From Actinomycetota bacterium (GTDB taxonomy: Bacteria > Actinomycetota > Thermoleophilia > Gaiellales > Gaiellaceae): a DNA stretch of 64,000 nucleotides. The DNA lies in assembly GCA_947445525.1 (NCBI GenBank), contig CANFDS010000002.1, positions 1-64,000 on the forward strand. Direction: 5' to 3'. Shown piece by piece: positions 1-64,000 of this stretch (within the stretch, counting starts at the first letter, position 1; each line of letters begins with the position of its first letter). Below the pieces are notes generated by a model. It saw nothing but the letters and a program-made list of their open reading frames with translations. It was not told the origin of the DNA and ran no database searches. The translations under genes and the position numbers were made by a program.

Positions 1-1046
1 ACGCGGAAAACGCCGCCGCGGTCGACGTAGGCGATCGAGCCGCCGCCGGCGCCGATCGTGTCGACGTCCACCATCGGCACCATCGCCTGGTAGCCGGCGA
101 CCGCCGTGTCGACGAGGTGGCGCAGGCGCAGCTCGCCGCCCGGTGCAACACCGATGTCGGCCGAGGTGCCGCCCATGTCCAGCGTGATCACGTTGGGGAA
201 GCCGGCCATGCGCCCGGCCCAGATGCCGCCGATCAACCCCGCAACGGGCCCGGACATCAGTAGCGACACCGGCCGCGCGCTGGCGAGCTCGGCGCCGACG
301 GTGCCACCTGACGACTGCATCAGCTGGACGCCCTTCGCGTAGCCCGCCTCGCGCATCGCTGCGTCGAAGCGGCGCACGTAGCGCGACACCTTCGGCCCGA
401 TGTAGGCGTTCAGCGTCACCGTCGAGAAGCGCTCGTACTCGCGGTAGAGCGGCAGCACCTCGTGCGACACCGAGAGGTACGCCTCGGGGAACTCCTCGCG
501 CACGATCTCGGCGATGCGCCGCTCGTGGTCGGGATTGAGATAGGCATGCAGGAGGCACACGGAGACGGCCTCGACACCTGCCGCCTTCAGCGCGCGCACG
601 CGCTCGCGCACCTCGTTGTCGTCGAGCTCGACGAGTACCTCGCCGTGCGGCGCGGTGACGCGCTCGGCCACCGTCAGCCGGTGGCGCCGCTGCACGAGCG
701 GGTTCGCCTGCCACGGCAGATCCTGGTAGAGCGAGAAGTTGTACGGCCGCTTGTGGCGCGCGATGTGGAGGATGTCGCGGAAGCCCTCGGTGGTGATCAG
801 GCCGACGTCGGCGCCGGTGTGCTGGAGGACGATGTTGGTGGCCACCGTCGTGCCGTGCAGGATCGCGTCGAGCTCGCCGAGCGCGACGCCGGCCCGGGCG
901 CAGAGGCCCTGCACGCCGTCGACGGTGCCGCGGGCGGGGTCGTCCGGGGTCGACGGCACCTTGTCGACGGTGATCCGCCCGGTTTCCTCGTCGACGAGGA
1001 TCAGGTCGGTGAACGTGCCGCCGACATCGACGCCGACGCGCTTCAC
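1..1046 (-). CDS. hyuA: Hydantoinase/oxoprolinase subunit A (N-terminal part)
   Basis: This is the N-terminal 348 codons of a HyuA/5-oxoprolinase-type ATP-dependent amidohydrolase, which hydrolyses cyclic amides such as hydantoins; the C-terminal half lies beyond the window edge. Translation from the GTG at 1046 begins V-K-R-V-G-V-D-V-G-G-T-F-T-D, the ASKHA nucleotide-binding start of the family. It reads open to base 1, where GGGSIAYVDRGGVFR (a conserved HyuA block) appears. There is no Shine-Dalgarno sequence before the GTG. Instead the GTG overlaps the stop of a 19-codon ORF (GTGA), so translation is probably coupled. A partner hyuB, if present, would lie outside the window. Substrate is unknown; the neighbours suggest N-heterocycle breakdown. 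Confidence 0.88.
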   Translation of the reverse strand, partial: MKRVGVDVGGTFTDLILVDEETGRITVDKVPSTPDDPARGTVDGVQGLCARAGVALGELDAILHGTTVATNIVLQHTGADVGLITTEGFRDILHIARHKRPYNFSLYQDLPWQANPLVQRRHRLTVAERVTAPHGEVLVELDDNEVRERVRALKAAGVEAVSVCLLHAYLNPDHERRIAEIVREEFPEAYLSVSHEVLPLYREYERFSTVTLNAYIGPKVSRYVRRFDAAMREAGYAKGVQLMQSSGGTVGAELASARPVSLLMSGPVAGLIGGIWAGRMAGFPNVITLDMGGTSADIGVAPGGELRLRHLVDTAVAGYQAMVPMVDVDTIGAGGGSIAYVDRGGVFR

Positions 1047-1102
1047 GAGGAGTGGCGCGCGCAGGCGCTGGAGGGGAGGCAGGGGAGCGCAGTCAAAGTC
1101 AT
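1043..1102 (-). CDS. Putative leaderless 19-codon upstream ORF of hyuA
   Basis: The ORF reads MTLTALPCLPSSACARHSS and ends in a TGA that overlaps the hyuA GTG (GTGA). Its ATG lies 7 nt after a TAGGGT box, the spacing of a leaderless start, and hyuA itself lacks a ribosome binding site. It contains two Cys, three Pro and several Ser codons. By analogy with leaderless upstream ORFs in mycobacteria it could set hyuA expression through translational coupling or attenuation. This is inference; no homologue is recognised, and chance overlap is possible. Confidence 0.45.
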   Translation of the reverse strand: MTLTALPCLPSSACARHSS

Positions 1103-1109
1103 GGTGACC

Positions 1110-1115
1110 ACCCTA
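1110..1115 (-). promoter_or_regulatory. Leaderless-type -10 box before the hyuA upstream ORF
   Basis: TAGGGT on the minus strand is followed by 7 nt and then ATG at 1102, so a transcript would begin at or next to the start codon. Confidence 0.4.
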
Positions 1116-1243
1116 AGTACGCGGCACTGCCCACGCAAACGCCCTCTGCGGGAACGGCCGTCGCAGCGTCCGGGCGGCCCCGCGACCGCCTCCACCGCTG
1201 CCTATACTCCGCCGGCTGCTCCGAACCGCGCAGCGCCCCCGCC

Positions 1244-1669
1244 ATGGCCGAGCATGTTCACCACGTCCATCTCTTTACCCGCGACATCGACGCGACGGTC
1301 GCCTGGTGGCGCGACCTGCTCGGCGGCGTCGTCGCTTTCGACGGCGACTTCGGTGGCTCGCGCAACGTCTTCATGCACGTCGGTGAGGGCCGACTGCACT
1401 TCTACGACCAGCGCCTGCGCGACGAGGGCAAGGGGGCCGTTCACCACGTCGGCATCCGTACCGACGACCTCTACGCGCTGCACGCCCGGCTGGTCGCCCG
1501 GGGCGTCGCCATCCGCAGCGAGGTGCGGGAGTTCGGCTCGTGGCGCTACGTGATGTGCCCGGCGCCCGACGACGTGCTGCTCGAGCTGTTCGAGGTCGAC
1601 GGCGACCAGCTCGACCCGGCGCTGGCCGACTACTTCCTGGGCGCCGGCTGGCGCGACCGCCCGACGTGA
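1244..1669 (+). CDS. VOC (glyoxalase/dioxygenase) superfamily protein
   Basis: A 141-residue single-unit vicinal-oxygen-chelate protein. The start MAEHVHHVHLFTRDIDATVAWW is typical of glyoxalase/bleomycin-resistance folds, with an N-terminal metal-ligand His and the second half beginning near VHHVGIRTDDL. A Glu near the C-terminus (LLELFEVDG) is the usual final ligand. The ATG at 1244 is chosen because the longer upstream reading has no family similarity. Its TGA overlaps the next start (GTGA), so it is co-translated with the acyl-CoA synthetase gene. The exact reaction (lyase, dioxygenase, isomerase or epimerase) cannot be read from sequence. A TATACT box at 1203-1208 may be its promoter. 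Confidence 0.8.
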   Translation: MAEHVHHVHLFTRDIDATVAWWRDLLGGVVAFDGDFGGSRNVFMHVGEGRLHFYDQRLRDEGKGAVHHVGIRTDDLYALHARLVARGVAIRSEVREFGSWRYVMCPAPDDVLLELFEVDGDQLDPALADYFLGAGWRDRPT

Positions 1670-3315
1670 GCCGGACGATCGGCGAGCTGCCGGCCGCAGC
1701 GGCGGCCCGCTGGCCCGACCGCGAGGCGCTGGTTTTCGGCGACCGCCGCTGGACGTTCGCCGGGCTCGAGGCCGAGGTCGACCGTGCGGCGCGCGCGCTC
1801 GTCGCGCTCGGCGTCGCGCCCGGCGACAAGGTCGCGCTGTGGCTGATGAACCGGCCGGAGTGGATCTTTCTGCTCTTCGGGATCATCCGTGTGGGCGCGG
1901 TGCTCGTGCCGCTCAACACGCGCTTCCGCGAGGACGACGTGCGCTTCGTCGTCGGGCACGCGGAAGCGACGACGCTGATCCAGAGCGACCGCTCGGGCCC
2001 TGTCGACTTTCTCACCCAGACGCGCAACGTGCTGCCCGGCCTGGGCGCGCACGCGCCCGGCGACCCGGCCGACCCGGCGTTCCCCGAGCTCCGCCGCGTG
2101 ATCACCGTCGGCAGCGCGCCCAGCGACGGCGTGCTCTGGTGGGAGGACTGCCTCGCCCGCGCCGACGACGTGCCGCCGGCAACGATCGCGGCCCGCGCCG
2201 CCGCGGTTGAGCCCGACGACACGGCGATGATCATCTACACGTCGGGCACGACGGGCTTCCCCAAAGGTGCGATGCACGGGCACCGCTGCATCCGCGCCAA
2301 GGTCGACCGCGCGCAGCGGCTCGGCATCACCGCCGACGACGTGCTCCTCTGTTACCTGCCGCTCTTCCATCTCTACGGCCTGGCCGACCTGGCGCTGATG
2401 TCTCCGGTCACGGGCAGCCGCCTCGTGCTGACCGAGGGCTTCGACCCCGAGGAGAGCGTCCGCCTGATCGAGCGGGAGCGCGTGACGATGGTGCACGGCT
2501 TCGACATCCACTACCAGGGCCTGATGGACATCCGGGCCCGGCTCGACGCCGACGTGTCGAGCCTGCGTTTGGGCTCGATCCCGGCCGGGGCCGAGGACAC
2601 GTTGCCGGTGGTGCGGCGCATCCTGCGCGAGTTCTGCCCGGTCGTGTCGGCGTACGGCCTCACCGAGGGCTGGTGCTGCGCGGCCATCGGCTTCCCGGAC
2701 GGCAGCGAGGAGCAGCGGACGAGCACCTCGGGCTTCCCGATGCCGGGCTACGAGTTCCGCGTCATCGACCCCGAGACGGGAGCCGACCGGCCGACCGGGG
2801 AGCCGGGCGAGCTCCTGCTGCGCAGCTACCTGGTCACGCAGGGCTACTACCGCGAGCCCGAGCTGACCGCGCTGGCGATCGACGCCGACGGCTGGCTGCA
2901 TACCGGCGACATGGGCACGCTGCGCGACGACGGGCACGTCCGCTACCTCGGCCGCTTCAAGGACATGCTCAAGGTCGGGGGCGAGAACGTCTCCCCGCTC
3001 GAGGTCGAGGGCTACCTGCTCGTGCGGCACCCGCTGCTGCAGATCGCGATCGTCGGCTACCCCGACGCCCGCCTCAACGAGGTGCCGGTCGCATTCGCCG
3101 TGACGGCACCGGAGTGCGTGCTGGGCGAGGAGGAGCTGGAGGCGGCGATCATCGGCTCCTGCCGCGGGCGCCTGGCGAGCTTCAAGATCCCGCGCCGCGT
3201 CTTCGTCGTCGCTGCGCTGCCGATGACGGCATCCGGCAAGGTGCAGAAGCACCAGCTGCGCGACCTCGCGCTCGAGCTGCTGGGCGTCCCCGCCGGCACC
3301 CGGCCGCGTCCCTGA
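1666..3315 (+). CDS. AMP-dependent acyl-CoA synthetase (class I adenylate-forming)
   Basis: A 549-residue enzyme that would activate a carboxylic acid to acyl-AMP and then acyl-CoA. It has the A3 phosphate-binding loop YTSGTTGFPKG, the A5 motif YGLTEG, the A7/A8 hinge region TGDMGTLRDDGHVRYLGRFKD followed by KVGGENVSPLEVE, and the A10 catalytic lysine in ASGKVQK near the end. The start is the GTG at 1666 (VSRTIGELP), which overlaps the stop of the VOC gene. The acid is probably a product of this catabolic cluster, but specificity is unknown. Confidence 0.88.
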   Translation: MSRTIGELPAAAAARWPDREALVFGDRRWTFAGLEAEVDRAARALVALGVAPGDKVALWLMNRPEWIFLLFGIIRVGAVLVPLNTRFREDDVRFVVGHAEATTLIQSDRSGPVDFLTQTRNVLPGLGAHAPGDPADPAFPELRRVITVGSAPSDGVLWWEDCLARADDVPPATIAARAAAVEPDDTAMIIYTSGTTGFPKGAMHGHRCIRAKVDRAQRLGITADDVLLCYLPLFHLYGLADLALMSPVTGSRLVLTEGFDPEESVRLIERERVTMVHGFDIHYQGLMDIRARLDADVSSLRLGSIPAGAEDTLPVVRRILREFCPVVSAYGLTEGWCCAAIGFPDGSEEQRTSTSGFPMPGYEFRVIDPETGADRPTGEPGELLLRSYLVTQGYYREPELTALAIDADGWLHTGDMGTLRDDGHVRYLGRFKDMLKVGGENVSPLEVEGYLLVRHPLLQIAIVGYPDARLNEVPVAFAVTAPECVLGEEELEAAIIGSCRGRLASFKIPRRVFVVAALPMTASGKVQKHQLRDLALELLGVPAGTRPRP

Positions 3316-3343
3316 CCGATCCAGCCCACGAGGAGGAAGCCTC

Positions 3344-4903
3344 ATGCCCACCGGACCCAAGCCGCCGACACTCCGGCAGATCCAGGACATCGCCGACGGC
3401 TTCGGCATCGAGCTGACCGGGGAGGAGGCGCAGGAGTACCAGAGCCTGATGGTCGGGACGATGGAGTCGTACCGGCGCGTCGAGGCCTACCCCGAGCAGC
3501 GGCTGCCCGTGAAGTACCCGCGCACGCCCGGGTATCGGCCCGCCCAGGAGGAGAATCCCTACAACGGCTGGTACTGGCGCTGCCGGATCGAGGGCGCCGC
3601 CACGGGGCCGCTGAAGGGCTACGAGGTGGGGGTCAAGGACTGCATCTCGGTGGCCGGCGTCCCGATGATGAACGGCTGCCAGGTGTTCGAGGGCTACGTC
3701 CCCGACATCGACGCGACGGTGGTGACGCGGCTGCTCGACGCCGGCGCCACCATCGTCGGCAAGACGAACGCCGCCGACTGCTCGTTCTCGGGCTCGGGCC
3801 ACACGTGTGCGCACGGCCCCGTCATGAACCCGCGCCGGCCGACGCACTCGCCGGGCGGCTCGTCCAAGGGGTCGGGCGTCGTCGTCGCCGCCGGCGACGT
3901 GCCGATGGCGCTGGGCGCCGACCAGGGCGGCTCGATCCGGATCCCCGGCTCGTGGTGCGGCGTCGTGGCGCACAAGCCGACGTACGGCCTCGTCCCGTAC
4001 ACCGGCTGCATGATGATCGAGATGACGCTCGACACATGCGGGCCGATGACCGACAGCGTCGAGAACTCGGCGCGCATGCTGTCGGCGCTCGCCGGGCCCG
4101 ACCCGCTCGACCCGCGCCAGCGCGGCGTCATCCCGGCCGACTACGTGCGCGACTACCTGCCGGCGATCGGGGCGGGCGTCAAGGGGCTGAAGATCGGTGT
4201 CGTGCGCGAGGGCTTCGACCAGCCCGACGGGCTGATCGGCGGCCTGCCGGGCTCCGACCCGCAGGTCGACGCCGCGGTGCGCGCGGCGATCCGCCGCCTC
4301 GAGGCCGCCGGCGCCGTCGCCACCGAGGTCTCGATCCCGATGCACGTCGACGCCTTCCACGTGTGGAACGTGATCGCGGTCGAGGGCGCGACCGAGTTCA
4401 TGCTCAAGGGCCGCGGCGTCGGCACCAACTTCGAAGGCTTCTACAACACCGGCCTGATGGACATGGTCGGCCGGGGCTTCGACTCCCGCGCCTCGGACTT
4501 CCCGGTGACCGTGAAGCTCCTGCTCCTGCTGGGCGAGCACATGAACCGTGCCTACCACGGCCGCTACTACGCGCTGGCGCAGAACATCCGCCACCTGACG
4601 CGCAAGGCCTACGACGACGTGCTCGCGAGCTACGACGTGCTCGTGATGCCGACGATCCCGATCGTCGCGCAGCCGATCCCGCCCCGCGACGCGCCGATCC
4701 CGCTGTCGGTGTTCCACTCGCTGCAGATGATCCAGAACACGCCACAGGCCAACGTCACGGGCCACCCGGCGATCTCGGTGCCGTGCGGCGTCGTCGACGG
4801 CCTGCCGGTAGGCCTGATGGTGACGGGCCGGCACTTCGACGACCTCACCGTCCTCCGCGTTGCCGACGCGATCGAGCGGTCGGGTGATTGGCAGGCCGCC
4901 TGA
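3344..4903 (+). CDS. Amidase signature family protein
   Basis: A 519-residue amidase of the GatA/AmiE-signature family, which hydrolyses C-N bonds with a Ser-cisSer-Lys triad. The triad is visible as Lys98 (VGVKDC), the Ser173/Ser174 pair (GGSSKGSG) and the nucleophile Ser197 (DQGGSIRIP). It is longer at the N-terminus (about 70 residues) than minimal amidases. A strong ribosome binding site, GAGGAGGAAG, sits 7 nt before the ATG. It follows the acyl-CoA synthetase by 28 nt in the same direction. No gatB or gatC is near, so a catabolic amidase is more likely than the tRNA amidotransferase subunit. Confidence 0.87.
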   Translation: MPTGPKPPTLRQIQDIADGFGIELTGEEAQEYQSLMVGTMESYRRVEAYPEQRLPVKYPRTPGYRPAQEENPYNGWYWRCRIEGAATGPLKGYEVGVKDCISVAGVPMMNGCQVFEGYVPDIDATVVTRLLDAGATIVGKTNAADCSFSGSGHTCAHGPVMNPRRPTHSPGGSSKGSGVVVAAGDVPMALGADQGGSIRIPGSWCGVVAHKPTYGLVPYTGCMMIEMTLDTCGPMTDSVENSARMLSALAGPDPLDPRQRGVIPADYVRDYLPAIGAGVKGLKIGVVREGFDQPDGLIGGLPGSDPQVDAAVRAAIRRLEAAGAVATEVSIPMHVDAFHVWNVIAVEGATEFMLKGRGVGTNFEGFYNTGLMDMVGRGFDSRASDFPVTVKLLLLLGEHMNRAYHGRYYALAQNIRHLTRKAYDDVLASYDVLVMPTIPIVAQPIPPRDAPIPLSVFHSLQMIQNTPQANVTGHPAISVPCGVVDGLPVGLMVTGRHFDDLTVLRVADAIERSGDWQAA

Positions 4904-4928
4904 CCCGTCTGACCCGGCTTGCCCTCAC

Positions 4929-4934
4929 TAGAAT
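4929..4934 (+). promoter_or_regulatory. Leaderless-type -10 box of the monooxygenase gene
   Basis: TAGAAT followed by exactly 6 nt and the GTG at 4941. There is no Shine-Dalgarno sequence, so a leaderless transcript is likely. Confidence 0.5.
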
Positions 4935-4940
4935 CGAAGC

Positions 4941-6887
4941 GTGAAAACCGCTCCGATCCACGCGTCCGACGCTGCCATCCGCGATGCCCTCGCGGCCGCC
5001 GACATCCCCGTGCTCTGCATGGTGCTCGTGCACCTCACCGGCGAGCGCCGCTGGATCGAGGCGCCGTTCCTGCCCGTCCGCGACATCAGCTTCTTCGCCG
5101 ACGAGTCGGGCGGTCTGCCCGCGGACGTACAGGCGCAGGTGCGGGAGGCCGCGTTCTCGGCGCTCGCTGCGTTGCGCGACGGTGCCACGCTGCCGGAGTC
5201 GCTGCCGGCCGACGGGCTCTTCGCCGAGATGATGAGCGTGTGCGTGGCCGAGCGGGTCGGCGACGACTACGTGCCGATGATGCTCGAGGAGATGGGCCTG
5301 CGCGACCGCGACGCGACGTGGCAGCGCGCCGTGCAGCCCGTGCCGCCGCCCGGGTTCCGGGTGCTCGTGGTCGGCGCCGGCATGTCCGGCATCTGCCTCG
5401 CCGGCAAGCTCGAGGCGGCGGGCATTCCTTACGTGGTTGTCGAGAAGAACGCGGCGCTCGGCGGTACCTGGCTGGAGAACACGTACCCCGAGGTCGGCTG
5501 CGACGTGCCGAACCACTTCTACTCGTTCTCCGACCGGCCGAACCCCGACTGGAGCAGCTACTTCTCGAAGGGCCCGGAGATCTGGGACTACCTCGAGCAG
5601 TGCGCCCGGGAGCTCGGCGTGCTGCCACACATCCGCTACGGCGCGGAGGTTACGACCGTGGCGTACGACGAGGAGAGCGCGCTCTGGACGGCGCAGCTCA
5701 GCCTCGCCGACGGCACCACCGACGAGCTCACAGCCAGCGTCTTCGTGTCGGCGGTCGGCCAGCTCAACCGGCCCAAGCTGCCGAAGCTCGACGGGCTCGA
5801 CAGCTTCGCCGGCCCGGCTTTCCACACGGCGCGCTGGCGCCACGACGTCGACCTCACGGGCAAGCGCGTCGCCGTGATCGGCACCGGCGCGAGCGCCATG
5901 CAGCTCCTGCGCACCACCGCCGAGGTGGCCGAGCGGGTCGTCATCCTGCAGCGCTCGCCGCAGTGGGCGATTCCCAACCCGGACTACCACCGGCAGGTCG
6001 GGCCGGAGAAGAAGTGGCTACTCGAGCACGTCCCGTTCTACGCCGGCTGGTACCGCTTCACGCTCGCCTGGCGCTTCGGCGACCAGCTGCTGCCCTCGGT
6101 GCAGATCGACCCGGACTGGCCGCACCCCGAGCGGTCGGTGAGTGCCCGCAACGACCGCCACCGCGAGTACCTCAGCGACTACATCCGCGCCGAGCTCGGC
6201 GACCGCCCCGACCTGCTCGCCAAGGCGCTGCCCGGGTACCCGCCCTACGGTAAGCGGATCCTCGTCGACAACCACTGGTTCCGCTCGCTCACGCGCGACA
6301 ACGTCGACCTGGTGACCGACGGCATCGAGCGCGTCACGCCGACCGGCATCCTGCTGGAGACCGGCGAGGAGATCCCGGTCGACGTGATCGTGCTGGCGAC
6401 CGGGTTCGAGACGAGCCGCATGATCTGGCCGCTGGAGGTTGTCGGGCGCGACGGCGTCACCCTGCGCGACCTGTGGGGCGACAACGACGCGCAGGCGTAT
6501 CTCGGCATCACCGTGCCGGGGTTCCCCAACCTCTTCTGCCTGTACGGGCCGAACACGAACCTCGGGCACGGCGGCAGCATCATCTTCGTCGCCGAGTGCC
6601 AGGTGCGCTACGTGATGGCCTGCCTCACGCTGCTGCTCGAGCGCGGCCTCACGACGCTCGAGGTGCGCGCCGAGGTGCACGAGGAGTACAACCGCCGCCT
6701 CGACGAGGCGCACGCCGGCCTGATCTGGACGCATCGCGGGATGGACACCTGGTACCGCAACGAGCACGGCCGCGTGGTCAGTATCCTGCCGTGGCGGCTA
6801 GTCGACTACTGGCGCCTCACGCTGGAGCCGGAGCACGGCGACTTCGCGGTGGCCGGCGACCTCGCGCCGGCCGGCACGACGGGGTAG
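4941..6887 (+). CDS. FAD/NADPH-dependent monooxygenase, Baeyer-Villiger type
   Basis: A 648-residue flavoprotein monooxygenase. The FAD site GAGMSG is at residues 145-150, followed by the GG-T-W block (LGGTWLENTYPEVGCD). The Baeyer-Villiger fingerprint FxGxxxHxxxW is present as FAGPAFHTARW (289-299), and the second Rossmann motif (VIGTGASAMQ) binds NADPH. The first ~137 residues form an extra N-terminal region absent from short enzymes such as cyclohexanone monooxygenase, and its role is unclear. It would insert oxygen next to a ketone or oxidise a heteroatom. It lies in the catabolic cluster but has its own promoter. Confidence 0.87.
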   Translation: MKTAPIHASDAAIRDALAAADIPVLCMVLVHLTGERRWIEAPFLPVRDISFFADESGGLPADVQAQVREAAFSALAALRDGATLPESLPADGLFAEMMSVCVAERVGDDYVPMMLEEMGLRDRDATWQRAVQPVPPPGFRVLVVGAGMSGICLAGKLEAAGIPYVVVEKNAALGGTWLENTYPEVGCDVPNHFYSFSDRPNPDWSSYFSKGPEIWDYLEQCARELGVLPHIRYGAEVTTVAYDEESALWTAQLSLADGTTDELTASVFVSAVGQLNRPKLPKLDGLDSFAGPAFHTARWRHDVDLTGKRVAVIGTGASAMQLLRTTAEVAERVVILQRSPQWAIPNPDYHRQVGPEKKWLLEHVPFYAGWYRFTLAWRFGDQLLPSVQIDPDWPHPERSVSARNDRHREYLSDYIRAELGDRPDLLAKALPGYPPYGKRILVDNHWFRSLTRDNVDLVTDGIERVTPTGILLETGEEIPVDVIVLATGFETSRMIWPLEVVGRDGVTLRDLWGDNDAQAYLGITVPGFPNLFCLYGPNTNLGHGGSIIFVAECQVRYVMACLTLLLERGLTTLEVRAEVHEEYNRRLDEAHAGLIWTHRGMDTWYRNEHGRVVSILPWRLVDYWRLTLEPEHGDFAVAGDLAPAGTTG

Positions 6888-6969
6888 CCGGGCCCAGCGG
6901 CCAGGCGCCGCGGCCCGCCATCGAGCACCGCCGCGGCCCGTCGCCGCCACGTCGACCCCCACGTCGCGT

Positions 6970-6975
6970 TAGGCT
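6970..6975 (+). promoter_or_regulatory. Leaderless-type -10 box of the hydantoinase operon
   Basis: TAGGCT followed by 6 nt and the ATG at 6982. It would drive the hydantoinase and molybdenum hydroxylase genes as one transcript. Confidence 0.5.
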
Positions 6976-6981
6976 CTCGCC

Positions 6982-8424
6982 ATGACTTTCGATCTGGTGG
7001 TTCAGGGTGGCACCGTCGTCACGCCGACGAGCGTCGAGCAGCTCGACGTCGGCGTCCGGGACGGGAAGATCGCGGCGCTCGGCGCGCCCGGCTCGCTCGC
7101 GGCGCAGGGCGCGCGTCAGACGATCGCGGCCGACGGCTGCCTGGTGATCCCCGGCGGCATCGACCCGCACGTCCACTACGACATGGGCTTCGCGGCAGTG
7201 CGCTCGGAGGATCGCAAGTACTCGGTCGCGCCGGCGTGGGGCGGCACGACAACGGTGATCGACCAGGTCTTCCACGAGGGCGACGCCTCGCTCGTGCAGA
7301 CCGTCGAGGAGCGCAAGGCGTCGGCGGCCGGCCTGATGGCGGTCGACTACTCGTTTCACGTGCTGCTCTCGGCGAACCCGAGCTTCGAGGTGATGGACGA
7401 GATCGGCGCGGTCATCCGGGGCGGCATCCCGACGATCAAGACGCTCACGACGTACGGCTGGATGTCGGACGACGGGCACATCTGGGGCGTCTACAACGAG
7501 GTGGCGAAGCACGGCGGCCTGGCGATCGCCCACGCCGAGGACGACGCGATCGCCAACTGGCTGACGAAGAAGGCTCTGCGCGAGGGGCACACGCACGGGG
7601 CCTACATCGTCGAGACGCGTGGGCCGCTCGTCGAAGAGGCCGCGGTGCGGCGGCTGGCCCTGCTGGCCGAGCGCTCCGGGGCGCCGCTCTACTTCTTCCA
7701 CGTCGGCGCGGGCAGCGCCGCCGCGGCGATCGGCGAGTACCGCCGGCGCGGCGTGCCGATCTACGGCGAGTCGCTGATCACGTATCTCTCGTTCACCGCT
7801 GACAAGCTGTGGGACGACGAGAACCGCGGCCTGCTCTGGAACAACTACCCGGTGATCAAACACCAGGCCGATCAGGATCGCCTCTGGAGCGCCCTCACTG
7901 CCGACGAGCTGCAGGTCGTCAGCTCCGACCACTTCAGCACCACCAGCGAGACCCGCTACGAGCACATGGGCACGCGCGTCGACAATCTTCAGGCCGGCCA
8001 GGCCGCCGTCGAGATGCGACTGCCGGTGCTGTACTCGCGCGGCGTCGCAGAAGGCCGCATCGGGCTGCGCCGCTTCGTCGAGCTTGTCTCCACGAACGCC
8101 GCCAAGATCATGGGCCTCTACCCGCAGAAGGGTGCCCTCCAGGTCGGCAGCGACGCCGACATCACGGTAATCGACCCCAACGCCTTGTGGCAGGTGCGCT
8201 GGCAGGAGCACCACATGATCGCCGACTACAACTGCTGGGAGGGCGAGGAGCTGAAGGGCAGGGTCAAGGCGACCGTGCTGCGCGGAACACCGCTCGTGCT
8301 GGACGGCAGCTGGGTCGGGCCGACCGCGTCGGGCGCGTTCCTTCCCCGCACGCTCGACCCGCGCATCGTCGGCCCCGGCGCCGACCTCACCGCCACGCGC
8401 GAGTCGGCCGGCAGCCCCGGCTGA
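6982..8424 (+). CDS. Dihydropyrimidinase / D-hydantoinase family cyclic amidohydrolase
   Basis: A 480-residue metal-dependent amidohydrolase that would open a cyclic diamide ring (hydantoin, dihydropyrimidine or similar). The binuclear metal ligands are in place: His63 and His65 (DPHVHYD), the carboxylated Lys153 (TIKTLTTYG), His184 (AIAHAEDD), His239 (YFFHVG) and Asp315 (VVSSDHF). The C-terminal NAAKIMGLYPQKGALQVGSDADITVID is the usual domain end. The next gene starts 2 nt after its stop, so ring opening and heterocycle hydroxylation are probably expressed together. Confidence 0.9.
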   Translation: MTFDLVVQGGTVVTPTSVEQLDVGVRDGKIAALGAPGSLAAQGARQTIAADGCLVIPGGIDPHVHYDMGFAAVRSEDRKYSVAPAWGGTTTVIDQVFHEGDASLVQTVEERKASAAGLMAVDYSFHVLLSANPSFEVMDEIGAVIRGGIPTIKTLTTYGWMSDDGHIWGVYNEVAKHGGLAIAHAEDDAIANWLTKKALREGHTHGAYIVETRGPLVEEAAVRRLALLAERSGAPLYFFHVGAGSAAAAIGEYRRRGVPIYGESLITYLSFTADKLWDDENRGLLWNNYPVIKHQADQDRLWSALTADELQVVSSDHFSTTSETRYEHMGTRVDNLQAGQAAVEMRLPVLYSRGVAEGRIGLRRFVELVSTNAAKIMGLYPQKGALQVGSDADITVIDPNALWQVRWQEHHMIADYNCWEGEELKGRVKATVLRGTPLVLDGSWVGPTASGAFLPRTLDPRIVGPGADLTATRESAGSPG

Positions 8425-8426
8425 CC

Positions 8427-9362
8427 GTGAAGCCGGCGCCCTTCGACTACCTCGCCGCCGCCTCCGTCGAGGAGGCGGTCGCCGCGCTCGCCGCCTACGC
8501 CGACGACGCCGTCGTGCTGGCGGGCGGGCAGTCGCTCGTACCGCTACTCAACCTGCGGCTGGCGCGGCCGTCGGTGGTCGTCGACGTCAACCGGATCGCC
8601 GCGCTGGCAGGCATCGGTGTCAACGGCGTGACGACGGTCGGGGCGCTCACCCGGCAGGCGGCGGCCCTGCGCTCGCCGCTGCTGGCCGGGCGGGCGCCGC
8701 TGCTCGTCGTCGCACTCGGCCACGCCGGGCATGTCGCGACCCGCGCGCGCGGCACCGTGGGCGGCTCGGCGGCCCACGCCGACCCTGCCGCAGAGCTGCC
8801 GGCGGTGCTGCTGGCCCTTGACGCGGCGATCGTGCTGCGGGGGCCGGCCGGCGAGCGCGAGGTTGCTGCGGCCGACTTCTTCCAGGGGCCGTTCACGACA
8901 GCGCGCCGCTCGACCGAGCTGCTGACGGCCGTCCGGCTGCCGGCGCCGCCCCCGGGGGCGCGGCACGGCTTCCACGAGGTCGCCCGACGCCACGGCGACT
9001 TCGCGCTGGCGGGCGCCGCGGTGGTCGTCGCGGCTGGGCCGGGCGGGGCGACGGGCGCTGCAGCGGCGGCGGGGCCGGGTGCGGCGCCGGGTGCGGCGCT
9101 AGCAGCGGGCGCCATCTCTCACGTCCGCATCGCCCTCTTCGGGGTGGCGCCGTGCGCCTTCCGTGCCGTCGCCGCCGAGGCGGCGCTCGCAGCGGGCGCA
9201 CCGGCCGAGGAGGTAGCCGCGCTCGCCGCCGCCGCCGCCGAGCCGCACGACGACATCCACGCGACCGCCTCGTACCGCCGCCGGGCTGTGCACACCTGCG
9301 TCGTGCGCGCCCTGGCGGCTGCCGCTGCGGCCGGGCCGGGAGCGGGGGAGGGCTCCCGCTGA
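8427..9362 (+). CDS. Molybdenum hydroxylase, FAD-binding medium subunit (CoxM/XdhB-like)
   Basis: A 311-residue FAD subunit of the xanthine dehydrogenase family. FAD contacts are seen in [17 protein letters not shown] near the N-terminus and in the [15 protein letters not shown] block in the middle. It passes electrons from the 2Fe-2S subunit to the final acceptor. Between the FAD domain and the C-terminal CO_deh_flav_C-like domain there is an Ala/Gly/Pro-rich stretch of about 30 residues that looks like a low-complexity insertion. The GTG start at 8427 follows the hydantoinase stop by 2 nt, and its own stop overlaps the next ATG (TGATG). Confidence 0.88.
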
Positions 9363-9934
9363 TGGACGGCCAGGCCGGCATCACACCCGTCGTGTCCGGC
9401 ACCGCACCCGGCGCGGCCGGTGCCGTGCCCGCACCCGCCCTCTGGGCTGCCGGGCTCGTTCGCCTGCGCGTCAACGGCGAGCCGCGCTCGGGGGTCGCCG
9501 AACCCCGCACCCTGCTCTCCGACTTCCTGCGGCACCAGCTGGGCCTCACAGGGACGCACGTGGGCTGCGAGCAGGGTGCCTGCGGCTCGTGTGTGGTGCT
9601 CGTCGACGGCGAGCTGACCCTCTCGTGCCTGGCGCTGGCCGTCCAGGCCGACGGCTGCGCGGTCGAGACGGTCGAGGGGATCGCCCGCGGCAGCCGCCTC
9701 CACCCGCTCCAGCGGGCATTCCAGGAGAGGCACGGCCTCCAGTGCGGCTTCTGCACCCCCGGCATGCTCGTCGCCGCCGGCGCCCTGCTCGCCACCACCC
9801 CCGACCCCAGCGAGCAGCAGGTGCGCGAGCACCTCTCGGGCAACATCTGCCGCTGCACCGGCTACACCGGCATCGTCGAAGCCGTGCTCGAGGCTGCACG
9901 CAGCCTGCGCGAGGAAGGGGAGCAGGGCGCATGA
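9362..9934 (+). CDS. Molybdenum hydroxylase, 2Fe-2S small subunit (CoxS/XdhC-like)
   Basis: A 190-residue iron-sulfur subunit with both [2Fe-2S] clusters. The plant-ferredoxin type cluster uses Cys69, Cys74, Cys77 and Cys89 ([10 protein letters not shown]...SC). The C-terminal helical cluster uses Cys128, Cys131 (QCGFCTPG), Cys163 and Cys165 (NICRCTGY). About 30 residues of Ala/Pro-rich sequence precede the ferredoxin domain. Its stop overlaps the start of the large subunit (ATGA). The gene order medium-small-large matches CO dehydrogenase-like operons. Confidence 0.92.
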
Positions 9935-12285
9935 CGGCGGCGCGCTACGTCGGCGCGCGCGTGCTGCGGGTCGAGGACCCGGCGTTCCTGATGGGCCGCG
10001 CCCGCTACCTCGACGACATCACGCCGCCGGGCACGCTGCACGCCGCCTTCCTGCGCAGCCCGCATGCCCACGCGCGGCTCGTCTCGATCGACGCATCCGG
10101 CGCCCTCGCCCTCGAAGGTGTGCACGCCGTCGTCACCGGTCACGACCTACGCGCCGAGCCGCCCTTCACCACCACGATCCCGACCCGCCCCGAGTGCAAG
10201 ACGGGCACTCGCCGCCTGCTGACCACCGACAGGGTGCGCCATGTCGGCGAGCCGGTCGCCGTGGTGGTGGCCCGCGACCGCTACGTCGCCGAGGACGCGC
10301 TCGAGCTGATCCACGTCGAGTACGAGCCGCTGCTGGCCGTCATGGATCCCGAGGCGGCGCTCGCGCCCGGCGCGCCGGTCATCCACGAGGAGCTGGGCGA
10401 CAACGACTTCGCCACCATCCGCTTCAGCGCCGGCGACCCCGACGCCGTGTTCGCCCGGGCGCCGCACACCTTCGCGAAGCGCTTTCACTTCGGGCGCACC
10501 CATGCGGCGCCGCTCGAGGGCCGCGGCGTCATCGGCGACTGGGACGCGGTGGGCGGCCGCGTCACCGTCTGGACGTCGACGCAGATGCCGCATCTGGTGC
10601 GCGGCCTGCTGGCCGCCCAGTTCGGCCTCCCCGAGAACCGCCTGCGCGTCATCTGCCCGGCCGTGGGCGGCGGCTTCGGCCTCAAGGTGACGCTGTTCGT
10701 CGAGGAGGCGATCATCCCGCTGCTCTCCCGTCAGGTCGGGCGCCCGGTGAAGTGGGTCGAGGATCGCTACGAGGCGCTCGCCGCGAGCGGCCACTCGAAG
10801 GAGGTGGTGATGGAGGTCGAGGTCGCTACCGACGCCGACGGCCGCTTCCTCGCGCTGCGCGGCAGCTACATCGGCGACGGTGGCGCCTACCTGGCACATC
10901 CGTGGACGAGCCTGATCGACCCGCTCTGCGCGGCGGCATTCCTGCCGAGCTTCTACGACGTGCAGGACGTCTCGTACGTCGTGCGCACCCCGTTCACGAA
11001 CAAGTGCCCGGCGGTCGCCTACCGCGGCGTGGGCTGGACGTCCGGGCAGGCCGCCCGCGAGGCGCTGATCGACGACGTCGCCCGCGAGCTCGGCATCGAT
11101 CCCGTCGAGATCCGCCTGCGCAACGCGATCCCGGACGGCGAGCCGTACCGCACCGCAACCGGGGCGAGCTACGACGGCGGCAGCTTCTCGGAGTCGATGC
11201 GGCGCGCCACGGAGCTCATCGGCTACGAGCAGCTGCGGGTGCGCCAGGCGGTGTTACGCCTGGAGGGCCGCTACCTCGGCATCGGCGTCAGCCCGTTCGT
11301 CGAGCAGGGCGGCTGGGCGGCGCGCATCGCCGCCGTCAACGGCTTCCCCGGCTTCGCGTACCTCGACTCGGTGGGTGTCACGATGGAGCCCGACGGCACC
11401 GTCACCGTCGCGAGCGGTTTCCAGGCGAACGGCCAGGGCCACGAGACGACGCTCGCGCAGGTCGTCGCCGACGAGCTGTCGATCCCGTTCGAGAGCATCC
11501 GCGTGATCCAGGGCGACACCGACGCCGTCCCCTACGCCACCGGCAGCTACGGCAGCCGTACGGCCGTCGTCGGCGGTGGCGCCGCAATGCGCGCGGCCGG
11601 CGACGTGCGCACCAAGCTGCTGCACCTCGGCGCCCACCTGCTGGAGGCCAGCCCCGACGATGTCGAGCTGGCCGACGGGCACATCCGCGTCAAGGGCTCG
11701 CCGAAGCAGGCGGTCACGGTCAAGCAGGCAGCGGCAGCAGCCTACTTCGGCCCTCGCCCCGACGACCTCGACCCGGCCCTCTCGGCCACGCGCAGCTACG
11801 ACCCGCCCGAGACGTACTCGAACGCGTGCATCGTCGCCGTGGTCGAGGTGGATGCACGGACGGGCAAGGTCGTGGTCGAGCGACTCCTCGCCGTCGAGGA
11901 CTGCGGCACCATCGTCAACCCGCTGGTGGTGGACGGCCAGGTCTCGGGCGCGCTCGCGCAGGCGGTCGGTGCCGTCCTCTACGAGGGCCTGCCGTACGAC
12001 GCGGACGGCCAGTTCCGCGCCGGCTCGCTGGCCGACTTCCTCTACCCGCAGGCGACCGAGGTGCCCGCCATCGAGGTCAGCCACATCGAGACGCCGTCGC
12101 CCGTCACCGAGGGCGGCTTCAAGGGCATGGGGGAGGGTGGCCTGATCGGCGGGCCGGCCGCCATCGTCAACGCCATCGCCGACGCGCTGGCGCCGTTCGG
12201 GGCGCGCATCGAGCGGACGCCGTTGCGCCCGTGCGACGTGCTCGAGCTGATCGAGCGGGGCGGCGAGCACGGCCACGCGTCGTAG
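9931..12285 (+). CDS. Molybdenum hydroxylase, molybdopterin-binding large subunit (CoxL/XdhA-like)
   Basis: A 784-residue molybdopterin subunit. It carries the MPT-binding VGGGFGLK motif and the catalytic glutamate Glu735 in KGMGEGG near the C-terminus. The active-site loop reads AYRGVGW (residues 363-369). This is neither the AYxCSFR loop of form I CO dehydrogenase nor the AYRGAGR loop usual in form II proteins, so CO oxidation is unlikely and hydroxylation of an N-heterocycle or aldehyde is more plausible. Maturation factors (xdhC-, mobA-like) are not in the window. Confidence 0.9.
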
Positions 12286-12291
12286 CGGGCG

Positions 12292-13197
12292 CTACACACG
12301 CGAGTAGCCGTCGTCCGCGACCGGCCCGTACATATCCGGCCGGCGATCCTGCAGCAGGTTCTTGCCGAACATCCCCTCGGTGCGGGCGCGCAGCACCTCG
12401 CCGCGCAGGTCGGCGGTGTGCAGCAGCAGCCCCTCCTCGTTGCCCGCCTTCGCGACGACATGCCCGAACGGGTCGATGATCTGGCTCGCGCCGTAGTAGT
12501 TGACGTCGCCGCCGTGATAGGCGCCCTGCTCGCAGTGGTTCGAGCACAGCACCCACATCTGGTTGAGCAGGGCGGTCGACTGCAGGGCCAGATCCATCGA
12601 GAAGGCGTGGTAGTCGGTCGCCGCGTCGCCGCCGCGCAGCGGCCAGGCAGTCGAGACGAGCGCGAGTTCGGCGCCGCGCAGCGCGTAGGAGCGCGCGAGC
12701 TCCGGGAAGCAGAAGTCGTAGCAGATCAGCGCACCCGCCCTGGCAAAGCCGAGGTCGAGCACGGGCGCGTCGTTGCCGGGGTTGAAGTACGGGTACTCGA
12801 AGTGGTTGTGGAGCTTGCGATACGACCCGATCAGGCCGTCCGGGCCGATCAGCGCCACCGAGTTGTAGATGACGTTGCCTGCGAGCGCGCGCTCGGCGAG
12901 GCCGAGCTGGATGGTCAGGCCGAGCCTGGCGCAGAGCCGGCCGAGGCGCTCCGTCGCGGGGCCCGGTACCGTCTCGGCCTCGAGGAAGTAGTAGCGCTTC
13001 TGCTCGGCCGAGCCGGGCGTGTCCATGAGGTAGCCCAGATCGGGGTAGCCCTGGAGCCCGACCTCGGGCAGCAGCAGCAGCGCGGCGCCCTGCCCGGCTG
13101 CCTCCTCGGCCAGCTGCTCGAAGCGCACGAGGTTGGCCTGCTTGTCGTGGACGATGGCGACGTTGGCCGCCGCAACGGTGGTCTCATGGCCGGGCAT
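12292..13197 (-). CDS. Carbon-nitrogen hydrolase, nitrilase superfamily
   Basis: A 301-residue nitrilase-fold hydrolase with the Glu-Lys-Cys triad: Glu45 (PEVGLQG), Lys128 (YRKLH) and Cys159 (ICYDFCFPE). It hydrolyses amides, nitriles or N-carbamoyl groups. It ends 6 nt from the end of the convergent large-subunit gene. Beside a hydantoinase, an N-carbamoyl amidohydrolase or beta-ureidopropionase-like role is a reasonable inference, because hydantoinases produce N-carbamoyl amino acids. It has its own leaderless-type promoter. Confidence 0.87.
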   Translation of the reverse strand: MPGHETTVAAANVAIVHDKQANLVRFEQLAEEAAGQGAALLLLPEVGLQGYPDLGYLMDTPGSAEQKRYYFLEAETVPGPATERLGRLCARLGLTIQLGLAERALAGNVIYNSVALIGPDGLIGSYRKLHNHFEYPYFNPGNDAPVLDLGFARAGALICYDFCFPELARSYALRGAELALVSTAWPLRGGDAATDYHAFSMDLALQSTALLNQMWVLCSNHCEQGAYHGGDVNYYGASQIIDPFGHVVAKAGNEEGLLLHTADLRGEVLRARTEGMFGKNLLQDRRPDMYGPVADDGYSRV

Positions 13198-13203
13198 GCC
13201 GGG

Positions 13204-13209
13204 ATCGTA
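13204..13209 (-). promoter_or_regulatory. Leaderless-type -10 box of the nitrilase gene
   Basis: TACGAT on the minus strand, then 6 nt, then ATG at 13197. No Shine-Dalgarno sequence is present. Confidence 0.48.
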
Positions 13210-13218
13210 CTCGGCCGC

Positions 13219-13375
13219 TCAGGAGATGAGCTGCTGGCAGAGCGCGGTCGCGACCGCCTCGGTGCGCGTGTCGGCATCGAGGCGCGCCATCGCCTTGCGC
13301 ACGTGGGCGCGCACCGTGTCGGGCGAGATGTGCAGCTCGCGGCCGATGTCCTCGTTGCGCATGCCGTCAGCGGCA
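13219..13375 (-). pseudogene. LuxR-type HTH C-terminal remnant
   Basis: The reading DGMRNEDIGRELHISPDTVRAHV followed by KAMARL is the helix-turn-helix of a LuxR/NarL regulator, ending in QQLIS and TGA. Only the last ~50 codons exist. Upstream the sequence switches directly into an EamA transporter in another frame. The usual LTPREREVL start of the domain and any receiver or sensor domain are missing. Probably what is left after a deletion that joined two genes. Confidence 0.72.
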
Positions 13376-13945
13376 ACAGCACGGCCCCCTTGAGCAGGAC
13401 GATCGAGAAGATGCGGTAGGGGGAGTAGCGGCTCGACAGCGGCTTCAGCACCATGGCGTAGATCGCCCACGACGCCGCCGTGGCAAGCGCGAGCAACTCA
13501 CCAACGATGCTGCCACCGACCGATCCGCCGGAGCCGACCACGACCAGCGCGACCCCGCCGAATGACACCGCACCGGCGATGGCGAAGCGCCGGCTGAACG
13601 CCTCGATCCCGAGCGCCGCTGCGGTGAGCCCCGTCATGATCGGCAGAGTGCCCACGATCAGCGCCGTCGTCGTCACTCCCGAGAGCCGGATGGCGTAGGC
13701 GAACGCGAGCTGGTTGACCCAGACGCCGACGGGCCTGGCCCCGAGCAGCAGCACGAGGTCCCGGCGCTCCATGCGCAGGGTGCCCTCGCGGCGCAGCGTC
13801 ACGGCGGTCTGCACCGCGGCGGCCCCGAGGTAGCGGAAGCCGTGGGCGAGTACGTACTTGGTGACCGAGAAGTTGAGCGCCCAGGCGGTCACCACCAGGA
13901 GCAGGGCGAGATCGGCCGGGAGCAGGCGCCGGGCGGGCGCCGCCG
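13364..13945 (-). pseudogene. EamA-family transporter, N-terminal half only
   Basis: The frame reads LLVVTAWALNFSVTKYVLAHGF, VNQLAFAYAIRLSGVTTTALI, and WAIYAMVLKPLSSRYSPY, which is the first EamA (DMT superfamily) repeat and the start of the second. Normal members have about 300 residues and 10 membrane segments; here about 190 codons remain. The frame runs out of similarity after VLLPLTA at about 13370 and continues into the LuxR remnant in a different frame. A short in-frame gap also seems present near HGF-RYLGAAA. No good start codon lies between the SDR stop and the first membrane segment. Confidence 0.7.
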
Positions 13946-14755
13946 CTATGAGCGGCCCGCGGCGCTGCGGTAGGCCGCCTGATATCCCATCATCCCGGGG
14001 TTCAGGCTCGTCGTGCCGCCGTCGACGTCGAGGATCGCACCGGTCACGAACGACGCCTCGTCCGAGACGAGGAAGAGGCAGGCGGCGGCGAGCTCCTCGG
14101 GACGGCCGAGCCGGCCGAGTGGCAGGTCGCGCCCTATCAGGGCAAGCGCCTCGTCGTGCGAGACGCCGGCCTTGCGGGCCAGCCGGTCGACCATCGGCGC
14201 GATCATCGGCGTGTCCACGAGGCCGGGGTTGACGCAGTTCACGCGCACGCCGCGCTTGCCGTGCTCGACCGCCAGCGCGTGCGTGAGCGACTGCAGACCG
14301 CCTTTCGACGTGCAGTAGGGGATGTTGTCGGGCGCGAACGAGAAGTAGGCGACGATCGAGCCGACGATCACGAAGGAGCCGCCGCCGCTCTCGGCCATCG
14401 CCGGGATCGCAACGTCGGCGGTGAGGGCGGGGCCCATGGTGTTGATCGCGAGGGCCTCCAGCCACGACGCCTCGTCGCTGCCACCCGGGATGATGCCGGC
14501 GGCACTGACGGCCCCGTGCAGTCCGCCGAAGCGGTCGCGCGCAAGATCGACGGCCCGCTTGATGTCGCTGCGGCGCGAGATGTCGCCGGCGCACACGGCA
14601 ACCGCCGGCAGCTCGGCGGCGAGCGCCTCGAGCGGCCCGGCCCGCCGGCCCATCGCCACGATCGCCGCCCCCTCGGCGACGAACCGTCGCACGACGGCCT
14701 CGCCGATGCCGGTGCCGGCGCCGGTCACGAGCACGGTCTTCCCCGAGAGGCGCAT
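13946..14755 (-). CDS. Short-chain dehydrogenase/reductase
   Basis: A 269-residue classical SDR. It has the cofactor motif TGAGTGIG near residue 11, the NAG-equivalent region (SAAGIIPGG), the catalytic Ser in VGSIVAY and the YxxxK motif in YCTSKGG, and ends with the usual FVTGAILDVDGG block. Substrate is unknown. It has a leaderless-type promoter and is followed directly by the broken EamA gene. Confidence 0.88.
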   Translation of the reverse strand: MRLSGKTVLVTGAGTGIGEAVVRRFVAEGAAIVAMGRRAGPLEALAAELPAVAVCAGDISRRSDIKRAVDLARDRFGGLHGAVSAAGIIPGGSDEASWLEALAINTMGPALTADVAIPAMAESGGGSFVIVGSIVAYFSFAPDNIPYCTSKGGLQSLTHALAVEHGKRGVRVNCVNPGLVDTPMIAPMVDRLARKAGVSHDEALALIGRDLPLGRLGRPEELAAACLFLVSDEASFVTGAILDVDGGTTSLNPGMMGYQAAYRSAAGRS

Positions 14756-14761
14756 GCTGCG

Positions 14762-14767
14762 GTTCTA
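14762..14767 (-). promoter_or_regulatory. Leaderless-type -10 box of the SDR gene
   Basis: TAGAAC on the minus strand, 6 nt before the ATG at 14755. The last base departs from TANNNT. Confidence 0.38.
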
Positions 14768-14867
14768 CCGCGCCGGGCGGTCCGGGCGCAAACCGTAACG
14801 TCGCGGCCGGGTGCGGCACCTGCAATGATCTCGCCGCGCGGCCCCTGCCGCGCCCGACCCCTGAACC

Positions 14868-15932
14868 GTGCGGAGGCTCCTCTCACTCGTGGCTGTGCTG
14901 ATCGCGCTCGTCGCGGCGGGCGGCGCGTCGGCGGCCTCGCCGCGGGTCGCGGTCTTCTTCTACCCGTGGTACTCGACGGTGGCCCACGACGGCACCGACG
15001 CCCACTGGAACCAGGCCGGCCACGCGCCACCCGCCGACGTCGCGTCGGCCTTCTACCCGCTGCGTGGCGCCTACTCCAGCGGCGATGCAGCAGTTCTGCG
15101 TGACCAACTGGGGGAGATCGCGAGCACCGGTGCCGGCGTCGTCGTCTCGTCATGGTGGGGGACCGGGTCGGTCGAGGATCTGCGCCTGCCGCAGGTGATC
15201 GCAGCCGCCCAGGCAGTGCGCCTGCGGGTCGGCGTGCAGATCGAGCCGTACGGCGGCCGCACCGCTGCCAGCGTCGGCGCGGATGTGGAGCGTCTGCGCA
15301 GCCTGGGGGTGACCGACGTCTACGTCTACCGCGCCGAGGACATCCCCGCCGCCGACTGGGCGCCCGTCAACGCGCGCCTCGCGGGCAGATCTCGGCTGAT
15401 TGCCCACACGCTGCTCGTGGGCTGGGCCGCCGCCGCCCGCTTCGCCGGCATCTACACGTACGACGTGCTGATCAACGACGGCAGCAGCTTCAAGCGGCTC
15501 TGCACGCAGGCCCACCGGTTGGGGCTGCTCTGCGCGCCTTCCGTCGGCCCGGGCTTCGACGCGACGGCGGCCACGGGTGAGCCACGCACGCGACCGCGGC
15601 GGGACGGCGCCACCTACGACGCGATGTGGCGGGCCGCCGTCGGAGCGGATGCCGACCTCGTCACCGTGACGAGCTACAACGAGTGGCACGAGGGCAGCCA
15701 GATCGAGCCGGCGGCGCTGCCGGTGCGGGCGAGCCGCTACGCGAGCTACGACGGTGCCTGGGGCACGCACGGCGCCCAAGCGGCAGGCGCCTACCTGGCG
15801 CGGACGGCGCTGTGGGTGCAGCGTTTCGACCCGCAGCGGGCAGCCGAGGCGCCGGCTCCCGTCGCCCGTATCCTTGCAACGTGGCCGGAACCGCCATTCC
15901 TCGCTGGCAGGCGCAGCTCCCGAACGCGCTGA
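14868..15932 (+). CDS. Secreted glycoside hydrolase family 99-like protein
   Basis: A 354-residue protein with a signal peptide (MRRLLSLVAVLIALVAAGGASA, cleavage near residue 22). The mature part begins RVAVFFYPWYST, continues with VVSSWWG and EPYGGR, and contains TSYNEWHEGSQIEPA near residue 265. These are marks of GH99/GH71-like (beta/alpha)8 proteins such as endo-alpha-mannosidases and related uncharacterised bacterial members. Start is the GTG at 14868. The last 52 nt overlap the next gene. Substrate cannot be assigned; surface or dead-cell polysaccharide is possible. Confidence 0.75.
   Translation: MRRLLSLVAVLIALVAAGGASAASPRVAVFFYPWYSTVAHDGTDAHWNQAGHAPPADVASAFYPLRGAYSSGDAAVLRDQLGEIASTGAGVVVSSWWGTGSVEDLRLPQVIAAAQAVRLRVGVQIEPYGGRTAASVGADVERLRSLGVTDVYVYRAEDIPAADWAPVNARLAGRSRLIAHTLLVGWAAAARFAGIYTYDVLINDGSSFKRLCTQAHRLGLLCAPSVGPGFDATAATGEPRTRPRRDGATYDAMWRAAVGADADLVTVTSYNEWHEGSQIEPAALPVRASRYASYDGAWGTHGAQAAGAYLARTALWVQRFDPQRAAEAPAPVARILATWPEPPFLAGRRSSRTR
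15869..15874 (+). promoter_or_regulatory. Leaderless-type -10 box inside the GH99-like gene
   Basis: TATCCT followed by 6 nt and the GTG at 15881, inside the end of the preceding gene. This would allow separate expression of the phosphatidyltransferase. Confidence 0.42.
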
Positions 15933-16438
15933 CGATCGGGCGGCTGCTCGTGATCCCGCCGTTCGTGGTGGTGCTCGCGCTCGCCCACGACTCGCGGTCG
16001 TGGCTCGCCGGCTCGATCTTCGGCGCTGCCGCGATCACCGACCAGATCGACGGCTGGCTCGCCCGCCGCTGGCACATCGAGTCCCGCTTGGGCATGTTCG
16101 CCGACCCGCTGGCCGACCGCCTGCTCATCGACGCCGCCGTGATCGTCCTCTTTCTCGACCACCGCATCCACTGGGCAGGGCTGGCGATCATCGGGCTCCG
16201 CGACGCGCTGATGATCGTCGGGGCGCGGCTGGCGGTGCCGCGCGGCTACGAGTTCTCGGTGTCGCTGCTGGGCAAGCTCGCCACCTGGGTGCTCTACACG
16301 GGCGTCGCGATGACGATGATCACGGCGCGCGGGACGCTGTGGCCGGCCGTCATCTTCTGGGTCGGCGTCGGGCTCTCGAGCGCGGCCGCTGGGCTCTACG
16401 GCATCTCGGCGCGGCGCCAGCTGCGACCTGCCGGATAG
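15881..16438 (+). CDS. CDP-alcohol phosphatidyltransferase (PgsA-like)
   Basis: A 185-residue integral membrane enzyme of phospholipid synthesis. The signature D-x2-DG-x2-AR-x8-G-x3-D-x3-D is complete as DQIDGWLAR with MFADPLADR following. NALTIGRLLVIPP at the N-terminus is typical of phosphatidylglycerophosphate synthase. pgsA often lies beside rodZ and cinA, but here rodZ and cinA are 26 kb away without it, so this may be a relocated pgsA or a paralogue (for example cardiolipin or CDP-inositol type). The stop codon forms part of a 24-bp hairpin stem. Confidence 0.82.
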   Translation: MAGTAIPRWQAQLPNALTIGRLLVIPPFVVVLALAHDSRSWLAGSIFGAAAITDQIDGWLARRWHIESRLGMFADPLADRLLIDAAVIVLFLDHRIHWAGLAIIGLRDALMIVGARLAVPRGYEFSVSLLGKLATWVLYTGVAMTMITARGTLWPAVIFWVGVGLSSAAAGLYGISARRQLRPAG

Positions 16439-16498
16439 CGGCTTGCCGTGAATCGGCGCCCCGCGGCGGCAACCGGCGCCGATTCACGGCAAGCCGCT
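16437..16498. terminator. 24-bp perfect inverted repeat after pgsA
   Basis: Arms 16437-16460 and 16475-16498 are exact reverse complements, with a 14-nt loop. The left arm begins inside the pgsA TAG. No U-tract follows, so it may act as a factor-assisted terminator or as an RNA-stabilising hairpin in either direction. Confidence 0.6.
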
Positions 16499-16530
16499 CT
16501 AGCAGGAGACACCTCACCCTCTGTCGAAGC

Positions 16531-16603
16531 TTGACCCTACGAGGTCTGACGTTGGGTAGAGTCTCAACCTGAGGTTGACCCTTTGTAACAATCTTGCTTT
16601 ACT
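16531..16603 (+). promoter_or_regulatory. Promoter region of the rsiG-like/FHA/MerR operon with a palindromic operator
   Basis: TTGACC (16575-16580), a 17-nt spacer and TTTACT (16598-16603) form a recognisable promoter. A perfect 15-nt palindrome, TCAACCTGAGGTTGA (16564-16578), overlaps its -35. A second TTGACC (16531-16536) lies 20 nt before TAGAGT (16557-16562), a spacing typical of MerR-activated promoters. The MerR gene at the end of the operon is the obvious candidate to bind here. Confidence 0.5.
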
Positions 16604-16635
16604 GGAATGGCCCGCAAGCGAACGAAAGGCCCGCC

Positions 16636-16884
16636 GTGGAAGCGCTCCCGGAACTGACGACGCTCTCCGACGGCGACCTCAAGCGGCTCATCGACGATCT
16701 GCAGCAGGAGGAGCACGACGTGTCGTACCGGCGCCGGATCCTGCACGGCAAGATCGACATCCTGCGCGCCGAGCTCGTCGCCCGGTTGCGGAAGAGCGGT
16801 GGCAGGTGCATCTTCGACCAGGTCGACGTGGAGGCGCTCACGGCGATCCTGACGGCGAAGGCGACGCCGGAAGGCCAAGCGTGA
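16636..16884 (+). CDS. Small RsiG-like protein (single c-di-GMP-binding motif)
   Basis: An 82-residue, mostly helical protein. Residues 26-41 fit the RsiG signature E-x3-S-x2-R-x3-Q-x3-D except that His37 replaces Gln (E26, S30, R33, H37, D41). RsiG is the anti-sigma factor that binds WhiG together with cyclic di-GMP. Deep-branching actinobacteria are known to have small single-motif versions that pair as homodimers. The GTG start at 16636 is chosen for the GAAAGG ribosome binding site; a longer ATG reading begins at 16594. The stop overlaps the FHA gene (GTGA). The assignment is by motif only, and no whiG-like gene is in the window. Confidence 0.62.
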   Translation: MEALPELTTLSDGDLKRLIDDLQQEEHDVSYRRRILHGKIDILRAELVARLRKSGGRCIFDQVDVEALTAILTAKATPEGQA

Positions 16885-17345
16885 GCCACGTCTACTGCCC
16901 CACGTGCGGCTTCCAGAACTCCGAGACGTCGAACTACTGCGCCAAGTGCGGCTCGCTGATCGTCATCGACGAGCCGAGTGACCCGACGCTGACGCTCTTT
17001 CTCGACGACATCGACCGGGAGTCGGCAGCTGCGCCCGTGCCGGAGCACGCGGGTGGGCCCGCGCTGGTCGTACGCAGCGGCGGCGGCCGCACCGGCGAGA
17101 GCTTCGCGCTCCGCCGCGAGCGCACGTCCATCGGCCGCTCACCGGACTGCGACGTGTTCCTTGACGATGTGACCGTTTCACGGCGGCACGCGGCGGTTGT
17201 CACCGACGGCGCCGGCGCCCGCATCGAGGATCAGGGGAGCCTGAACGGCACCTACGTCAACCGCCAGCGCATCGAGACCGCGCCGCTCGGCGACGGCGAC
17301 GAGATCCAGATCGGCAAGTACCGCCTGATCTTCCTCTCCCGATGA
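16881..17345 (+). CDS. Zinc-ribbon FHA-domain protein (GarA-like)
   Basis: A 154-residue protein. An N-terminal zinc ribbon (CPTCG...CAKCG, residues 5-24) is followed by an acidic linker with threonines (DPTLTLFLDD) and a C-terminal forkhead-associated domain. The FHA core residues are visible: GRSPDCD, SRRHA and SLNGTYVN. FHA domains bind phosphothreonine. GarA-type proteins are switched by Ser/Thr kinases through a threonine in the N-terminal tail, and the linker here could play that part. It overlaps both neighbours by 4 nt, so the three regulators are translated as a unit. Confidence 0.85.
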   Translation: MSHVYCPTCGFQNSETSNYCAKCGSLIVIDEPSDPTLTLFLDDIDRESAAAPVPEHAGGPALVVRSGGGRTGESFALRRERTSIGRSPDCDVFLDDVTVSRRHAAVVTDGAGARIEDQGSLNGTYVNRQRIETAPLGDGDEIQIGKYRLIFLSR

Positions 17346-18028
17346 GCACAGCCGAGTCGTCCCAGCAGCGGCTTCTGACGATCGGCGTGGTCTGCCGCCG
17401 GCTGCAGCCCGAGTTCGACGACATCTCGATCTCGAAGATCCGCTATCTCGAGGATCAGGGACTGCTGACGCCGAGGCGCACCCAGGGCGGCTACCGCATG
17501 TACACCGAGGACGATCTCGAGCGGCTAACGACGATTCTGCGGCTCCAGCGCGACGAGTTCCTGCCGCTGCGCGTGATCCGCCAGGTCATCGCGGCACCCG
17601 ACGGCTCGCAGCGGCGCCGCAAGCTGCCGCCGGCCTTCGGCACAGCCGAGGACGAGGTGACGTTGAGCGAGCTGATCGAGCGGACGGGCGCACCACCCGA
17701 CTTCGTCCGCGAGCTGGAGGAGTTCGGCCTGCTGTCGGTACGCACCGGCGGGGGCGAGAAGCGCTTCCCCGAGAGCGACGTCGAGGTCGTCCTGCTGTGC
17801 GCCCGGCTCGCCCAGTTCGGCCTTGCTCCGCGCAACCTCCGCGCCTTCCGCACCTCCGCCGACCGCAACGCCGCGCTGCTGGAGCAGGTCGTGGCCCCGA
17901 CACTGCGCGCGAAGAGCCCCGAGCGGCGGCGCGAGGGCCTCGAGGACCTGCAGGCGCTCGCGGACATCGCGCAGGAGCTGTCGGCGCTGCTGCTGGGCCG
18001 TGACTTGCGTAGACTCTCTGCCGGATGA
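17342..18028 (+). CDS. MerR-family transcriptional regulator (FtsR/Rv1828-like)
   Basis: A 228-residue regulator. The N-terminal winged HTH has the MerR signature (SKIRYLEDQGLLTPRRT and GYRMYTEDDLERL). A second region (LSELIERTGAPPDFVRELEEFGL) resembles the effector/dimer half of actinobacterial MerR proteins that sit beside garA-like FHA genes. It starts at an ATG overlapping the FHA stop and overlaps apt by 4 nt. Its likely operator is the palindrome upstream of the operon. Cell division or central metabolism control is a guess from mycobacterial relatives. Confidence 0.8.
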   Translation: MSTAESSQQRLLTIGVVCRRLQPEFDDISISKIRYLEDQGLLTPRRTQGGYRMYTEDDLERLTTILRLQRDEFLPLRVIRQVIAAPDGSQRRRKLPPAFGTAEDEVTLSELIERTGAPPDFVRELEEFGLLSVRTGGGEKRFPESDVEVVLLCARLAQFGLAPRNLRAFRTSADRNAALLEQVVAPTLRAKSPERRREGLEDLQALADIAQELSALLLGRDLRRLSAG

Positions 18029-18543
18029 CCGACCTCACGCAGTACATCCGCGACGTTCCGGACTACCCGAAGCCGGGAATCCTGTTCAAGGACATCACGC
18101 CGCTCTTCGCCGACCCGGCCGCGCTCGGCCAGACCGTCGATCTGCTCGCCGCGTGGGCCGAGCCGCGCAAGCCGGACATCGTGCTGGGCGCCGAGGCCCG
18201 CGGGTTCATCCTGGGCGCAGCGCTGGCGCTGCGGCTCGGCTGCGGCTTCGTGCCCGCGCGGAAGCCCGGCAAGCTGCCCTGGCACACGGTGGCGGTCAAG
18301 TACAGCCTCGAGTACGGCTTCGACGAGCTCGAGGTGCACGCCGATGCCTTCCCGAAGGGCGCACGCGTGCTCGTGCATGACGACCTGCTAGCCACGGGTG
18401 GGACATCGAAGGCGCTGCTCGAGCTCGTCGAGCAGCTCGGCGGTACCGTCGTCGGCGTTGCCTTCATCATCGAGCTGGCGTTCCTCGACGGCCGCGCGAA
18501 GCTCGGCGCCGGCTACGATGTCCACTCGCTGATCACGTACTAG
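18025..18543 (+). CDS. apt: Adenine phosphoribosyltransferase
   Basis: A 172-residue purine-salvage enzyme that converts adenine and PRPP to AMP. The PRPP-binding loop VLVHDDLLATGGT is present, as is the N-terminal RDVPDYPKPGILFKDITPL block typical of Apt. It overlaps the MerR gene by 4 nt (ATGA). A TAGACT box 9 nt before its ATG might also give an internal promoter. Confidence 0.93.
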   Translation: MTDLTQYIRDVPDYPKPGILFKDITPLFADPAALGQTVDLLAAWAEPRKPDIVLGAEARGFILGAALALRLGCGFVPARKPGKLPWHTVAVKYSLEYGFDELEVHADAFPKGARVLVHDDLLATGGTSKALLELVEQLGGTVVGVAFIIELAFLDGRAKLGAGYDVHSLITY

Positions 18544-18589
18544 CGACGGGCCGCCGAGGGCTCGGGGCGGGGCAGGAGCCGGGCCGCCG

Positions 18590-18835
18590 TCAGTGCGGGT
18601 CGCGCGGGGTGCGTCCGAGCTGCTCCTCGCCGAGGATACGCACGGCGAAGAAGATGCCGGCCGTGGCCAGCGCGCCGATCACCGTCGAGAACGCGAGCGA
18701 CGAGCCAACGCCCATCAGGAACAGCCAGATCAGGAAGCCGAGGACGATCGCCCAGAGGAACGCCTGAACGCCCTGGTCGATGTCCGGCGGGTGCGGGATG
18801 TGCAGCTGTGGGCGCTCGTTGCCGTCGTCGGCCAT
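18590..18835 (-). CDS. Small conserved membrane protein, function unknown
   Basis: An 81-residue protein with a charged N-terminus (MADDGNERPQLHIPHPPDIDQG) followed by two hydrophobic segments (AFLWAIVLGFLIWLFLMGVG and VIGALATAGIFFAVRIL) and a short basic/polar tail. No family is recognised. The ATG at 18835 is supported by a TATCAT box 6 nt upstream. Confidence 0.62.
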   Translation of the reverse strand: MADDGNERPQLHIPHPPDIDQGVQAFLWAIVLGFLIWLFLMGVGSSLAFSTVIGALATAGIFFAVRILGEEQLGRTPRDPH

Positions 18836-18841
18836 GACGGG

Positions 18842-18847
18842 ATGATA
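18842..18847 (-). promoter_or_regulatory. Leaderless-type -10 box of the small membrane protein gene
   Basis: TATCAT on the minus strand, 6 nt before ATG 18835. Confidence 0.48.
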
Positions 18848-18949
18848 CCGCCTGGCCCGGCGCTCGTAGCGGTCAGAGGCGCTGCCACGTGAACCCGGGG
18901 CGTGGTGCCGGGTGGTTCGGGAGCCGTCCGTGAGTCCAGCTTCTTCGGC

Positions 18950-18978
18950 TTGACATAACATAGGTTATCGAGCATCTG
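18950..18978 (+). promoter_or_regulatory. Candidate promoter of the sigma factor gene
   Basis: TTGACA (18950-18955), 17 nt, then CATCTG (18973-18978). The -35 is perfect and the -10 is weak. An ATAAC/GTTAT inverted repeat (18955-18959 and 18964-18968) lies in the spacer and could be an operator. Confidence 0.38.
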
Positions 18979-19052
18979 TCGTGGAGGGCTTTACAAGTGC
19001 ACCTGCGGCGGGAGAAGATTGCGACAACGCGCACGACGGAGGGCTATCGACC

Positions 19053-20117
19053 GTGTCCATCGACCTCGAGCATGTCGCACAGTCGCAGGAGCTGCAGAGC
19101 CTTGTCGAGGCCGCGGAGCAGTCAGGGTCGATCTCGATCGACGTGCTGGCCGAGGCTGTCGAGCTGCTCGAGCTGGACAGCGTCGACCTCGAGCAGCTGC
19201 ACCGCGAGCTCGAGCTACGCAACGTCGAGATCGTCGGCAGCGAGGTCGAGCCGTTCGTCGAAACCCTCAGCCCGGCGCCGCTCTCGCTGCAGGCCGGCGA
19301 GGGCACGACCGACGCGCTGCAGCTCTTCCTGCGCGAGGTCGGACGCCGCCCGCTGCTGACGGCCGCCCGCGAGGTCGAGCTGGCCAAGCGGATCGAGCGC
19401 GGCGACCTCACCGCCAAGACCGAGATGATCGAGGCGAACCTGCGGCTCGTCGTCTCGATCGCGAAGAACTACCGCAACCAGGGGCTACCGTTCCTCGATC
19501 TCATCCAGGAGGGCACGCTCGGGCTGATCCGCGCCGTCGAGAAGTTCGACTGGCGCCGCGGCTACAAGTTCTCGACGTACGCCACCTGGTGGATCCGCCA
19601 GGCCGTCGCCAGGGCGCTCGCCGACAAGGGCCGCACGATCCGCATGCCCGTCCACGTCGTCGAGCGGCTGCAGCGTGTCGGCCGGGCCGAGCGGGCGCTG
19701 TCGGTGCAGCTCAGGCGCGAGCCGACGCCCGAGGAGGTCGCCGAGGAGGCCGGGCTGCCGGTCGCGCAGGTACGGGAGCTACGCTCCGCCGCGCGGGCGA
19801 CGTCGAGCCTCGACCAGCCGGTCGGCGAGCGCGAGGACGCCACGCTCGGCGACTTCGTGGCCGGCAGCGAGCCGCTGCCCGACGAGCTCGTCGAGACGAC
19901 GCTGCGCACCGAGGCGCTGATGCGCGCGCTGCAGAAGCTCTCCGTGCGCGAGCGCCAGGTGGTGGCGCTGCGCTACGGCCTCGCCGGCGAGGAGCCGACG
20001 ACGCTCGAGGAGATCAGCCGGCGGCTCGGCCTGACGCGCGAGCGCGTCCGCCAGATCGAGGCCGACTCGCTGCGGCGGCTCGCCACGACGAGCGACCTCA
20101 AGACGCTGCGGCTCTAG
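19053..20117 (+). CDS. RNA polymerase sigma-70 family factor
   Basis: A 354-residue sigma factor with regions 2 to 4 intact. Visible parts are [19 protein letters not shown] (2.1-2.2), [14 protein letters not shown] (2.3-2.4), the region 3 helices, and region 4.2 with the helix-turn-helix [22 protein letters not shown] ~90-residue N-terminal region replaces region 1.1. The GTG at 19053 is preferred because of GGAGG 10 nt upstream; an in-frame GTG at 18981 would add 24 residues but lacks a ribosome binding site. It belongs with the multiple primary-like sigma factors of basal actinobacteria. The stop TAG overlaps the stop of the convergent PHP gene. Confidence 0.88.
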
Positions 20118-20857
20118 GAGCCCGAGGCGGACAGCGCGTCGTCCGCGGCCGGCGGCGGCGCGACGCCCAGGACGGAGCCGTCGAACGCCCGCGCTGCGAT
20201 CTCCGAGCCGAGGCGCTCGCGGACGGCGTTCCAGGCGACGTCGAGCCGGGCCGGCCGGTGGTGGCCGTGCCCGTCCGAGGCGACGACGACGCGGTCGCAG
20301 CTGCCCAGTAGCCGCCAGGCGAGTGCCTCGGAGTCGGCGCCACTCCTCCCCGTGAGGCTCGACGCCGTGAGCTGCAGCGGCCAGCCGCGCTCGAGCAGCG
20401 CGTCCACGTTCCCGTGCGTGCCGACGAGCGAGAGCGACCGCTCGGGATGGGCGATCAGCGGCGTCAGGCCCGCGTTCTCGACGTGCTCGGCGACGGCGAA
20501 GAAGGTCGCGAGCCCACCCGAGAACGGCGTCTCGACCAGGCAGACTGCGGTTCCCTCGAGCCGGTACCGCCGCGGATCGTCGTCGAGCAGCGAGCGGTCG
20601 GGCGTCAGCTCGAAGCCGATGCGTAGCTCGAGGCCCTCGAGCAGCGTGGCCATCTCGGCCACCGCCTCGCGAAACCGGCGCTCTCGAGCCTCGTGTAGGC
20701 GCAGGTCAGGCCATACGTGAGGCGTGGCGTAGAGGAGGCGCGTCCCGCTCGCGACCGCGTCGCGGCAGAGCTCCACCCCCTCCCCCACGTTGCGGGCGCC
20801 GTCGTCCCCCGACGGACCGACGTGGCTGTGACAGTCGACGAAGGCACGCGCAGGCAC
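20114..20857 (-). CDS. PHP-domain phosphoesterase, CpsB/CapC-type tyrosine phosphatase family
   Basis: A 247-residue metal-dependent phosphoesterase. The PHP metal motif is [15 protein letters not shown] at the N-terminus, followed by [21 protein letters not shown] and ASDGHG, which supply the His and Asp ligands. CpsB-type proteins dephosphorylate tyrosine kinases of polysaccharide synthesis, but no kinase or capsule gene is nearby. The GTG at 20857 is chosen because it opens the PHP motif and has a TACCCT box 6 nt upstream; the longer open frame contains unrelated sequence. Confidence 0.8.
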
Positions 20858-20863
20858 CCCCCA

Positions 20864-20869
20864 AGGGTA
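20864..20869 (-). promoter_or_regulatory. Leaderless-type -10 box of the PHP gene
   Basis: TACCCT on the minus strand, 6 nt before GTG 20857. Confidence 0.45.
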
Positions 20870-21529
20870 GCTCTCGGCATGCGCCCGGCTCCTAGCCCAC
20901 CGCGAGATACAGGGTGCCGCCTTCGCCGCCTGTAGCAGCGCCGAGTCGACAGCCGGATTCGTTGCCCGCGCCGGCGACACGCCGCGCGCGAGCAATGTCA
21001 GGGTGCCACATGCGGCAACAGCCACGGTGGCGAACGCCAGCCGCCGCTACGACGGCCCGCTCACCCCGCCCAGCACCTCGCTCTCGATGCTCTGCTGCTT
21101 GCTCATCCAGTTCTCTGCCACGATTCTCTAGCCCCTACCGCGCCTGCCGCGCGGCGGTCGCTTGTTGCCTCAGAGGGCGCTTCCATACGTCATCGGACCA
21201 CCTGTCCTCGGTATTGGTTGACTGGCGGCCCAGTCGCTGACGGCCACACCATAGGGCGGCTTGGCAACCCGCTGCATCACCCTTCCGGGTGGCATTCCGG
21301 GCACCGGCGTGCCTCGACCGGGTGAACCGCTGCGGGCCGCTCACCAGCCTCCCCGCCGACCACTGGACACGCTCTTCAAGGCGCTGCCGCAGAGCTGCAT
21401 CGTGCCTCCCCCTTCTCCACTCGAATGACGCGAACCGACGCGAGTGCCCCACGCTAGACAGCGCGCCGCCGCCCGACATCCCCCGAACGGGTGTCACTCG
21501 ACCGGATCACTCGAAAGGGGGACGGGCCG
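20870..21529. other. Long non-coding or decayed stretch
   Basis: No convincing gene is seen in about 660 bases. On the minus strand a GTG at 21121 opens 24 codons (AENWMSKQQSIESEV and so on) that end in TAG at 21047-21049. The same frame then continues open with RRLAFATVAVAACGTLTLLA, a plausible membrane segment. That may be one small membrane protein cut by a nonsense codon, or chance. The longer open frames elsewhere in the stretch have no recognisable similarity and an Arg-rich shadow composition. Confidence 0.45.
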
Positions 21530-21535
21530 TAGACT
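21530..21535 (+). promoter_or_regulatory. Leaderless-type -10 box of murT-gatD
   Basis: TAGACT followed by 7 nt and the ATG at 21543. Confidence 0.48.
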
Positions 21536-21542
21536 GTCCCGC

Positions 21543-22907
21543 ATGCGCCTGGCCGCCGAGATCGCCCTTGCCCGTGCCGTCGGGGCTCTCTCGCGGCGCA
21601 CCGGCCGCGGCGGCGGCACGACCCTGCCCGGCAAGCTGCTGCTCCGGGTCGACGACGCAGCCCTGACCGCGCTGGCCCGCCGCCTGCCCAAGGGAGCCAT
21701 CATCGTTTCGGCGACGAATGGCAAGACGACGACCTGCGCGCTGGCCGCGCGCATCCTCGGCGAGGGCCGGACGCTGGTACACAACGCAGCGGGCGCCAAC
21801 CTCATGTCCGGGGTCGCCGCGACGCTGCTCGCGGCGCGCCACGCAGACATGGCGCTGCTGGAGGTGGACGAGGCGGCGCTGCCCGAGGTCGTGCGCCGGG
21901 TCGCCCCACGCGTGCTCGCCCTCGGCAACCTCTTCCGCGACCAGCTCGACCGCTACGGCGAGCTGGAGACGCTCGCCACGGGGTGGCGCGCCGCCGTGGC
22001 CGGTCTCCCGGCCTCGACCCGCCTGGTTGTCAACGCGGACGACCCGGTGCTGGGCGCCCTCGCCCTCGACCGGCCCGGCACCGTCACCTACGGCATCGAC
22101 GACCCCGCCCAGGCGCACCCGAGCCTGCAGCACGCCGCCGACTCCAAGTACTGCATCCGCTGCGGCGCCCCGTACGACTACGCCGCCGCCTACGTCGGCC
22201 ACCTCGGCGACTACCGCTGCCCGCGCTGCGACCACGCCCGGCCGCCACTCACCGTGGCCGCCCGCTCGATCTCCCTCGACGGCCTCGCCGGCACCGCCTT
22301 CGATCTCGTCATGCCCGACGGCGTGCACCGGGTGACCCTGCCCTTGCCCGGGCTCTACAACGTCTACAACGCGGTCGCCGCGGCCGCGCTCGGCCACGCG
22401 CTGGGCGTACCGCTCGCTGCCATTGCCCGCAGCCTCGAGGGGGCCGAGCCGGCGTGGGGCCGCTTCGAGCGGATCGAGGTCGACGGCAAGACCGTGGTGC
22501 TGCTGCTGGTGAAGAATCCGGCAGGCGCGAACGAGGCGGTGCGCACGCTGCTCGCCGGCGCCACTCCCCCGCGGCTCGCCCTCGTCGCGCTGAACGACGC
22601 GGTGGCCGACGGCCGCGACGTCTCGTGGATCTGGGACGTCGACTACGAGCCGCTGCTGGCGGGGCTGGAGCGGGTCGTCGCGAGCGGCGGTCGGGCGGCC
22701 GAGCTGGCATTGCGCTTCCGCTACGGCGGGCTCGCCGATGCTGCCATCGAGGTCGTGCCGGAGCTCGAGCAGGCGCTCGACCGCGCGCTGGCGCTGACCC
22801 CGGCCGGTGACGAGCTCGTCGTCCTGCCGACCTACACCGCGATGCTGGCGCTGCGGCGCGTCGTCGCCGGGCGCGGCCACGTGCGCAACTTCTGGGATGC
22901 GGCGTGA
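21543..22907 (+). CDS. murT: Lipid II isoglutaminyl synthase, Mur ligase subunit MurT
   Basis: A 454-residue Mur-ligase-like protein. The ATP loop is SATNGKTTT (residues 56-64). A four-cysteine zinc ribbon (CIRCG...CPRCD, about residues 203-226) sits in the middle domain, as in MurT, and the C-terminal DUF1727-type domain ends at RNFWDAA. With GatD it amidates the alpha-carboxylate of D-Glu in lipid II, a peptidoglycan change that affects crosslinking. The ATG at 21543 begins the family-like MRLAAEIALARAVGALSR; longer readings do not. It overlaps gatD by 4 nt. Confidence 0.92.
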   Translation: MRLAAEIALARAVGALSRRTGRGGGTTLPGKLLLRVDDAALTALARRLPKGAIIVSATNGKTTTCALAARILGEGRTLVHNAAGANLMSGVAATLLAARHADMALLEVDEAALPEVVRRVAPRVLALGNLFRDQLDRYGELETLATGWRAAVAGLPASTRLVVNADDPVLGALALDRPGTVTYGIDDPAQAHPSLQHAADSKYCIRCGAPYDYAAAYVGHLGDYRCPRCDHARPPLTVAARSISLDGLAGTAFDLVMPDGVHRVTLPLPGLYNVYNAVAAAALGHALGVPLAAIARSLEGAEPAWGRFERIEVDGKTVVLLLVKNPAGANEAVRTLLAGATPPRLALVALNDAVADGRDVSWIWDVDYEPLLAGLERVVASGGRAAELALRFRYGGLADAAIEVVPELEQALDRALALTPAGDELVVLPTYTAMLALRRVVAGRGHVRNFWDAA

Positions 22908-23698
22908 GCGGGGGCGGCCACGGCGCCAGCGGCGTCACCCCCGGCGACCGCCGCCTTGTCATCGGCCATCTCTACCCGGAGTACCTCAACATCTACGCCG
23001 ACCGCGGCAACATCGCGGTGCTCTGCCGGCGCGCGGCGTGGCGCGGGATCGCCGTCGAGGTACGCGCCATCGGCCTGGGCGACGCGGTGCCGGTGGACGA
23101 GGTCGACCTGCTGTACGTGGGCGGCGGCCAGGATCGCGAGCAGGCGCTCGTCGCCCCCGACATAGCCGGCAAGGCCGACCAGCTGCGGGCAGCGCTCGCA
23201 GACGGAGCGGTGCTGCTGGCGGTGTGCGGCGGCTACCAGCTGCTGGGCCGCTCCTACCGCGACCAGGCCGGCGCCGAGCTGCCGGGCGCGGGCATCCTGC
23301 CTCTGCACACGGTCGCCGGCCCGCGCCGGCTGATCGGCGACGTGCTGCTCGAGTGCGAGCTCGACCCCGGCGACCGGCACACCGTCGCCGGCTTCGAGAA
23401 CCACGCGGGGCGCACGCTGCTCGACCCCGGCGCCGAGCCGCTCGGTCGTGTCGTCGCGGGCTTCGGCAACGACGGTGAGAGCGGGTTCGAGGGCTGCCGG
23501 CTGGGCCGAGCCCTGGGCACGTACCTCCACGGCCCGCTGCTGCCGCGCAACCCGTGGCTCGCCGACTGGCTGCTCGCGCAGGCGCTCTCGCGCCGGGAGG
23601 GCGCCGTGCCGGTGCTCGCCGCGCTGGCGGACACGTTCGAGCACGAGGCCCACGCGGTTGCCGCCCAGCGGGCGCGCGACCGTGGCGGCCGGGCCTAG
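22904..23698 (+). CDS. gatD: Lipid II isoglutaminyl synthase, glutamine amidotransferase subunit GatD
   Basis: A 264-residue class I glutamine amidotransferase that supplies ammonia to MurT. The nucleophile is Cys108 in LAVCGGYQLLG, and the C-terminal HGPLLPRNPWLADWLL block holds the catalytic His. YPEYLNIYADRGNI near the N-terminus is the family hallmark. The GTG start overlaps the murT stop (GTGA). Confidence 0.92.
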   Translation: MSGGGHGASGVTPGDRRLVIGHLYPEYLNIYADRGNIAVLCRRAAWRGIAVEVRAIGLGDAVPVDEVDLLYVGGGQDREQALVAPDIAGKADQLRAALADGAVLLAVCGGYQLLGRSYRDQAGAELPGAGILPLHTVAGPRRLIGDVLLECELDPGDRHTVAGFENHAGRTLLDPGAEPLGRVVAGFGNDGESGFEGCRLGRALGTYLHGPLLPRNPWLADWLLAQALSRREGAVPVLAALADTFEHEAHAVAAQRARDRGGRA

Positions 23699-23712
23699 AA
23701 CCCGGCCAGCGC

Positions 23713-26157
23713 CTACAGCCCGGCCAGGGCCTCGCCGGGCTTGCCCGTGCGGGCACTCCGCGCGGCGTCGGCGTAGGCGCACAGCCGATCCTCGACAAGA
23801 CGGTGGATCGTGCCCGGCTGCCAGGCCCCGTCCGCCCCGCGCGTGCCGGCGGCAACGCCGGTCAGCACCTCGATGCCCTCGTCGATCGTCCGCACCGCCC
23901 ACACGTGGAAGCTACCCGCCCGCACGGCGGCGACGACCTCGTCGGAGAGCACGAGGTTGGCGACGTTGGTGTGCGGCACCATGACGCCCTGCTCGCCCGT
24001 CAGCCCCTGGGCCTTGCAGGTCTCGAAGTAGCCCTCGATCTTGCGCGTGACGCCACCGATCGCCTGCACCTCGCCGATCTGGTTGACCGAGCCGGTGACG
24101 GCAATGCCCTGGCGGATGGGGACGTCGGCCAGGGCCGACAGCAGCGCGTACAGCTCGGTGGAGGAGGCGGAGTCGCCGTCGATGCCGTCGTACGACTGCT
24201 CGAACGTGATCGTGGCCCGCAAGGCCAGGGGGAACTCCTGCGCGTAGGTGCCGGCCAGGTAGCCGGTGAGGATGAGGAAGCCCTTCGAGTGGCTGGGGCC
24301 CGACATCTCGATCTCCCGCTCGATCGAGACGACGCTGCCCTGGCCGAGAGCAACCCGGGCCGTGATGCGCGATGGCTTGCCGAAGCTGGTGTCACCGAGG
24401 TCGAGAATCGCAAGGCCGTTGACCTGGCCCACCCGCTCCCCCGTCGTGGAGATCGCGATCGTGGCGTCGTCGATCGCCTCCTGCAGGCGCTTCGCGACGA
24501 GGCTCGACCGGCCCTTGCGCTCGCTGATCGCCCGCTCGACGTCGGCGGCCGAGACGACCTTCCGACCAGCCTTGCCGGCCCAGAAGCTGGCCTCCGAGAC
24601 GAGGTCGGAGATCTCGCGCAGGCGCGTCGACAGCTTGCGCTGGTGCTCGACCAGCACGGAGCCGTACTCGATCACGCGCGCCACCGCGGCGCGATTGAAG
24701 TGGCGGAGGCCGGCGTTGCGCACCCAGCGGGCGATCCCGGCCGAGTAGCTCGCATAGCTGGCGTCGTCCCACGCCATCTCCGACGTGAACTCCGCCTTGA
24801 CCTTGAACAGCTCCGGGAACTCATCGTCGAGCTGGTGCAGCAGCCGGAACAGCTGGTGCGACCCGATCAGCACCACCTTGACGGCGAGCGGGATCGCCTC
24901 CGGGCGCAGCGTTGCCGCCGGCACCGGCGCGACCTCCTCGGCAAGGTTCTCGATGCGTATCTCGCGCGTACGCAGCGCCCGCTTCAGCGCCGACCAGGCA
25001 AAGGGATGCGCCAGCACGTCGGCGGCGTCGAGCACGAGAAAGCCGCCGTTCGCGCGGTGCAGCGCCCCGGCCTTGATCTCGTGGAAGTCGGTCACCATCG
25101 CGCCGTAGGCCTGGCGGTACTCGGTGCGGCCGATCAGGTTGGCGAAGCTCGGGTTGCGCGCGATCACGACCGGCGCGCACGTGCAGTCGCCGTTGGTGAC
25201 GAACACGTTGACGCCGTAGCGCGAGCGGTCGGGCCGGCCCGGCGGCATGAACGGCGCCGCAGGCTGCTGCACCTCGTCGCCGTCACGGAAGTCGTCGAGC
25301 CGGTCGAGCATGTCAGCGCGCACCTGGTCGAGGTAGTCGCCCACCTCCGGCACGCCGGCATAGCGCTCGTGCAGCTCCTGCAGGTGCGGGCCGAGCACGA
25401 AGACGGCGATCTCCCGTTCGAGCTGCCGCGTCCGCTCTGCCGCCTCCTTCTCGATCTTCCGCAGCTCCCGCAGAAAGCTGGCGACCTGCTCCTGCACCTC
25501 CTCGCCGCGCTCCTCGATCTCGTGGCGGCCTGCCTCGGGCAGCTTCGCAAAGTCCTCGCGCGAGAGCGGCGCGCCTGCCACGAGCGGCACCGACGCGACG
25601 CCGGCCGGCGTCGTCTCCAGGGCGAAGCTGCGCTCGCGGGCAAAGGCCGCCAGTCGCTCGCCGGCACTGTCGCGACGTTCCGCCAGCTCGGCGAGTACCT
25701 CGGCTCGCTGCTTCGCGACCTCCTCGCTCTCGAACGCCCGCGGGATCTCACGGACGGCGGCACGGACGAACTCGGCCATGTCTGCCGCGAGGCTCGGCCC
25801 CCGTCCGACCGGCAGCCGGATCGCGTTCGGCCGGTCGGGATCGGCGAAGTTGTGGAGGTACACCCAGTCGTCGGGCGCCGGGCGGCTGCGCGAGAGCCGG
25901 GCCAGCGCCTCGCGCACGGCCTGGCCGCGGCCCGAGCCGGGCTGCGCGGCGACGTAGACGTTGAAGCCCGCCGTCTCGATCTCGATGCCGAACTCGATCG
26001 CCGCCAGAGCGCCGGGCTGACCGGCCGTGCCCTCCAGCGGCTTGACCTCGGCTGTCGTCCGGAACGGCAGGTCACGCGCCACAACCCGCCGGGTGAGCTG
26101 ACCGGGCTTCAGCGCATGCCGCGAGCGGGCCGGTGCCTTCTGCAGCTTGCCGGACAT
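23713..26157 (-). CDS. Lon-family ATP-dependent protease (AAA_32 / LonB-like)
   Basis: An 814-residue protease with an N-terminal AAA+ module, a coiled-coil-rich insert (residues ~180-270) and a C-terminal Lon serine-protease domain. The catalytic dyad is Ser663 (GDSASS) and Lys706 (VTRKIEG), 43 residues apart as in Lon. The Walker A loop reads AAQPGSGRGQA (residues 70-80), with Arg where Lys is usual. The Walker B region is GGFLVLDAADVL. Function is probably degradation of unfolded or regulatory proteins. It is transcribed from its own leaderless-type promoter just after the broken sigma gene. Confidence 0.87.
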   Translation of the reverse strand: MSGKLQKAPARSRHALKPGQLTRRVVARDLPFRTTAEVKPLEGTAGQPGALAAIEFGIEIETAGFNVYVAAQPGSGRGQAVREALARLSRSRPAPDDWVYLHNFADPDRPNAIRLPVGRGPSLAADMAEFVRAAVREIPRAFESEEVAKQRAEVLAELAERRDSAGERLAAFARERSFALETTPAGVASVPLVAGAPLSREDFAKLPEAGRHEIEERGEEVQEQVASFLRELRKIEKEAAERTRQLEREIAVFVLGPHLQELHERYAGVPEVGDYLDQVRADMLDRLDDFRDGDEVQQPAAPFMPPGRPDRSRYGVNVFVTNGDCTCAPVVIARNPSFANLIGRTEYRQAYGAMVTDFHEIKAGALHRANGGFLVLDAADVLAHPFAWSALKRALRTREIRIENLAEEVAPVPAATLRPEAIPLAVKVVLIGSHQLFRLLHQLDDEFPELFKVKAEFTSEMAWDDASYASYSAGIARWVRNAGLRHFNRAAVARVIEYGSVLVEHQRKLSTRLREISDLVSEASFWAGKAGRKVVSAADVERAISERKGRSSLVAKRLQEAIDDATIAISTTGERVGQVNGLAILDLGDTSFGKPSRITARVALGQGSVVSIEREIEMSGPSHSKGFLILTGYLAGTYAQEFPLALRATITFEQSYDGIDGDSASSTELYALLSALADVPIRQGIAVTGSVNQIGEVQAIGGVTRKIEGYFETCKAQGLTGEQGVMVPHTNVANLVLSDEVVAAVRAGSFHVWAVRTIDEGIEVLTGVAAGTRGADGAWQPGTIHRLVEDRLCAYADAARSARTGKPGEALAGL

Positions 26158-26163
26158 GGTGTA

Positions 26164-26169
26164 ATCCTA
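26164..26169 (-). promoter_or_regulatory. Leaderless-type -10 box of the Lon-like gene
   Basis: TAGGAT on the minus strand, 6 nt before ATG 26157. Confidence 0.5.
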
Positions 26170-26185
26170 CGTGCCGGTCAAGCGC

Positions 26186-27094
<909 letters not shown>

Positions 27095-27095
27095 G

Positions 27096-27536
27096 TCAGC
27101 CCCTCGCCCTGGGCACGATGACGATCGGGCAGGGCGCGTGATGCGCGATCTGCTGGCTTACCGAGCCCAGCAGCAGCCCCGCGAAGCCACCATGGCCGCG
27201 CGTGCCCGCGACGAGCAGGTCGGCGCCCTGGGCGGCATCGACCAGCACCTGCGCCGGTGAGCCCTCGGCGATGGCCTTCTCGACCTCGATGTCCGTCGCG
27301 TCGCCGAGCACCTCGGCAGCCGCGTGATCGAGAACAGCCCGGGCGTTGTCCTGCAGCTCGGGCAGCAGCGCGTCGTCGATCGGCGCCATCATGCCGATCG
27401 ACGCAGCGACGTACGTGAGCGTCCATGCCGATACGAGCTTCAACTTCGCCTTGCGCAGCCTCGCCTCGGCGGCCACAAAGCGGAGCGCCTCCTGCGAGCC
27501 GGCCGAGCCATCGATTCCGACAACGATGGTGCCCAT
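27096..27536 (-). CDS. Universal stress protein UspA family
   Basis: A 146-residue single UspA domain. It starts MGTIVVGIDGSAGSQEALRF and has the ATP-binding motif G-x2-G-x9-G-S/T as GTRGHGGFAGLLLGSVSQ near residue 112. The ending HHAPCPIVIVPRARG is typical. It is first in a two-gene operon with the broken sigma factor. Members buffer stress or energy limitation in ways not deducible here. Confidence 0.9.
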   Translation of the reverse strand: MGTIVVGIDGSAGSQEALRFVAAEARLRKAKLKLVSAWTLTYVAASIGMMAPIDDALLPELQDNARAVLDHAAAEVLGDATDIEVEKAIAEGSPAQVLVDAAQGADLLVAGTRGHGGFAGLLLGSVSQQIAHHAPCPIVIVPRARG

Positions 27537-27690
27537 CAGAATCCCCGCTCCTCAGCGTTGACGTGCGCGGCCGGGAACAGTGGCCGACGCCCCCACGACG
27601 GGCAGAACGACCCCGGGCACGCTGGAACGTGAGCGCGCTGCCGGAGGAGCAGGCAGGCGATGTGCAGGGGGAACGTCGCGGTCTGCATTG

Positions 27691-27741
27691 CCCCTGAATC
27701 ATCCAGGGGCGGCAGCGCCGGTCACATCCGGCGGGGCGCTG
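27691..27741. repeat. Two inverted repeats between uspA and the nudix gene
   Basis: CCCCTG/CAGGGG with a 7-nt loop (27691-27709), and CAGCGCC paired with GGCGCTG (27713-27741, with a CC/GG extension). The rest of the 240-nt gap shows no gene. They could end the nudix/uspA transcription units or form a leader structure. Confidence 0.35.
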
Positions 27742-27776
27742 ATCTCCCTGCGGAGTTCTACGGAACGGCAACGCCG

Positions 27777-28235
27777 CTACGGCACCCAGAGCCGGCCGAG
27801 ATACGCGCTCGGGTCGCCGGGCCGCCAGCGCTGCAGGAAGCGCTGGATGGGCGGGTGCAGCACGATCTCGTCGAGGTCGTCGGGGCCGAACAGGCGGTGC
27901 CCGCGCACGGCGATGTCGACGGAGCTGACGCCCTCCAGCGAGCGGTCGCCGAGGTCGGCGGCGAACACTATGTGCACGACGTGCTTGCCGGGCGCCGTCC
28001 GCTCCGGCGGGATCGACTCGACGATCGCCACCGGCCCCTCGAAGCTGAGGTCGTCCACCAGCCCGACCTCCTCGACCAGCTCGCGCCGGAGGGCGTCGAT
28101 CAGGCTCTCCCCCACCTCGACTCCGCCACCGGGCAGCAGCCACGCCTCGCGGCCCCCCTTCTCGTGGCGGATCAGCAGGAGCCGCTCCTTCCAGCGCAGC
28201 AGCGCGGAGACGCGGAGGCGCGGCTCGGCGGGCAC
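27777..28235 (-). CDS. NUDIX hydrolase
   Basis: A 152-residue protein with the complete Nudix box G-x5-E-x7-R-E-x2-E-E-x-G (GGVEVGESLIDALRRELVEEVG). Nudix enzymes hydrolyse nucleoside diphosphates linked to another group. The GTG at 28235 (VPAEPRLRVSALLRW) is chosen; the longer frame runs into dut. It starts 10 nt after the dut stop and is probably co-transcribed, which fits a nucleotide-pool cleaning role. Confidence 0.82.
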   Translation of the reverse strand: MPAEPRLRVSALLRWKERLLLIRHEKGGREAWLLPGGGVEVGESLIDALRRELVEEVGLVDDLSFEGPVAIVESIPPERTAPGKHVVHIVFAADLGDRSLEGVSSVDIAVRGHRLFGPDDLDEIVLHPPIQRFLQRWRPGDPSAYLGRLWVP

Positions 28236-28245
28236 GGGCGCCCGC

Positions 28246-28677
28246 TCAACTCCCCGAGGAGCCAAAGCCACCGGCGCCGCGGTCGCTGGCCGGCAGCTCG
28301 TCGACCTCGACCGGCACCACCGCTGGTAGCGCCAGCACGACGAGCTGCGCGATGCGCATGCCCGGCTCGACCACGAAGGTGGCACGCGCATCGGTGTTGA
28401 GCAGCGCGACCTTCAGCTCGCCGCGGTAGCCGGCGTCGATCAGGCCGGGCGCGTTGACGATGGTGATGCCGTGCTTCGCAGCCAGGCCGGAGCGCGGCTG
28501 CACGAACCCGGCATGGCCCTCCGGGATGGCGACCGCGAGACCGGTGCCGACGAGGGCGCGCTCGCCGGGGGCCAGCTCGACCCGGTCGCAGGCGACAAGG
28601 TCGAGGCCCGCGTCACCGCTGTAGGCGCGCTCGGGGACGACGGCGTCCGGCCGCAGCCGCTTGACCGGCAGGTTCAC
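28246..28677 (-). CDS. dut: Deoxyuridine 5'-triphosphate nucleotidohydrolase
   Basis: A 143-residue trimeric-type dUTPase that converts dUTP to dUMP and keeps uracil out of DNA. The five motifs are visible: AGLDL, PRSGLA, the Asp/Tyr motif in GLIDAGYRGELKV, RIAQLV, and the C-terminal glycine-rich RGAGGFGSSG that closes over the active site. It overlaps the hflX stop by 4 nt. Confidence 0.95.
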   Translation of the reverse strand: MNLPVKRLRPDAVVPERAYSGDAGLDLVACDRVELAPGERALVGTGLAVAIPEGHAGFVQPRSGLAAKHGITIVNAPGLIDAGYRGELKVALLNTDARATFVVEPGMRIAQLVVLALPAVVPVEVDELPASDRGAGGFGSSGS

Positions 28678-29972
28678 ACCGCCGCCTCACGGGCCTCGGC
28701 GACCAGGAACGGTGCATAGCGGCGCACCTCGCGCTCGGGCAGCTGCGCGCGCACCAGCACGCCCTCGGCGGTGTCCTCACGGCTCGTGATCGGCGCCCCC
28801 AGCGCGTAGAGCGCCGACAGCACCGCGCCCTGGTCGTAGGGGACGAGCAGGTCGACGGCGACGAAGCGGTCGGCGAAGCGATCGGCGATGCGCGCCTTCA
28901 GGTCGGCCAGCCCCTCGCCCGTGGCCGCCGAGATCTGGAGCGACTCGGGGAAACGGTTCGCGAGGTCGCGCCGTCGCAGCGGGTCGACGGTATCGATCTT
29001 GTTGACGATGATCTCGATCGGCAGGTCGTCGGCGCCGATCTCGTGTAGGACGGCGTTCACGGCCGCCACCATCTCGTCGAGCCGCTCGGGCGACGCCGAG
29101 GCGTCGATCACGTGCAGCACGTAGTCGGCGACGAGCGTCTCCTCGAGGGTGGCTGCGAAGCCCTCGACCAGCTGGTGGGGCAGCCGCCGCACGAAGCCGA
29201 CCGTGTCGGTGACGAGGTAGCGCCGGCCCAGGTGGACGAAGCCGCGCGTCGTCGGGTCGAGCGTCTCGAACAGGCGATCCTTCACCGACACCTGGGCGTC
29301 CGTGAGCGCGTTGAGCAACGTCGACTTGCCGACGTTGGTGTACCCGGCCAGCGCAACGGTCGGGATGTCGGAGCGGCTGCGCTGCTTGCGGCGCGTGTCG
29401 CGCTGGCGGCTCAGCCCGTCGAGGCGCTGGCGCAGCAGCGAGATGCGGCGGCGCGCCATGCGCCGGTCGGTCTCCAGCTGCGTCTCGCCCGGGCCTCGGG
29501 TGCCGACGCCTCCGCCCAGCCGCTCGAGGTGCTGCCACATGCCGCGCATGCGCGGGAGGTTGTAGTCGAGCTGGGCGAGCTCGACCTGGAGCTTGCCCTC
29601 GGCGCTCACCGCGTGCTGCGCGAAGATGTCGAGGATCAGCTGCGTGCGGTCGATGACGCGGGTCTCGAGCTCGTTCTCGATGCGCCGCTGCTGGGTGGGG
29701 CTCAGCTCGTCGTCGGCGATCAGCACCTCGGCACCCGAGTCCTTGTAGGCAAGCTTCAGCTCCTCGAGCTTGCCCTTGCCGAGATACGTGCGCGCGTCCG
29801 GCTGGTCGCGGTGCTGCACGAGCCGGCCGATGATCGTGACTCCCGACGTGCGTGCCAGCTCGTAGAGCTCGGCCAGCTCCTCGTCGGCGTCGACGCCCGA
29901 GGCGAGCACGGCGATGACGAACCCACGCTCGGACTCGGCGCCCGGCGAGGGATCTGGATGGTGCGGACTCAC
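28674..29972 (-). CDS. hflX: GTPase HflX
   Basis: A 432-residue ribosome-associated GTPase that splits or rescues stalled ribosomes. It has the HflX-specific GGGVGTRGPGETQLETDRR segment, G1 GYTNVGKST, G3 DTVGF and G4 NKID. The N-terminal nucleotide-binding-like domain begins after ~12 variable residues. The GTG at 29972 is preferred over the ATG at 29978 because a CATACT box lies 7 nt before the GTG and touches the ATG. Divergent from dapE with a 54-nt shared region. Confidence 0.93.
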   Translation of the reverse strand: MSPHHPDPSPGAESERGFVIAVLASGVDADEELAELYELARTSGVTIIGRLVQHRDQPDARTYLGKGKLEELKLAYKDSGAEVLIADDELSPTQQRRIENELETRVIDRTQLILDIFAQHAVSAEGKLQVELAQLDYNLPRMRGMWQHLERLGGGVGTRGPGETQLETDRRMARRRISLLRQRLDGLSRQRDTRRKQRSRSDIPTVALAGYTNVGKSTLLNALTDAQVSVKDRLFETLDPTTRGFVHLGRRYLVTDTVGFVRRLPHQLVEGFAATLEETLVADYVLHVIDASASPERLDEMVAAVNAVLHEIGADDLPIEIIVNKIDTVDPLRRRDLANRFPESLQISAATGEGLADLKARIADRFADRFVAVDLLVPYDQGAVLSALYALGAPITSREDTAEGVLVRAQLPEREVRRYAPFLVAEAREAAV

Positions 29973-29979
29973 ACACATC

Positions 29980-29985
29980 AGTATG
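29980..29985 (-). promoter_or_regulatory. Leaderless-type -10 box of hflX
   Basis: CATACT on the minus strand, 7 nt before GTG 29972. It decides the hflX start. Confidence 0.42.
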
Positions 29986-30014
29986 ACTGGCGGCGGCGGG
30001 GACGCCCCGCGCGG

Positions 30015-30020
30015 TACGCT
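30015..30020 (+). promoter_or_regulatory. Leaderless-type -10 box of dapE
   Basis: TACGCT followed by 6 nt and GTG 30027. It is back to back with the hflX promoter. Confidence 0.48.
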
Positions 30021-30026
30021 CGCCGT

Positions 30027-31109
30027 GTGAGCAACCTCGAGCACATCCTCGCCATGCGCACCCTCGAGCTGGTCGACATCCCGTCGGTCAGCCGCGATGA
30101 AGCCGCGCTGCACACCCACGTTCTCAAGCTCATCCCGCGGCCGCCGTTCACGGTTGAGTACCTCACCGAGGACGCGATGCTGTTCGTCACGCCGCGCCGC
30201 GAGGGCCGGCCGTTCGTGGTGCTCGCGGGCCACCTCGACACCGTCCCGCCACAGGGCAACTTCCCCGGCCGGCGTGAGAGCGGCGTCGTGCACGGCCTCG
30301 GCTCCGCCGACATGAAGAGCAGCCTGGCCGTGATGATCGAGATTGCCCGCTGGCTCGCGCTCGAGGAGATCGAGCCCGAGGTCGACCTGGGCCTGCTGTT
30401 CTTCGCGCGCGAGGAGCTCGCGCAGTCCGAGAGCCCGCTGCCCGCCTTCTTCGAGGCGTGCTCCCGTGCCCGCGAGGCCGACCTCGCGATCGTGATGGAG
30501 CCGACCGACAACACGGTGCAGGCGGGCTGCCTCGGCAACATCAACGCCGACCTCGTCTTCCACGGCGAGGCCGCCCACTCGGCGCGGCCCTGGACTGGCG
30601 TCAACGCGATCGGCCGTGCAGTCGAGGGGCTCGCGCACATCACGTCGCTGCCGCGCGAGGAGGTCGTCGTCGCCGGGTTGCCGTTCTACGAGGTGCTGTC
30701 GGTGACGCGCTTCGCCGGCGGCGTCGCCGACAACGTCATCCCCGAGCTGGCCTCGGCCCGGCTCAACTTCCGCTACGCCCCCGACCGGACGCGCGAGCAG
30801 GCCGAGGCCCGGCTGCGCGCGCTGGTGGCGCCCACCGGCGGCGAGCTCACCGTGCTCTCGAACTCGTCGCCGGCGCGGGTCGCGGCCGAGACGCCGCTCG
30901 TGCGCCGGCTGTGCGCGGCGGGCGGCTACGAGATCCTGCCGAAGCAGGCCTGGACGCCGGTTGCCGAGTTCTCGGACGCGGGCCTGGATGCGGTGAACCT
31001 GGGGCCCGGCGCGACGCACTACGCGCACCGCCGCGACGAGCAGGTCGAGACGCGCGAGCTCGTGCGCACCTTCGAGGCGGTCGCCCGGTTCCTGACGGAG
31101 CCGGCGTAG
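30027..31109 (+). CDS. dapE: Succinyl-diaminopimelate desuccinylase
   Basis: A 360-residue M20-family zinc peptidase homologue. Metal ligands are seen in AGHLDTVPP (His, Asp), GSADMKSS (Asp) and REELAQSES (catalytic Glu-Glu pair), with the final His in GATHYAHRRDEQV. In the DAP pathway it removes succinate from N-succinyl-LL-diaminopimelate. The next two genes, dapC and dapD, supply its substrate, which supports this role over a general M20 peptidase. Confidence 0.9.
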   Translation: MSNLEHILAMRTLELVDIPSVSRDEAALHTHVLKLIPRPPFTVEYLTEDAMLFVTPRREGRPFVVLAGHLDTVPPQGNFPGRRESGVVHGLGSADMKSSLAVMIEIARWLALEEIEPEVDLGLLFFAREELAQSESPLPAFFEACSRAREADLAIVMEPTDNTVQAGCLGNINADLVFHGEAAHSARPWTGVNAIGRAVEGLAHITSLPREEVVVAGLPFYEVLSVTRFAGGVADNVIPELASARLNFRYAPDRTREQAEARLRALVAPTGGELTVLSNSSPARVAAETPLVRRLCAAGGYEILPKQAWTPVAEFSDAGLDAVNLGPGATHYAHRRDEQVETRELVRTFEAVARFLTEPA

Positions 31110-31112
31110 GCT
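31107..31112 (+). promoter_or_regulatory. Leaderless-type -10 box of dapC
   Basis: TAGGCT, which includes the dapE stop codon, lies 7 nt before GTG 31120. Confidence 0.45.
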
Positions 31113-31119
31113 CTCCGGC

Positions 31120-32325
31120 GTGCGCGCCTCCCCCACTCTGGCCGCCATGGCGGTCTACCCGTTCACCCGGCTCGACGATGCGAAGCGCAGGGTGCGCGAG
31201 GCCGGCGTCGAGCTGATCGACTTCGGCATCGGCGACCCGCAGGAGCCGACCGACCCGATCATCCGCCAGGCCCTCGTGGACGGGCTGCGCGAGTCGTCCA
31301 GCTACCCCGTGTCGGCGGGGCTGCCGGAGCTGCGCGAGGCGATCGCAGCCTGGGTCGGACGGCGCTTCGGCACGGCCATCGACCCGGCCACGCAAGTCGT
31401 GCCGACGTACGGCTCGAAGGAGGCGATCTTCTCGTTCGCGCTCGCTACCGTCGACGTGCCGAGCGGCAAGGACACCGTCGTGGTGACCGAGCCCGGCTAT
31501 CCGGTGGGCGAGCGCGGGGCGCTGTTCGCGGGCGCCCGCGTCCTGCGGCTGCCGCTGCTCGAGCGCAACGGCTTCCTGCCCGACCTCGACGCGATCCCGG
31601 CCGCGGAGTGGGCGCGCATCTCGCTGTTCTGGGTCAACTACCCCAACAACCCGACGGGCGCAGTGGCGCCGCTCGGGTTCTACGAGGAGCTGGCGCGGCG
31701 GGCGCGCGAGCACGACTTCCTGCTGTGCTCCGACGAGGCGTACAGCGAGCTGTGGTTCGACGGCCCGACCGCCTCCGCGCTCGAGGTGGCCGACGGCGCG
31801 GTAGCGGCCGGCGCGAGCGGTGGCGCCGCAGCGGCCGACCCCGCCCGCTCGCTCGCCAACATCGTCGTCTTCAACACGCTGTCGAAGCGCTCCTCGATGA
31901 CCGGCTACCGCTCGGGCTTCGTCGCCGGCGACCCCGAGGTGATCGCCACCATGCGCGCCTTCCGACCGACCATCGGCACGGCGCCACAGGAGTTCGTGCA
32001 GCGTGCCTCGGTGGTCGCCTGGAGCGACGAGCGCCACGTCGGCGAGGCGCGGGCCCGCTACGCGGCGAAGCGCGCCGTGCTGCTGTCCGCGCTGCGCGAC
32101 TGCGGGCTTCGGGTCGCCGCCAGCGAGGCGACCTTCTACCTGTGGGTGCACGTGCCCGAGGGGACGACCTCCGAGGCGTTTGCCGAGCGGCTGCTGGCGG
32201 GAGGCATCGTCGCCACCCCCGGCTCCTATCTTGGCCCGTCGGGCGAGGGCTTCATCCGCTTCGCGCTGGTGCCGCCGCTCGACGCCTGCGAGCGCGCAGC
32301 TGCCATTCTGAGAGACCTGCTGTGA
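31120..32325 (+). CDS. dapC: Succinyldiaminopimelate transaminase
   Basis: A 401-residue class I/II PLP aminotransferase. The PLP lysine lies in NTLSKRSSMTGYRSGF, the Asp in LLCSDEAYSE, and NYPNNPTGAV is the usual Asn-Pro motif. It converts N-succinyl-2-amino-6-ketopimelate to N-succinyl-LL-DAP with glutamate. A short Ala/Gly-rich insert (about residues 225-245) sits before the PLP strand. The gene lies between dapE and dapD. Confidence 0.9.
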   Translation: MRASPTLAAMAVYPFTRLDDAKRRVREAGVELIDFGIGDPQEPTDPIIRQALVDGLRESSSYPVSAGLPELREAIAAWVGRRFGTAIDPATQVVPTYGSKEAIFSFALATVDVPSGKDTVVVTEPGYPVGERGALFAGARVLRLPLLERNGFLPDLDAIPAAEWARISLFWVNYPNNPTGAVAPLGFYEELARRAREHDFLLCSDEAYSELWFDGPTASALEVADGAVAAGASGGAAAADPARSLANIVVFNTLSKRSSMTGYRSGFVAGDPEVIATMRAFRPTIGTAPQEFVQRASVVAWSDERHVGEARARYAAKRAVLLSALRDCGLRVAASEATFYLWVHVPEGTTSEAFAERLLAGGIVATPGSYLGPSGEGFIRFALVPPLDACERAAAILRDLL

Positions 32326-32338
32326 CCGAGGGAGGAGC

Positions 32339-33151
32339 ATGAGCGTGCACGAGCTGGAGAGCCGGATCGAGGCGGCGTTTGCAAGCGGGGAGATCGCGCC
32401 TGCGGCCGCTGCCGTCGCCGAGACCATCCGCCTGCTGGACGGCGGCGAGCTGCGCGTCGCGGAGCTGCACGGTGACGAGTGGGTCGTCAACGAGTGGGCG
32501 AAGAAGGCGATCCTGCTCTTCTTCCGGCTGCAGAAGCTGGAGCCGATCGAGGTGGGGCCCTACCTCTACCACGACAAGATCCCGCTCAAGCGCGACTTCG
32601 TCGAGCGCAACGTGCGGGTCGTGCCGCCCGCCGTGGCCCGCTACGGCGCGTTCCTCTCGCCCGGCGTCGTGCTGATGCCGAGCTACACGAACATCGGGGC
32701 CTGGGTCGGCCCGGGCACGATGGTCGACACGTGGGCGACGGTCGGCTCGTGCGCGCAGATCGGCGCGAACGTCCACCTCGCCGGCGGTGTCGGCATCGGC
32801 GGCGTGCTCGAGCCGCCGAACGCGCGCCCGGTGATCGTCGAAGACAACTGCTTCGTCGGCTCGCGCGCGATCGTCACCGAAGGGGTGCGCGTGTGCGCCG
32901 GCGCCGTGCTGGGCGCCAACGTCGTGCTCACCGCGTCGATCCCGGTGATCGACGTCACCGGCAGCGAGCCGGTCGAGCACCGCGGCTACGTGCCGCCGCG
33001 GGCGATCGTCGTGCCCGGGGTGCGCACGAAGGAGTTCCCGGCGGGCTCGTACGGCCTGCCGACGCCGATTATCATCGGCTGGCGCAGCGAGGCGACCGAC
33101 GAGAAGGTGTCGCTGAACGACGCGCTGCGCACGCACGGCGTCAGCGTCTGA
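32339..33151 (+). CDS. dapD: Tetrahydrodipicolinate N-succinyltransferase
   Basis: A 270-residue left-handed beta-helix acyltransferase with hexapeptide repeats (IGAWVGPGTMVDTWATVGSC, IGANVHLAGGVGIGGVLEP). It transfers succinyl from succinyl-CoA to tetrahydrodipicolinate, the first step of the succinylase branch. A strong ribosome binding site (GAGGGAGGAGC) precedes the ATG. Length matches the family. Confidence 0.95.
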   Translation: MSVHELESRIEAAFASGEIAPAAAAVAETIRLLDGGELRVAELHGDEWVVNEWAKKAILLFFRLQKLEPIEVGPYLYHDKIPLKRDFVERNVRVVPPAVARYGAFLSPGVVLMPSYTNIGAWVGPGTMVDTWATVGSCAQIGANVHLAGGVGIGGVLEPPNARPVIVEDNCFVGSRAIVTEGVRVCAGAVLGANVVLTASIPVIDVTGSEPVEHRGYVPPRAIVVPGVRTKEFPAGSYGLPTPIIIGWRSEATDEKVSLNDALRTHGVSV

Positions 33152-33175
33152 GGCGGGCGGCGCACCGGGTCGGCG

Positions 33176-33982
33176 CTAGAGGTCGGCGAGCAGCTCGGGG
33201 GCCAGCTCGACGGCACAGATCTCCTGCGCCTCCCCCGTCTGCCGTGCGATCAGGTCGCCCGCGGCGTCGCGCTCGATCGCGACGACCAGGTCGCCACCGC
33301 CGAGGTGCACGGTCACCGGCGACTCGCACCAGCCGTACGTCACTGCTGCGCCCGCCACCGCCGTCGCGCTCGACCCCGATGAGAGGGTCTCCCCTGCGCC
33401 GCGCTCCCAGACGCCGACGGTGACGTCGTGCGGCCCGTCCACCCGGACGAGCTGGACGTTGGTGCGCCCGGGGAAGCGCGGGTGCGTCTCGACCAGCGGG
33501 CCGAGGCGGCGCACCTCGGCGGGGACGGGCTCGTGCCGGATCACGGCGTGCGGGTTGCCCACCGACACGGGAGTGAGCTCGACGGCCTCTCGTGCCGCGC
33601 CGACCTCGATCGTCTCGACCGCGCCGACCTCGACCCGGCCGAGCATCGTCTCGACGCTCAGCCCATCCTGCATGCGCGCCGTGACCACGCGAGGCCCGAC
33701 GCGCACCGTGACCTCGTCGCTGCCGCTACGCCGCGCCAGCCAGCGGGCGGCGATGCGCGTGCCGTTGCCCGAGAACTCGGCAGTCGAGCCATCGGGGTTC
33801 CAGATGACGACCTCGGCCTCGGGCCCGGCCACCGTCACGATCTCGAGAATGCCGTCCGAGCCCACGCCGAAGTGGTAGTCGCAGATGCGGCGGACGCGGT
33901 CTGGCGTCAGCGGCCAGAGAAGGTCGGCCCGCTCGACGAGGAGGTAGTCGTTACCGAGCCCGTGCCATTTCGAGAATCTCAT
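33176..33982 (-). CDS. dapF: Diaminopimelate epimerase family protein with both catalytic Cys replaced by Ser
   Basis: A 268-residue DapF-fold protein. Conserved substrate contacts are present: GLGNDYL, WNPDGS, GNPHAV and ERGAGET. The two cysteines that act as acid and base in DapF (QCGNG and ACGSG in E. coli) are Ser71 (FSGNGTR) and Ser202 (LSSGSSA) here. Either serine works in this lineage, another epimerase exists, or the protein does something else. Start at ATG 33982 opens MRFSKWHGLGNDY. It overlaps the end of miaA by 32 nt, so it is the last gene of the rny-miaB-miaA operon. Confidence 0.85.
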   Translation of the reverse strand: MRFSKWHGLGNDYLLVERADLLWPLTPDRVRRICDYHFGVGSDGILEIVTVAGPEAEVVIWNPDGSTAEFSGNGTRIAARWLARRSGSDEVTVRVGPRVVTARMQDGLSVETMLGRVEVGAVETIEVGAAREAVELTPVSVGNPHAVIRHEPVPAEVRRLGPLVETHPRFPGRTNVQLVRVDGPHDVTVGVWERGAGETLSSGSSATAVAGAAVTYGWCESPVTVHLGGGDLVVAIERDAAGDLIARQTGEAQEICAVELAPELLADL

Positions 33983-35024
33983 CGCAGGTCGCGGCCGATG
34001 GCCGCTCGGCATCCACGGTAACGAGTCCGGGGATCTTTCGCATCCAGATGCGTTGGCGGCGCGCGTACTGGCGGGTGCGAACGGTAACCGACTCGATCCA
34101 CTCGTCGCGCTCCAGCTCCTGCTCGGTCTCGCGCAGCCCGATCATCTGGCGGGCCTGGTCGGAGAGCCCGGCAGCGAGCACGGCCCGCGCCTCGTCGGGG
34201 CCGCCGCGCTCCCACATCTCCGCGGTGCGCACGCCGATCCGTCGTGACAGCTCGTCCCGCCCAACTTCCAGCCCGATCACGAGGGACGGCAGGCGGGTCG
34301 TCTTCGACCACAGCCGGTCGCGCTCCGGCGTGAGCGTCTTCCCCACCGCGTGCAGCTCGAGCGCTCGGATCACGCGGCGGCTGTCGTTCGGATGGAGGGC
34401 GGCCGCGGCATCCGGGTCGCGCCGGGCCAGCTCGCGGTGAGCCTCCACCGGGCCGAGCTGGCGGTGCAGCGCCTCCATCTCCGCGCGCAGCCCGGGCCGC
34501 GGCGCCGGAGGCAGGTGGAGCTCGGCGAGGGCGGCGCGCAGGTAGAGCCCGGTGCCGCCCGCGACGACCGCGATCTGCCCGGACTCGGCGATCTCGTCGA
34601 CGGTGGCGTGCGCGAGCGCCTGGTACTCCCCCACCGAGCCGCTATACGAGAGCGGCCAGATGCCAACGAGGCGGGTCTCGCGCTCCGGCTGGTTGGTGAG
34701 GATCGGGACGCCGGCGTAGCACTGCATCGAGTCGCAGGAGACGACCACCCCGTCAACGGCGGCGGCGACCGCCTCGGCGACGGCCGTCTTGCCCGACGCG
34801 GTGGGGCCGAACACGGCGATCACCGAGGGCAGGCCGTCGGCCCGGACGGGGGCCGGCGGCGGAGCCGGGGCCGGAGCAGGTGACGGCGCGTGGGCGGGTG
34901 ACGCAGCGCGGGCGGCGCCGTCGGCGGAGCCTCCCCCGGCGGCCGCAGCGCGCCGAGCGGCCCCTGTGGCCTCGCGGGCGCGTCCGGCCTTGCGCTGCGC
35001 GCGGCTACCGCCGGGCGGAGTCAT
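33951..35024 (-). CDS. miaA: tRNA dimethylallyltransferase
   Basis: A 357-residue enzyme that adds the isopentenyl group to A37 of tRNAs reading UNN codons. The P-loop GPTASGKT, the CDSMQCYAGVPILTNQP region and GLYLRAALAEL are typical of MiaA. An extra N-terminal tail of about 75 residues is Ala/Pro/Gly-rich (PAPAPAPPPAP) and precedes the P-loop. The start ATG shares a base with the miaB stop (TGATG). Confidence 0.92.
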   Translation of the reverse strand: MTPPGGSRAQRKAGRAREATGAARRAAAAGGGSADGAARAASPAHAPSPAPAPAPPPAPVRADGLPSVIAVFGPTASGKTAVAEAVAAAVDGVVVSCDSMQCYAGVPILTNQPERETRLVGIWPLSYSGSVGEYQALAHATVDEIAESGQIAVVAGGTGLYLRAALAELHLPPAPRPGLRAEMEALHRQLGPVEAHRELARRDPDAAAALHPNDSRRVIRALELHAVGKTLTPERDRLWSKTTRLPSLVIGLEVGRDELSRRIGVRTAEMWERGGPDEARAVLAAGLSDQARQMIGLRETEQELERDEWIESVTVRTRQYARRQRIWMRKIPGLVTVDAERPSAATCDEILEMARAR

Positions 35025-36457
35025 CACGCGGTCACTTCGCCGCTGCGGGCCGAGGTGCCCGCGCTGACGCCTGCAGCCGCGCGCGTCGCGGCACCCGTGC
35101 CGGCGCCCGCGACGGCACCTGCTCCCAGCTCCGTACCAGGCGCAGCCTGCGCGCCGCGCAGCGTCATCGAGCTGGCGGCCTCGATGCGCACGTCGACGAG
35201 GTCGCCGGCCGCCGCGGCGCCGGTGAAGTTGACGGTGGTGTTGCGCCGCGTGCGGCCGCGCAGGACGCTCTCGTCGGTGCGGCTCGGGCCCTCCACCAGC
35301 ACCTGCTCGACGCGCCCGACGCGCTCCTCGTTGCGCTCTCGGGCGATGCGTTGCACGACCTCGATCACGCGCTCGATGCGCTCGCTCTTGACGGTGTCGG
35401 GCACCTGGTCGGGCATCGCTGCTGCATCGGTGCCCTGCCGCGGCGAGTAGACGAAGGTGAAGGCGCTGTCGAAGCGCACCTCCTCGACCACGGCGAGCGT
35501 CTCGAGGAAGTCGCTCTCGGTCTCGCCGGGGAAGCCGACGATGATGTCGGTGCCGAGCGCAAGGTCGGGGATCGCGCTGCGCAGCTCGGCGACGAGCGCC
35601 AGGTAGCGCTCCTGCGTGTAGGTACGCCGCATCAGCTTGAGCAGCCGCGACGAGCCGGACTGGAGCGGCAGGTGTGCGTGCTCGCAGACGGCCGCGCACT
35701 CGGCCATCGCCTCGATCACGGGGCTGCGGAAGTCCTTGGGGTGCGGGCTCGTGAAGCGGATCCGTTCGATGCCGTCGATCGCGTCGCAGGCGCGCAACAG
35801 CTCGCCGAACTCGGTGCGGATGGCCGGCAGCAGGTCGCGGCCGTACGAGTTGACGTTCTGGCCGAGCAGCGTGATCTCGCGGACGCCGTCGCGGGCCAGG
35901 CCCGCCACCTCGGCGACGATGTCGCCGGGCCGGCGGCTCTGCTCGCGGCCGCGCACGGCCGGCACGATGCAGTAGGAGCAGGTCGAGTTGCAGCCCATCG
36001 AGACCTGCACCCAGGCCTGGAAGCCGCGCTCACGATGCGCGGGCAGGTCGCCGGCGAACGTCTCCCACTCGCCGAACCGGCCGCGCGGGGCATGGCCGCC
36101 GGCGCCGACCCAGTCGCCGAGGTGCGGGATCGAGCCGGGTCCAAAGGCGACGTCGACGTACGGGTACAGCTCGAACAGGCGCTCCTTCTGCGCCTCGGCG
36201 TAGCAGCCGCCGACAGCGATCACCTTGCGGGTGTCGCGTGCCTTCAACGCCGCCGCCTGTGCGAGATGCGCGGCAAACTTCTGGTCGGGCTTCTCGCGGA
36301 TGGTGCACGTGTTGAAGACGAGGACGTCGGCGTCGTCCTGCGTGGGCGCCTCGCCCAGCCCCAGCTCCTCGAGCATGCCCTTGATGCGCTCGGAGTCGTG
36401 CGCATTCATCTGGCAGCCGAACGTGGTGAGGTGGTACCGCTTCATCGCCCCGGGCAT
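35024..36457 (-). CDS. miaB: tRNA-2-methylthio-N6-dimethylallyladenosine synthase
   Basis: A 477-residue radical SAM methylthiotransferase. It has the N-terminal domain cysteines (TFGCQMNAHDSER, NTCTIREK, VGGCYAE), the radical SAM triad CNSTCSYC and a C-terminal TRAM domain. It modifies the product of MiaA, its operon neighbour. The last ~45 residues are an Ala/Gly-rich tail. ATG 36457 abuts a hairpin; the second ATG at 36445 (MKRYHLTTFGC) is an equally good start. Confidence 0.93.
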   Translation of the reverse strand: MPGAMKRYHLTTFGCQMNAHDSERIKGMLEELGLGEAPTQDDADVLVFNTCTIREKPDQKFAAHLAQAAALKARDTRKVIAVGGCYAEAQKERLFELYPYVDVAFGPGSIPHLGDWVGAGGHAPRGRFGEWETFAGDLPAHRERGFQAWVQVSMGCNSTCSYCIVPAVRGREQSRRPGDIVAEVAGLARDGVREITLLGQNVNSYGRDLLPAIRTEFGELLRACDAIDGIERIRFTSPHPKDFRSPVIEAMAECAAVCEHAHLPLQSGSSRLLKLMRRTYTQERYLALVAELRSAIPDLALGTDIIVGFPGETESDFLETLAVVEEVRFDSAFTFVYSPRQGTDAAAMPDQVPDTVKSERIERVIEVVQRIARERNEERVGRVEQVLVEGPSRTDESVLRGRTRRNTTVNFTGAAAAGDLVDVRIEAASSMTLRGAQAAPGTELGAGAVAGAGTGAATRAAAGVSAGTSARSGEVTA

Positions 36458-36476
36458 GGTAGCCCCCCGGGCTACC
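36458..36476. repeat. Hairpin between rny and miaB
   Basis: GGTAGCCC and GGGCTACC form an 8-bp stem with a 3-nt loop. It contains the rny stop codon and touches the miaB ATG at 36457. It could couple or limit miaB translation, or be a cleavage site. Confidence 0.5.
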
Positions 36477-38004
36477 TGGCGTACTCGACCGCGCGCGACT
36501 CCCGGATCACGGTCACCTTGATCTGCCCGGGGTACTCGAGGCGGCTCTCGATCTCGCGGGCGAGCTCGAGCGAGAGCAGCGCTGCGGCGTCGTCGTCGAT
36601 CTCCTCGGGCTTGACGATGACGCGGATCTCACGGCCGGCCTGCAGCGCGTACGCCTTCTCGACGCCCGGCTTCTGCTGGGCGATCTCCTCGAGCGCGGTA
36701 AGGCGCTTGACGTACGACTCGAGGCCCTCGCCGCGCGCCCCCGGCCGCGAGGCGGAGATGGCGTCGGCGGCGATCACGAGCACGGCCTCGACGGTCTGCG
36801 GCTGCACCTCGTAGTGGTGTGCCTCGATCGCGTGGATGACGTGCTTGCTCTCGCCGTAGCGGGTCGCCAGCTGGGTGGAGATCTCGGCATGCGAGCCCTC
36901 GACCTCGTGCGTCGACGCCTTGCCGATGTCGTGCAGCAGCGCGGCGCGGCGGGCAGTGCGGACGCTGGCGCCCAGCTCGGCGGCCATCAGGCCTGCGAGG
37001 TGTGCGACCTCGAGCGAGTGCTTGAGCACGTTCTGCCCGTAGCTCGTCCGGTACTTGAGCCTGCCGAGGGCACGGGCGAGCTCCTCGTGGACGTCGCCGC
37101 AGTTGGCCTCGAGCACCGCCTGCTGCCCGGCCTGGAGGATGTGCTCCTCCAGCTCGGCCTTCGACTGGTAATACATCTCCTCGATCCGTGCCGGGTGGAT
37201 GCGCCCATCCTGAAGCAGCTTCTGCACGGTCATCTTGGCGATCTCGCGCCGGATGCCGTCGAACGACGAGAGGACGACGGCGTTGGGCGTGTCGTCGATA
37301 ATCACGTCGACTCCCGTGACGTGCTCGAGGGCGCGGATGTTGCGGCCCTCGCGCCCGATGATCCGGCCCTTCATGTCGTCGGAGGCGAGCTCGACCAGCG
37401 AGACGGTGGTCTCGGCGGCGTGGCTCGCAGCGACGCGCTGCAAGGCGTCGGCGACGAGGTTGCGCGCCTTGCGCCGGGCGTCGCTCTGCGCCTCCTCGTC
37501 GAGCACGCGCGCCCGGCGGGCGAGCTCGTGCCGGATCTCGTCCGCCGAGCGGGCAACCATCTCCTCCCGCGCCTGCGCCTGGCTGATGCCCCCGATGCGC
37601 TCCAGCTCGCGCAGCTCCTTGTGGCGCGCCTCCGTCAGCTCCTGCTGGAGCTGACGCGCATGGGCCTCGCGATCGGCGATGCCCTGCTCGCGGCGGCCGA
37701 CGTCGGTACCACGCCGCTCCACGTCCGACTCCTGCGCGCGTACACGCTCCTCGGCGCGCGCCACCTCCTCGCGTCGCCGCTCCAGGTCGCGCTCGGTCTC
37801 GGTGCGCAGCTGGAGCGCGCTCTCGCGCGCCTCGATCAACGCCTCGCGGCGCATCGTCTCGGCTGTCCGCTCGGTCTCGGCGACGATCGCGGCCCGCCTG
37901 CGCTCGGCCTCTCTCAGGCGCGTCGCGCCGAGGGCGCGCAGCGCCACCGCCATCCCGCCGACTCCGCCGGCGAGCCCGATGAGTATCCCTACTACGACGA
38001 GCAT
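36472..38004 (-). CDS. rny: Ribonuclease Y
   Basis: A 510-residue membrane-anchored endoribonuclease. An N-terminal membrane segment (LVVVGILIGLAGGVGGMAVAL) is followed by a long coiled coil (residues ~25-190), a KH domain (GRIIGREGRNIRALEHVTG) and an HD domain (HSLEVAHL, LLHDIGKAS). The ATG at 38004 is preferred because TGGAG lies 6 nt upstream and the protein then opens directly with the membrane anchor. An in-frame GTG at 38052 would add 16 residues. Confidence 0.93.
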   Translation of the reverse strand: MLVVVGILIGLAGGVGGMAVALRALGATRLREAERRRAAIVAETERTAETMRREALIEARESALQLRTETERDLERRREEVARAEERVRAQESDVERRGTDVGRREQGIADREAHARQLQQELTEARHKELRELERIGGISQAQAREEMVARSADEIRHELARRARVLDEEAQSDARRKARNLVADALQRVAASHAAETTVSLVELASDDMKGRIIGREGRNIRALEHVTGVDVIIDDTPNAVVLSSFDGIRREIAKMTVQKLLQDGRIHPARIEEMYYQSKAELEEHILQAGQQAVLEANCGDVHEELARALGRLKYRTSYGQNVLKHSLEVAHLAGLMAAELGASVRTARRAALLHDIGKASTHEVEGSHAEISTQLATRYGESKHVIHAIEAHHYEVQPQTVEAVLVIAADAISASRPGARGEGLESYVKRLTALEEIAQQKPGVEKAYALQAGREIRVIVKPEEIDDDAAALLSLELAREIESRLEYPGQIKVTVIRESRAVEYAR

Positions 38005-38056
38005 GGGCAGCTCCAGGTCTCTCACCCGCCCGGAGGCGGGCGCAACGCTCACTTGT

Positions 38057-38074
38057 CCGCGGCGCGTGCCGCGG
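38057..38074. repeat. 7-bp GC hairpin upstream of rny
   Basis: CCGCGGC and GCCGCGG with a 4-nt loop, 50 nt before the chosen rny start and 4 nt before the alternative GTG. The rest of the 200-nt gap to recX shows no gene. Confidence 0.4.
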
Positions 38075-38277
38075 GGCCCATTCCGTCATCTCCCCCGCCC
38101 AGGGGGCGGTCTACGTGCGACTGCGGGGTCGGCACGACCCGGTTCACGGGGTAGGTGCGACCTCCAGTAGCTCTGGATCGGCTGCTTCGGCTCCTGGCAC
38201 GACGTTTGGCATCAGGGTCTCAGGTCTACGAAAAGCGTTATTGAGCAAGGGAAAATGATGAATGAAGCGACCGCATC

Positions 38278-38883
38278 CTACCCGCTATTGCTGTCAGCTG
38301 CAATGAACGCTTCGACGGTCTCCTCGCCGAACCCCCGACGGGCCAGGGCCTGGGCCGCGCGCACGCCGCCACGGCTGCCGGCACCGTCACCGCCGCGGGC
38401 GCTGAAGCGCAGCGCGCGTGGCAGCTCCGGCTCCAGCGCCGCGAGAGCTGCCTCGATGTCCTCACCGGGGAGTCCGCGCTGCTCGAGGTCCGCCCGGATC
38501 GCAAGGTTGCCGTACCCGCGCGCGGCGAGCTGCTCGGCGCGGGCCAGGGCCACCCGCCCGTCGTCCTGGAGCCCGGCACGAGCCAGCGCAGCGAGCGCCT
38601 CATCCCGATCGCGGGGTGCCACGTTCCGCCGCTGCAGCCGCTCGCTCAGCTCGGCCCGGGACAGCTCGCGCCGGGCGAGCGCGCTACCCGCCACGCCGAG
38701 CGCCGCCAGGCGCCGCCGCTCGCGTGCGAGGACCGCGGCCCGCTCACGGCCCAGCTCGACACCCGGCGAGAGGCCCGCCCGCAGCACGGCCTCCGCAGGC
38801 AAGGTGCGCCAGCTGTGGCCGTCGAGCTCGACGGCCACCCACCCGGGGCGTACGTGCCGCAGGCGGGTGACCGTCGGAGCCAT
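38278..38883 (-). CDS. recX: Regulatory protein RecX
   Basis: A 201-residue helical-repeat protein of the RecX family, which restrains RecA filaments. Family segments are seen in LARRELSRAELSERLQRRN, LARAEQLAARGYGNLAIRADLEQRG and VRAAQALARRGFGEETV. The Arg/Ala-rich first ~60 residues contain the LxxG-like start. It begins 13 nt after recA and is probably co-transcribed. Confidence 0.85.
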   Translation of the reverse strand: MAPTVTRLRHVRPGWVAVELDGHSWRTLPAEAVLRAGLSPGVELGRERAAVLARERRRLAALGVAGSALARRELSRAELSERLQRRNVAPRDRDEALAALARAGLQDDGRVALARAEQLAARGYGNLAIRADLEQRGLPGEDIEAALAALEPELPRALRFSARGGDGAGSRGGVRAAQALARRGFGEETVEAFIAADSNSG

Positions 38884-38895
38884 CGACGTGGGGCG

Positions 38896-39993
38896 CTAGT
38901 CGGAGTCGCCGTTCGCGAGCACGCCTGCGGGCTCCGGCTCCTGCTCGATGTCGACCGGCGTCACCTCGCGCGGCTCGCCCGAGACGGGCAGCAGGCGGGC
39001 CGACGCGATCTGCTCGGGCCCGAGCTGCTCCTGGATGCGCCGCAGAATGCGCTCGCAGACATCCGGGTGCTCGCGCAGGAACGCGTTGGCGTTCATCCTG
39101 CCCTGACCCAGGCGGTCCTCCTCGAAGCTGAAGTACGAGCCCGACTTCTGGACGACCTTGCGCTCGATGGCGGCATCCATGACGGTGCCCTCCCACGAGA
39201 TGCCCGTGCCGAACATGATGTCGAACTCCGCCTGCTTGAACGGCGGCGCGACCTTGTTCTTCACGACCTTGACGCGCGTGCGGTTGCCGATCGCGTCGGT
39301 GCCTTCCTTGAGCGTCTCGATCCGGCGGATGTCGAGCCGCACCGACGCGTAGAACTTGAGCGCACGGCCGCCCGGCGTGGTCTCCGGGTTGCCGAACATG
39401 ACACCGATCTTCTCGCGCAGCTGGTTCGTGAAGATGCAGATCGTGTCGGTGCGGTTGAGCGTGCCGGCCAGCTTGCGCAGGGCCTGGCTCATCAGCCGGG
39501 CCTGCAGCCCGACATGGCTGTCGCCCATCTCACCGTCGATCTCGGCCTTCGGCACGAGCGCTGCGACGGAGTCGATGGCGATCACGTCGACCGCGCCCGA
39601 GCGGATCAACAGCTCGGCGATCTCGAGCCCCTGCTCGCCGGTGTCGGGCTGCGAGACGAGCAGCTCGTCGACCTTGACACCGATGCGCTGTGCATACGTC
39701 GGGTCCATCGAGTGCTCGGCGTCGATGAAGGCGCAGATCCCGCCGCGGCGCTGTGCCTCGGCAATGACGTGGTAGACCAGCGTCGTCTTGCCCGACGACT
39801 CCGGCCCGAAGATCTCGACGATCCGGCCCCGGGGCAGCCCGCCGATACCGAGCGCGAGGTCGAGGGACAGAGACCCTGTGGAGACCGCGCCCACCGACAC
39901 CTGGGCGGAGTCGCTCATCCGCATGACCGAGCCCTTGCCGTGGGCCCGCTCGATCTGTCCCAGAGCTGCTTCGAGAGCCTGCTCGCGATTCAT
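38896..39993 (-). CDS. recA: Recombinase RecA
   Basis: A 365-residue RecA. The Walker A is GPESSGKTT, the L1/L2 loops are near [16 protein letters not shown] and [21 protein letters not shown], and [12 protein letters not shown] is the conserved C-core strand. It drives strand exchange and SOS induction. The ribosome binding site AGGAGG lies 8 nt before the ATG. Confidence 0.98.
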
Positions 39994-40021
39994 CAGTTGT
40001 TACCTCCTAGCGCAAACGAGT

Positions 40022-40032
40022 CGACAATGTCG
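40022..40032. promoter_or_regulatory. Short palindrome upstream of recA
   Basis: CGACAATGTCG is a perfect palindrome around one central base, 29 nt before the recA ATG. It is not the actinobacterial LexA box (CGAAC-N4-GTTCG), but its position suits an operator. Confidence 0.3.
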
Positions 40033-40195
40033 TACTGCGCCCCGCCGGATCGCAGAGAGGAATGATAGAGCGCAGCATCGGACGGCACGCACCGGCTGCT
40101 CGGAGGCGGAAGACCTGAGGGCCGCGAGGCGACGGGGAGTGCCATTCCCGTGGAGGCTAGACGTGGAGGCCGGGACGGCCCGGGCCAGCTTCGTG

Positions 40196-41455
40196 TCAGC
40201 TCTGCGACAGCAGCCGGCGCAGCAGATGGAGCGCGCTCGATGCTGCGCGCCGCCTCACCGTCTCGCGGTCAGTCTCCACCGTCCACTCCAGCGCGAGCGA
40301 ACCGTGCGGGCCCACGGCATTGAAGTGGACGAGCCCGGCCGGCTTGGCGGCGGTTCCGCCCCCGGGCCCTGCGACGCCGGTGACGGCGACGGCGACGTCG
40401 GCGCCGATCCGCGCGCGAGCGCCCTCGGCCATCGCCGCCGCGGTCTCGGCCGACACGGAGCCATGAGCCGCCAGCAGCGCCTCCGGCACGCCGAGCTGGG
40501 CGACCTTCACGGCATTCGCGTAGGCGACGATCCCGCCGAGGAAGACGTCGCTCGAGCCGGGTACCCCGGTCAGGCGGCCCCCCACGAGCCCGCCCGTGCA
40601 CGACTCGGCCGTGGCAAGGGTGAGCCCGCGCGCCCGGCACAGCGCGAGCACGATCTCCTCGATCGGCCGGTCGTCGCGCGCGAAGAGGTGATCTGCGTTG
40701 GTAGCCAGCAGCGCCTGCTCGATCGCGTCGGCGCGGGCCTCGGCGCCCGGCTCGACGACCAGATCGACATGGATCTCGAAGTCACGGGCGCAGATCGTCA
40801 CCTCGACGCCGTCGCCGTCGCCGCCGGCCTCGTCGAAGCTCCGCGCCACCACGGACTCCCCCACGCCGAAGAAGCGCAGGACGCGGCGGCCGGGTGGCTG
40901 TGCGCGCCCGAGCAGCGGCTGGAAGGCCGCGTGCCCAAGCGCGAGCGGCCACAGCCGCTGCAGCTCGCTGGGTGGCCCCGGCAGCGCGACGGCCACCCTG
41001 TCGCCCGGCAGCGGCAGCAGGACGCCCGGGGCGGTGCCGGCGATGCCGACGACGAACGCGCCCACGGGGAGCGTCGCCTGCTTGCGGACGCCGGGCGCGA
41101 AGTCCGCATACGCCCGGCGCGTGCGCTCCGCGAAGCCGCGCGAGATCACCTCGATCTGCCGCTCGATCTCCTCGTCGAGTCGCAGGCCGACGCCGGCTGC
41201 GCGTGCCAGCAGCTCGATCGTGCGGTCGTCGTGCGTCGGCCCGAGGCCGCCCGAGACCACGCACAGATCGGCCTCGATGCCGTGGCGCAACGCGTCCTCG
41301 AGCTCGTCGGGACGGTCGCCGACGATCGAGATGCGGGCCGGCTCGAACCCGAGCGCGAGCAGCTGCCGGGCGAGAAACGGGCCGTTGAGGTCGGTGCGCT
41401 CGCCGCGCACGAGCTCGCTGCCGGTGATGACCAGGTGGGCGCGCGGGCGGCTCAT
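40196..41455 (-). CDS. cinA: CinA family competence/damage-inducible protein
   Basis: A 419-residue two-domain protein. The N-terminal MoCF-like domain has TGSELVRGERTDLNGPFL and GGLGPTHDD. The C-terminal COG1546 domain has TAESCTGGLVGGRLTGVPGS, the NMN deamidase signature. It probably recycles pyridine nucleotides. The ATG at 41455 overlaps the rodZ stop (ATGA). It lies upstream of recA as in many Gram-positive genomes. Confidence 0.92.
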   Translation of the reverse strand: MSRPRAHLVITGSELVRGERTDLNGPFLARQLLALGFEPARISIVGDRPDELEDALRHGIEADLCVVSGGLGPTHDDRTIELLARAAGVGLRLDEEIERQIEVISRGFAERTRRAYADFAPGVRKQATLPVGAFVVGIAGTAPGVLLPLPGDRVAVALPGPPSELQRLWPLALGHAAFQPLLGRAQPPGRRVLRFFGVGESVVARSFDEAGGDGDGVEVTICARDFEIHVDLVVEPGAEARADAIEQALLATNADHLFARDDRPIEEIVLALCRARGLTLATAESCTGGLVGGRLTGVPGSSDVFLGGIVAYANAVKVAQLGVPEALLAAHGSVSAETAAAMAEGARARIGADVAVAVTGVAGPGGGTAAKPAGLVHFNAVGPHGSLALEWTVETDRETVRRRAASSALHLLRRLLSQS

Positions 41456-42162
41456 CCCGTGACGAGGGCGACGACACCGCTCGCCGTGGCGACCATCACC
41501 TTCGGCGTGGTCGCGCCCGGGAGCCGGACGGCCCGCCCGTTGACCGTCGCCGTCAGTCTGGCAGGCGTACCCACGTTGAGCCAGAGCCTGGCCGCCGTGA
41601 AGCGCTGGACATCGCTCCGGCGCACCGTGCCCTGGAAGAGCAGGCGGCCTACGGGTGAGGCGTTGCGTACCTCGATCCAGGTGGTGCCACGGGCGCGCAG
41701 CACGAGCCTTGTCAGAGGAGCCTGGCTCGCTGCAGGCACACGGGCAGGAGCGGCCACGGCAGGCGCCTGCGGCGAGCCGCTGCCAGGCGCGAACCGCCAT
41801 GCGCCGACCACGACGACCGTGATCAAGGCGATCGCTGCGAGCGCGAGCACCACGGCGTGCCGCTCGATCCAGCGCACCTCGCGCGGCGGCTCCATCCGGC
41901 GCGGCCGGATGAACCTCTCCTCGGCACCGGTGACGAAGCGGGAGTTGTACTCGTCGACGTAGAGCTGGCCGTCGAGCCCGAGCGCCTCCGCGTAGGCACG
42001 GAGAAAGCCCTTCACGTAGGTCGCCCCCGGAAGCGCCGCGAAGTCGTCCTCCTCGAGCGCACGCAGGTACTTGGCGCGCACCTTGGTGACCTGCTCCATC
42101 TCGGCGAAGGTCAGCCTTCTCCGCTCACGGGCGTCACGCAGGCTACTGCCGAGGTCGAACAC
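41452..42162 (-). CDS. RodZ-like helix-turn-helix membrane protein
   Basis: A protein of about 236 residues. It has a cytoplasmic Cro/CI-type HTH (LRDARERRRLTFAEMEQVTKV, KYLRALEEDDFAALPG, YVKGFLRAYAEALGLD), a single membrane segment (AVVLALAAIALITVVVVGAW) and an extracellular DUF4115-type beta domain. RodZ links the rod-shape machinery to MreB, but mreB is not in the window. The GTG at 42162 is chosen because a TAGACT box (42172-42177) is 9 nt upstream; a GTG two codons earlier is only 3 nt from the box. Confidence 0.85.
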   Translation of the reverse strand: MFDLGSSLRDARERRRLTFAEMEQVTKVRAKYLRALEEDDFAALPGATYVKGFLRAYAEALGLDGQLYVDEYNSRFVTGAEERFIRPRRMEPPREVRWIERHAVVLALAAIALITVVVVGAWRFAPGSGSPQAPAVAAPARVPAASQAPLTRLVLRARGTTWIEVRNASPVGRLLFQGTVRRSDVQRFTAARLWLNVGTPARLTATVNGRAVRLPGATTPKVMVATASGVVALVTG

Positions 42163-42217
42163 GGACACCAGAGTCTAGACGCAAGCCGCCCCGTCCGAAA
42201 AGCACATGCCAACGGCG

Positions 42218-42574
42218 TCAGCTGCCGAGCAGGACGAGCAGCCCGTAGAAGCCGAGCGCGACCCCGGCGGTCGCGGCCAGGCAGAGAGCCATCACGCCGA
42301 GCAGCGTGCCGGCACCGGCCAGCCCCTGCCCACCGACCCGTCCGAGAGTCCACAGCACCTGGCGCCGGCTTCGCCGTCCCAGCAGGATCGCCGACAGGCC
42401 GAGCAGCACTGCGACGGGAATGGCCATCGCCGCGTCGAGCAGGCTGACCCCACCGATCCAGCGCGAGCAGAACACGCCGACCGGCACCGCAACGGTCGCC
42501 AACGCTCCCACGACCGCGGCTGCCAGGGCGCGACGGTTCGGGGCGGGACTACTGCTTCTTGTAGGGACGTCCAA
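42218..42574 (-). CDS. Hypothetical membrane protein
   Basis: A 118-residue hydrophobic protein with three to four membrane segments (LAAAVVGALATVAVPVGVF, LLDAAMAIPVAVLLGLSAIL, LAGAGTLLGVMALCLAATAG, LGFYGLLVLLG). Start is a TTG at 42574, 26 nt inside the end of the ABC permease remnant. No family recognised. Its association with an ABC uptake locus hints at membrane assembly or transport, but this is a guess. Confidence 0.55.
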   Translation of the reverse strand: MDVPTRSSSPAPNRRALAAAVVGALATVAVPVGVFCSRWIGGVSLLDAAMAIPVAVLLGLSAILLGRRSRRQVLWTLGRVGGQGLAGAGTLLGVMALCLAATAGVALGFYGLLVLLGS

Positions 42575-43577
42575 CAGCGGCAGGGGGGGTCGAGCGACCG
42601 ATGACGCCGGCGACGGCGATCAACGTGAGGACGTACGGTAGCGCCTGCACCAGCACCTCGATCCCCGGAAGCGACTCCGAGTACACCGGGAGCCGGTAGG
42701 CGAGCGCCGTCGAGAAGCCGAACAGCATCGCCGCACCGAGCGCGCGGAACGGCCTCCACATTCCGAAGATGAGGGCTGCAAGGGCGATGAAGCCGCGGCC
42801 GCCCGTCATGTTCTGAGTGCACCCGAGGTGACGACAGCGACATAGCGGGTGCGGTAGACGTCGATGCCGAGCGTGTCGGCCGCACGCGCGCAGGCGCAGG
42901 TTGGCCGGTGTTCGGAACAGAACGACGTACGCGACGACTGCGAGCAGGAAGCTCACCCAGATCATCAGGTTCAGCTCGCCGATCACCGGCCCGATGAAGT
43001 AGATATCGCCGATGCCAAGGTCGAGCTCCGGGATCAGCAGGATGCCGGGCGGGATGTCCTGGCCAGAGTAGGCGTCCACGAAGAAGTACCCCGTGATGCC
43101 CACGGCGAGGAAGTTCATGGCGGTGCCGCCGACGATCTGGTCGGCCCGCAGGTGGATGGCGAAGTAGGCGTGCACGAGGGCGAGCGCCGCACCGGCGACG
43201 ATGCCCAGCACGAGACCGAGTACCCACGAGTCGGTGCGGTCGGCAGCGAGGATGCCGAAGAACGCGCCCATCAGCATCATCCCCTCGAGGCCGATGTTCA
43301 CCACGCCCGCGCGCTCCGCGAACATGCCACCGATCGACGCGTACACGAGCGGTGTGGCGAACACCAGCATCGACGCAATCAGCGCCGACCAGACGAAGGC
43401 CTCGTCGAGGTTGGCGGCGCTGGAACGCTGCGCCAGCACGCCCATGAGCACCGCGAAGGCCGCGGCGGCGACGGCACCCCAGCCCGGCTTGCGGGCACCC
43501 GCGCGAATCGCCCGTAGTCCGAGCACCACAGCGATCGCCGCGCACACGGCGGCCGGCGCCACGCTGTGGATCGCCAC
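42549..43577 (-). pseudogene. ABC transporter permease, YufQ-like, broken twice
   Basis: The frame reads a BMP/nucleoside-type ABC permease: TPLVYASIGGMFAERAGVVN, GLEGMMLMGAFFGIL, RADQIVGGTAMNFLAVGITG. Similarity stops after LFRTPANLRLRA. The adjacent frame then carries AADTLGIDVYRTRYVAVVTSGAL, the next expected block, and the original frame resumes at QNMTGGRGFIALAALIFG without the AGLGGA segment that normally lies between. Two short deletions explain this (near 42893 and 42814). An intact 3' end follows to TAG at 42549. The present ORF has about 25 residues of wrong-frame sequence in a membrane segment. Confidence 0.75.
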
Positions 43578-43589
43578 CGGCGGCAGTCC

Positions 43590-44103
43590 CGACGAGCGCG
43601 ATCACGATGCCGGCCTGCGCGCCGCCCCGCGGCAGCAGCAACACGTGCGGATCCGCCGCTGCCAGCCTGCGCACGGTGCCACGGCTGCCATCCACGACCG
43701 TCTCGGCGACCCCGACGGCCAGCGCCCAGGTGATCTTCAGCGAGAGCAGCGGCCAGCCCACGGAGCTGCGCAGCACGGCGATGACCCCGCGCGCCACGAG
43801 CAGCACCGGCACGGCCAGCCGCACGGGTGTCACCGCCGTCAGCCAGCGCCGGGCCGCGACCGTGAGCGGCTCGACGTGCTCGCCCGACCTGCGGCGCAGG
43901 CGGCGCTTGTTCCAGACGTAGAGGATCAGCACGTCGGTGCCGACGAACAGGACGACGAGGCCCTGGATCATCAGCGTCAGGTTGCTGGCCAGCTCGGGCT
44001 TGAACACCTCCGGGTCGAGTCCGCGCGTCGTGCCGTACGCCGACTCGATGATGTCGCCTGAGATCGGATTGGACGGCGCGGTCGTGTTCTGTTGCAGACC
44101 GCA
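43590..44103 (-). pseudogene. ABC transporter permease, YufP-like, C-terminal stump plus N-terminus of next permease
   Basis: It begins abruptly with GLQQNTTAPSNPISGDIIES and continues NLTLMIQGLVVLFVGTDVLI and LYVWNKRRLRRRSG, which matches only the last ~60 residues of the first permease of a BMP-type transporter. The same frame then runs without a stop through further hydrophobic sequence (AVPVLLVARGVIAVL, QAGIVIALVG) that probably belongs to the front of the second permease. Another frame change lies near 43590. Most of this permease and the ATPase gene expected before it are missing. Confidence 0.62.
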
Positions 44104-44437
44104 TCGCAATCGTGTTCGTGGCGTCAGCCAGCAGGAAGCCGGCGGAGATGATGATGTCGGCCTTCTTGACGACGGCCGTGCGCAGGTTCGGGATGTAGTC
44201 GCTGACCGAGTTCGACTGCAGCGGCAGCGTCTTGACCGCGAGATCCTTCTTGGCCCGGTTCAGGCCCTCGAGCTGGAACTGGTTGAACGAGCGGTCGTTG
44301 AACTTGCCGACGTCGCTCACCATGGCGGCCGTGATGGTCGCGGCAGGCTTGTTGGCGGCCGCAGTAGCCCCTCCGACCGCAGCCAGCGCGACAAGCGCAA
44401 GCGCAGCGACCACGAGTGAGCCATCAGCCTCAACCAC
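44104..44437 (-). pseudogene. BMP-family substrate-binding lipoprotein, N-terminal stump
   Basis: A signal-like hydrophobic start (LVVAALALVALAAVGGATAA) is followed by the BMP/Med domain start VSDVGKFNDRSFNQFQLEGL, then SVSDYIPNLRTAVVKKADII and GFLLADATNTIA. Full proteins have about 340 residues; only ~110 are present before the sequence jumps into the YufP-like stump at about 44100-44106. These binding proteins deliver purine nucleosides or similar compounds to an ABC importer. Confidence 0.72.
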
Positions 44438-44504
44438 CGCCTCGGCCGCCCACCACGCGCCCTCGTCGACTACACAGCCTGAAACCGTGGAACAACTCAT
44501 CTAG

Positions 44505-44531
44505 GTGGTGTGCATAGCGCTTACACACCAC
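44505..44531. terminator. Inverted repeat between ftsK and the BMP stump
   Basis: GTGGTGTG and CACACCAC form an 8-bp stem with an 11-nt loop, 35 nt after the ftsK stop on the minus strand. There is no clear U-tract. It may end ftsK transcription or be an operator for the transporter. Confidence 0.4.
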
Positions 44532-44565
44532 GATCCGGAAGGACGACGGGCACCGGCCTGCGGCG

Positions 44566-46884
44566 CTAGGACGCGGGGTCGATCACCGACGCCAACTGGC
44601 TCTCCTCGATCAGCACGCGCCGCGGCTTCGAGCCCTCGTAGCCCGAGATGATGCCGCGGCGCTCCAGCATGTCGATCAGCCGGCCGGCCCGCGTGTAGCC
44701 GACGCGCAGGCGGCGTTGGATGAGCGACACGGAGGCAGTCTGCGTCTGCACGACGATCTCGATCGCGCGCTCGAGCAGCTGATCCTCGTCCGGGTCGAAC
44801 TCGAGATCCTCGTCGTCGTCGGCCGACGCGAACACCTCGGGCAGCTCTAGCAGCGACTCGTCCAGCTCCTGCTCGCGCTGGCGGCGGCACTGCTCGACGA
44901 TCAGCGCAACCTCCTCCTCGCCGATGTAGGCGCCCTGGACGCGCTGCAGGCGCGAGGTGCCAAGCGGCTTGAACAGCATGTCGCCCTGGCCGAGCAGGCT
45001 CTCCGCGCCCGAGCCGTCCAGGATCACGCGCGAGTCGGTCATGCTGGAAACGGCGAAGGCGATGCGCGACGGGACGTTGGCCTTGATCATGCCCGTGATC
45101 ACGTCGACAGACGGGCGCTGCGTGGCGAGCACGAGGTGGATGCCAACCGCGCGGCTCTTCTGCGCGAGCCGGATGATCGCGTCCTCGACCGCCTGCGGCG
45201 ACACCATCATCAGGTCGGCGAGCTCGTCGATGACGACGAGCAGGTACGGGTACGGATCCTCGCCGCGGGAGCGCAGGGCACGGTTCGCCTCGGGCAGGTT
45301 GCGGGCGCGCAGCACCGAGAGGCGCTCGTAGCGGCGCTCCATCTCGGCGACGCAGTTGGCGAGCACCGCCGCTGCCTCCTTCGGCGCCGAGACGACCGGC
45401 GTCAGCAGGTGCGGGATCGACTCGTAGTAGTTGAGCTCGACGCGCTTCGGGTCGATCAGGATCAGGCGTACCTCGTCGGGTGTGGCGCGCAGCAGGATCG
45501 AGCTGAGGATCGCGTTGATGCAGCCCGACTTGCCCGAGCCGGTGGTGCCGGCGATCAGCAGGTGCGGCATGCGGGCGAGGTCGGCCCACACCGGCGCGCC
45601 CGAGATGTCCTTGCCCAGCCACACGCTGAGCGGGCTGGCGGTGGCGGGCAGGTCGTCGAAGATATCGCCCAGCGTGACGAGGTTCGGCGAGAGGCTCGGG
45701 ATCTCGACGCCTACCGCCTGCTTGCCGGGGATCGGCGCGAGGATGCGGATCTCGGTGGTGGCGAGCGCGTAGGAGAGGTCGTCCTTGAGCGCGGCGACCT
45801 TCGACACCTTCGTGCCCGGGGCGAGCTGCAGCTCGTAGCGCGTCACGCGCGGGCCGGAGACCATCCCGACGACGGTGGCGTCGACGCCGAAGTGCGCGAG
45901 CGTCTCGACGAGCTGCCTGGCGATCCGCTCGTTCGCCTCGGCCGAGCCGGCGGCGACCGCCTTCGACTTCTGCAGGATCCTCCGGTCGGGCAGCTTGTAC
46001 TCGGGGCGCTTCGCCAGGGGCGAGACGTCGAAGAGCGTGTCCGCGTCGTGGTCGGCGGTCACCAGGTCGGGCGCATGCTCGCCCGCGCCGGCCGAGGCGA
46101 CGAGCGACGGGGCGGGCCCGGCGTAGTCGGTCGCGTAGGGGCTCTCGAAGTGGCTCTCCTTGGCCTTCGCCGGCGGGGCGGCGCCGACCACATCGGGGAA
46201 GGCGGTTGCACCGTCGAGCGGCGGCCTCGACCGCGGCGCGGCGACGAGGCGCTCCGGGCGCGACTCGTCGAGCCGAGGCAGGCGGGTGCGAGCAGGCCGC
46301 GGCAGGCGCTCGGGACGGACCGGACGCTCGGCGACGACGCGCCGCGCGGCGCCACCGGCGCGGCGGGCGGCATGCCCGGAGCGGCGCAGGATCGCACCGG
46401 CCGAGGCACCGGTCAGCAGCAGCGCGCCCGCAAGCAGGGTGAACGAGCCCAGGATCGTCGCGCCCGTGCCCCCCAACAGGTGCGCAGCAGCCCAGTGCAG
46501 GCCGCGGCCGATGCCGCCGCCGCTGGTGCCGAGCGCGAGCAGCAGCCCGACTCCGGCCACCCCGAGCCCCACCCGGAACGGCCGGAAGTCGACAAGGGCG
46601 CTGCGCGCGAGCATCAGCACGCCGACCACGACCAGCGGCACGGGCAGCACGTACGCCGCATGGCCGACCGCCGAGCGCAGGCCGTCGGCGATGCCGCCCC
46701 CGAGCCAGCCGCCGTCGAGGCCGACCCACAGCAGCGCGGCAAAGAAGAGGCCGAGCGCCAGCAGCCCGAGGCCGACGAGCTCCGGCCGGAGATGCGGCCG
46801 CGACGGCGCCTCCCGGCGGCTACGGGCGGCGGGTTTGCCGGCGGTGCGTGGGCGCGGCTTGGCCGCACGCTTTTTCTGCGCCAT
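44566..46884 (-). CDS. ftsK: DNA translocase FtsK/SpoIIIE
   Basis: A 772-residue septal DNA pump. Four membrane segments lie in residues ~35-165. A basic, Pro/Arg-rich linker follows, then the RecA-like motor with Walker A GTTGSGKSG and Walker B LLVVIDELADLM, and a C-terminal winged-helix gamma domain (LIQRRLRVGYTRAGRLIDML) that reads KOPS-like sites. Start MAQKKRAAKPRPR at 46884 is preferred; an in-frame ATG at 46914 exists. Confidence 0.95.
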   Translation of the reverse strand: MAQKKRAAKPRPRTAGKPAARSRREAPSRPHLRPELVGLGLLALGLFFAALLWVGLDGGWLGGGIADGLRSAVGHAAYVLPVPLVVVGVLMLARSALVDFRPFRVGLGVAGVGLLLALGTSGGGIGRGLHWAAAHLLGGTGATILGSFTLLAGALLLTGASAGAILRRSGHAARRAGGAARRVVAERPVRPERLPRPARTRLPRLDESRPERLVAAPRSRPPLDGATAFPDVVGAAPPAKAKESHFESPYATDYAGPAPSLVASAGAGEHAPDLVTADHDADTLFDVSPLAKRPEYKLPDRRILQKSKAVAAGSAEANERIARQLVETLAHFGVDATVVGMVSGPRVTRYELQLAPGTKVSKVAALKDDLSYALATTEIRILAPIPGKQAVGVEIPSLSPNLVTLGDIFDDLPATASPLSVWLGKDISGAPVWADLARMPHLLIAGTTGSGKSGCINAILSSILLRATPDEVRLILIDPKRVELNYYESIPHLLTPVVSAPKEAAAVLANCVAEMERRYERLSVLRARNLPEANRALRSRGEDPYPYLLVVIDELADLMMVSPQAVEDAIIRLAQKSRAVGIHLVLATQRPSVDVITGMIKANVPSRIAFAVSSMTDSRVILDGSGAESLLGQGDMLFKPLGTSRLQRVQGAYIGEEEVALIVEQCRRQREQELDESLLELPEVFASADDDEDLEFDPDEDQLLERAIEIVVQTQTASVSLIQRRLRVGYTRAGRLIDMLERRGIISGYEGSKPRRVLIEESQLASVIDPAS

Positions 46885-46986
46885 GGTGGTCAGTTCGACG
46901 GGCGCCGTGCACATCCTTCACTCGGACGGGTGTCCCGCCCCCTGGTCTGGCGCCGATACCGAAGGTGAACGAACCCGGAGGACATC

Positions 46987-47089
46987 CTGAAGATCACGAT
47001 CTACATCCCGACACCTGGCAGCGTCCTGGCCGCGGCCAGCGAACGCGGCTCCGTGGTCATGCCGATCGGCATGACCACGGTCGGACGGA
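46987..47089 (+). pseudogene. 5' part of an unrecognised gene, possibly with a CTG start
   Basis: GGAGG lies 5 nt before a CTG at 46987 that opens KITIYIPTPGSVLAAASER, then GSVVMPIGMTTVGRSARRVLGE. After that, coding character moves to the next frame (47090 onward). The ATG/GTG normally expected is absent. The 30-bp palindrome at 47051-47080 lies inside. Together with the next ORF this may be one gene with a frameshift. No family recognised. Confidence 0.35.
47051..47080. repeat. Perfect 30-bp palindrome with no loop
   Basis: Each 15-nt half (CCGTGGTCATGCCGA and its complement TCGGCATGACCACGG) matches with no spacer. It could be a protein-binding site or cruciform, or the trace of a fold-back rearrangement. 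Confidence 0.8.
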
Positions 47090-47476
47090 GTGCGCGCCGT
47101 GTGCTGGGAGAGCCCTTGCTTCGCCGAGCGGGTGCCCTCGGCCTTTGCCGACCGGGCCGAGCGCGCCTACGCCCGCTCCCGCGACCAGCGCAACGAGCAG
47201 CGCAAGCGCGTGGACGGCGGCGACCTGCGGCCGATCGGCTTGCTCGACACGCTGACCGGCGACGTCGAGATCGAGTCGGAGCAGGACGCGGACGGCCTCG
47301 CCGAGTGGCTAGGCACCGTTGAGCTCGACCGGACCGAGCTGACGACGACCCGCGGCGTCGTCGTGCAGATGTACCGGGATCTCGTGCGCGACCACGGCGC
47401 CCTGCGCCCGGAGGAGGAGACCCAGCTGATGCTGCGCGCCGCCGGCGGTGGGCGCAGCAGCTGGCACTCCGCGTAG
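47090..47476 (+). CDS. Hypothetical protein
   Basis: A 128-residue hydrophilic protein from GTG 47090. It has an Arg-rich helix (RAERAYARSRDQRNEQRKRVD) and an acidic middle (GDVEIESEQDADGLAEWLG). No family recognised. GGACGGAG overlaps the start, so initiation is uncertain. The real protein may begin further upstream in the neighbouring frame. Confidence 0.5.
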   Translation: MRAVCWESPCFAERVPSAFADRAERAYARSRDQRNEQRKRVDGGDLRPIGLLDTLTGDVEIESEQDADGLAEWLGTVELDRTELTTTRGVVVQMYRDLVRDHGALRPEEETQLMLRAAGGGRSSWHSA

Positions 47477-47510
47477 CGCGGCCCCGGCGCGGCGCAGCCC
47501 CGGCGTGGCC

Positions 47511-48050
47511 CTACGCGGAGATCGCGCGGAGGTCGTCGAGCGCGTTGCCGAGCAGGTTCTCACGGAGGTCGAAGAGGCCGGCCCAGAGCGACGAGCGGTC
47601 GGGCGCGATCCCGATACGGGCCGCGTCCGCAAGCCCCTCCAGCGCCCGCACGAGCACGGCCAGCTCGAGGTACGACTGCGCGATGCGCACCGCGGCCACG
47701 GAGACGCCGGCGCGCGCCAGCACCGGCCCCCACTCGATCAGCTCCCCCGCCCCGGGCTCGCCGTACCAGGATCGGCCCTCTGCGCGGTCGGGCTCCAGCT
47801 CCAGCAGGTAGCGGTCGAGCGGCCGCTCCAGGCCTGTCAGGGCCGTCTCGGCGCGCTGGGCAGCATGCCGGAGAGCAGCCTGCCTGCCGCCGACCGTGCC
47901 GGGCTCGGCCTGCCCCTTCGCCCAGCGCTCGAGCAGCCGGCAGAACGCGAGCGCCGACGCCTCGCAGGCGGCAAGCTGCGCCGTCAGGCGCTGCTGCGTC
48001 TCCCGTTCGCCGAAGCTGGCGATGACGTCGGCCCAGCCAGGCGCCGCCAC
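47511..48050 (-). CDS. Hypothetical helical protein downstream of rnj
   Basis: A 179-residue, Ala/Leu-rich protein, probably all alpha, starting MAAPGWADVIASFGERETQQRL. It has no signal peptide or membrane segment. No family recognised. It begins 7 nt after the rnj stop, so it is probably in the dapA-rnj transcript. Confidence 0.6.
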   Translation of the reverse strand: MAAPGWADVIASFGERETQQRLTAQLAACEASALAFCRLLERWAKGQAEPGTVGGRQAALRHAAQRAETALTGLERPLDRYLLELEPDRAEGRSWYGEPGAGELIEWGPVLARAGVSVAAVRIAQSYLELAVLVRALEGLADAARIGIAPDRSSLWAGLFDLRENLLGNALDDLRAISA

Positions 48051-48057
48051 GGCGAGG

Positions 48058-49710
48058 TCAGACCTCGATGACGACGGGCAGGATCATCGGCCGGCGGCGG
48101 CTGCGGTCGTAGACGAGCTGGCCGACGCCGTCGTGCAGATGCTCCTGAAGCAGCTTGATCTCGTCGATGCCGCCGGCGAGGCACTCCCGGAGGATGGTCG
48201 CCGCCCTGTGCCGCATCTCCTCGAGCAGGAGCTCGTCGCCGGCAAAGCCCCGTGCGATCAGCTCCGGGTCGGACGGTGGCAGCGCGCTGCGCAGCGACAG
48301 CGTGGCGACGATGATCAGGACGCCGTCCTCGGAGAGGTGGCGCCGGTCGCGCAGGGCGACGTCGCCGATGTCGCCGACGCCGAGACCGTCGACGAACGTC
48401 ATGCCGGTCTCGACCTCGCCGATGACGCGCACCCCGGAGGCCGAGAGCTCGACGACGGTGCCGTTGTCGCCGATGATGATCTGGTCGTCGGGGACGCCGG
48501 CGTCGCGGGCCAGCTTCGCGTGCGCGGTGAGCATGCGGAACTCGCCGTGGATCGGCATCACGGCCTTGGGCCGGGTGAGCGCGAGCATCATCCGCAGCTC
48601 CTCCTGGCAGGCGTGGCCGGAGACGTGCACGTCCGCGATGTCCTGGTGGAGCACCTCTGCCCCGGCCCGGGCGAGCCGGTTGATCGAGTCGTGCACGCGC
48701 AGCTCGTTGCCGGGGACGGGCTTCGCCGAGATGATCACCGTGTCGCCGCGCTCGATGCGCACCGTCGAGTGGTCGTCGTAGGCGATGCGCGTGAGCGCCG
48801 ACATCGGCTCGCCCTGGCTGCCCGTGCAGAGGATCAGCACCTGGTCGGGGTCGTAGCGGTCGATGTCGGCCGGCTTGATGATCGTGCCGGCCGGCACCTC
48901 GAGGTAGCCGAGGCTCGTCGCGATGTTGAGGTTCTTGCGCATCGAGCGGCCGACGACGGCGACCTTGCGCCCGACCTCGACCGAGATGTCGATCGCCTGC
49001 TGCATGCGGTGGAGGTTCGACGCGAACGAGGCGACGAGGATCCGGCCCTCGCGGGTCGGGATGATGTGGCGGAACGCCTCGCCGACGAGCCGCTCCGAGC
49101 CGGTGTAGCCGGGGCGCTCCGCGTTCGTCGAGTCGCCGAGCAGCAGGTCGACGCCCTTGTTGCCGAGCGCGGCGAGCGCGCCGACATCGGTGCCCTGGCC
49201 GTCGATCGGCGTGTGGTCGATCTTGTAGTCGCCGGTGTGCAGGACGCGGCCGGCAGCAGTCTCGACGACGATCGCGACCGAGTCGGGGATCGAGTGGGCA
49301 ACCCGGATGAAGTCGAGCTTGAACGGCCCGATCTGCACCGGCACGCCGGGCTTCGCCTCGCGCAGCTCGGCGGCGCGCAGCAGGCCGTGCTCGTCGAGCT
49401 TCGACTTGAGCAGGCCGAGCGTCAGCCGCGTCGCCCAGACCTCCTTGACCGCCACCTCGCGCAACAGGTAGGGCAGGCCGCCGACGTGATCCTCGTGACC
49501 GTGCGTGATGACCACCGCGAGAATGTCGTCGCGGTTGCGCAGGTACGCCATGTCGGGCAGGATGAGGTCGACGCCGAGGTGCTCGTCGCGCGGGAAGGCG
49601 ATGCCGGCATCGATCACGATGCAGCCGCCCTCGGTCTCGTAGACCGTCATGTTCTTGCCCACCTCGCCGAGACCGCCGAGGGGGATGATGCGAAGCGTCG
49701 GGGAAGCCAC
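48058..49710 (-). CDS. rnj: Ribonuclease J
   Basis: A 550-residue metallo-beta-lactamase/beta-CASP ribonuclease with 5' exonuclease and endonuclease activity. The metal motif ITHGHEDHVGG gives His70, His72, Asp74 and His75. The beta-CASP region contains LLGDSTNAERPG and GSQGEPMSALTR, and HVSGHA lies near the C-terminal third. The GTG at 49710 starts 11 nt after the dapA stop. Beside rny and pnp, it completes a Gram-positive-type RNA decay set. Confidence 0.94.
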   Translation of the reverse strand: MASPTLRIIPLGGLGEVGKNMTVYETEGGCIVIDAGIAFPRDEHLGVDLILPDMAYLRNRDDILAVVITHGHEDHVGGLPYLLREVAVKEVWATRLTLGLLKSKLDEHGLLRAAELREAKPGVPVQIGPFKLDFIRVAHSIPDSVAIVVETAAGRVLHTGDYKIDHTPIDGQGTDVGALAALGNKGVDLLLGDSTNAERPGYTGSERLVGEAFRHIIPTREGRILVASFASNLHRMQQAIDISVEVGRKVAVVGRSMRKNLNIATSLGYLEVPAGTIIKPADIDRYDPDQVLILCTGSQGEPMSALTRIAYDDHSTVRIERGDTVIISAKPVPGNELRVHDSINRLARAGAEVLHQDIADVHVSGHACQEELRMMLALTRPKAVMPIHGEFRMLTAHAKLARDAGVPDDQIIIGDNGTVVELSASGVRVIGEVETGMTFVDGLGVGDIGDVALRDRRHLSEDGVLIIVATLSLRSALPPSDPELIARGFAGDELLLEEMRHRAATILRECLAGGIDEIKLLQEHLHDGVGQLVYDRSRRRPMILPVVIEV

Positions 49711-49721
49711 AGCCCTAGAGG

Positions 49722-50594
49722 CTACCTGCGCAGGACGTTGGACTCCTCGAGGCCCGCGCGGATGAGCGCCACCTCGTCGTCCGTTGCCTCGACGAGCGGA
49801 AGCCGCAACCCGCCCACCTCGTGGCCGAGCAGGTTCAGGGCCGCCTTCACCGCGATCGGGTTCGTTGCCACGCCGAGCGCCGCGTTGACGAGCATCAACC
49901 GGTCGTTCAGGCGCCGTGCGCCCTCCTCGTCGCCGCTGCGGTACAGCCGCACCAGCTCCTTCACCTGCGGCCCCACGACGTGGCTGAAGACGCTGATCAC
50001 GCCGACGCCGCCGACCTCGAGGAATGGCAGCAGCAGGTCGTCGTTGCCGGCGTACAGGTCGAGACCGAGCTCGACGATGCTGCGCGCCTGGGCGACATCG
50101 GTGGTGGCCTGCTTGACGGCCGTGACGTTCGGGATCTCGGCGAGATGCGCGATCGTCTCAGGCTCGATGTTGATGACCGAGCGCTGCGGGATGTTGTAGA
50201 CGACGACCGGCCGGTCGGTGACGGCGGCGATCGCCTCGAAGTGGGCGACGATGCCGCGCGGCGGCGGCTTGTTGTAGTACGGGGTGACGACGAGGACGCC
50301 ATGCACGCCCAGCGCGTGCGCCGCCTCGGTGAGGTGCACCGAGTGCGCCGTCGAGTACGTGCCGGTGCCGGCGATCACGGTGGCGCGGTCGCCGATCTCC
50401 TCGAGGGCCGCCGCGATCAGGGCGGCGCGCTCCTCATCGGTGAGCGTCGGGCACTCGCCGGTCGTGCCGGCGACGACGACGCCGTCGGAGCCGCGGTCGA
50501 CGAGATACCGCGCCAGGGCACGGAACCGGCCGATATCGACCGTCCCCTCGCGCGTGAACGGAGTGACGATCGCGGTAAGCACCTCGCCGAGCAT
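49722..50594 (-). CDS. dapA: 4-hydroxy-tetrahydrodipicolinate synthase
   Basis: A 290-residue (beta/alpha)8 class I aldolase-like enzyme that condenses pyruvate with aspartate semialdehyde. GTTGECPTLT, the YNIPQRS tyrosine motif and the Schiff-base lysine in VKQATTD are present. It has a leaderless-type promoter and is transcribed with rnj, a pairing common in actinobacteria. Confidence 0.95.
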   Translation of the reverse strand: MLGEVLTAIVTPFTREGTVDIGRFRALARYLVDRGSDGVVVAGTTGECPTLTDEERAALIAAALEEIGDRATVIAGTGTYSTAHSVHLTEAAHALGVHGVLVVTPYYNKPPPRGIVAHFEAIAAVTDRPVVVYNIPQRSVINIEPETIAHLAEIPNVTAVKQATTDVAQARSIVELGLDLYAGNDDLLLPFLEVGGVGVISVFSHVVGPQVKELVRLYRSGDEEGARRLNDRLMLVNAALGVATNPIAVKAALNLLGHEVGGLRLPLVEATDDEVALIRAGLEESNVLRR

Positions 50595-50600
50595 GCCGGG

Positions 50601-50606
50601 ATTCTA
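50601..50606 (-). promoter_or_regulatory. Leaderless-type -10 box of dapA
   Basis: TAGAAT on the minus strand, 6 nt before ATG 50594. Confidence 0.5.
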
Positions 50607-50623
50607 CGCGGCGCGGCCGGAGG

Positions 50624-51613
50624 TCAGCCGCGGTCGGTGCACGACCGCAGCGCGGCCGCGTAGAAGCGCAGCAGGTTGCCGCTGTTCGCCCGCCACAGCC
50701 CGACCGCCGAGCGGCCGCCCAGCTCGTGGTAGTCGACGCTGCGCCCATCCGCCTCGAGCGCCTCGACGAGCCGCTTGACGACAGGCAGTTGCGGGTCGTC
50801 GCTGCCGACGTCGATGCGGATCGGCCCCACATCGGGATAGTCACCCTGCGTGGCCAGCTTCAGCAGGTCGTGCCGCGAGAAGTCGTCTGCGTCGTCGAAG
50901 GCGCCGGGGCGCGCGTCGCCGAAGCGCTGCCAGATCTCCGGCGAGTGCGCGCCCACGGCGCAGAAGCGCCGCGGCGCGAGCCGGGCGAGGTCGAGTGCCC
51001 CGAAGCCGCCGTCGTCGAAGCCGCCGAGCGCGACCCGCTTCGGATCGGCACCGGTCTGGCGGACAGCCTCGGCAACCGCCTCGGTGAGCACGTAGGTGCC
51101 CCACTTGCCGTCATCGCGGTCGTGCGCCTGGCTGTCACGGTCGACGGCGACGAAGGCGACGTTCGGCGCGTCGAGGCCGAGCGCTACCAGCGACGCGTAG
51201 AAGCCGTTGTCGAGCAGCGACTCGAGCGTCTGGCCCCGCCCCGTGATGAGGACGACGAGCGGCCGCCCCTCGCCGCCGCCCGCCGGCACGACGGCGAGCG
51301 CGGGCACCGGCTTCGGCGTGCCCGGCGTCGCCGACAGCACCGTGCTGAACACGACGAAGCGGCCGTGCCTGGCGCCCTGGGTGTCGACCTTGTTGATGAC
51401 CCCCTTGACGACTGCGATGCCGACGAACACGGCGATCAGGATGAAGAACATCCGGTAGCGCTGGAGGCCGCCGGGGCGGCGCGGCGGCGGCGGCCCCTGC
51501 GGGCGGAACGGATTGGGGTCGACGTCGGGCCGCTCGCCGTCGGGGTAGCGGTTGCGGCCGCCGCTGCCGGGGTCGCCGCTGCCTCCGTTGCGGTTGCCGA
51601 AGCGGCGGCTCAT
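50624..51613 (-). CDS. Membrane-anchored alpha/beta-hydrolase-like protein lacking catalytic Ser and His
   Basis: A 329-residue protein. A disordered Pro/Gly/Arg N-terminus is followed by one membrane segment (MFFILIAVFVGIAVV, residues ~55-69) and an extracellular esterase-D/antigen-85-like domain. The nucleophile elbow expected as G-x-S-x-G-G reads GFDDGG, so Asp200 replaces Ser. The expected GGHS near the C-terminus reads GGRS, so Arg301 replaces His. The acidic residue in DVGSDDPQ remains. It is probably a binding or structural pseudoenzyme, though an Asp nucleophile is conceivable. Overlaps the amidohydrolase gene by 4 nt. Confidence 0.72.
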   Translation of the reverse strand: MSRRFGNRNGGSGDPGSGGRNRYPDGERPDVDPNPFRPQGPPPPRRPGGLQRYRMFFILIAVFVGIAVVKGVINKVDTQGARHGRFVVFSTVLSATPGTPKPVPALAVVPAGGGEGRPLVVLITGRGQTLESLLDNGFYASLVALGLDAPNVAFVAVDRDSQAHDRDDGKWGTYVLTEAVAEAVRQTGADPKRVALGGFDDGGFGALDLARLAPRRFCAVGAHSPEIWQRFGDARPGAFDDADDFSRHDLLKLATQGDYPDVGPIRIDVGSDDPQLPVVKRLVEALEADGRSVDYHELGGRSAVGLWRANSGNLLRFYAAALRSCTDRG

Positions 51614-52728
51614 GCGGGCATCCCGGCGAGGCGGGCGCGGTGGGCGCGCCAGGGCTCGGCCGGCTCGGCCAGGCGGGCACGGCGCCGCTCGGCCCACTCG
51701 TCGTCGGCCAGGCGGGGGGCCAGGGCCGCGGTGTCGAGCCCGTGCAGGTGCGCCATGTTACCGCCGAGGAGCTTCGCCTTGAACTCCGGCGTCAGCTCGG
51801 GCAGGCCCCGCCCGTCGCGCAGGTCGGCGGGCATCTCGAGCCCGGCGACAGCCTGCAGGATCGGCTGCGGGTGCGCCTGCATCCCGCCCGTGCCGAACAC
51901 GATGCGGTCGCCCGCGCCATGCAGCAGCAGCGTGCCGAGAATCTCGGCGAAGCGGTGCGGCCGGCGCACCACGAAGTTCGCCACGCCCTCGAGGTTGGCC
52001 CAGATGTTGGGATGGAGCATGAGCTGCAGCGCACAGTCCTCGAGGAATGCCCAGCCCGAGTGGACGACCTCGAAGATCAGGTCGGGGAATGCCACGGCGG
52101 CCGTCGACACGTCCTGCACGTTGACCGGCCAGGTCGGGCCGGGACCGACCGGCTGCGCCTTGTGGATCGCGATGCGCGGGATGCCGAGGGCGCGCGCCTG
52201 ATCGAAGTACGGCCAGGCGAGCGCAGGATCGTCGAAGAGCACGGTGCGGGCGCGATGGGCAACGGGGTCGATCATGCCGTCGGAGGGGTAGAACTTGAAA
52301 CCGTCGACGAGGCCGGTCGCGGCCCGCGCGGCCATCAGCTCGAGCTCCTGCGGCCCGGCCAGCGGATCGACCGGCGCGTACAGCAGCACGCGGTCGGGCC
52401 AGTGGCGCTTCAGCACCTCACCGATGGCGTACGGCGACGAGCCGTGCCGGAAGAAGCCCCGGATCTCGACGCCGTGGTAGGCGATCACGTCGACATCGGA
52501 CTCCTCGAAGAAGACGCTCGCCAGCTCGTCGACGCCGAAGCCGGCCAGATACTCCTCGCGCGAAAGCAGATAGCCCGGCTCCTTCGACTCGAGGCTCGCG
52601 TGGAACAGCTCCCAGACGAAGGTGACGAAGCGGTCGTACTCGGCCGGCGGGCACGAGTCGACCCGGTTGCCGGGCGTGAAGTCGTACGCGTGGGCGACAG
52701 CGTCGATAACGAGGTGGCCGTCGATCAT
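51610..52728 (-). CDS. Amidohydrolase 2 family protein
   Basis: A 372-residue TIM-barrel hydrolase or decarboxylase of the amidohydrolase-2 family. It starts with DGHLVIDAVAHAYDF, where the usual HxH is AVAHAY with only one His, and contains VVHSGWAF and FGTGGMQAHPQP. The first metal pair therefore departs from the classical pattern. Substrate unknown. It lies between dapB and the esterase-like gene and overlaps the latter (ATGA), which suggests one operon. Confidence 0.75.
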   Translation of the reverse strand: MIDGHLVIDAVAHAYDFTPGNRVDSCPPAEYDRFVTFVWELFHASLESKEPGYLLSREEYLAGFGVDELASVFFEESDVDVIAYHGVEIRGFFRHGSSPYAIGEVLKRHWPDRVLLYAPVDPLAGPQELELMAARAATGLVDGFKFYPSDGMIDPVAHRARTVLFDDPALAWPYFDQARALGIPRIAIHKAQPVGPGPTWPVNVQDVSTAAVAFPDLIFEVVHSGWAFLEDCALQLMLHPNIWANLEGVANFVVRRPHRFAEILGTLLLHGAGDRIVFGTGGMQAHPQPILQAVAGLEMPADLRDGRGLPELTPEFKAKLLGGNMAHLHGLDTAALAPRLADDEWAERRRARLAEPAEPWRAHRARLAGMPA

Positions 52729-52732
52729 GGCA

Positions 52733-53377
52733 TCACGCGTCGAGCAACGTGTCGAGGCCGTGGGTGAGGCCGGGCGGCAGGGCGGCCACCTGCCCGAGCG
52801 CGAGCAGCACGCCGGGCACGAATGCCTCGCGCGACATCGTGTCGTGGCGGATCGTCAGCGTCTGGCCCTGCGCGCCCAGGATGACCTCCTGGTTGGCCAC
52901 GAGCCCGGGCAGCCGCACCGAGTGGATGGGGATGCCGCCGCCCATCCGCTCCGCGGTCACCCTGGCGGTGCCCGACGGCGCGTCGAGCTTGGTGTCGTGG
53001 TGCAGCTCGATGATCTCGGCCTTCGGCATGTAGCGGACAGCCTCGGCGGCGAAGCGCATCATCAGCACGGCGCCGATCGCGAAGTTGGCGGCGATGAACA
53101 GCGGCACGCCGGCGGCGCGGGCCCGCTCGTCCAGCTCTGTGACCTGCGCCGCGGTCATGCCCGTGGTGCCGATCACGACGGGGACGCCCTGCTCGATGCA
53201 CGCGAGCACGTTGCCGTGCACCGCGTCCGGCTGGGTGAAGTCGATCGCGGCGTCGCAGCCGCGCACCTCGACCGGATCGCCGAGCTCGACCCCGACCACC
53301 TCGTGGCCGGCGGCGACGAGAGCCGCGTCGAGCGCCTGGCCGACCTTGCCGCGATAGCCGAACAGCGCGACCCTCAT
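52733..53377 (-). CDS. dapB: 4-hydroxy-tetrahydrodipicolinate reductase
   Basis: A 214-residue NAD(P)H-dependent reductase acting after DapA. It has the cofactor loop FGYRGKVG, IGTTGM, and the catalytic motif ELHHDTKLDAPSGTA. It is shorter than the usual 240-270 residues but has both domains. It follows the M16 peptidase gene by 10 nt. Confidence 0.94.
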   Translation of the reverse strand: MRVALFGYRGKVGQALDAALVAAGHEVVGVELGDPVEVRGCDAAIDFTQPDAVHGNVLACIEQGVPVVIGTTGMTAAQVTELDERARAAGVPLFIAANFAIGAVLMMRFAAEAVRYMPKAEIIELHHDTKLDAPSGTARVTAERMGGGIPIHSVRLPGLVANQEVILGAQGQTLTIRHDTMSREAFVPGVLLALGQVAALPPGLTHGLDTLLDA

Positions 53378-53387
53378 GCCCGCGCCC

Positions 53388-54674
53388 TCACGCGACCTTC
53401 CGCAGCGCCGGGTTGATCCGGTCGATGCCGGCCAGGAAGACGTCCTCGTCGGGGCCGATGCCGGCGGCGCTGAGGCGGCCGGGCGCGAGCAGCTCGGTCG
53501 CGATCGCAGCCAGCTCGTCGGCCTGCACCCGTTCGATCGAGCGGATCACCTGCTCGGCCGTGAGCAGCTCGACCCCGGTCACGAGCGACTTGCCGAGGCG
53601 GCTCATCCGGCTCGAGGTCGACTCCATGGCGAGCAGGATCCGGCCCTTCACGTTGTCCTTGGCGCGCTGCAGCTCGGCGGGCGTGATACGGCCCGCGGCC
53701 AGCTCCCCCACCTGCTCGGCGACGATCTCGAGGCACGAGCCGACGTTCTCGGCGCGGGTGCCGACGTAGATGCCGAGCTGCCCGGACTCCTGGTACTGCG
53801 AGACGAAGCTGAACACCGAGTACGCCATCCCCCGCTTCTCGCGGATCTCCTGGAACAGCCGGGACGACGCCGACCCGCCGAGGATCGCGTCGAACAGCGA
53901 CATCGCGTAGCGGCGGTCGTCGGTGCGCGAGATGCCGGGGGCGCCGACGCAGACGTGATACTGCTCGGTGTCCTTGCGCCGGAAGCGCAGCAGCGGCGGC
54001 GGCGTGGTCGTGAACGGGACGCGCCGGATCGTCGCAGCGGGACCGTCCACCAGCGCGGGAAAGCTGCGCTCGACGAGCTCGTGAAACGCCTCGTGACGGA
54101 CGTTGCCCGCGGCCGAGACGACGACGTTGGCGGGCGCGTAGGCGGCCCGGTGGTGCGACTGGAGCGCCCGCCGTGACACCGACGAGATGACCTCCGCCGT
54201 GCCGATCACGGGCGCGCCCAGCGGGTGGCCGCCGAACACCGCCTCACCGAAGCTGTCGTGGACGAGATCCTGGGGCGCGTCCTCCACCATCGCGATCTCC
54301 TCGAGCACGACCTCGCGCTCGGTCTCGAGCTCGGCGAAGCGCGGCACGAACACCATCTCGGCCATCACCCGCACTGCCAGCTCGAGCTGCTCGTCGGGGA
54401 CGCGGGCGTAGACGACGGTGTGCTCGCGCGACGTGGCCGCGTTGAGCTCGCCGCCGAGCGCGTCGAAGATCTCGGCGATCTGCAGGGCGTCGTAGTTGCG
54501 CGTGCCCTTGAACAGGAGATGCTCGATGAAGTGCGAGACGCCGGCCTTGCGCGGGGTCTCGTCGCGAGAGCCGGTGCCGATCCAGAAGCCGACGGCGACC
54601 GAGCGGACGCCCGGGAGGCGTTCGGAGGCGATGCGCAGGCCGGAGGGGAGCTCGGTGATGTGATGGCGGGGCAC
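53388..54674 (-). CDS. M16 family zinc metallopeptidase
   Basis: A 428-residue pitrilysin-type peptidase. The inverted zinc motif HFIEH (His48, Glu51, His52) and the downstream Glu in EREVVLEEIAM supply the metal site. The C-terminal inactive half-domain contains GGSASSRLFQEIREKRGLAY-like sequence (MAYSVFSF). The GTG at 54674 is chosen for the TACGAT box 7 nt upstream and the family start HHITELPSGLRI. This position after pnp and before dap genes is conserved in Gram-positive bacteria. Confidence 0.92.
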   Translation of the reverse strand: MPRHHITELPSGLRIASERLPGVRSVAVGFWIGTGSRDETPRKAGVSHFIEHLLFKGTRNYDALQIAEIFDALGGELNAATSREHTVVYARVPDEQLELAVRVMAEMVFVPRFAELETEREVVLEEIAMVEDAPQDLVHDSFGEAVFGGHPLGAPVIGTAEVISSVSRRALQSHHRAAYAPANVVVSAAGNVRHEAFHELVERSFPALVDGPAATIRRVPFTTTPPPLLRFRRKDTEQYHVCVGAPGISRTDDRRYAMSLFDAILGGSASSRLFQEIREKRGMAYSVFSFVSQYQESGQLGIYVGTRAENVGSCLEIVAEQVGELAAGRITPAELQRAKDNVKGRILLAMESTSSRMSRLGKSLVTGVELLTAEQVIRSIERVQADELAAIATELLAPGRLSAAGIGPDEDVFLAGIDRINPALRKVA

Positions 54675-54681
54675 GGCAGAG

Positions 54682-54687
54682 ATCGTA
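54682..54687 (-). promoter_or_regulatory. Leaderless-type -10 box of the M16 peptidase gene
   Basis: TACGAT on the minus strand, 7 nt before GTG 54674. Confidence 0.46.
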
Positions 54688-54723
54688 GCCCGCGGCGGGC
54701 CGCTGCCCGGGCGAGGAGTGAGC

Positions 54724-54779
54724 GGCGGCGGCCGCGGCCGCCGCCGGAAACGGCGAGGGCGGCTCACGCCGCCCTCGCC
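54724..54779 (-). terminator. Tandem hairpins after pnp
   Basis: A 12-bp perfect stem with loop (arms 54752-54763 and 54768-54779) is followed, in the minus direction, by GTTTCC and a 22-bp perfect palindrome (54724-54745). They lie between the pnp stop and the M16 promoter, and are well placed to end pnp transcription. Confidence 0.65.
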
Positions 54780-54809
54780 TGCACTGCTCCGGAGCCTGCT
54801 GCGGTGGCG

Positions 54810-57269
54810 CTAGCGCCGCCCGCCGCCGCCGCCACGGCCACGGTCGCGGTCGCCGCCACGCGGGCGGTCGCCCTCGGGCCGCGGCTCGCGCACCGGGGCA
54901 TCCTTCGCCCGCTCGATCAGCGTCTCCGGCGAGATCAGCACGCCGTCCTCGTGCTTGGCGACGAGCTTGAGGCCGATGCGGCCGCGCTGCTTGTCCACCT
55001 CGACCACGATGACGTCGAGGATGTCGCCCTGGCTGATGACGTCCTCGATGTGCGCGACGCGGCCGGGGCCGACGTTCGACACGTGGAGGAGGCCGTCGGT
55101 GCCCTTCTTCAGCTCGACGAACGCGCCGAAGTCGGTCGTCTTGGCGACCTTGCCGGTGTACTCGTCGCCGGCCTCGGGCTCGCGGGTGAGCGACTGGATG
55201 GCGGCGATCGCTGCGGCCGACTTGGTGCCGTCGGTGGCGTAGATCAGGATCGTGCCGTCGTCCTCGATGTCGATCTGCACGTCGTAGTCGGCCTCGAGGC
55301 TGCGGATCATCTCGCCGCCCTTGCCGATGACCATGCCGATCTGATCCTGCTTGACCTTCGTCGAGGAGATGCGCGGAGCGTGCTCGGCAAGCTCCTCGCG
55401 GTGCTCTGGGAGCACGGCCAGCATGTTGTCGAGGATCGAGTTGCGCGCCCGCTTGGCCTGCTGCAGGGCGGCCGTCATGATCTCCCGCGTGACGCCGGTG
55501 ATCTTGATGTCCATCTGCAGCGCGGTGATGCCGGCACGCGTGCCCGCGACCTTGAAGTCCATGTCACCGAGGTGATCCTCGGCGCCCTGGATGTCGGTGA
55601 GCACGACGTGGTCGTCGCCCTCCTTGACCAGGCCCATGGCGATGCCGGCGACCGGCGCCTTGATCGGCACGCCCGCGTCCATCAGCGCGAGGGTCGAGCC
55701 GCACACGGAGCCCATCGAGGACGAGCCGTTCGACTCGAGCGTCTCCGAGACGAGGCGGATCGTGTAGGGGAACTCCTCCGGCGACGGGATGACCGTCTCG
55801 AGGGCCCGCTGCGCGAGCGCCCCGTGGCCGATGTCGCGGCGCTTCGGGCCGCGCATGAAGCCCGTCTCCCCGACCGAGAACGGCGGGAAGTTGTAGTGGT
55901 GCATGAAGCGGCGCTCGTTCTCCAGCGACAGGTCGTCGATGCGCTGGCCCTCCTTGGCGGTGCCGAGGGTGAGCAGCGTCATGATCTGGGTCTGGCCGCG
56001 GGTGAAGAGGGCCGACCCGTGCGTGCGCGGCGAGACCGAGACCTCGCAGGTGATCGGGCGGATCTCCTCGGTCTTGCGGCCGTCCGGCCGAACGCCGGCG
56101 ACGATCTTCTTGCGCACGATGTCCTTGTACGCACCGTCGGCGGCCTTCTTGATCAGGCCCTTGGTCAGCGCGTCCTTGGCGCCGTCCTCGCCGCCGCCCG
56201 GGAAGGGCAGCGTCACCTTGTCGATGATCCGCTCCTGCAGCAGCGAGCGCTTCGCCGACTTGAGCTCCTTCGAGTCCTGCTCGGCGTCGGTCAGCTCGCG
56301 GATGTCCGCGTCGAACTGCTCGCGGACGGCGGCGGACACCGCGGCGTAGCGCTCCTCCTCGAGCACGATGCCGAGCGCGTGCTTCACCTGGGTCAGGCGG
56401 AGCATGTCCTCCTCGGTCGACGACATGCTGATCGCCGGGGTGAGCCGGCCGAGCAGGTCGTCGACGACGGCGGACGCCTTCGCGAGGCCCTCCGCCTGGA
56501 TCTTCGCGCGAAACTCGCCACCGTGCTCGGCCCGCAGCTTCGCGGCGAGCTCGACGTCGAGCCACTTCGGCTTGCCTGCCTTCGCACGGAGCTCCTCCTG
56601 CGCGGCGCAGAGCTTGCGGATCTCGGCGTGCGCGAGGTCGAGGGCCTCGAGGAGCACGTCCTCGGAGACCTCCTGGGCACCGGCCTCGACCATCGTCAGC
56701 GCGTCCTTCGTGCCGACGACGATCAGGTCCATCGTACTCTCCTCGAAGATCTCGGGGAGCGTCGGGTTGACGACGAGCTCGCCGTCGATCAGGCCGACAC
56801 GAACCGCGCCCACCGGGCCGAGGAACGGCATCGACGAGACCATCAGCGCCGCGGAGGCGCCGTTGATGCAGAGGATGTCGTGGCCGGTGACCATGTCCGC
56901 CGAGAGGACGGTCGCGATGACCTGCACCTCGTTGCGGAAGCCCTTCGGCCAGAGCGGCCGGATCGGCCGGTCGATCATGCGAGCGGTGAGGGTGGCGCGC
57001 TCGGTGGCGCGGCCCTCGCGCTTGAAGAAGCCGCCCGGGATCTTGCCCGCGGCGTACATCTTCTCCTCGACGTCGACGGTTAGCGGGAAGAAGTCCGCGC
57101 CCTCGCGCGCCTCCAGCCGGCCCTGTGCGGTGGCGAGCACCATGGTGTCGCCCGAGCGGACGAGAACGGCGCCGTCGGCCTGCTTGGCCAGCTTGCCCGT
57201 CTCGAAGACCACTTCTGCGCCGCCCACGGTGACACTCACCGTGACGTGGCGCTCAGCGGGATTACTCAT
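54810..57269 (-). CDS. pnp: Polyribonucleotide nucleotidyltransferase
   Basis: An 819-residue phosphorolytic 3'-5' exoribonuclease. Two RNase PH domains flank a helical linker, followed by a KH domain (IGMVIGKGGEMIRSLE) and an S1 domain (YTGKVAKTTDFGAFVEL). The C-terminal tail is Arg/Gly/Asp-rich. The ATG at 57269 has a good ribosome binding site (TTGGAGGACAT). It lies downstream of rpsO, as in most bacteria. Confidence 0.97.
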   Translation of the reverse strand: MSNPAERHVTVSVTVGGAEVVFETGKLAKQADGAVLVRSGDTMVLATAQGRLEAREGADFFPLTVDVEEKMYAAGKIPGGFFKREGRATERATLTARMIDRPIRPLWPKGFRNEVQVIATVLSADMVTGHDILCINGASAALMVSSMPFLGPVGAVRVGLIDGELVVNPTLPEIFEESTMDLIVVGTKDALTMVEAGAQEVSEDVLLEALDLAHAEIRKLCAAQEELRAKAGKPKWLDVELAAKLRAEHGGEFRAKIQAEGLAKASAVVDDLLGRLTPAISMSSTEEDMLRLTQVKHALGIVLEEERYAAVSAAVREQFDADIRELTDAEQDSKELKSAKRSLLQERIIDKVTLPFPGGGEDGAKDALTKGLIKKAADGAYKDIVRKKIVAGVRPDGRKTEEIRPITCEVSVSPRTHGSALFTRGQTQIMTLLTLGTAKEGQRIDDLSLENERRFMHHYNFPPFSVGETGFMRGPKRRDIGHGALAQRALETVIPSPEEFPYTIRLVSETLESNGSSSMGSVCGSTLALMDAGVPIKAPVAGIAMGLVKEGDDHVVLTDIQGAEDHLGDMDFKVAGTRAGITALQMDIKITGVTREIMTAALQQAKRARNSILDNMLAVLPEHREELAEHAPRISSTKVKQDQIGMVIGKGGEMIRSLEADYDVQIDIEDDGTILIYATDGTKSAAAIAAIQSLTREPEAGDEYTGKVAKTTDFGAFVELKKGTDGLLHVSNVGPGRVAHIEDVISQGDILDVIVVEVDKQRGRIGLKLVAKHEDGVLISPETLIERAKDAPVREPRPEGDRPRGGDRDRGRGGGGGRR

Positions 57270-57295
57270 ATGTCCTCCAATGTTGCAGTGTTCTT

Positions 57296-57353
57296 GGAGG
57301 TGGAGGTTTGAGCCAGTCTCGGCCGTGCCGGGCTCGCTCAAACATCCACCTCC
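57296..57353 (-). repeat. 18-bp hairpin in the rpsO-pnp intergenic region
   Basis: Arms 57296-57313 and 57336-57353 pair with one mismatch around a 22-nt loop. It sits between the rpsO stop and the pnp ribosome binding site. In E. coli this same interval carries a terminator and an RNase III site that controls pnp, so a processing or attenuation role is likely. Confidence 0.65.
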
Positions 57354-57372
57354 CCAGGACGATCAGCCGCGA

Positions 57373-57642
57373 CTAGCGGCGGAGTCCGAGCTCCTTGATG
57401 AGGCTGCGGTAGCCCTCGAGATCGGTGCGCATCAGGTAGTTCAGAAAGCGACGCCGCTGGCCAACCAGTTTGAGCAGGCCACGACGGGTGTTGTGATCCT
57501 TCTTGTGCGTGCGCAGGTGCTCGGTGAGCTCCGTGATGCGGGTGGTGAGCATTGCGATCTGCACCTCGGTCGAGCCGGTGTCCGTCGCGTGACGGCCGTG
57601 CTTGCCGATGAGATCCAGCTTCGCTTCCTTGGTCAGAGCCAT
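57373..57642 (-). CDS. rpsO: 30S ribosomal protein S15
   Basis: An 89-residue protein. It starts [18 protein letters not shown], and contains [36 protein letters not shown] and QRRRFLNYL, all diagnostic of S15. The ribosome binding site GGAGGTTGT precedes the ATG at 57642. Confidence 0.98.
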
Positions 57643-57796
57643 ACAACCTCCTATGTCGTGTCTCCGACAATCCAAGCTCGCCGTGGGAAGCACGCCGGCG
57701 GCTGAGATCGTGGTCAAGTGACAGCGTAGCAGCGCTACGGCGCCGTGCTGCAGGGCGGCCGCGCTGGCCGGAGCGCCGTGCGGCGGTGCGGCGGTG

Positions 57797-58663
57797 CTAG
57801 CCGGGGCGTCGGGCAGCGCGCGTGCGGCCGACGTCGAGCGCGATCTGGTCGATCAGCGCCTGCTCGCTCTCGAACACGCGCTCGTCGCGCAGCCACTCCC
57901 ACACCTCGACCACGAGGCGCCGGCCGTAGAGGTCGCCGGCGAAGTCGAGCAGGAACGCCTCGACGCGCTGCTCGGTGCCGCCGTAGTGCGGGTTGGTGCC
58001 GATCGAGACGGCCGCTCGGTACTCGTCCCACTGCCCGGCGTAGATGCCGTGACGCGGCACGACGAGGTCGGGGATCGGCTGGAGGTTCGCGGTCGGGAAG
58101 CCGAGGGTGCCGCCGCGCTGGTCGCCGCCGACCACGATCCCGTCGAGCTCCGGCGGTCGCCCCAGCATCTGCGCGGCAGCGGCGATGTCACCGCTGCGCA
58201 GCGCCGCCCGGATCGCGGACGACGACACGCCCGGCACCTCGGGCGCCTGCAGCACCTGGAAGCCGAGCCGGTCGAGCAGCTCGAGATCGCCCTCGCGGCG
58301 GTAGCCGAAGCGGAAGTCCTCGCCGGCGATCACCACCTCGGCACCGATCCCGCGCAGGTACGTCTCGGCGAACGCCGCCGGGGCGAGCCGCAGCAGCTCG
58401 GGCGTGAAGCCGACGAGCAGCGTCGTCTCAACACCGGCGTCCGCGAGCAGCTCGAGCCGCCGCTCGAGCGTGCTGATCAGGTCGACGCGGTTGCCCAGCG
58501 CGACGCGGGGGTGCGGATCGAACGTGAGCACGGTCGGCGCGAGGCCCGTGTCGATCGCCGTCTGCACGACTCCTTGATGCCCGCGGTGGACGCCGTCGAA
58601 CGTGCCGATGGCGACGGCACGCGGCTGGCGGACGACCTGGGCGGGGGCGTGCGCGATCTTCAC
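57797..58663 (-). CDS. ribF: Bifunctional riboflavin kinase / FAD synthetase
   Basis: A 288-residue enzyme making FMN and FAD. The N-terminal adenylyltransferase has [13 protein letters not shown] and [11 protein letters not shown]; the C-terminal kinase has [19 protein letters not shown] and [11 protein letters not shown]. It overlaps truB by 4 nt in the rbfA-nrnA-truB-ribF run. Confidence 0.95.
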
Positions 58664-59355
58664 GGGTCAGCGTTCCCGGCGCCCGGAGCCGTTCCTGCGG
58701 GGAGCCGCGCCAGAGCCTCGTCCACCGCGATGATGTGCTCGGGGTCGGCCTCGTCCACGTGGAACGGCCCGACCTCGGTGCGGCGCAGGGTGACGCAGTG
58801 GCCGCCGAGAGCGTCGGCGATCGAGCGGATGTAGGTGCCGGAGGTGACGTGCAGGTCGAGCGTGGCGATGCCGTCCTCGTAGGAGACGAGCACGAGGTCG
58901 CGCACGGTGGAGCGGCGCAGCGGCATCTCGACCTCCACCCCGCGCCGGTGCAGGTTGTAGGCGCGCTCGCCGTCGATCTTGACGGCCGAGGCTGCCGGGA
59001 TGCGCAGCTCGATCTCGCCGCGCAGGCGCTCCAGCGCGCGTTCCAGCTCGTCGCGTGCGGGCGGCTCGTGCCGGTCGAGCGGCTCGCCGTCGACATCCCC
59101 GGTGGTGGTGCGCACCGAGAGGTCGACCGTCGTCAGGTAGCGCTTGTCGAGGCCAACGAAGCCGGGAGCGAGCCGGGTCGCCCGCCCCGACAGCAGCAGC
59201 AGCAGGCCGGTCGCGAACGGGTCGAGCGTGCCGGCGTGGCCGGTGCGTGCCCGGGTGCGGTTGCGCGTGCGGGCGACGATCGCGAACGACGACGGCCCGG
59301 CCGGCTTGTCGACGAGGATCACGCCGGCCGGCTCGAGGGCCCTAGGCGGCGCCAC
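58660..59355 (-). CDS. truB: tRNA pseudouridine(55) synthase
   Basis: A 231-residue pseudouridine synthase with the catalytic Asp in GHAGTLDPFATG, the start VILVDKPAGPSSF, and SAVKIDGERAYNLHR and SGTYIRSIADALG. It lacks the C-terminal PUA-like domain of longer TruB proteins. It overlaps nrnA by 14 nt. Confidence 0.94.
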   Translation of the reverse strand: MAPPRALEPAGVILVDKPAGPSSFAIVARTRNRTRARTGHAGTLDPFATGLLLLLSGRATRLAPGFVGLDKRYLTTVDLSVRTTTGDVDGEPLDRHEPPARDELERALERLRGEIELRIPAASAVKIDGERAYNLHRRGVEVEMPLRRSTVRDLVLVSYEDGIATLDLHVTSGTYIRSIADALGGHCVTLRRTEVGPFHVDEADPEHIIAVDEALARLPAGTAPGAGNADP

Positions 59356-60316
59356 GGGTGGCCGCGACGTAGGCGCTGCAGATCCCCTCGATGAGCTCCG
59401 CGGTCGTCTGGTCGGAGGTGAAGCCGGCCGCCTGCGGATGGCCGCCGCCGCCGAACTGGCGGGCGATCGCGGAGACGTCGATGCTGAGGTCGGAGGCGCG
59501 CAGGCTGACGCGGCGCTGTACCGGCGTGCGGAACGGTGGCTCGCGGATGAGCGCGACGAGCCGTACGCCCTCGACCGAGCGGAGGTGCTCGATGACGCCC
59601 TCCGAGTAGCCCTCGCCCGCGCCGACGTCGGGCCAGTCGGTGTGCACCAGCCAGGAGATCACGACGGCGCCGTCCTCGTACTGCTCGGCCCGCTCGAGGA
59701 CGCGCGCGAGCAGCTTCAGCTTGGGGAACCCGACCGACTCGTAGACCTTCTTAAAGACCCCGGCAACGTCGGCGCCTGCCTCGACGAGCTCGGCGCCGAC
59801 CCGGAGCGCGCGCGGCGTCGTGTTCGAGTACTGGTAGCGGCCCGTGTCGGTGACGAGGGCGACGTAGAGCGGCTCGGCGATCTCGGGGGTGATCGTCACG
59901 CCGAGGTCGGCGAGCAGGTCGAAGACGATCTCGCCCGTGGACGACGCGGTGTCGACGACCAGATCGATCGTGCCGAAGCGCGTGTTGTCGTGGTGATGGT
60001 CGACGTTGAGGACGAGCAGCGCCCGCTCGAGCGCGACGGGGTCGCCGATGCGGCCGGCGCCGGCGCAGTCGAGCGCGAGCAGGACGCGCTCCGCCTGGTC
60101 GGCGGGCGGCGTGCGCACGAGCGCAGCGAGCGGCATCCACTGGTACTCGCCCGCGATCGGGCCGGTGCCGGGCAGGTACATGACCGAGTCCTTGCCGAGC
60201 GCCTGCAGCCCGAGGTGCATGGCCAGCACCGAGCCGAGGGCGTCGCCGTCCGGATGCTCGTGCGTGGTCAGCAGGAAGCGATCGTGAGTGCGGATCGCAG
60301 CCGCGACGGCGCGCAT
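59342..60316 (-). CDS. nrnA: DHH-family oligoribonuclease / PAP phosphatase
   Basis: A 324-residue DHH/DHHA1 phosphoesterase that degrades short oligoribonucleotides and 3'-phosphoadenosine 5'-phosphate. Metal motifs are THEHPDGDALGS, LALDCAG, VDHHHDNTRFG and VTDTGRYQYSN; the DHHA1 end has GGGGHPQAAGF. The ATG at 60316 is preferred over the GTG at 60340 because GGAG lies upstream and it does not overlap rbfA. Confidence 0.93.
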   Translation of the reverse strand: MRAVAAAIRTHDRFLLTTHEHPDGDALGSVLAMHLGLQALGKDSVMYLPGTGPIAGEYQWMPLAALVRTPPADQAERVLLALDCAGAGRIGDPVALERALLVLNVDHHHDNTRFGTIDLVVDTASSTGEIVFDLLADLGVTITPEIAEPLYVALVTDTGRYQYSNTTPRALRVGAELVEAGADVAGVFKKVYESVGFPKLKLLARVLERAEQYEDGAVVISWLVHTDWPDVGAGEGYSEGVIEHLRSVEGVRLVALIREPPFRTPVQRRVSLRASDLSIDVSAIARQFGGGGHPQAAGFTSDQTTAELIEGICSAYVAATRGAA

Positions 60317-60317
60317 G

Positions 60318-60689
60318 TCAGTCTCCGGTCTGATCGTCACTCTGGGCAGGTTCCGTCGGGGCGTGTTCGTCGATCAGCTGTGACATGCGGACGCCGTACT
60401 CGACTGATGGATCGTACTCGAACGTCAGCCGGGGCGTCCGCCGCAGCTTCAACTCCTTCGCCACTCGCGACTGCAGGTAGCCGTGCGCCGCGGTCAGGCC
60501 CGCGAGCGTCCGCTCGCGCTTGCGGTCGTCGCCGTAGACGCTGATGAACACCTTCGCGTAGCCGAGGTCGGTGGTCACCTCGGTGCCGGTGACCGTGACA
60601 AAGCCGACACGCGGGTCCTTCAGCTCGCCGATCGCCTCCGACAACACCTGCTTGACCGCCTCGTTGACGCGCCGCCGACGGTCATTCAT
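60318..60689 (-). CDS. rbfA: Ribosome-binding factor A
   Basis: A 123-residue KH-like factor needed for 16S rRNA maturation. It has NEAVKQVLSEAIGELKDPRVGFVT, YAKVFISVYGDD and the C-terminal RRTPRLTFEYDPSVEYGVRM, all typical. It overlaps ylxP by 8 nt. Confidence 0.95.
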   Translation of the reverse strand: MNDRRRRVNEAVKQVLSEAIGELKDPRVGFVTVTGTEVTTDLGYAKVFISVYGDDRKRERTLAGLTAAHGYLQSRVAKELKLRRTPRLTFEYDPSVEYGVRMSQLIDEHAPTEPAQSDDQTGD

Positions 60690-60984
60690 CGAGTGTCACC
60701 ACGTCACGGTCGCTGCACACGAGCACGAACTCCTGTCTCTCGAGCAGCCGCTCCGCCTCGTCGAGCAGCCTGTCGGCGTCGCGCGCGTCGCGCGTCACGC
60801 AGGCCACCGTCAGGCGCGAACGCTGCCAGAGCTCGTGATAGTCGACCTCCGCCACAGCGAGGCCGAGACGCTGCTGGAGCAGGGCCTTCGCGGACTGTAC
60901 GAACTTCCGCTTGCCCTTGAGTGAGGCCGCCTCCGGAAAGTGCAGCTCGACCGAGAGAATCCCCACATAGCCTGCGCCCATCAC
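60682..60984 (-). CDS. ylxP: DUF503 family protein YlxP
   Basis: A 100-residue protein of the DUF503/YlxP family, found between infB and rbfA in Gram-positive bacteria. It has the SVELHFPEAASLKGKRKFVQS start and AVAEVDYHELWQRSRL. Function is uncertain; related to ribosome assembly by context. A weak CACAAT box lies 6 nt before its ATG, which fits its separation from infB by an inserted gene remnant. Confidence 0.88.
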   Translation of the reverse strand: MMGAGYVGILSVELHFPEAASLKGKRKFVQSAKALLQQRLGLAVAEVDYHELWQRSRLTVACVTRDARDADRLLDEAERLLERQEFVLVCSDRDVVTLDE

Positions 60985-61048
60985 GCCATTGTGCCTTGCG
61001 CGAGCCGTGCGCCCTCATCTCGGTCGCCTGCCTGCCGATGAACGCACT

Positions 61049-61678
61049 GTGAATCTCCTCCGGCAGCTCCGAGCGCTCGTGACCGTCGGGATCGGTGCCG
61101 GCGCCATCGCCGCCATTGTCTGGCTGGCCGCCAACAGCAACGGCTCGTGTGCCGGCCGCATCGCCGAGCTCCCAACCGTCGGCGCCATCGCCGGCCTCAG
61201 CCTGCTGGTCGGGACGACCGGGGCAGTGATGGCCGGCCGCGCGCACCGGCTCGACCGACGCCGCGCCACAGCCGAGCACACCTTCCGCGCCGCCCAGGTC
61301 GAGCTCGCCAACTCGCTGCAGATCGCGCGCACCGAGGGCGAGGCCTTCGCGCTGCTGCGGCACCACCTCGAGCGCACCCTGATCGGCGGCGACATCACCG
61401 GTGCCGTGCTCGTCGAGCACGGCGACACGCTCTCGGAGATCGAGCGCCTGCGCGTGATCGACTCGGTCGGCTAGGCTTCCGCGATCCTCAGCGGGCTGCG
61501 CAACCGCGCGCGCGCCGAGGCCAGTTCGGGTGCCGACAAGCTCACCGGCCTGCCCAGCGACCGTGCCGTGGAGGGCAGCCTGCGCCGGATGATCGCGCAG
61601 TCCGGCCGCAACGCGGTCGGGGCAGCCGGCACCTGGGGTGTCGATCTCGACGCGTACGACAAAGCCCGCGGCGAGTAG
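61049..61678 (+). pseudogene. Truncated GGDEF (diguanylate cyclase) gene with an in-frame TAG
   Basis: The first 141 codons give two membrane segments (LVTVGIGAGAIAAIVWLAAN and VGAIAGLSLLVGTTGAVMAG) and a helical linker, ending VIDSVG then TAG at 61472-61474. The same frame continues ASAILSGLRNRARAEA, DKLTGLPSDRAVEGSLRRM and VDLDAYDK, the start of a GGDEF domain, and stops at 61678. Expected Gln at the TAG, the sensory region and the whole GG-D/E-EF half are missing. It sits antisense between infB and ylxP, which are normally adjacent. Confidence 0.72.
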
Positions 61679-61705
61679 AGCGCTCCTGTCGACGCTGCGT
61701 CCGGG

Positions 61706-63679
61706 CTAGCCGGCGGTGGTCGCCGGCTCGTCCAGGTTCGTCCGCTCGACCGCGCGCACCTCGTAGATCTCGAGGACGTCGCCCTCACGGAGATCGTTGA
61801 AGTTGTGGAGCAGGATGCCGCACTCGAAGCCGGTCTGCACCTCGCGCACGTCCTCCTTGAAGCGCTTGAGCTGGTCGATCGAGCTGTCCTGGATGACGGC
61901 GCCGTCCCGGAAGACACGCACCTTGCCGCCGCGCTTGACCGTGCCACTGGTGACGTAGCAGCCGGCGATCGTGCCGAGACGCGACACCTTGAACAGGGCG
62001 CGCACCTCGACCTCGGCGAGGATTTCCTCGGTCTGAACCGGGGAGAGCATGCCGATCAGCGCCTGCTCGATGTCGTCCTTGAGCTGGTAGATGACGCGGT
62101 AGGTGCGGACGTCGACGCCCTCGCGGTCGGCGAGCGTCTTTGCCTCGGCGTTCGGCCGGACGTTGAAGCCGACGATGATCGCGCTCGACGCGGCGGCGAG
62201 CATGACATCGCTCTCGGTGATGCCGCCGACGGCCTGGTGGATGACCTGGACGCGCACCTCGGAGTGCTGGATCTTGCTGATCTCGGAGACGACGGCCTCG
62301 ACCGAGCCGGCCACGTCGGCCTTGACGATGAGGTTGAGATCCTGGATCCCACCCTCCTGCATCTGCGCGAACAGCGTCTCGAGGCTGACGCCGCCCTTGC
62401 GGCGGGTCGCGAGCTGCTCGCGGCGCAGCCGCTCGCCGCGAAGCTGCGCCTGCTGGCGGCCCACGCGCTCGTTCTCGACGACGCGGCACATCTCGCCGGC
62501 CGGCGGCACGCGGTCGAAGCCGAGGATCTCGACCGGATCGCCCGGGGTCGCCTGCTTGACCTTCTCGCCGAGGTAGTTGTAGAGCGCCCGCACCTTGCCC
62601 CAGGCATCACCGGCGAGGACGGCGTCGCCGACGCGGATGGTGCCGCGCTGGACGAGCATCGTCACAACGGGGCCGCGGCCGACTTCCAGGCGCGACTCGA
62701 TGACGGGGCCGAAGGCGTCGGCCTTCGGGTTGGCGGTCAGCTCGAGCTCGGCGTCGGCGACGAGCAGGATGCGCTCGAGCAGGTCGTCGAGATTAAGCTT
62801 CTGCTTTGCCGAGACGTTCGAGTACTGCACGTTGCCGCCCCACTCCTCGGGCTGGAGGCCCTCGGCGGTCAACTCGGTGCGCACGCGGTCAGGGTTCGAG
62901 TCGGGCAGGTCGATCTTGTTGACGGCGACGACGATCGGGACGCCGGCGGCGCGGGCGTGCGCGATCGACTCCTTCGTCTGTGGCATGACGCCGTCGTCGG
63001 CGGCCACCACCAGCACCGCGATGTCGGTCGCCTTGGCACCGCGGGCGCGCAGGGCGGTGAACGCCTCGTGGCCCGGGGTGTCGAGGAACGTGATCTTGCG
63101 CCCGTGCGCCTCGGCCTGGTACGCGCCGATGTGCTGGGTGATGCCGCCGGCCTCGCCACTGGCGACCGAGGTCTGGCGGATCGCATCGAGCAGCGTCGTC
63201 TTGCCATGGTCGACGTGGCCCATGATCGTCACGACGGGCGGGCGCGGCGCCAGGTCCTCCGGGTCGTCCTCGAAGACCTCGTCCTCTTCCTCCTCGTCGG
63301 AGGCGTGCTTGATGACCACCTCGCGCTCGACCTCGACGGCCACGATCTGCACGGCCTCGTCGGTGAGCGACTGCGTGATGGTGACCATCTCGCCGAGGCC
63401 CATCATGATCTTGATGATCTGAACCGCGGGGATGCCCAGCGCGGCCGCGAGATCCTTGACCGAGACGCCCGACTGGACGTCGACGACGCCGGTCGGCTTG
63501 ACCTCGTCACGGCCCTTGCCGCCGCCGGACTGTCCCGCAGGCCCACGGCCTGTGAGACGCTGCGGCGGGCGCGCGGCACCGCTGTCGATCACGACGCGGC
63601 GCTTACGGCGGCCCGCCGTCGCGCCGCGCGGGCGCAGCGGACGTTTCGGGGGACGCGCGGATCCGGATTCTTCAGCCAT
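61706..63679 (-). CDS. infB: Translation initiation factor IF-2
   Basis: A 657-residue IF-2. A short basic N-terminal part is followed by the IF2N-type segment ([20 protein letters not shown]), the GTPase ([25 protein letters not shown]) and the C-terminal fMet-tRNA-binding domain. The N-terminal region is much shorter than in Streptomyces or Mycobacterium IF-2. The ATG at 63679 has a TACACT box 7 nt upstream (63687-63692), inside ylxR, so it may also have its own leaderless start. Confidence 0.97.
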
Positions 63680-63911
63680 CGCAGCCAGTGTAGTGGTCGA
63701 CTGCCAGGGACGGAGCGACGGTGACCGGCCGGCGCAGCACGCGGGCGAACGCACGCCGGTCGGCAGCCTGCTGGAAGCAGGCGCGGTCGCGGCACGTGTA
63801 GACACCCCGGCCCTCGCCGTGCGGCAGCGCGACGAGAGCGCCGTCGCGGGCAACGAAGCGGAGCAGTTCGCGCTGGTCGGTACGCCGGCCGCAGCCGGCG
63901 CACTGACGCAC
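63672..63911 (-). CDS. ylxR: YlxR (DUF448) family protein
   Basis: A 79-residue protein with the YlxR start RQCAGCGRRTDQRELLRFV and GRGVYTCRDRACFQQA. YlxR binds RNase P RNA or acts as a small nucleoid-linked regulator in other bacteria. GTG start at 63911. It overlaps infB by 8 nt. Confidence 0.9.
   Translation of the reverse strand: MRQCAGCGRRTDQRELLRFVARDGALVALPHGEGRGVYTCRDRACFQQAADRRAFARVLRRPVTVAPSLAVDHYTGCDG
63687..63692 (-). promoter_or_regulatory. Possible leaderless-type -10 box of infB
   Basis: TACACT on the minus strand, 7 nt before ATG 63679, within ylxR coding sequence. Chance is possible because infB is also in an operon. Confidence 0.3.
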
Positions 63912-63975
63912 CGGCCCATGGGCCGTCGGCCGCTCGTCGCGGCCATGTCTGCGGCTGCCGAACGTCCCGGATGCC

Positions 63976-63999
63976 TTACGCAGCCGAATCGCCCTCCTG
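63976..63999 (-). CDS. Possible C-terminal end of nusA
   Basis: The last codons in the window read QEGDSAA then TAA on the minus strand. nusA is the gene usually found before ylxR-infB, so this may be its tail. Seven codons cannot prove it. Confidence 0.25.
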   Translation of the reverse strand, partial: QEGDSAA

Positions 64000-64000
64000 C

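What the first reader, a model, noticed from the sequence alone, without database searches (positions are those of the whole stretch)
33176..33982. DapF homologue with Ser at both catalytic Cys positions
All other active-site blocks are kept, but Cys73 and Cys217 equivalents are Ser71 and Ser202. DapF needs a thiol pair for two-base racemisation. The paired change suggests a coordinated shift (different chemistry, substrate or stereo-outcome), not decay. It sits far from dapA-B and dapC-D-E, in the miaA operon.
Basis: partly seen in the sequence, partly recalled or inferred. Interest (0 to 1): 0.62.

Follow-up and report, generated by a model that had tools for sequence, protein, structure and literature searches.

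The report
Cell-wall enzyme lacking its catalytic cysteines
A whole group of soil actinobacteria carries, as its only copy of an enzyme needed for cell wall and lysine, a version in which both sulfur-containing catalytic residues are serines, although one of these bacteria is known to have the enzyme's product in its wall; this questions the textbook rule that the reaction needs two thiols.

Summary
Confirmed. The gene at 33176-33982 (minus strand) is dapF, with Ser71 and Ser202 (both TCG) in place of the two catalytic cysteines. It is not decay or sequencing error. In the class (Thermoleophilia), 100 genomes from six GTDB families read here all have Ser/Ser; 104 of 104 distinct sequences keep both serines and every DAP-contacting residue, and 21 of them contain no cysteine at all. 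Sister families are Cys/Cys. One genus has Ser/Cys, and families of other classes have Cys/Ser. The gene is single copy, sits in the ancestral miaB-miaA-dapF position beside LL-DAP-making genes, and meso-DAP dehydrogenase is absent from nearly all these genomes. Decisive lead: a closed genome that matches Conexibacter woesei by exact length has only this Ser/Ser DapF, no Ddh, and LysA, while its wall is published as meso-DAP type. Best reading: a thiol-free DAP epimerase using two hydroxyls at the same helix ends, which probably arose two or three times. Activity has not been shown. The main rival is an unknown second epimerase.

The parts
33176..33982 (-). dapF homologue, 268 aa, Ser/Ser at the catalytic positions
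   Evidence: AlphaFold model pLDDT 97.6, nearest PDB entries are DAP epimerases
33770..33772 (-). codon TCG of Ser71 (Cys73 of E. coli/H. influenzae DapF), at the N-terminal end of a helix (residues 72-86)
33377..33379 (-). codon TCG of Ser202 (Cys217 of E. coli/H. influenzae DapF), at the N-terminal end of a helix (residues 203-215)
33951..34823 (-). miaA (end coordinate is where the family match begins); its 3' end overlaps the start of dapF
   Evidence: TIGR00174
35024..36457 (-). miaB
   Evidence: TIGR01574
36472..38052 (-). rny, ribonuclease Y
   Evidence: TIGR03319
32339..33151 (+). dapD, tetrahydrodipicolinate N-succinyltransferase, convergent with dapF, 24 bp between them
   Evidence: NF008808
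31120..32325 (+). dapC, succinyldiaminopimelate transaminase (best family, below its own cut-off)
   Evidence: TIGR03537
30048..31109 (+). dapE, succinyldiaminopimelate desuccinylase (makes LL-DAP, the substrate of DapF); start is where the family match begins
   Evidence: TIGR01900
28674..29906 (-). hflX, the usual end of the miaB-miaA-dapF-(dapL)-hflX order in this class

Best explanation
This is the organism's own DAP epimerase. It still turns LL-DAP into meso-DAP by moving one proton at one alpha carbon, but with two serine hydroxyls instead of two cysteine thiols. Shown: both serines replace the cysteines at the same helix N-termini, they never vary in 104 sequences, all DAP-contacting residues are kept, the gene is the only copy and sits with LL-DAP-making genes, and the lineage has LysA and almost never Ddh. 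Taken from the literature: C. woesei, matched here by exact genome length, has meso-DAP peptidoglycan. Inferred: one serine, its negative charge stabilised by the helix end and backbone amides as the thiolate is, takes the proton while the other donates one; the substrate's protonated amine and hydrogen-bonded carboxylate lower the barrier; turnover may be slow but enough for wall and lysine. A plausible gain, not tested, is freedom from the active-site disulfide that switches off thiol-pair DapF under oxidation.
For: Single DapF: one locus in the own genome, one match in each of the 58 relatives (of 61) that have a match, and one DapF locus in each of 32 high-quality genomes with the family model (G136 has one further sub-threshold hit inside a Pro_racemase gene). 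Ser/Ser in 100 genomes of six families f1, f2, f8, f10, f11, f12, with no exception; Cys/Cys in f3, f4, f5, f6, f7 and part of f9. Ser71 and Ser202 invariant in 104 of 104, while nearby serines vary freely to Ala, Thr or Gly (S201 is Ala in 35 of 77, S204 Thr in 49 of 77); the 27 positions invariant in all Ser/Ser sequences include the DAP contacts; 21 proteins have no Cys, so no relocated thiol can stand in. The contacts to the far end of DAP (Asn66, Asn164, Asn197, Glu215, Arg216 in Anabaena DapF) are all kept. Model: DapF fold, best hits DAP epimerases, TM up to 0.88. Ddh: none over cut-off in 61 relatives, 1 of 28 in the other families and genus checked. LysA in 50 of 61 relatives and 20 of 20 others. 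In the C. woesei genome dapF is directly followed by LL-DAP aminotransferase. That genome's length, 6,359,369, equals the published C. woesei type-strain chromosome, whose peptidoglycan is A1gamma with meso-DAP. Solirubrobacter also has meso-DAP. Precedent: a natural Ser/Cys enzyme of the same fold epimerises 4-hydroxyproline.
Against: No activity measurement exists. Engineered Cys to Ser mutants in this fold lose nearly all activity: under 0.1% in PddB, said to match Cys to Ser M. tuberculosis DapF, and greatly reduced in HisR. A hydroxyl (pKa about 16) is a far worse base than a thiol. No common compensating residue was found in the two large Ser/Ser groups; one keeps His159 and the other has Gln. 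An unknown, unrelated epimerase cannot be excluded by searches with known families.
Confidence: 0.65

Rival explanations
1. Another, so far unknown enzyme makes meso-DAP in these lineages; the Ser/Ser DapF has lost epimerase activity and is kept as a DAP-binding, regulatory or partner protein (E. coli DapF, for example, binds RppH).
For: Engineered Cys to Ser mutants are nearly dead. DapF in complex with RppH is a solved structure. Searches can only exclude known families.
Against: Ddh is absent from nearly all genomes checked and Pro_racemase is absent from the own and the C. woesei genome. A partner role would not require every residue touching both ends of DAP, and both hydroxyls, to stay invariant in 104 sequences. 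The gene stays next to LL-DAP-making genes. The same loss would have had to follow about three separate exchanges.
Confidence: 0.2
2. The protein is still the DAP epimerase, but the serines are not the bases: a bound water or a neighbouring His, Glu or Asn moves the proton and the hydroxyls only position it.
For: His159 and Glu208 equivalents are kept in the window's group.
Against: His159 is Gln in all 27 sequences of the second Ser/Ser group. In a solved DapF no basic residue lies within 4 A of the catalytic sulfurs.
Confidence: 0.08
3. It has become a racemase, epimerase or eliminating enzyme for another substrate.
For: HisR shows that a DapF homologue can act on another amino acid. Ser/Thr relatives in the proline racemase family are dehydratases.
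Against: The contacts to the far end of DAP are invariant. The gene is the only DapF and sits with DAP genes. The lineage includes C. woesei, a meso-DAP organism.
Confidence: 0.05
4. Decaying gene or sequencing error.
For: None found.
Against: Same residues in 100 genomes of six families; dN/dS 0.09-0.31 in Ser/Ser pairs, not higher than in a Cys/Cys pair (0.35).
Confidence: 0.01

Closest known systems
Canonical DapF, diaminopimelate epimerase (TIGR00652; H. influenzae 1bwz, P. aeruginosa 8qzy, Anabaena 9mro)
   Same: Fold, length, DAP-contacting residues, gene position, pathway neighbours
   Different: Both catalytic cysteines are serine; many members have no cysteine at all
H. influenzae DapF mutants C73S (2q9h) and C217S (2q9j)
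   Same: One serine at the same position; the fold matches the model
   Different: Laboratory single mutants made to slow catalysis and help crystallisation; here both are natural and fixed
Natural Ser/Cys 4-hydroxyproline 2-epimerase of the proline racemase superfamily (B9JQV3/B9K4G4 as named in PMC4113996)
   Same: A natural serine works as one of the two acid/base residues in a 1,1-proton transfer
   Different: Another family and substrate; one thiol is still present
Ser/Thr trans-3-hydroxyproline dehydratase (PMC4113996)
   Same: Thiol-free active site in the same fold; serine takes the alpha proton
   Different: One-base dehydration, not epimerisation
C. glutamicum DapF, redox-switched (PMC5296763)
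   Same: Same enzyme in another actinobacterium
   Different: Its two cysteines form a disulfide that closes the active site under oxidation; Ser/Ser enzymes cannot

Membership tests
DapF, diaminopimelate epimerase (EC 5.1.1.7) | Sequence family (TIGR00652 cut-off) | tested here: met
   181.6 bits against 114.65; three other Ser/Ser members and a Ser/Cys member also pass
DapF, diaminopimelate epimerase (EC 5.1.1.7) | DapF fold with the two catalytic residues at opposing helix N-termini | tested here: met
   AlphaFold pLDDT 97.6, helices 72-86 and 203-215, top PDB hits DapF
DapF, diaminopimelate epimerase (EC 5.1.1.7) | Residues that bind DAP (Asn11, Asn64, Asn157, Asn190, Glu208, Arg209, Gly218; H. 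influenzae numbering) | tested here: met
   Invariant in 104 of 104 Ser/Ser sequences
DapF, diaminopimelate epimerase (EC 5.1.1.7) | Two catalytic cysteines (thiol/thiolate pair) | tested here: not met
   Ser71 and Ser202. So it is a dapF orthologue by descent and position, but not filed as a thiol-pair DapF
DapF, diaminopimelate epimerase (EC 5.1.1.7) | LL-DAP to meso-DAP epimerase activity | not testable with these tools
   Only indirect: single DapF, no Ddh, and published meso-DAP wall for the species matched to G227
Ddh, meso-DAP dehydrogenase (bypass of DapF) | TIGR01921 match over cut-off in the genome | tested here: not met
   0 of 61 relatives, own genome included
Proline racemase / hydroxyproline epimerase family | Pro_racemase family (PF05544) gene as a substitute | tested here: not met
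   None in the own genome or the C. woesei genome

The most novel reading that the evidence does not exclude
A natural two-base amino-acid epimerase with no thiol: two serine hydroxyls at opposing helix ends do the 1,1-proton transfer of DAP, reached two or three times in Thermoleophilia, with Ser/Cys and Cys/Ser forms as possible stepping stones, giving an oxidation-proof route to meso-DAP that thiol-directed inhibitors such as aziDAP should not block in the usual way.
Probability: 0.5. Interest if true: 0.87.

Novelty: new variant of a known kind. Interest (0 to 1): 0.74.

Why it matters
DapF is the model for cofactor-independent racemases, and its puzzle is how a weak thiolate base removes a very weakly acidic alpha proton. 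A natural, fixed Ser/Ser enzyme would show that the protein environment, not the thiol, does most of the work, and would give a set of Cys/Cys, Ser/Cys, Cys/Ser and Ser/Ser orthologues for direct testing. It would also mean that annotation by sequence family hides a mechanistic change in abundant soil bacteria, and that thiol-directed DapF inhibitors may not act on them. If the enzyme is dead instead, these lineages must hold an unknown meso-DAP-forming enzyme, which would be just as interesting.

Tried and rejected
Second DapF in the genome: none. Ddh bypass: absent in nearly all (one genome, G271, has it). Proline racemase relative as substitute: absent from the own and C. woesei genomes. 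A cysteine relocated nearby in the protein: rejected, 21 Ser/Ser proteins have no Cys. A shared compensating residue in both Ser/Ser groups: none clear. One single origin of Ser/Ser: the tree gives three places and at least three changes at the second site, but the test does not formally reject one clade (p = 0.051). Promoter, terminator and repeat scans around the gene gave nothing of use. Literature on natural Ser-substituted DapF: nothing found in the held library; subscription journals are not covered.

Full report
What is there. The minus-strand gene at 33176-33982 encodes a 268-residue DapF. It passes the NCBIfam DapF equivalog cut-off (181.6 against 114.65 bits) and aligns over most of its length to solved DAP epimerases. 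In those enzymes two cysteines (73 and 217, E. coli/H. influenzae numbering) are the acid/base pair; here they are Ser71 and Ser202, both TCG. The model (pLDDT 97.6) is a DapF fold with Ser71 and Ser202 just before helices 72-86 and 203-215, where the cysteines sit in known enzymes.

Neighbours. rny, miaB and miaA precede dapF on its strand, and hflX lies further on. In other members of the class, Ser/Ser, Ser/Cys and Cys/Cys alike, dapF is followed by an aminotransferase gene and often hflX; where tested, that aminotransferase is LL-DAP aminotransferase. So the Ser/Ser gene sits in the normal dapF place and next to genes that make its substrate.

How widespread. DapF was found in 58 of 61 close relatives and 280 of 299 genomes of the class, as a rule once per genome. 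Reading the motifs gave, by GTDB family code: Ser/Ser in f1 (68 genomes), f2 (5), f8 (5), f10 (15), f11 (5), f12 (2); Cys/Cys in f3 (7), f4 (2), f5 (5), f6 (3), f7 (5) and f9 (4); and Ser71/Cys202 in 5 genomes of one f9 genus. A DNA pattern for serine at the second site over 396 genomes of the phylum also rang in families of other classes; the 20 loci read there have Cys at the first site and Ser at the second. All four combinations therefore exist in nature.

Selection. In 104 distinct Ser/Ser sequences both serines are invariant, while other serines close by change freely to Ala, Thr or Gly. Invariant positions in all of them include the residues that hold DAP at both ends; the far-end contacts are those named for Anabaena DapF. 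Pairwise dN/dS is 0.09-0.31 in Ser/Ser pairs, against 0.35 in one Cys/Cys pair. Twenty-one Ser/Ser proteins contain no cysteine. The genes are clearly under selection for an intact DAP site with hydroxyls at both catalytic positions. The sequences are related, so these counts are not independent events.

Number of origins. With the two trait columns masked, the gene tree puts Ser/Ser in three places: f1 beside Cys/Cys f5 (96/84), f2 beside Cys/Cys f3 (99/91), and f8/f10/f11/f12 together (100/99). It needs at least four changes at the first site and three at the second. Holding all Ser/Ser together costs 22.6 log-likelihood units, p = 0.051, so several origins are likely but one is not formally excluded. 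The family codes agree with several origins, since f1-f4 belong to one order and f8-f12 do not.

Does the lineage need an epimerase? LysA, which uses meso-DAP, is present in 50 of 61 relatives and in all 20 other genomes tested. Ddh, the only other known route to meso-DAP, has no match over cut-off in 61 relatives and only one in 28 genomes of other families. A decisive natural case came from genome G227, a single contig of 6,359,369 bases. That is exactly the published length of the Conexibacter woesei type-strain chromosome, and the same paper gives its peptidoglycan as A1gamma with meso-DAP and states meso-DAP for the whole order Solirubrobacterales (PMC3035278). The identification rests on this exact length match. 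G227 has one DapF, Ser/Ser, no Ddh (only weak sub-threshold hits), no proline racemase relative, LysA, and LL-DAP aminotransferase directly after dapF. Solirubrobacter, of the same order, is also reported with meso-DAP (PMC10722151). The window's own genome is a draft of 93% completeness with 8% contamination, so absences there are weaker than in G227.

How it probably works. In known DapF the cysteines stand at helix N-termini and hydrogen-bond to backbone amides, and no basic residue lies within 4 A (PMC12039745). The Ser/Ser protein keeps that frame. The simplest mechanism is the same two-base transfer with an alkoxide-like serine taking the proton and the opposite serine giving one. This step is inferred. 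Against it, engineered Cys to Ser mutants are almost inactive (PMC11602996, PMC8225329). For it, a natural Ser/Cys enzyme of the same fold does a two-base epimerisation, and a Ser/Thr relative takes an alpha proton with serine (PMC4113996). A possible advantage is that C. glutamicum DapF is shut by a disulfide between its two cysteines on oxidation (PMC5296763), which Ser/Ser cannot form; some of these bacteria live in dry, irradiated soil (Solirubrobacter, PMC10722151). This is a guess.

Verdict. By descent, fold, binding site and gene place it is dapF; by its catalytic residues it is not a thiol-pair DapF. I hold that it most likely is the working DAP epimerase by a thiol-free mechanism (0.65), with an unknown second epimerase as the main rival (0.2). 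Either outcome is informative, and the test is easy. I found no report of natural Ser-substituted DapF in the papers searched.

Noticed in passing
window 30048-33151 and L006, L034-L043: Beside dapF, members of the window's family carry either dapL (LL-DAP aminotransferase) or a convergent dapE-dapC-dapD block at the same spot before hflX: two routes to LL-DAP seem to have been exchanged in place.
   Followed up: partly
L250-L269 (families f15, f23, f36, f44, f50 of other actinobacterial classes): DapF with Cys at the first and Ser at the second catalytic site, common in at least two families outside the class.
   Followed up: partly
L157, L202, L245, L246, L247 (family f9, genus g51): DapF with Ser at the first and Cys at the second site, while L200 of the same genus is Cys/Cys: a recent single-site change.
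   Followed up: partly
L158, L163-L166, L168-L172, L174-L176, L215 (families f8, f10, f11, f12): In this Ser/Ser group His159, a conserved active-site residue, is Gln in 27 of 27 sequences.
   Followed up: no
L248 (G271, family f8): The only genome checked with Ser/Ser DapF and a meso-DAP dehydrogenase over cut-off.
   Followed up: no
window 21444-22907 (+): Mur ligase family gene, best family MurT (lipid II isoglutaminyl synthase), far below its cut-off.
   Followed up: no
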